From Epsilonproteobacteria bacterium 4484_65 (lineage in GTDB: Bacteria; Campylobacterota; Campylobacteria; Campylobacterales; Sulfurovaceae): 15,036 bases of DNA. The stretch lies in assembly GCA_002085305.1 (NCBI GenBank), contig NATJ01000017.1:1-15036 (forward strand), given 5' to 3'. The notes below the pieces were generated by a model. The model did no database searches, had not been told where the DNA came from, and saw only the letters and a list, made by a program, of their open reading frames with translations. Position numbers and translations under genes: made by a program. Position 1 is the stretch's first letter. The number at the start of each line of letters is the position of its first letter. This document shows, in pieces, positions 1 through 15,036 of this stretch.

Positions 1-921
1 ATGGGTAAAATGCAAATAGAGGGTGAAAAGATAAAGGGTGCCATCAACATAGAAGAGTGCCCTAAAGTTATAGAGCCTATAGAAAAACGTATGTGGAAGT
101 TGTTGGATAAGATCAATGCTTCTACAGAAGTACTGAAGCAGCGTCTTTTTGCTGTGGAATTTTTAGCGACTACAACAGATGAATGTCTTATCACGATGTT
201 GTACCATAGAAAACTAGATGATGTTTGGAGTGCCGAGGCTAAGGTGCTTGAAGATGAATTGAACTGTAAGATCATGGGACGAAGTCGTAAACAAAAGGTT
301 ATTCTCTCAGATGAATTTGTGACTGAGAATCTTGATATTGATGGTAAAACTTTTACCTATGTACAGTATGAGAGTGGCTTTACACAGCCCAATCCTACAG
401 TCAATGTAAAGATGATAGAGTGGGCGATCAAGCAGGCTAAAAAAGTAAGACATGGAGATTTCCTGGAGAGTTATTGTGGCTTAGGAAACTTTACCTTACC
501 ACTCTCTCACTATTTTGATAAAGTCTTAGCAACAGAGATCAGTAAACGCTCCATCCATGCTGCACTTGAAAACTGTAAACTCAATGGTGTTGAGAATATC
601 ACTTTCGCAAGATTGGCTTCTGAAGAGATGACTGAAGCGTTGAACGGTGCTAGAGAATTTACCAGACTTAAAGAGATAGATTTGAAATCTTATAATTTTT
701 CTACGGTATTGGTTGACCCTCCGCGTGCAGGATTGGATGAAGGCACTATTGAACTCATCTCAAACATAGAAAACATTATCTACATCTCCTGTAACCCGGA
801 AACACTGGCACGAGATTTAGAAACACTGATAAATACCCATGATGTAGTGGAAGCTGCAATGTATGACCAGTTTCCACATACGGAGCATGTGGAAAGTGGA
901 GTTTTTTTGAAAAGGAAGTAG
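1..921 (+). CDS. trmA: tRNA (uracil-5-)-methyltransferase TrmA, 5'-truncated by window edge
   Basis: Makes 5-methyluridine at position 54 of the T-loop of tRNAs using S-adenosylmethionine, in the cytosol. The visible 306 residues align from memory with roughly the last 305 of the 366 residues of E. coli TrmA. The ATG at position 1 is therefore probably an internal methionine and about 60 N-terminal residues lie upstream. Visible motifs: FTQPN at 127-131 and the SAM-binding ESYCGLGNF at 156-164, VDPPRAGLD at 238-246, and the catalytic loop ISCNPETL with nucleophile C264 (E. coli C324). The general base E298 in HVESGV (E. coli E358) is in place. With both catalytic residues kept and a normal C-terminus, the enzyme should be active. 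The gene converges on a broken CoA-binding gene after a 27-bp gap in which I see no hairpin terminator. RlmD/RumA-type rRNA methyltransferases are the alternative, but the overall match to TrmA is much closer. Confidence 0.93.
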   Translation: MGKMQIEGEKIKGAINIEECPKVIEPIEKRMWKLLDKINASTEVLKQRLFAVEFLATTTDECLITMLYHRKLDDVWSAEAKVLEDELNCKIMGRSRKQKVILSDEFVTENLDIDGKTFTYVQYESGFTQPNPTVNVKMIEWAIKQAKKVRHGDFLESYCGLGNFTLPLSHYFDKVLATEISKRSIHAALENCKLNGVENITFARLASEEMTEALNGAREFTRLKEIDLKSYNFSTVLVDPPRAGLDEGTIELISNIENIIYISCNPETLARDLETLINTHDVVEAAMYDQFPHTEHVESGVFLKRK

Positions 922-948
922 TATTAAGTAAGCGGCGGCAATAGAGAC

Positions 949-1378
949 TTAGTTTATTAGTGCCTTATGTTCAAGTTTAGTACAGTAATTCTGTACCACT
1001 TTCATACCTGCATCTTTGGCTTTTTGTGCGGCATCATTGTTTACAAGCCCTAACTGACCCCAGAAAACATCAATATCGCCACGCTTAATGCAGGCATCTG
1101 CTACAGCATCAAAAGCAGCAGGTTTTCTAAAGATATCAACCATATCAACTTTAAAAGGTATCTCAGCGAGTGAACGATACACTTTTTCACCCAGAATCAA
1201 CTCTTCTTTAGGGTAAACAGGCACGATCTTGTAGCCTGCATTTTGAAGATATTGCAACCATATTGCTTGCTTTGCTTTCATCAGGAGAGAGACCGAGTAT
1301 CGCGATTGTCTTCACGCTCTCAAAAATTTCTTTCATCTCTGCAGGGTTACTGTTCACTAATGGCATTTCACATTCCAT
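949..1378 (-). pseudogene. CoA-binding domain protein (YccU-like), broken by a frameshift
   Basis: Two overlapping minus-strand frames together spell one Rossmann-type CoA-binding protein of about 143 residues, the usual family size. The 5' frame starts at the ATG at 1376-1378, behind a strong AAGGAGA ribosome-binding site, and gives VKTIAILGLSPDESKASNMVA. The 3' frame continues with YLQNAGYKIVPVYPKEE, then VDMVDIFRKP and VFWGQLG, ending at 949. The join lies near 1250-1256, where the coding strand reads GTTGCAATATCTT; two extra A residues (GCA AAA TAT) would restore the expected MVAKYLQ. As written, the first frame runs into unrelated residues and stops at 1208 after 56 codons. This is either a true recent pseudogene or a homopolymer sequencing or assembly error; nothing else in the gene is degraded, which favours very recent loss or error. 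Family members bind CoA, but their physiological role is poorly defined. The gene diverges from ilvA across 53 bp. Confidence 0.85.
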
Positions 1379-1397
1379 AATATCTCCTTCTTTTGGG

Positions 1398-1417
1398 TAT
1401 AATCCTGTCAATATAAT
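1398..1417 (+). promoter_or_regulatory. Candidate ilvA promoter (-10 elements)
   Basis: Two TATAAT hexamers lie at 1398-1403 and 1412-1417, upstream of the ilvA ATG at 1432. Either could act as a -10 element, and no -35 is evident, as is usual for sigma70 promoters in Campylobacterota. A TTGACA on the opposite strand (1411-1406) faces the CoA-binding gene but has no well-spaced -10. Which element is used cannot be told from sequence alone. Confidence 0.4.
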
Positions 1418-1431
1418 ATCTAGGAAAGATA

Positions 1432-2643
1432 ATGTTAGACTTAAACAGTATAAAAAAAGCTTATGAGAGAGTATCGGGTGTGGTACATCGTACACCATTT
1501 TCTTATGCACCTATTTTGAGCCAGATGAGTGGCTATGAAGTCTATCTGAAAAAAGAGAACCTTCAGCGTACTGGGGCATTTAAACTCAGAGGTGCTTTTA
1601 ATAAAATAGCCTCTTTGGTTGAGAGTGGAGAGAAGGGTGGTGTAGTTGCTGCTTCTGCGGGGAACCATGCACAAGGGGTGGCCTTTTCAGCAAAACATTT
1701 TGGTTTGGATGCAACCATCGTGATGCCGGAGTCTACACCTTTGACCAAAGTACTTGGTGTAAAAGAGTTTGGTGCAACAGTCATCCTTCATGGTGGAAAT
1801 TACGATGAAGCTTATGCATATGCTGTAACATTTGCAAAAAAAAATAACTATAACTTTGTACACCCTTTTACAGATGAAGAGGTTATGGCCGGACAGGGTA
1901 CAGTGGCCATTGAAATGTTTGAAGAAGTAGAGGATCTTGATGCAATAGTGGTTCCTGTTGGTGGAGGTGGGCTCATATCCGGTATATCTGTGGCAAGTAA
2001 AGCTACACATCCTCAAACAAAGATCATCGCTGTTTCAGCTCAGGGTGCTCCAGCGATGAAAAACTCTTTTGAGGCGAAGAGGGCACTTGATACTTTGAGC
2101 GTAAGAACCATAGCAGATGGTATTGCCGTGCGTGATACCTCATCTATTACTTTGGAGTATATTTTAAAAAATGTGGATGTCTTTGAAAGTGTGTGTGAAG
2201 ATGAGATAGCTTCTGCGATCCTTTTCTTGCTGGAAAAACAAAAAGTACTGGTTGAAGGTGCTGGTGCCGTAGGTGTAGCTGCGCTTATACATGGGAAAAT
2301 AGACCTGCCTAAAGGTTCAAAAGTAGCTATTGTATTGAGTGGTGGGAACATCGATGTAACAATGCTTTCACTCATTATTGAAAAAGGTCTCATGAAGTCT
2401 GCACGTAAGATGAAACTTTTAGTCACCCTCATAGACAAGCCAGGTGCTTTGCAAGCATTTACACAGATACTTACAGATGTAGGAGCCAATATCGTACAGA
2501 TAGGTTATGACAGAACATCTACAGATCTGGAGTTTGGTGATGCACACGTTACTGTGGCCTTGGAGACTAAAGGTGTGGAGCATCAGGTTCAGATAAGAGA
2601 GAAGCTTAAAGAGGGTGGTTTTACCTTTAAGGAAGAGCATTAG
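1432..2643 (+). CDS. ilvA: Threonine ammonia-lyase (threonine deaminase) with C-terminal ACT domain
   Basis: PLP enzyme that deaminates L-threonine to 2-oxobutanoate and ammonia, the committed step to isoleucine. The product feeds acetohydroxyacid synthase, encoded 3.6 kb downstream. The 403-residue protein has the PLP lysine K51 in TGAFKLRGA, the ASAGNHAQG substrate/cofactor loop (74-82), the phosphate-cradle glycines GGGG at 177-180, and LSGGN at 302-306. Residues from about 327 form one ACT domain (LLVTLIDKPGALQAF). Length and the single ACT domain match the ~400-residue medium form rather than the 514-residue two-ACT E. coli IlvA. The single ACT domain suggests amino-acid feedback; the ligand cannot be read from sequence. 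The start is supported by AGGAAAG at 1422-1428. It is followed by an inverted repeat that could end transcription. A catabolic TdcB-like role is possible, but proximity to ilvBN favours biosynthesis. Confidence 0.93.
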   Translation: MLDLNSIKKAYERVSGVVHRTPFSYAPILSQMSGYEVYLKKENLQRTGAFKLRGAFNKIASLVESGEKGGVVAASAGNHAQGVAFSAKHFGLDATIVMPESTPLTKVLGVKEFGATVILHGGNYDEAYAYAVTFAKKNNYNFVHPFTDEEVMAGQGTVAIEMFEEVEDLDAIVVPVGGGGLISGISVASKATHPQTKIIAVSAQGAPAMKNSFEAKRALDTLSVRTIADGIAVRDTSSITLEYILKNVDVFESVCEDEIASAILFLLEKQKVLVEGAGAVGVAALIHGKIDLPKGSKVAIVLSGGNIDVTMLSLIIEKGLMKSARKMKLLVTLIDKPGALQAFTQILTDVGANIVQIGYDRTSTDLEFGDAHVTVALETKGVEHQVQIREKLKEGGFTFKEEH

Positions 2644-2651
2644 CAGTAAGT

Positions 2652-2704
2652 CTTCGACAGGCTCAGACAACGATTCATCTTATAGTTGCCTGAGCCTGTC
2701 GAAG
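2652..2704. repeat. REP-like inverted repeat (CTTCGACAGGCTCAG family) after ilvA
   Basis: Two 20-bp arms (2652-2671 and 2685-2704) are reverse complements with one A/C mismatch, around a 13-nt loop. The core CTTCGACAGGCTCAG and its complement match, from memory, a short palindrome found dispersed in many unrelated bacterial genomes. There is no T-tract after it on the plus strand. It starts only 8 bp after the ilvA stop codon and ends 19 bp before the next start, so it may act as a transcription or RNA-decay barrier. No second copy was seen in this window. Confidence 0.8.
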
Positions 2705-2723
2705 GCAAAAATGAAGGATAAGA

Positions 2724-3524
2724 GTGATAGCCATAGACCTAGGTTCAAATACTTTACGTGTAGTACAAATTGACTGTAAAAGTATGAAGATCATAAATGA
2801 GTATGAAAAAACAGTAAAAACAGCAGATGGTTTGGTACAGCATGGTTTGATAAATGGAAAAGCCACTACCAGGGTCATCTCAGCCATTAAAGAAGCCAAA
2901 GAGAAGATAGATTTTACTTCTGACACAGTGAAAGCAGTGACTACAGAAGCTATACGCAGAGCAAAAAACAGTGATGATGTACTTTTGCAGATCAAAAAAG
3001 AGACAGGTGTAGCATTTAAGATCATCTCTGGAGAGGAAGAAGCGAGACTCACGCTATTAGCTGTCAAACACAGACTTGCAAAATTACAATATGCTTCAGA
3101 CTCTTTTGTCCTTGTTGATATTGGTGGAGGCTCTACAGAACTCATATTTCATTATGACAATGAAGTTATATCCAAAAGTTTCCCTATAGGCATAGTGACT
3201 ATTGCTCAGAGCTATGAAACACTTAATACTATCCAAAAGGCACTTCCCAAAGAGATGGGACAAACGTATGCTACGTATGATGCGAAAAAGATTAATGGTA
3301 CGTCTTTGGAAATGAAAGAGTTGGATTTTTACTTGAAAAAGTTACTCTCTTTGCCTTTTGAAGAGAGAGAAATAGCAGTAGGAACAGGACGCTCAAACCT
3401 TATAGCTGCGGGGATACTCATATTTAAACAACTTTATTCCATAGTAGAATTTGATGCATGTGTAGTGATAGATGATGGGCTTCGTGAGGGTGTTGCTTTG
3501 GAGGAATGTTCATCGCTACACTAA
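2724..3524 (+). CDS. Ppx/GppA family phosphatase (exopolyphosphatase-like), short form
   Basis: ASKHA-fold enzyme of the family that hydrolyses polyphosphate or guanosine pentaphosphate (pppGpp) in the cytosol. Motifs: IDLGSNTLR at 4-12 (phosphate 1 loop), ISGEEEARL (catalytic glutamate region), VDIGGGSTELIF (phosphate 2 loop) and AVGTGRSNL near the C-terminus. At 266 residues it has only the two-lobed Ppx-GppA domain and lacks the C-terminal HD-like domain of the ~500-residue E. coli enzymes, so it belongs with the short forms. The start is GTG at 2724 behind AAGGA (2714-2718). The nearby ATG at 2711 is in another frame, and upstream sequence is the inverted repeat. Whether polyphosphate or pppGpp is the substrate cannot be decided here. 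It converges on the response regulator gene with a 207-bp gap. Confidence 0.85.
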   Translation: MIAIDLGSNTLRVVQIDCKSMKIINEYEKTVKTADGLVQHGLINGKATTRVISAIKEAKEKIDFTSDTVKAVTTEAIRRAKNSDDVLLQIKKETGVAFKIISGEEEARLTLLAVKHRLAKLQYASDSFVLVDIGGGSTELIFHYDNEVISKSFPIGIVTIAQSYETLNTIQKALPKEMGQTYATYDAKKINGTSLEMKELDFYLKKLLSLPFEEREIAVGTGRSNLIAAGILIFKQLYSIVEFDACVVIDDGLREGVALEECSSLH

Positions 3525-3604
3525 CCAACTTAAAAAAGAAGTAAGACATACAGAAATTGCCTAGTGTTCATGGGTAACAGGAAAGTACCCTTTGGTTAGC
3601 GTAG
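3516..3604. repeat. Inverted repeat overlapping the ppx/gppA stop codon
   Basis: CTACACTAACCAA at 3516-3528 and TTGGTTAGCGTAG at 3592-3604 are 13-nt reverse complements with one mismatch. Inside lies a 5-bp hairpin, GGGTA (3572-3576) with TACCC (3586-3590). The gene's stop codon sits in the first arm. The region lies between convergent genes, so a bidirectional terminator or small structured RNA is possible. No family recognised. Confidence 0.55.
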
Positions 3605-3610
3605 TAATTT

Positions 3611-3671
3611 AGAGGTGTCTTCCTTTTAAGTGCATTACAAGGGGGGGGAATGCACTCTCCTTTTCACCTCT
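3611..3671. repeat. Nested inverted repeat with G8 tract between convergent genes
   Basis: Outer arms AGAGGTG (3611-3617) and CACCTCT (3665-3671) enclose inner arms AGTGCATT (3629-3636) and AATGCACT (3649-3656). The 12-nt loop contains a run of eight G. The two stems are separated by pyrimidine-rich internal loops on both sides. It is placed where a shared terminator for the convergent ppx/gppA and response-regulator transcripts would be, though the flanks lack a strong T-tract. Just beyond it, at 3694-3713, TTTGTCAAAA is repeated in tandem. The rest of the gap (to 3731) shows nothing recognisable. Confidence 0.6.
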
Positions 3672-3731
3672 TGTTGAAAGTATAGACAAAAAGTTTGTCA
3701 AAATTTGTCAAAATATAAAATTCTTTGATTT

Positions 3732-4421
3732 TTATTTTGTTTGCAAGATATAACCTACTCCATAGCTGCTTTTTATGGTCTCTTTTGGGAGTTTCTGACG
3801 GATGCGTTTCATAAGAGAAGTGATAGCATCTGAAGAGAAGTCCCGTTCTGGCTGGTCTTCATAAAGATAGTTATAGATATCAATAGCTGAAATACTTTGG
3901 TTAGTATGGGAACAGAGTAGCTCAAGTACTTTTTGTTCTTTTGGTTTTAATGCAATTTCATCTTCATTACGAAACAGTCTTTTTTTTGTCTTATCCCAAT
4001 AAAATGATTCTTTGAGATAGATGCGATTTTTCTTTTGTCGCAGTTCATCAACAAGTGAGAGGAGAAGTTCTTTGAGTTTGTCACTTTGGACAGGTTTTAT
4101 CAGATATTTTACCAAATGTAACTCTATGGCCTGCATCAGCTTCTCTTTTTCAGAGTGTGCTGTAGTGATGATGATCTTTGTTTTTAAATCTTTTTTACGG
4201 ATCTTTTCTATCATAGAGAGACCATCAAGACGAGGCATATGGATATCTGCGATGATAATATCAGGCTTTTCTTTTTCATAGATCTCATAGGCTGACAAGC
4301 CATCTTCGGCAGTATATACATGTTCAAAAAAGAGTTCTAAATACTCTACCATAGAGTTTAAAAGCTGTTGCTCATCTTCTGCGATCAAGATAGATATGTC
4401 ACTTATTTTTTCACTACTCAT
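3732..4421 (-). CDS. OmpR/PhoB-type response regulator (partner of the ODP kinase)
   Basis: Cytosolic two-component transcription factor of 229 residues. A receiver domain (about 9-125) has acidic pocket E15/D16, phospho-acceptor D59 in IIIADIHMPRLDG, T86/T87 in IIITTAHS, and conserved K109 in YLIKP. A short linker leads to a winged-helix DNA-binding domain (about 135-228), with LKPKEQKVLELL and the C-terminal wing SSYGVGYIL. All phosphorylation residues are present. The start overlaps the kinase stop by 8 nt (ATGAGTAG), implying translational coupling and a dedicated kinase-regulator pair. Target genes cannot be told from the sequence. The operon promoter upstream of the kinase carries an FNR-like box, so this regulator is probably expressed under the same control. 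Confidence 0.92.
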   Translation of the reverse strand: MSSEKISDISILIAEDEQQLLNSMVEYLELFFEHVYTAEDGLSAYEIYEKEKPDIIIADIHMPRLDGLSMIEKIRKKDLKTKIIITTAHSEKEKLMQAIELHLVKYLIKPVQSDKLKELLLSLVDELRQKKNRIYLKESFYWDKTKKRLFRNEDEIALKPKEQKVLELLCSHTNQSISAIDIYNYLYEDQPERDFSSDAITSLMKRIRQKLPKETIKSSYGVGYILQTK

Positions 4422-5937
4422 TTGTTTTCTCCATTGTTATACTAAATATGGCACCCTCATTAGAGTTTTCCACACTTAATATCCCATTCATATTTTTTTC
4501 AATGATCATTTTAGAGATGTAAAGACCTAGTCCTGTTCCCATGGACTTATGTTTGGTCGTGAAATAAGGGTCAAAAATGCGGTGCATATTTTCTTTTTTT
4601 ATCCCTCCCGCATTATCACTGATCTTCAATACGACATTATTATCTGTTTCAAACAGGTCTATTTGGATGTATGCATCTTTAACTTCTTTGTGTACTAAGG
4701 TATCTTTTGCATTGGTCACAATGGAGATAAGTACCTGCATGTACTCATTCATATAGCCATGTACATAAAATCCGTCACTGCTTTTAAAACGGATCTCAAT
4801 ATTTGCTTTATTGAGCATTGTATAGGTGATCTCCAATGCGTGCTCAACTACCTTGGAAACAGAAAAAGTTTTTTTCTCTTTATCAGGATGGTAAAAATGC
4901 ATAAAATCATCTATAGTTCGTGACATGTATTGGATACTGTTTTCCATCTCTCTTAACTTCTGGGAAAGTTCATCTGCCTGCAGGGTTTCTCTTTCATTCT
5001 TCTCTTTTAAGATAGAGATAAGTGTATTGTTCACTGCCAAAGGCTGACGCCATTGATGGGCAATGTTTCCTATCATCTCACCCATATCGGCCATTTTGGC
5101 TTTTTGAAAAAGAAGATCCTCTTTCTCTTTGATCTCATTCAATGATGCCAGAAGGGCAAGGTCTTTCTCTTTCAGCTCTTCAATGGTATCGATAAGCTCA
5201 TTACGATACCCTTCTTCGATATACAGACCACACTCAAGTGCTTTCATCTGTGCAATAAGTGGAGCAATTCTCTTCTTCTCAATGATAGAGCCATGTTGGG
5301 GTGCGATGAGGTTTATATCCAGGGTCTCTATTTTTGACAGGGCATAGTTGAAGATATCTCTACTTGGCATATATTCTGCATGAAACTCCTTTGCCTTTTC
5401 AAAATAATCATCTCCTGCATAAAACTCCCAAGACTCTTCAATCCCTCCAAATATATCACCGGAAAAGAGTGTTTTTGTCGAAGGTTCATACGTGACAAAT
5501 GCCCCGGGAGAATGACAGTAGGGTGTAGTTAAAAACTCCAAATGCAAGCCGTTGCTGTCAAGTTTATATTGATGTTTATCTATCTCATAATAGTCAGACT
5601 TGATCATATAGTGCTTTACAAGAGGTACCATGCGGCTATGTGTGATGATCAGCAGATCGTCACGATCGATTAGTTTTTCCATTTCAGGTACGGATGCAGC
5701 AAGATCAGGATCCTGGTGATGTAAGATAATATATTTTACAGCAGACATAGAAGAGAGAGTATTTATTTTTTTCACAACAGCATCAAATTCCAGCATTGAA
5801 CCCGGATCGACCAAAATAGACTCGTTGCCATTTTCTATAAAGTAGGGGTGACACTGAAAAGGGTCATTTTCAAGATACATACCGACCCAGTAAATGTTTT
5901 TTGCAATTTCTATTGCTTGTGTAAAATCCAAACTCAT
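4414..5937 (-). CDS. Soluble histidine kinase with N-terminal diiron (flavodiiron/ODP-like) metallo-beta-lactamase sensor domain
   Basis: A 507-residue kinase with no transmembrane segment or signal peptide, so it senses inside the cell. Residues about 10-235 match the MBL-fold diiron domain of flavodiiron proteins and ODP sensors: IYWVGMYLENDPFQCHPYFI, ILVDPGS, HHQDPDL (73-79), CHSPGAF (H142), FSGDIFGG (D161) and IAPQHG (H215). Compared with the flavodiiron set H-x-E-x-D-H/H/D/H, ligands H74, D76 (for E), D78, H142, D161 and H215 remain, but the sixth-position His is L79. A charged coiled-coil linker (about 245-283) leads to the HisKA H-box with H294 (IAHQWRQPL), then N-box N409 (IVTNAKDT), G1 DNAGG (441-445), F-box FDPYFTTK and G2 GTGLGL (467-472). 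Inference: an oxygen- and/or iron-responsive kinase. There is no flavodoxin domain, so it is not itself a flavodiiron reductase. It overlaps the response regulator gene. No Shine-Dalgarno precedes the ATG; the transcript may be leaderless. Confidence 0.88.
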   Translation of the reverse strand: MSLDFTQAIEIAKNIYWVGMYLENDPFQCHPYFIENGNESILVDPGSMLEFDAVVKKINTLSSMSAVKYIILHHQDPDLAASVPEMEKLIDRDDLLIITHSRMVPLVKHYMIKSDYYEIDKHQYKLDSNGLHLEFLTTPYCHSPGAFVTYEPSTKTLFSGDIFGGIEESWEFYAGDDYFEKAKEFHAEYMPSRDIFNYALSKIETLDINLIAPQHGSIIEKKRIAPLIAQMKALECGLYIEEGYRNELIDTIEELKEKDLALLASLNEIKEKEDLLFQKAKMADMGEMIGNIAHQWRQPLAVNNTLISILKEKNERETLQADELSQKLREMENSIQYMSRTIDDFMHFYHPDKEKKTFSVSKVVEHALEITYTMLNKANIEIRFKSSDGFYVHGYMNEYMQVLISIVTNAKDTLVHKEVKDAYIQIDLFETDNNVVLKISDNAGGIKKENMHRIFDPYFTTKHKSMGTGLGLYISKMIIEKNMNGILSVENSNEGAIFSITMEKTNE

Positions 5938-5943
5938 AGAAAT

Positions 5944-5985
5944 AGTATAGTCAAAAAAGTGTTACTTTTTCATGATTTTAATCAA
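5944..5985 (-). promoter_or_regulatory. Predicted FNR/CRP-type class II promoter of the kinase operon
   Basis: On the minus strand TATACT (5949-5944) is a good -10 element. Counting -12 to -7 puts the start at 5937, the A of the kinase ATG, so the mRNA would be leaderless, in agreement with the missing ribosome-binding site. ATGATTTTAATCAA at 5972-5985 differs from the FNR consensus TTGATNNNNATCAA at one of ten fixed positions. Its centre is exactly at -41.5, the classical class II activator position. The box is also about 80 bp upstream of the ilvB start, which fits regulation less well. The site is inferred from sequence only. Confidence 0.5.
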
Positions 5986-6047
5986 GAAAAAAGAGTATTT
6001 TTATCTGATTTAACTTTCAGTAAGTGTCACCTCTAATAATATTTAGC

Positions 6048-6053
6048 TATAAT
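6048..6053 (+). promoter_or_regulatory. ilvBN promoter (-10 element)
   Basis: TATAAT preceded by TTTAGC, with a T-rich upstream stretch and no clear -35, is the usual appearance of housekeeping promoters in Campylobacterota. The start would be near 6060, giving a leader of about 183 nt before the ilvB ATG, long for this compact region. It is the best -10 in the 305-bp gap between the divergent kinase and ilvB genes. Confidence 0.55.
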
Positions 6054-6170
6054 CAGAAAAAATTAAGACTCCCTTGTGAAACTTATGAAAAGGAGAAACG
6101 GCTTAGAGTGCATTAGTTTTTATTTTAAATACTCGAAGGACTAGCCTTAGCTAATTCTAGAGGAGTTAAA

Positions 6171-6191
6171 ATGAAAGAAGATGTGTTATAA
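6171..6191 (+). other. Possible leader peptide MKEDVL in the ilvB 5' leader
   Basis: A six-codon ORF, MKEDVL, has a very good ribosome-binding site (AGAGGAGTT at 6159-6167) immediately upstream and ends 51 bp before ilvB. Its last two codons are Val and Leu, end products of the pathway, which would suit translation-coupled attenuation. However, only one codon of each is present and I see no clear terminator hairpin after it. A second SD (AGGAGTG, 6230-6236) serves ilvB itself. The upstream ACTCCC (6069-6074) could pair with either GGAGT. Regulatory role is a guess; the ORF and its SD are directly visible. Confidence 0.35.
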
Positions 6192-6242
6192 GCTGTTTAT
6201 CTTTTTGGAAGTTTTGTAAGAAGTCTACTAGGAGTGTAAACC

Positions 6243-7937
6243 ATGCAGATGAGTGGTGCACAAATGGTATGTGAAGCGATTATTGCTGAGGGTGTTAAGA
6301 CCGTATTTGGTTACCCTGGCGGCGCTATCATGCACGTTTATGATGAAATTTACAAACAAGAAGGGTTCGAGCATATCTTGAACCGTCACGAACAAGCTTC
6401 TGTTCATGCAGCAGATGGATACGCAAGAGCTACAGGTGAAGTGGGTGTTGCTATGGTCACAAGCGGACCAGGGTTTACCAATGCCGTTACCGGATTGGCA
6501 ACAGCTTATATGGATTCTATTCCCATGGTCGTTATCTCCGGACAGGTACCGTTAGCACTTATCGGAACAGATGGTTTTCAGGAGATTGATGCAGTAGGTA
6601 TCTCAAGACCATGTACAAAACACAACTTTTTGGTACGTACACTTGAAGAACTACCACGGGTACTTAAAGAAGCATTTTATATTGCAAGAAGCGGTAGACC
6701 GGGTCCTGTACTTGTAGATGTACCTAAAGATATAACAGTAGACATCGGTGAGTTTATCTATCCTGATTCTGTAGATATCCCCTCTTATAAGCCGACGTAT
6801 AAAGGGAATAAAAGACAGATAGACAAAGCAGTTGAAGCGATCAAGTCTGCAAAAAAACCTTTGCTTTATATCGGTGGTGGTGTTGTTCTTTCAAATGCAT
6901 CTGATCTTGTACGTGAATTGGCAGAAAAAACACAAATACCTGCAGTTGAGACATTGATGGCTAGAGGTGTACTGGGTGCAAAAAATCCACTGCTTCTCGG
7001 TATGTTGGGTATGCACGGTAACTACTCATCAAACATGGCGATGTCAGAGACGGATCTGGTTATCTCTCTTGGTGCCAGATTTGATGACAGGGTAACGGGT
7101 AAACTTTCCGAGTTTGCAAAATATGCAGATATTATCCATGTAGATATTGATGCCGCAAACATTGGTAAACTTGTAGATGTTGATTACCCTATCGTTGGAG
7201 ACATTACAGAAGTTGTAGAAGCCATGTTGCCACAACTTGATGGTATAGATACCGATAGGTATGAGCCGTGGAGAAACATTTTAAAACGTTATGATGAGCT
7301 TCACCCTCAGTCCTATGTAGACTCAGATGATGTCATCAAGCCACAGTGGGCCATAGAGCGTTTGGGTGAGCTTGTAGGTGAAGATGCCATCATTACTTCT
7401 GATGTGGGGCAGCATCAGATGTGGGCAGCGCAACACTATCCGTTTGACAGACCACGCCAATGGATAAACTCCGGTGGTTTAGGAACGATGGGCTTTGGTT
7501 TCCCTGCAGCACTTGGGGCAAAAAGAGCATTCCCGGATAAGACGGTCATTAACATCACAGGTGATGGTTCTATCTTGATGAATATGCAAGAACTTGTAAC
7601 TGCAGCTGAGTACAAGATACCAGTTATCAATGTTATTTTAAATAACCATTTCCTAGGGATGGTAAGACAGTGGCAGACGTTCTTTTACGAGAAGCGTTAC
7701 TCTGAGACAGATTTGAGCTTTCAACCAAACTTTAAAGCATTAGCTGAAGCGTGCGGAGGCATCGGGTATGATGTTACGACTAAAGCAGAGTTTGATGCAG
7801 CACTTGAAGATGCCATAAAACAAGACAAAGTTTGTTTTATGAATGTACAAACAAACCGTTTTGAAGATGTACTTCCGATGGTTCCATCAGGTGGGGCACT
7901 CTTTAACATGATGTTACCACAGAAGGAGGAGAAATAA
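6243..7937 (+). CDS. ilvB: Acetohydroxyacid synthase (acetolactate synthase) large, catalytic subunit
   Basis: ThDP-, FAD- and Mg-dependent enzyme that condenses pyruvate with pyruvate or 2-oxobutanoate, giving 2-acetolactate (valine/leucine) or 2-aceto-2-hydroxybutyrate (isoleucine). The 564-residue protein has the usual length. The catalytic glutamate E50 is in NRHEQASVHAADGYARA; SGPGFTN (74-80) and SGQVP (99-103) line the active site. FAD-domain signature LGARFDDRVTG is at 276-286, and the ThDP motif GDGSILMNMQEL starts at 440 and ends with NN at 467-468. W477-region VRQWQTFFYEKRYSET matches the herbicide/substrate channel segment of true AHAS, which separates it from catabolic ALS and from related decarboxylases. 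The start is supported by AGGAG at 6230-6234. The stop overlaps the ilvN ATG by 1 nt (TAATG), so the subunits are translationally coupled. Confidence 0.97.
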   Translation: MQMSGAQMVCEAIIAEGVKTVFGYPGGAIMHVYDEIYKQEGFEHILNRHEQASVHAADGYARATGEVGVAMVTSGPGFTNAVTGLATAYMDSIPMVVISGQVPLALIGTDGFQEIDAVGISRPCTKHNFLVRTLEELPRVLKEAFYIARSGRPGPVLVDVPKDITVDIGEFIYPDSVDIPSYKPTYKGNKRQIDKAVEAIKSAKKPLLYIGGGVVLSNASDLVRELAEKTQIPAVETLMARGVLGAKNPLLLGMLGMHGNYSSNMAMSETDLVISLGARFDDRVTGKLSEFAKYADIIHVDIDAANIGKLVDVDYPIVGDITEVVEAMLPQLDGIDTDRYEPWRNILKRYDELHPQSYVDSDDVIKPQWAIERLGELVGEDAIITSDVGQHQMWAAQHYPFDRPRQWINSGGLGTMGFGFPAALGAKRAFPDKTVINITGDGSILMNMQELVTAAEYKIPVINVILNNHFLGMVRQWQTFFYEKRYSETDLSFQPNFKALAEACGGIGYDVTTKAEFDAALEDAIKQDKVCFMNVQTNRFEDVLPMVPSGGALFNMMLPQKEEK

Positions 7938-8407
7938 TGAAAAATGAAAGAAGAGTTATTTCTGTTATAGTGATGAATGAGAGTTCTGTGCTCGCACGTG
8001 TTACAGCACTTTTTGCCGGTCGTGGATACAACATCGAGTCACTAACTGTAGCCCCTATCCCTGATAGTGATATGTCACATATTACTATCGCAACAAATGG
8101 TTCAACCAAAGTGATGGAGCAGATCACAAAACAACTCCATAAACTTATCCCTGTCTATAAGGTTATTGAGCATGAAGAGATGGTTGAAAAAGAGATGGTA
8201 CTTGTGAAGTTCCCTGTGGAAGAAAGTTTGAGTGATATTCAAGTACTTTGTATGGCATACAATGGTGGTATAGCAAACGTAGGTTCAAATATGGTTATAG
8301 GTATGGTAGCGGATGAGCCATGTCGTGTACAACACTTTTTGGAAGCTGCACAGAGATATAACCCCATTGAGATTGTTCGTGGTGGTGTTGTAGCTATTGA
8401 AAGATAG
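7937..8407 (+). CDS. ilvN: Acetohydroxyacid synthase small, regulatory subunit
   Basis: Regulatory partner of IlvB that raises activity and carries valine feedback. Of 156 residues, the first 80 or so form an ACT domain (RRVISVIVMNESSVLARVTALFAGRGYNIESLTVAPI) written here in parts: NESSVLARV at 14-22 and GRGYNIESL at 28-36. The rest is the small-subunit C-terminal domain (EMVLVKFPV to IVRGGVVAIER). The effector loop that reads NESG in E. coli IlvH reads NESS here, so the position of IlvH G14 is S17. N14 (IlvH N11) is kept. Translation follows a strong AAGGAGG site inside the ilvB end. The operon ends at a 13-bp hairpin starting 6 bp after the stop. Confidence 0.95.
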   Translation: MKNERRVISVIVMNESSVLARVTALFAGRGYNIESLTVAPIPDSDMSHITIATNGSTKVMEQITKQLHKLIPVYKVIEHEEMVEKEMVLVKFPVEESLSDIQVLCMAYNGGIANVGSNMVIGMVADEPCRVQHFLEAAQRYNPIEIVRGGVVAIER

Positions 8408-8412
8408 CTTTT

Positions 8413-8442
8413 ATAAGGTGTTGTCTCCTGACAACACCTTAT
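8413..8442 (+). terminator. ilvBN terminator hairpin
   Basis: A perfect 13-bp stem (ATAAGGTGTTGTC at 8413-8425, complement at 8430-8442) with loop TCCT begins 6 bp after the ilvN stop, followed by an A/T-rich stretch (8443-8458) rather than a pure T-tract. Good candidate for intrinsic termination of ilvBN. Confidence 0.75.
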
Positions 8443-8459
8443 ACTATTTATATATTTTG

Positions 8460-8479
8460 GTGTTGTGAGGGCACAACAC
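8460..8479 (+). repeat. Second hairpin sharing the terminator arm sequence, upstream of lpxD
   Basis: GTGTTGTG (8460-8467) and CACAACAC (8472-8479) form a perfect 8-bp stem around AGGG, 11 bp before the lpxD ribosome-binding site. The arm repeats the GGTGTTGT of the preceding terminator. Thus the second arm of hairpin 1 (8431-8438) can also pair with the first arm of hairpin 2 (8459-8466). No T-tract follows, so it is not a terminator by itself. Confidence 0.6.
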
Positions 8480-8500
8480 ACTACACATATAAGGATTTAA

Positions 8501-9460
8501 ATGACTTATAAACTCTCCCAAATTACAAAAGATATCGGCTTAGATCTTCAAACTAATGATATAGATATCGATGGTATCCATACACTTAGTGAAGCAATAC
8601 CCACCCAACTCAGCTTTTTTAATTCAGAAAAATATCTAGACCAACTTCCTCAAACAAAAGCTGCAGCAGTACTCATAGAAGAGAAGTATGCAGAGTTACT
8701 GCCTTCTGCTACAGTGGCACTTATCACGGATGAACCTTACTTGAAATTAGCCTTGGCTTCTAAGTTCTTCGCACATAAACTGGAGAGCAAAGGCGGGCAT
8801 CCGGCTATGGGTGAGGGATGTGACATAGACAAACGAGTGCGTTTTGGTAAAAATGTTACACTTGGTGATAATGTGACTATCTTGGCAGGCTGCTATGTTG
8901 GTGATAATGTGACTGTTGGTTCAGGCACTTTGCTACATCCAAATGTGACGTTGTATCACCATACTGAAATTGGTACAGAATGTATCATACATAGTGGTAC
9001 AGTGATCGGTTGTGACGGCTATGGTTTTGCACATACTAAGATGGGTGAGCATGTGAAAATTTACCAAAATGGTAATGCCATTGTGGAAGATGATGTAGAG
9101 ATAGGGGCTAATTGTACTATAGACAGAGCGGTATTCGGCACAACCTACATACGTAAGGGTACAAAGTTGGATAATCTCATACAAATTGCACATAATTGTG
9201 ATGTAGGTGAACATACACTTTGTGCTGCACAAGTAGGACTTGCAGGTTCTACGACCTTGGGCAGAAATGTAGTCATGGGTGGACAAAGTGGTACAGCAGG
9301 ACACTTGGAAGTAGGTGCATTTGCTACTATTGCAGGAAAAGGCGGTGTTACCAAGTCACTTGAAGGTGGTAAGACTTATGCCGGTTTTCCTGCCATTGAC
9401 CATAAAATGTGGTTGCGTATGCAAGCGAAGATGGCTGGATTGTTGAAACGTAAGAAGTAA
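8501..9460 (+). CDS. lpxD: UDP-3-O-(3-hydroxyacyl)glucosamine N-acyltransferase
   Basis: Third enzyme of lipid A synthesis; it transfers a hydroxyacyl chain from acyl carrier protein to the 2-amino group of UDP-3-O-acyl-glucosamine, at the cytosolic side of the inner membrane. The 319 residues comprise an N-terminal uridine-binding domain (1 to about 100), a left-handed parallel beta-helix of hexapeptide repeats (about 103-290, e.g. [15 protein letters not shown] and VTVGSG), and a C-terminal helical tail ([18 protein letters not shown]). The probable catalytic base is H231 in [10 protein letters not shown] (E. coli H239). GCDGYGFA at 170-177 is also characteristic. Length is close to E. coli LpxD (341). 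The start at ATG 8501 has AAGGA at 8491-8495. It is not with lpxA/fabZ here; it sits alone after the ilvBN terminator, so it needs its own promoter or read-through. Confidence 0.95.
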
Positions 9461-9474
9461 TTAAATAATTGTGA

Positions 9475-9493
9475 TATAATCATTTTGTATAAT
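9475..9493 (+). promoter_or_regulatory. Candidate promoter of the 76-residue gene
   Basis: Two TATAAT hexamers at 9475-9480 and 9488-9493 lie in the 52-bp gap after lpxD. They are followed by AAAGGAATTATT and the ATG at 9513. Either could be the -10; a start from the second would leave a leader of roughly a dozen nucleotides. Confidence 0.45.
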
Positions 9494-9512
9494 AAAATAT
9501 AAAGGAATTATT

Positions 9513-9743
9513 ATGAGTGGAGCAGTAATAAAAATTGATGAGTTAACTTTGAGTGGTACAAAAGATGGAAAAATTTCCATTACAACAGTAGAACAACCTT
9601 ATGGACCAAATAGTGAGAGTGTGGCTAGTATAGGTATTTCACTTCAAGCTGGAGCAGAAGAACCAGATTGGAAAGTACATATTCCTAAAGCAAATATAGA
9701 TGCAGTGATCGCTGCGCTACAAGAAGCAAAAAAGAGTTTATAG
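9513..9743 (+). CDS. Small hypothetical protein, 76 residues
   Basis: Not recognised. Good evidence for a real gene: a ribosome-binding site (AAAGGA, 9501-9506), a TATAAT-rich upstream region and a hairpin 15 bp after the stop. Codon use resembles that of the neighbours. The sequence starts IKIDELTLSGTKDGKISITTV, a run of alternating polar and hydrophobic residues suggesting beta-strands. Its middle is small and polar (YGPNSESVASIGIS), followed by EPDWKVHIPK, and it ends in an amphipathic helix (ANIDAVIAALQEAKKSL). It is acidic overall, with no cysteine, no membrane segment and no signal peptide, so it is probably a small soluble cytosolic protein. A compact beta-sheet-plus-helix fold is plausible, but no function is proposed. 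It appears monocistronic between lpxD and metH. Confidence 0.75.
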   Translation: MSGAVIKIDELTLSGTKDGKISITTVEQPYGPNSESVASIGISLQAGAEEPDWKVHIPKANIDAVIAALQEAKKSL

Positions 9744-9757
9744 TATCACTATATAAC

Positions 9758-9782
9758 ACATTTTGGGCAAAGCCCAAAATGT
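9758..9782 (+). terminator. Hairpin after the 76-residue gene
   Basis: A perfect 11-bp stem, ACATTTTGGGC (9758-9768) with its complement at 9772-9782 and loop AAA, lies 15 bp after the stop codon. No T-tract follows on the plus strand, so termination efficiency is uncertain. Confidence 0.6.
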
Positions 9783-9817
9783 TACGCTGTCACTGGGACT
9801 GCTTCAGCAGCAGGCTC

Positions 9818-9833
9818 ATACGACTAGTCGTAT
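9818..9833. repeat. 16-bp perfect palindrome before metH
   Basis: ATACGACTAGTCGTAT is a perfect palindrome, foldable as a 6-bp stem with a CTAG loop and followed by TTT. It could be a second terminator arm after the small gene or a protein-binding site about 70 bp upstream of the predicted metH start. A smaller hairpin (CTGCT/AGCAG at 9800-9811) lies just before it. Confidence 0.5.
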
Positions 9834-9889
9834 TTTAAGTATTACTTTCATAGTAGCCTTTTTAACCCTCTTCTTCATCTCAACTTTGG

Positions 9890-9895
9890 TACAAT
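9890..9895 (+). promoter_or_regulatory. Candidate metH promoter (-10 element)
   Basis: TACAAT preceded by TTTGG is the best -10 in the gap before metH, with the start near 9902 and a short leader of about 20 nt. That leader is too short for a SAM or cobalamin riboswitch. Confidence 0.4.
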
Positions 9896-9922
9896 TCAAA
9901 TAATATATTTACAGGAAATAAA

Positions 9923-12900
9923 GTGTCCATAACAGAAACAATCAAATCACTTTTAGAAAAACGCATACTCGTCATTGATGGTGCCATGGGTACACAGATA
10001 CAAGACTTAGAAGTCCCGGCAGAAGCATGGATAGATGATAAGGGTGTAGACCAAGAGGGCTGTAATGAACTTTTAAATCATTCAGCCCCCGATATTATTA
10101 AACGTATACATAAACGTTATGCAATGGCTGGTGCAGATCTTATAAAGACCAATACTTTTGGGACTATGCCATGGGTACTTGATGAGTATCAGATGGGTGA
10201 ACGTGCGTATGAGCTTTCTAAAAAAGGTGCAGTACTTGTTAAAGAGATTTGTGATGAGTATGGTACGGAATCATCACCGAGATTTGTACTGGGTTCTATA
10301 GGTCCAGGAACAAAACTTCCCTCTTTGGGACATATCCATTATGATGAGATGTATGAAGGATATAAACTTTGTGCGTTAGGTCTCATTGATGGTGGTTGTG
10401 ATGTATTTTTACTTGAGACATGCCAAGATCCACTTCAGATAAAAGCAGCACTGCATGCCTGTGAAGCAGCCAATGAAGAACGTGATGTAAAACTTCCTAT
10501 CATGATTTCCGTAACTATTGAACTTTCTGGTTCTATGCTTATTGGTACGGATGCGCAGACAATTGTGACCATTTTAGAGCCATTTGACATACTCTCTTTA
10601 GGTTTCAACTGTGGTACTGGACCAGACCAGGTTAAAAAACACCTCAAAACACTCTCAGAACTCTGTGCTATACCTATATCAGTCCATGCGAATGCCGGGC
10701 TTCCTCAAAACCGCGGAGGGTATACCTATTATCCGATGGGACCAGATGAATTTACTGAAAAGCAACTTGAATTTACGGCCTTTGACGGGGTAAGTTTCTT
10801 GGGTGGATGTTGTGGTACGACACCGCAACATATTCAGGCACTTAAAAAAGCGGTTGAAGTTATAGTACCTAAAAAACCAAGTGGTAGCATAGAACCAAGT
10901 ATTGCTTCACTTTTTAACACGACTGAACTTTTCCAGGAACCTGCACCACTGCTTATAGGTGAGCGTTCGAACTCTACGGGTTCTAAAGCGTTTAGAGAAC
11001 TTATCATTGCCAGCGACTATGAAGGGACACTCACTGTAGGTCAGGCACAAGTACGTGATGGTGCACATTGTCTTGACGTGAATGTTGAGTTTGCAGGACG
11101 TGACGGGGCTAAAGATATGGCAGCAGTGATGGAGCTTTACAATCAAAAGATCCCTCTTCCGCTCATGCCAGATGCTACGCGTGTAAACACAATGGAAGAG
11201 GGACTAAAGCGCATAGGTGGTAAGCCTATCATTAACTCCGTAAACCTTGAAGATGGTGAAGAGAAATTGGATGCCATCTGTAAACTTGCTAAGAAATATG
11301 GTTGTGCATTGGTATGTTTAACCATCGATGAAGTAGGTATGGCAAAAACTACAGAAACAAAGTTGGCACAGGCAGAACGTATTTATGATCTGGCGGTGAA
11401 TCGTCATGGTATAGATCCTCGAAACCTTATTTTCGATATGTTGACCTTTACGGTAGGTTCGGGTGACTTAGAGTATCGTGATGCAGCTATACAAACCCTG
11501 GAAGCCATAAGAGAGTTACACAAAAGACATCCTGAAGTAGGTTCAACACTTGGTCTTTCAAACATCTCTTTTGGACTTGCAGTTAATGCCAGACGTTATT
11601 TGAATTCAGTCTTTTTACATCACTGTTTACAAGCAGGTCTGACATCAGTGATTATCAATGTTAAACATATCGTACCACTTGCCAAGATGAGTGAAGAAGA
11701 CAAAGCCATTTGTGAAGAGTTACTCTTCGCACCTGATGACCAGTCTCTCTTCAAATTCATAGAGCACTTCTCAGATGCAGTCATAGAAGATGATGGTGCA
11801 GATGAGGCATATGAAGCGATGAGTCCTGAAGAGAAGATAGCTAAACTTTTACTCGATGGTGACAAAGAACGTATGATTCCTTTAGTCGAAGAGGCACGTC
11901 ACGAGATAGAAGCAGATAAGATAGTCAACGAGATACTTATAGATGCTATGAAAGTAGTTGGGGAGCTTTTTGGTTCGGGACAAATGCAGTTACCATTTGT
12001 ACTTCAGTCTGCTGAGACTATGAAGACAACGGTGGACTACCTAAATCCATACTTGACGAAGCAAGAAAAAGATACAGACACCACACTTGTCATAGGTACA
12101 GTAAAGGGTGATGTGCATGATGTAGGTAAAAATCTTGTAGATATCATCCTATCTAATAATGGTTTCAAAGTGGTCAATGTAGGGATAAAAACAGACTTGC
12201 AAGAATACCTTGATGTGGTAGAGAAACAATCTATTCAAGCTATTGGTATGTCTGGGCTTTTGGTGAAGTCAACGGCTGTAATGAAAGACAACCTGGAAGC
12301 TATGTCAGAGATGGGTATGAAGATACCTGTACTTCTTGGTGGAGCAGCACTTACACGAAGTTTTGTCGATGACTTCTGTCGTCCTATCTATAAAGGGCCT
12401 ATCTTTTACTGTAGAGATGCCTTTGATGGGGTTATTGCTATGAGTAGGATTGAAAAATTTAATGAAGACAATAGCATTGGGCTAGACACTCGTATGGCTG
12501 GTGACATGGTAGAACGTAAAGAGAAGGTTAAAAAAGAGGTTGTAATCCCTCCTTTTGAAGAGATCAAAATGCCTGAACGTGTAGAGATACCTACACCACC
12601 ATTTTGGGGACGAAGAGTACTCCAAAAAGAAGATCTGGATATAGATACGATTTATGAGTGGATCAACACTCGTTCAGTCTTTAAAATGCATTGGGGTTAT
12701 AAAAGTAAAGGTATGGACAAAGCGGAGTATCAAAAGCTCATAGATGAAACAGTCTACCCTGCCTTTGAACGTTTGAAAAAAGAGTTCGTAGATAAAGGGT
12801 TGTTTGAACCTACCATTATTTACGGTTACTACCCATGTAGATCTGATGATCAGGAGTTATTTTTGTTCGATGAGAGTGAAGGGTGGAATATAGATGCCAA

Positions 12901-13429
12901 TGCCAATCGTGAACCTTTAAACAAGGTCATTGGTAGAGCAGTTACGAAGTTCTCTTTTCCAAGACAAGGCAGAAAGCCGCACCGAGCACTAAGTGATTTC
13001 TTTAGACACGATAGACATGATGTCATAGCACTTACCTGTGTCAGTGCTGGATCAAAGTTTGCAGCGTATGAAAAAGAGCTCTATGATGCAGGTAAATACT
13101 TAGAGTACAATATGGTACATGGTCTCTCGGTGGAACTTGCAGAAGCCTTGGCTGAAGTGGCCCATAAACAAATTCGTCTGGACCTGAATATTGCATCAGA
13201 AGATGAAGGTCATACCTTACGTGATGTACGTATGAATCGTTACCAAGGAGCTAGATATTCGTTTGGTTACCCGGCATGTCCAGATTTGGAACAGAGTCGT
13301 GAATTGTTTGATATGTTAAAGCCTGAAGATTTTGGGATCGAACTCTCTGAGACGTTCCAGATACATCCGGAGCAGAGTACTACCGCTTTGGTGGTGCATC
13401 ATAAGAGTGCTACTTATTATTCGGTGTAA
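9923..13429 (+). CDS. metH: Cobalamin-dependent methionine synthase
   Basis: Transfers the methyl group of 5-methyltetrahydrofolate through cob(I)alamin to homocysteine, giving methionine and tetrahydrofolate, in the cytosol. All four modules are present in 1168 residues (E. coli 1227). The homocysteine domain (about 1-315) has zinc ligands C230 (GFNCGTG) and C296/C297 (GGCCGTT). The pterin domain (about 340-600) includes LLIGERSNSTGSKAF and LDVNVEFAGRDG. The helical cap is at about 635-715. The B12 domain has the DxHxxG motif DVHDVG with cobalt ligand H732 and MSGLLVKSTAVM. The reactivation domain binding AdoMet runs from about 890, with FGYPACPD at 1114-1121. The start is GTG (9923) with AGGAAA just upstream; no better in-frame start is evident. 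It ends 4 bp before a repeat element that may also terminate it. It appears monocistronic, and no frame problem is seen along the gene. Confidence 0.97.
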   Translation: MSITETIKSLLEKRILVIDGAMGTQIQDLEVPAEAWIDDKGVDQEGCNELLNHSAPDIIKRIHKRYAMAGADLIKTNTFGTMPWVLDEYQMGERAYELSKKGAVLVKEICDEYGTESSPRFVLGSIGPGTKLPSLGHIHYDEMYEGYKLCALGLIDGGCDVFLLETCQDPLQIKAALHACEAANEERDVKLPIMISVTIELSGSMLIGTDAQTIVTILEPFDILSLGFNCGTGPDQVKKHLKTLSELCAIPISVHANAGLPQNRGGYTYYPMGPDEFTEKQLEFTAFDGVSFLGGCCGTTPQHIQALKKAVEVIVPKKPSGSIEPSIASLFNTTELFQEPAPLLIGERSNSTGSKAFRELIIASDYEGTLTVGQAQVRDGAHCLDVNVEFAGRDGAKDMAAVMELYNQKIPLPLMPDATRVNTMEEGLKRIGGKPIINSVNLEDGEEKLDAICKLAKKYGCALVCLTIDEVGMAKTTETKLAQAERIYDLAVNRHGIDPRNLIFDMLTFTVGSGDLEYRDAAIQTLEAIRELHKRHPEVGSTLGLSNISFGLAVNARRYLNSVFLHHCLQAGLTSVIINVKHIVPLAKMSEEDKAICEELLFAPDDQSLFKFIEHFSDAVIEDDGADEAYEAMSPEEKIAKLLLDGDKERMIPLVEEARHEIEADKIVNEILIDAMKVVGELFGSGQMQLPFVLQSAETMKTTVDYLNPYLTKQEKDTDTTLVIGTVKGDVHDVGKNLVDIILSNNGFKVVNVGIKTDLQEYLDVVEKQSIQAIGMSGLLVKSTAVMKDNLEAMSEMGMKIPVLLGGAALTRSFVDDFCRPIYKGPIFYCRDAFDGVIAMSRIEKFNEDNSIGLDTRMAGDMVERKEKVKKEVVIPPFEEIKMPERVEIPTPPFWGRRVLQKEDLDIDTIYEWINTRSVFKMHWGYKSKGMDKAEYQKLIDETVYPAFERLKKEFVDKGLFEPTIIYGYYPCRSDDQELFLFDESEGWNIDANANREPLNKVIGRAVTKFSFPRQGRKPHRALSDFFRHDRHDVIALTCVSAGSKFAAYEKELYDAGKYLEYNMVHGLSVELAEALAEVAHKQIRLDLNIASEDEGHTLRDVRMNRYQGARYSFGYPACPDLEQSRELFDMLKPEDFGIELSETFQIHPEQSTTALVVHHKSATYYSV

Positions 13430-13432
13430 CTT

Positions 13433-13613
13433 GTTACCACGTTGCACGTGGTAATGCATATTTCAATCTTTTTTCAAATTCCCTATTATTTTACTTGAGG
13501 TGTTGTTATTCTCTTCATTTTTTTAGATGAGAAGCGTTAAATAAACGACAATAGTTTGTCGTTTATAGCTTTGGAACCGAAATGGTCGGAGCAGAGCGTA
13601 GCCATGTAGGCAG
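13433..13613 (+). repeat. Long direct repeat, copy 1 (downstream of metH)
   Basis: This segment recurs at 14855-15036. The first ~75 bp differ by scattered substitutions and a 1-nt indel; 13510-13613 is identical base for base to 14933-15036 (104 bp). The unit starts with the hairpin TTACCACGT/ACGTGGTAA (13434-13442, 13446-13454), which resembles, from memory, the widely dispersed family GTTCCCACG...CGTGGGAATGCAT. It also contains an 11-bp stem (13541-13551 with 13556-13566). The repeat probably continues past 13613, but the second copy is cut by the window edge. Together with copy 2 it brackets the aldolase-like gene. Confidence 0.9.
13434..13454 (+). terminator. Hairpin after metH (head of repeat copy 1)
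   Basis: Nine-bp perfect stem around a TGC loop, starting 4 bp after the metH stop and followed by a T-rich stretch (13458-13475). It would serve as terminator for metH; the equivalent hairpin follows the aldolase-like gene at 14856-14876. Confidence 0.5.
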
Positions 13614-13872
13614 TCGTCATGGCTCTCGAAACGCTTTGCTTACAGCCGTCTGCTATGCTAAAGCATATACGCATCGTCGTGCGGAGTTACAAACAACAAG
13701 CAGTTGTTGTTTGCTTAACACCCTTGTTTTTCTCTGCTTCCACCTCAGGAGAGGCTGGAACAAGGGAACTTTTATGCATTTACTTAAAAATCTGTCAAAT
13801 TGTCATACTTTTAATTTAAAAACAAACAGTAACACGATATTATTTTTTAATTTAATTATACAAGGATAATTC
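13614..13872. other. Hairpin-rich non-coding stretch before the aldolase-like gene
   Basis: With copy 1 of the repeat this makes a 443-bp gene-free gap. Visible stems: GCCATG/CATGGC (13601-13606, 13618-13623) extended by AGCGT/ACGCT (13595-13599, 13631-13635); TATGCT/AGCATA (13654-13667); CAAACAACAA with TTGTTGTTTG, a perfect 10-bp stem (13690-13713); and CCCTTG/CAAGGG (13721-13726, 13761-13766). The last 100 bp (from 13770) are AT-rich and probably hold the promoter of the next gene, e.g. GATATTATTT at 13836-13845. An open frame across it (13582-13869) gives a sequence without recognisable features, and I do not call it a gene. Confidence 0.65.
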
Positions 13873-14844
13873 ATGCTGGAAAAACATGGATCCATGCTTC
13901 TTGCCAGAGAAGATATAAAAGTTTTTGATTGTACTATTAGAGATGGTGGTTTGGTAAACAACTATCACTTTACAGATGAGTTTGTAAAAGGTGTATACGA
14001 TACCTGTGTTGCAGCGGGTGTTGACTATATGGAGATAGGTAAAAATAACTCTCCGACTCTTATGAGTGAAGAGGAGTTTGGTGCTTGGAACTTTTCTAAA
14101 GAGGAAGATATCAGACGGATCGTTGGCAACAATGATACAGATATGAAGATAGCGGTAATGTCTGACATAGGAAGAACCGTAAAAGAGGAGCTTCTGCCTA
14201 AAGAGGAGTCTGTGGTCGATATGATCAGGATAGCAACTTATATCCATCAGATACCTGAAGCCATAGAGCTTATAGAGGAGGCCCATGCCAAAGGGTATGA
14301 GACCACCGTAAATGTTATGGCAATTGCCAAGGCATTTAACGATGAGCTCGATGAGGTGCTTGAAGTGCTTGGTAAGACAAATGTGGATGTTATCTATATT
14401 GCCGATACTTTTGGATCGTTTTATCCTGAGCAGATCAGGAGCTTAACTGAGAAATACCTTGATGTGGCAGAAGCCAGTGGTAAACAGGTAGGAATACATG
14501 CCCATAACAACATACAGTTAGCATATGCAAATACTATAGAGGCGATGATATATGGTACGAGCTTCTTGGACTGTACTATCTCCGGGTTAGGAAGAGGAGC
14601 AGGAAACTGCCCTATGGAACTTCTTATTGGTTTCTTGAAAAATCCAAAATACAAACTGCTGCCCGTCCTTGAGTTCATAGAGAAGTTTATAGTTCCTTTG
14701 GAGAAAGAGTTGGACTGGGGATACAGCATCCCATACATGATAACCGGTCAGCTTGTAGAGCACCCAAGATCTGCGATGAAAGCTAGAGATGAGGGTGACA
14801 CGGAGTATGTTAAATTTTATAAGAACTTAACAGAACAGTTGTAA
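13873..14844 (+). CDS. DRE-TIM metallolyase / aldolase catalytic domain protein (HMGL-like)
   Basis: A 323-residue TIM-barrel protein of the HMG-CoA lyase-like superfamily. It carries the DRE-type metal motif FDCTIRDGG (18-26, R23 and D24) and the second metal motif HAHNN (H209, H211, N212). The glycine loop GLGRGAGN at 238-245 is close to that of 4-hydroxy-2-oxovalerate aldolases (DmpG/BphI type). It lacks the C-terminal communication domain of DmpG and the leucine-type regulatory domain of isopropylmalate/homocitrate synthases, so it is one of the stand-alone aldolase-like proteins. I recall such proteins from surface-polysaccharide and amino-acid contexts, with substrate undetermined. Start at 13873 is supported by AAGGA (13862-13866); M8 (13894) is a less likely alternative. 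It is a lone gene bracketed by long direct repeats, with somewhat more GAG and CTT codons than its neighbours to my eye. It could be a recent insertion, or the cargo of a duplicated module. Confidence 0.8.
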   Translation: MLEKHGSMLLAREDIKVFDCTIRDGGLVNNYHFTDEFVKGVYDTCVAAGVDYMEIGKNNSPTLMSEEEFGAWNFSKEEDIRRIVGNNDTDMKIAVMSDIGRTVKEELLPKEESVVDMIRIATYIHQIPEAIELIEEAHAKGYETTVNVMAIAKAFNDELDEVLEVLGKTNVDVIYIADTFGSFYPEQIRSLTEKYLDVAEASGKQVGIHAHNNIQLAYANTIEAMIYGTSFLDCTISGLGRGAGNCPMELLIGFLKNPKYKLLPVLEFIEKFIVPLEKELDWGYSIPYMITGQLVEHPRSAMKARDEGDTEYVKFYKNLTEQL

Positions 14845-14854
14845 TTCTTAACTC

Positions 14855-15036
14855 GTTACCACGTTGTACGTGGTAATGCATACTTTACTCTTTTTTTCAT
14901 ATTCCCAATTATTGTACTTGAGGTGTTGTTACTCTCTTCATTTTTTTAGATGAGAAGCGTTAAATAAACGACAATAGTTTGTCGTTTATAGCTTTGGAAC
15001 CGAAATGGTCGGAGCAGAGCGTAGCCATGTAGGCAG
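14855..15036 (+). repeat. Long direct repeat, copy 2 (downstream of aldolase-like gene, runs off the window)
   Basis: Second copy of the element at 13433-13613, beginning 10 bp after the aldolase-like gene stop. Hairpin TTACCACGT/ACGTGGTAA is at 14856-14864 and 14868-14876 (loop TGT instead of TGC), then a run of seven T. The internal 11-bp stem is at 14964-14989. The last 104 bp are identical to copy 1. It is still matching at the final base of the window, so its true length is unknown. Confidence 0.9.
14856..14876 (+). terminator. Hairpin after the aldolase-like gene (head of repeat copy 2)
   Basis: Nine-bp stem with TGT loop, 11 bp after the stop codon, followed by a T-rich tract (TTTTTTT at 14891-14897). 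Probable terminator of the aldolase-like transcript, mirroring the hairpin after metH. Confidence 0.5.

Follow-up and report, generated by a model that had tools for sequence, protein, structure and literature searches.

A diiron-type ODP sensor joined to a histidine kinase in Sulfurovum and Sulfurimonas, and its likely conversion to a one-component regulator

The window that we analysed is a stretch of 15,036 nucleotides of Epsilonproteobacteria bacterium 4484_65 (GCA_002085305.1, contig NATJ01000017.1, forward strand), and by its sequence it holds a gene pair for a soluble kinase of the ODP-HisKA-HATPase type and a response regulator of the OmpR type. In sister lineages the same kind of sensor is found joined directly to a winged-helix DNA-binding domain (wHTH), and we hold it fairly probable that this is a collapse in place, so that the same diiron sensor would drive the same kind of wHTH either through phosphotransfer or through direct fusion. 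All three building blocks, sensor domain, kinase core and regulator, belong to known kinds. What appears to be new, as far as the open literature searched shows, is the fusion to a kinase, the location in a denitrification cluster and the apparent conversion in place to a one-component protein. That literature yielded no report of ODP fused to a kinase or to a wHTH; it did not cover the main ODP paper, in which fusions may be mentioned.

The gene pair

The kinase gene (4414-5937, reverse strand) has an ATG start and codes for 507 aa. The protein begins with an ODP-family diiron-type sensor domain of predicted beta-lactamase fold (residues 1-240; 5218..5937, reverse strand) with the ligand set H74-x-D76-x-D78, H142, D161 and H215. 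It is followed by a linker (residues 241-284; 5086..5217, reverse strand), to judge from its residues probably a signalling helix or coiled coil, and by a complete HisKA/HATPase core, in which the HisKA phosphoacceptor and dimerisation domain (residues 285-349; 4891..5085, reverse strand) has His294 in the motif AHQWRQP and the HATPase_c domain covers residues 400-504 (4426..4740, reverse strand). The Pfam profile of the ODP family, PF19583, matches residues 27-216 with an E-value of 2.1e-58 and 197.9 bits against a cut-off of 27.2, which places the domain in that family. Lactamase_B matches with 41 bits, HisKA at 285-349 with 32.1 bits (cut-off 26.9) and HATPase_c at 400-504 with 61.8 bits. 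These E-values rule out chance similarity, as do the 924 homologues at E <= 1e-3, out of 1622 candidates, that a search with residues 1-245 returned. The initial annotation had claimed a diiron domain of the ODP/flavodiiron type fused to a histidine kinase, and this is upheld by the profiles, the PDB relatives and the conservation. The Pfam matches and the hydropathy also agree with its description of a HisKA/HATPase core that lacks a membrane segment: over 19 residues the mean hydropathy of the kinase peaks at only 0.94, which gives no sign of a transmembrane segment.

Two features had escaped that annotation, a conserved promoter and a response regulator gene that overlaps the kinase gene. 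The regulator, of the OmpR type, is encoded at 3732-4421 (reverse strand) and the overlap is 8 bases. Its receiver domain (residues 1-125; 4047..4421, reverse strand), identified by Pfam and from the sequence, contains Asp59 and Lys109, and its OmpR-type winged-helix DNA-binding domain (3735..4037, reverse strand) is a relative of the wHTH that is fused to ODP elsewhere. The parts of a two-component system are thus all present: the phosphoacceptor His in HisKA, HATPase_c, the receiver Asp and Lys, and the wHTH. Counting the ODP-kinase ORFs that have no receiver of their own, in the window and in L003-L066, a REC-wHTH gene lies immediately downstream in 39 of 41; the two exceptions are L031, where the contig ends, and L054, which has a different REC gene. 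One locus, L166:1-261 (G479), shows a second copy of the regulator wHTH at a contig edge beside a full ODP pair, and this is either a strain mixture or a second system. Scans of the window with Rfam and ARAGORN gave no matches.

The sensor domain and its family

The closest PDB relative of the sensor is the ODP of Thermotoga maritima (6qrq, E 6.4e-25), followed by that of Treponema denticola (6qnm, E 2.4e-18). Flavodiiron proteins give weaker matches, the best being 1ycf with E 1.2e-8; in a structural comparison they are nearly tied with ODP. The motifs HHQDPD, CHSPG, SGDIFGG and PQHG start at residues 73, 141, 159 and 213, and every position that had been named as important beforehand (H74, D76, D78, L79, H142, D161 and H215) is confirmed in the translation of the ORF. 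Aligned to the Thermotoga ODP the motifs pair as HHQDPDL/THQDPDV, CHSPG/LHSTG, SGDIFGG/SGDIGAA and PQHG/PQHG, and the ligand set H-x-D-x-D, H, D, H is the one of T. maritima ODP. The flavodiiron metal motif is HxExDH, and Asp76 in place of Glu and Leu79 in place of His had for that reason been taken as oddities that might alter the site. We reject this idea, since T. maritima ODP has the matching H-x-D-x-D-V (HQDPDV); the pattern means that the sensor is an ODP domain and not a degenerate flavodiiron one. The window sensor shares the order of its motifs, and by prediction its fold, with the flavodiiron proteins NorV, ROO and FprA, but it reads HxDxD[LV] (HQDPDL at 74-79) instead of HxExDH, and Pfam finds HisKA/HATPase instead of a flavodoxin domain.

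The guess that the HHQDPDL form is common to a family in related bacteria turned out well, as a large family was found. In an alignment of the window protein with its relatives, all six ligands are kept in 47 of 47 sequences, and L79 is conserved in at least 90% of the alignment. The four motif patterns also fit 220 of the 223 kinase ORFs, 23/23 wHTH ORFs and 7/7 other ODP ORFs with more than 58% identity to the window domain, numbers that stand for ORFs and not for species, as loci and proteins overlap. The three deviating kinase ORFs read CHAPG or AHAPG, with the His retained.

Close relatives of the ODP-kinase are common in Sulfurovum and Sulfurimonas, with homologues in the named strains Sulfurovum lithotrophicum and Sulfurovum sp. 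NBC37-1, and a genome scan for ODP homologues gave 64 loci. The outputs joined to ODP are varied and include HisKA-HATPase, PAS-kinase, hybrids of GAF, kinase and receiver, GGDEF with or without PAS, SpoIIE with TPR, and the OmpR-type wHTH. The ODP-SpoIIE-TPR proteins were seen in spirochaete MAGs, where L051, L052 and L053 carry a SpoIIE-type phosphatase and TPR behind ODP and share their neighbours (Pfam on L051 only). The ODP genes at L061:5364-6093, from a Leptospiraceae MAG, and in G064:C1 are apparently broken by a frame change or stop codons.

ODP as described so far is a protein on its own that acts together with a cytoplasmic chemoreceptor and CheA (PMC7666581). Both the T. denticola protein (TDE2498) and that of T. 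maritima (PDB 6qnm, 6r9n, 6qrq, 6qwo) stand alone, whereas the domain is here fused to a kinase or a DNA-binding domain; by eye no chemoreceptor gene was recognised among the ORFs of the window. FixL and other soluble O2-sensing histidine kinases work in a similar way, as soluble kinases with a gas-sensing input, but FixL uses a haem PAS domain and the input here is a non-haem domain of the diiron type. Hemerythrin is a four-helix fold, and NorR, the NO sensor of E. coli, has a mononuclear iron in the GAF domain of a sigma-54 activator. The latter resembles what is proposed for the present system in placing an NO-removing system under non-haem iron control. Hemerythrin domains serve as non-haem diiron O2 sensors in bacterial signalling (PMC9388753). 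They are likewise of the non-haem diiron type, but their fold and ligands are unrelated to those of ODP.

Gene neighbourhoods and denitrification

In Sulfurimonas the kinase-regulator pair forms the 3' end of a run of nor and nir genes on the same strand, in the order norC-like, norB-like, nirS-like, cytochrome c, nirJ, nirF/N-like, nirE and then the ODP pair. The norC-like gene was called by its position and CxxCH motif as a c-type cytochrome, with no NCBIfam match, the norB-like gene by PF00115, the nirS-like gene by PF02239 together with cytochrome c and the nirF/N-like gene by PF02239; nirJ matches TIGR04051 with 382 bits, below the equivalog cut-off of 515, and the role of nirE was assigned to a uroporphyrinogen-III methyltransferase. 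Among the 47 ODP-kinase locus entries (L017 and L167 being one contig), nirE lies within 12 kb in 23, nirS in 20 and norB in 17. The start of the kinase gene overlaps the stop of nirE by 8 bases in 19 of 22 measured loci, which makes co-transcription likely; in two the overlap is 1 base, and in one the kinase starts 1 base behind nirE.

The best PDB match of the NirS-like protein is NirN (148.8 bits), followed by NirS (121.3 bits). LHDG and PHPGQG, which we take to be the two catalytic His motifs of NirS, are both found in 19 of 20 NirS-like sequences, the remaining one being truncated. One Sulfurimonas example, at L020:4772-6472, scores higher with NirN than with NirS among PDB structures but contains both motifs, LHDG and PHPGQG, and is probably a divergent NirS. 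S. denitrificans has NirS and NorBC, as stated in a paper on this organism (PMC6682613).

The gene that follows the pair is nrdD in 5 of the 47 entries, four of the PAS-kinase loci (L008, L009, L015 and L016) and in addition L029, and a Crp/Fnr-type box upstream of nrdD was found in none of the five. In the vicinity of L008 there are genes for a siroheme decarboxylase (AhbAB/NirDL) and CysG-N. In Sulfurovum, the window included, the neighbours of the pair are ppx and in most cases ilvB, with nir and nor lying elsewhere; L012, L017 and L169 have a different gene at the ilvB position.

A cytochrome-d1 match (PF02239) is present in 25/25 genomes found with the ODP-kinase and regulator, as against 165 of 398 overall, a comparison in an order-level sample that is confounded by kinship. 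Within the genus of the window (g1) and a second genus, with loci placed among those of Sulfurimonas (g24), the system is present in 22 of the 38 genomes whose match is strong (E < 1e-50) and in 0 of the 12 that have no such match, counted by hand from the matches listed and leaving out unlisted g24 genomes. Fisher's test, which ignores kinship, gives p = 0.0004 for the pooled genera, 0.006 for g24 and 0.12 for g1 alone. The system is missing from 16 of the 38 strong-match genomes and hence is not required for denitrification.

Promoter and candidate regulator sites

Upstream of the ODP gene, at 5973..5985 (reverse strand), there is a Crp/Fnr-type palindrome, TTGATTAAAATCA, that is kept in both the kinase and the one-component versions, and a -10-like TATACT (5944..5949, reverse strand) lies 29 bases from its centre and 6 bases before the ATG. 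All 13 intergenic regions, 10 from kinase and 3 from one-component loci, have a box of the form TGA[T/C]N4ATCA, with T in 12 of them, and in all 13 its centre is exactly 29 bases before a TATACT-like hexamer (TATACT in 11, TATAAT in 1 and TACACT in 1) that lies 5-7 bases before the ATG. This conservation suggests that the transcript of the ODP gene is probably leaderless. The spacing of 29 bases puts the box near -41, and Crp/Fnr proteins activate from sites near -41. With the element at such an activator-like position, the Sulfurovum pair is probably expressed under low oxygen. The box pattern was observed twice in the window against 0.23 expected; the second match (TTGATN4ATCA) at 10179-10191 lies inside metH and is probably due to chance. 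The region between the ODP gene and ilvB measures 305 bases in the window (5938-6242), 296 in L005 and 126-174 in the other 11 loci, and the extra stretch of the window sits on the ilvB side. By eye, only the Crp/Fnr-type box and two -10-like elements are conserved throughout these Sulfurovum intergenic regions.

No candidate site for the regulator was seen in the nor promoters of Sulfurovum, among 9 loci with ODP-kinase and 2 with ODP-wHTH. In Sulfurimonas, a repeat like TTTC-N5-GTTACA is found upstream of the first nor gene (e.g. L028), about 58 bases upstream of a Crp/Fnr-type box, and it is a candidate for the regulator site. A strict pattern finds it in 12 of 18 loci with ODP-kinase and 1 of 7 without, and a relaxed one in 16/18 and 1/7; the single locus without ODP-kinase that has the repeat, L208, is from a genome with a variant ODP. 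The repeat largely tracks one phylogenetic split, and its distribution is thus no independent evidence for such a role. The Crp/Fnr-type box upstream of nor is found, by pattern, in Sulfurimonas in 18/18 loci with ODP and 7/7 without, and in Sulfurovum in 8 of 9 with ODP-kinase, 2/2 with ODP-wHTH and 6 of 7 without, and being independent of ODP presence it is uninformative on the ODP regulator.

What the pair may sense

On balance we lean towards the view that the ODP kinase and regulator are a diiron sensor system for O2 (or NO) that serves anaerobic respiration. The ODP domain would carry two irons and bind the gas, and occupancy of the site would shift the balance between kinase and phosphatase through the linker helix. 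The phosphorylated regulator may then adjust genes for anaerobic respiration, i.e. nir, nor and heme d1 synthesis, and nrdD in the PAS variant. The 2019 work on ODP reportedly found O2 bound as a stable peroxo species. T. denticola ODP is known to sense O2 in chemotaxis (PMC7666581). This precedent, together with the settings beside nir/nor and nrd genes, leads us to read the domain as a diiron O2 sensor, with NO as the main rival.

That NO is the signal is a tentative alternative, to which we give less credence: the diiron site would bind NO made by NirS, and the cell would respond with more NO reductase or less nitrite reduction. The cluster around the pair both makes and removes NO, and the flavodiiron relatives of the sensor are well established as reducing NO, but the T. 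denticola precedent and the nrdD gene beside the PAS variant point to O2. It is rather unlikely that ODP reads no gas at all, responding instead to iron availability or redox, or to a small organic ligand as PqsE, a protein of the same fold, may do. ODP has reportedly been proposed, in the work published in PNAS, to sense iron as well as O2, and chains of PqsE also match the structural model of ODP-wHTH; against this stand the respiratory gene context in Sulfurimonas and the six metal ligands kept without exception in the alignment.

An O2 sensor of this kind would be of interest because S. denitrificans has been described as so far seeming to be for the most part constitutive, its putative transcription factors numbering only 53 (PMC6682613). 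The ODP kinase is a concrete candidate for a haem-free regulator, and it is present in both named Sulfurovum strains.

The one-component form and its origin

In three Sulfurovum MAGs (L013, L014 and L024, the same as L158, L159 and L157) ODP is joined directly to the winged-helix domain in a protein of about 353 aa, and the kinase and receiver are absent. This ODP-wHTH form shares its neighbourhood and its Crp/Fnr-like promoter with the kinase version: in each of the three loci ilvB is the neighbour at the promoter, and in L024 ppx lies on the opposite side, a point that the contigs of L013 and L014 do not reach. The three wHTH domains are 61-63% identical to that of the window regulator; for the partner regulators the corresponding figures are 53-82% in Sulfurovum and mostly 40-50% in Sulfurimonas. 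Among the matches listed for 175 genomes of the family, 3 genomes have ODP-wHTH, 16 have a kinase-length ODP ORF and none has both, and the partner-regulator wHTH is present in 15 of the 16 kinase-type genomes and in 0 of the 3 others. All three ODP-wHTH genomes also carry NirS-like genes with a PF02239 match. The architecture occurs in 14 protein clusters altogether, and it makes up 10 of the best 120 of the 924 homologues.

The likely direction of change is from two components to one, once or twice, since the one-component proteins are nested among the two-component ones in both trees. In the wHTH tree (101 columns), rooted on 14 other OmpR-type regulators whose long branches we flag, all 16 ODP-wHTH rows fall inside a clade of 38 rows together with 22 partner regulators (support 100/99). 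In the ODP tree, whose outgroup is not clean, all 15 ODP-wHTH rows fall inside a clade of 33 rows together with 18 kinases (support 100/99). The fused linkers (GYRNELLLSLSESQRHTLYL) resemble those of the partner regulators (LKTLLLSLVDELRSQRHTLAL; L070 and L072), with SQRHTL in both, so the end of the last receiver helix and the linker were apparently kept in the fusion. The one-component form would thus have arisen by deletion of the kinase core and receiver in place, and as the pair measures 2.2 kb and the fused ORF 1.08 kb, we infer a deletion of about 1.1 kb. In the product the diiron domain would gate DNA binding itself, without phosphotransfer. If this is true, a diiron switch can take the place of receiver phosphorylation in controlling a winged helix, and the two forms in one neighbourhood are a ready system for comparing control of a wHTH with and without phosphotransfer.

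The direction that we infer is opposite to the usual course. Ulrich, Koonin and Zhulin reportedly proposed in 2005 that one-component systems were the origin of two-component systems, and an ancestral ODP-wHTH into which the kinase and receiver were inserted later would fit that textbook order. We reject it as very improbable, because ODP-wHTH is nested within the partner-regulator clade and the kinase clade, with the caveats on the outgroups given above, and because the linker of the fusion resembles that of a regulator. That the ODP-wHTH genes are assembly chimaeras is hardly credible, even if all three genomes are MAGs and short metagenome contigs are the source of most clusters, given the 14 protein clusters from several sources, the position of ilvB in 3/3 loci and of ppx where the contig extends, and the ordinary divergence of 16 of 17 rows within a supported clade.

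The collapse from two components to one possibly happened twice. One ODP-wHTH protein, P0124, has a different, shorter junction and groups apart from the others, and a concatenated tree needs two changes (bootstrap 5-95%: 2-2), while the AU test does not reject a single clade of ODP-wHTH (p 0.239).
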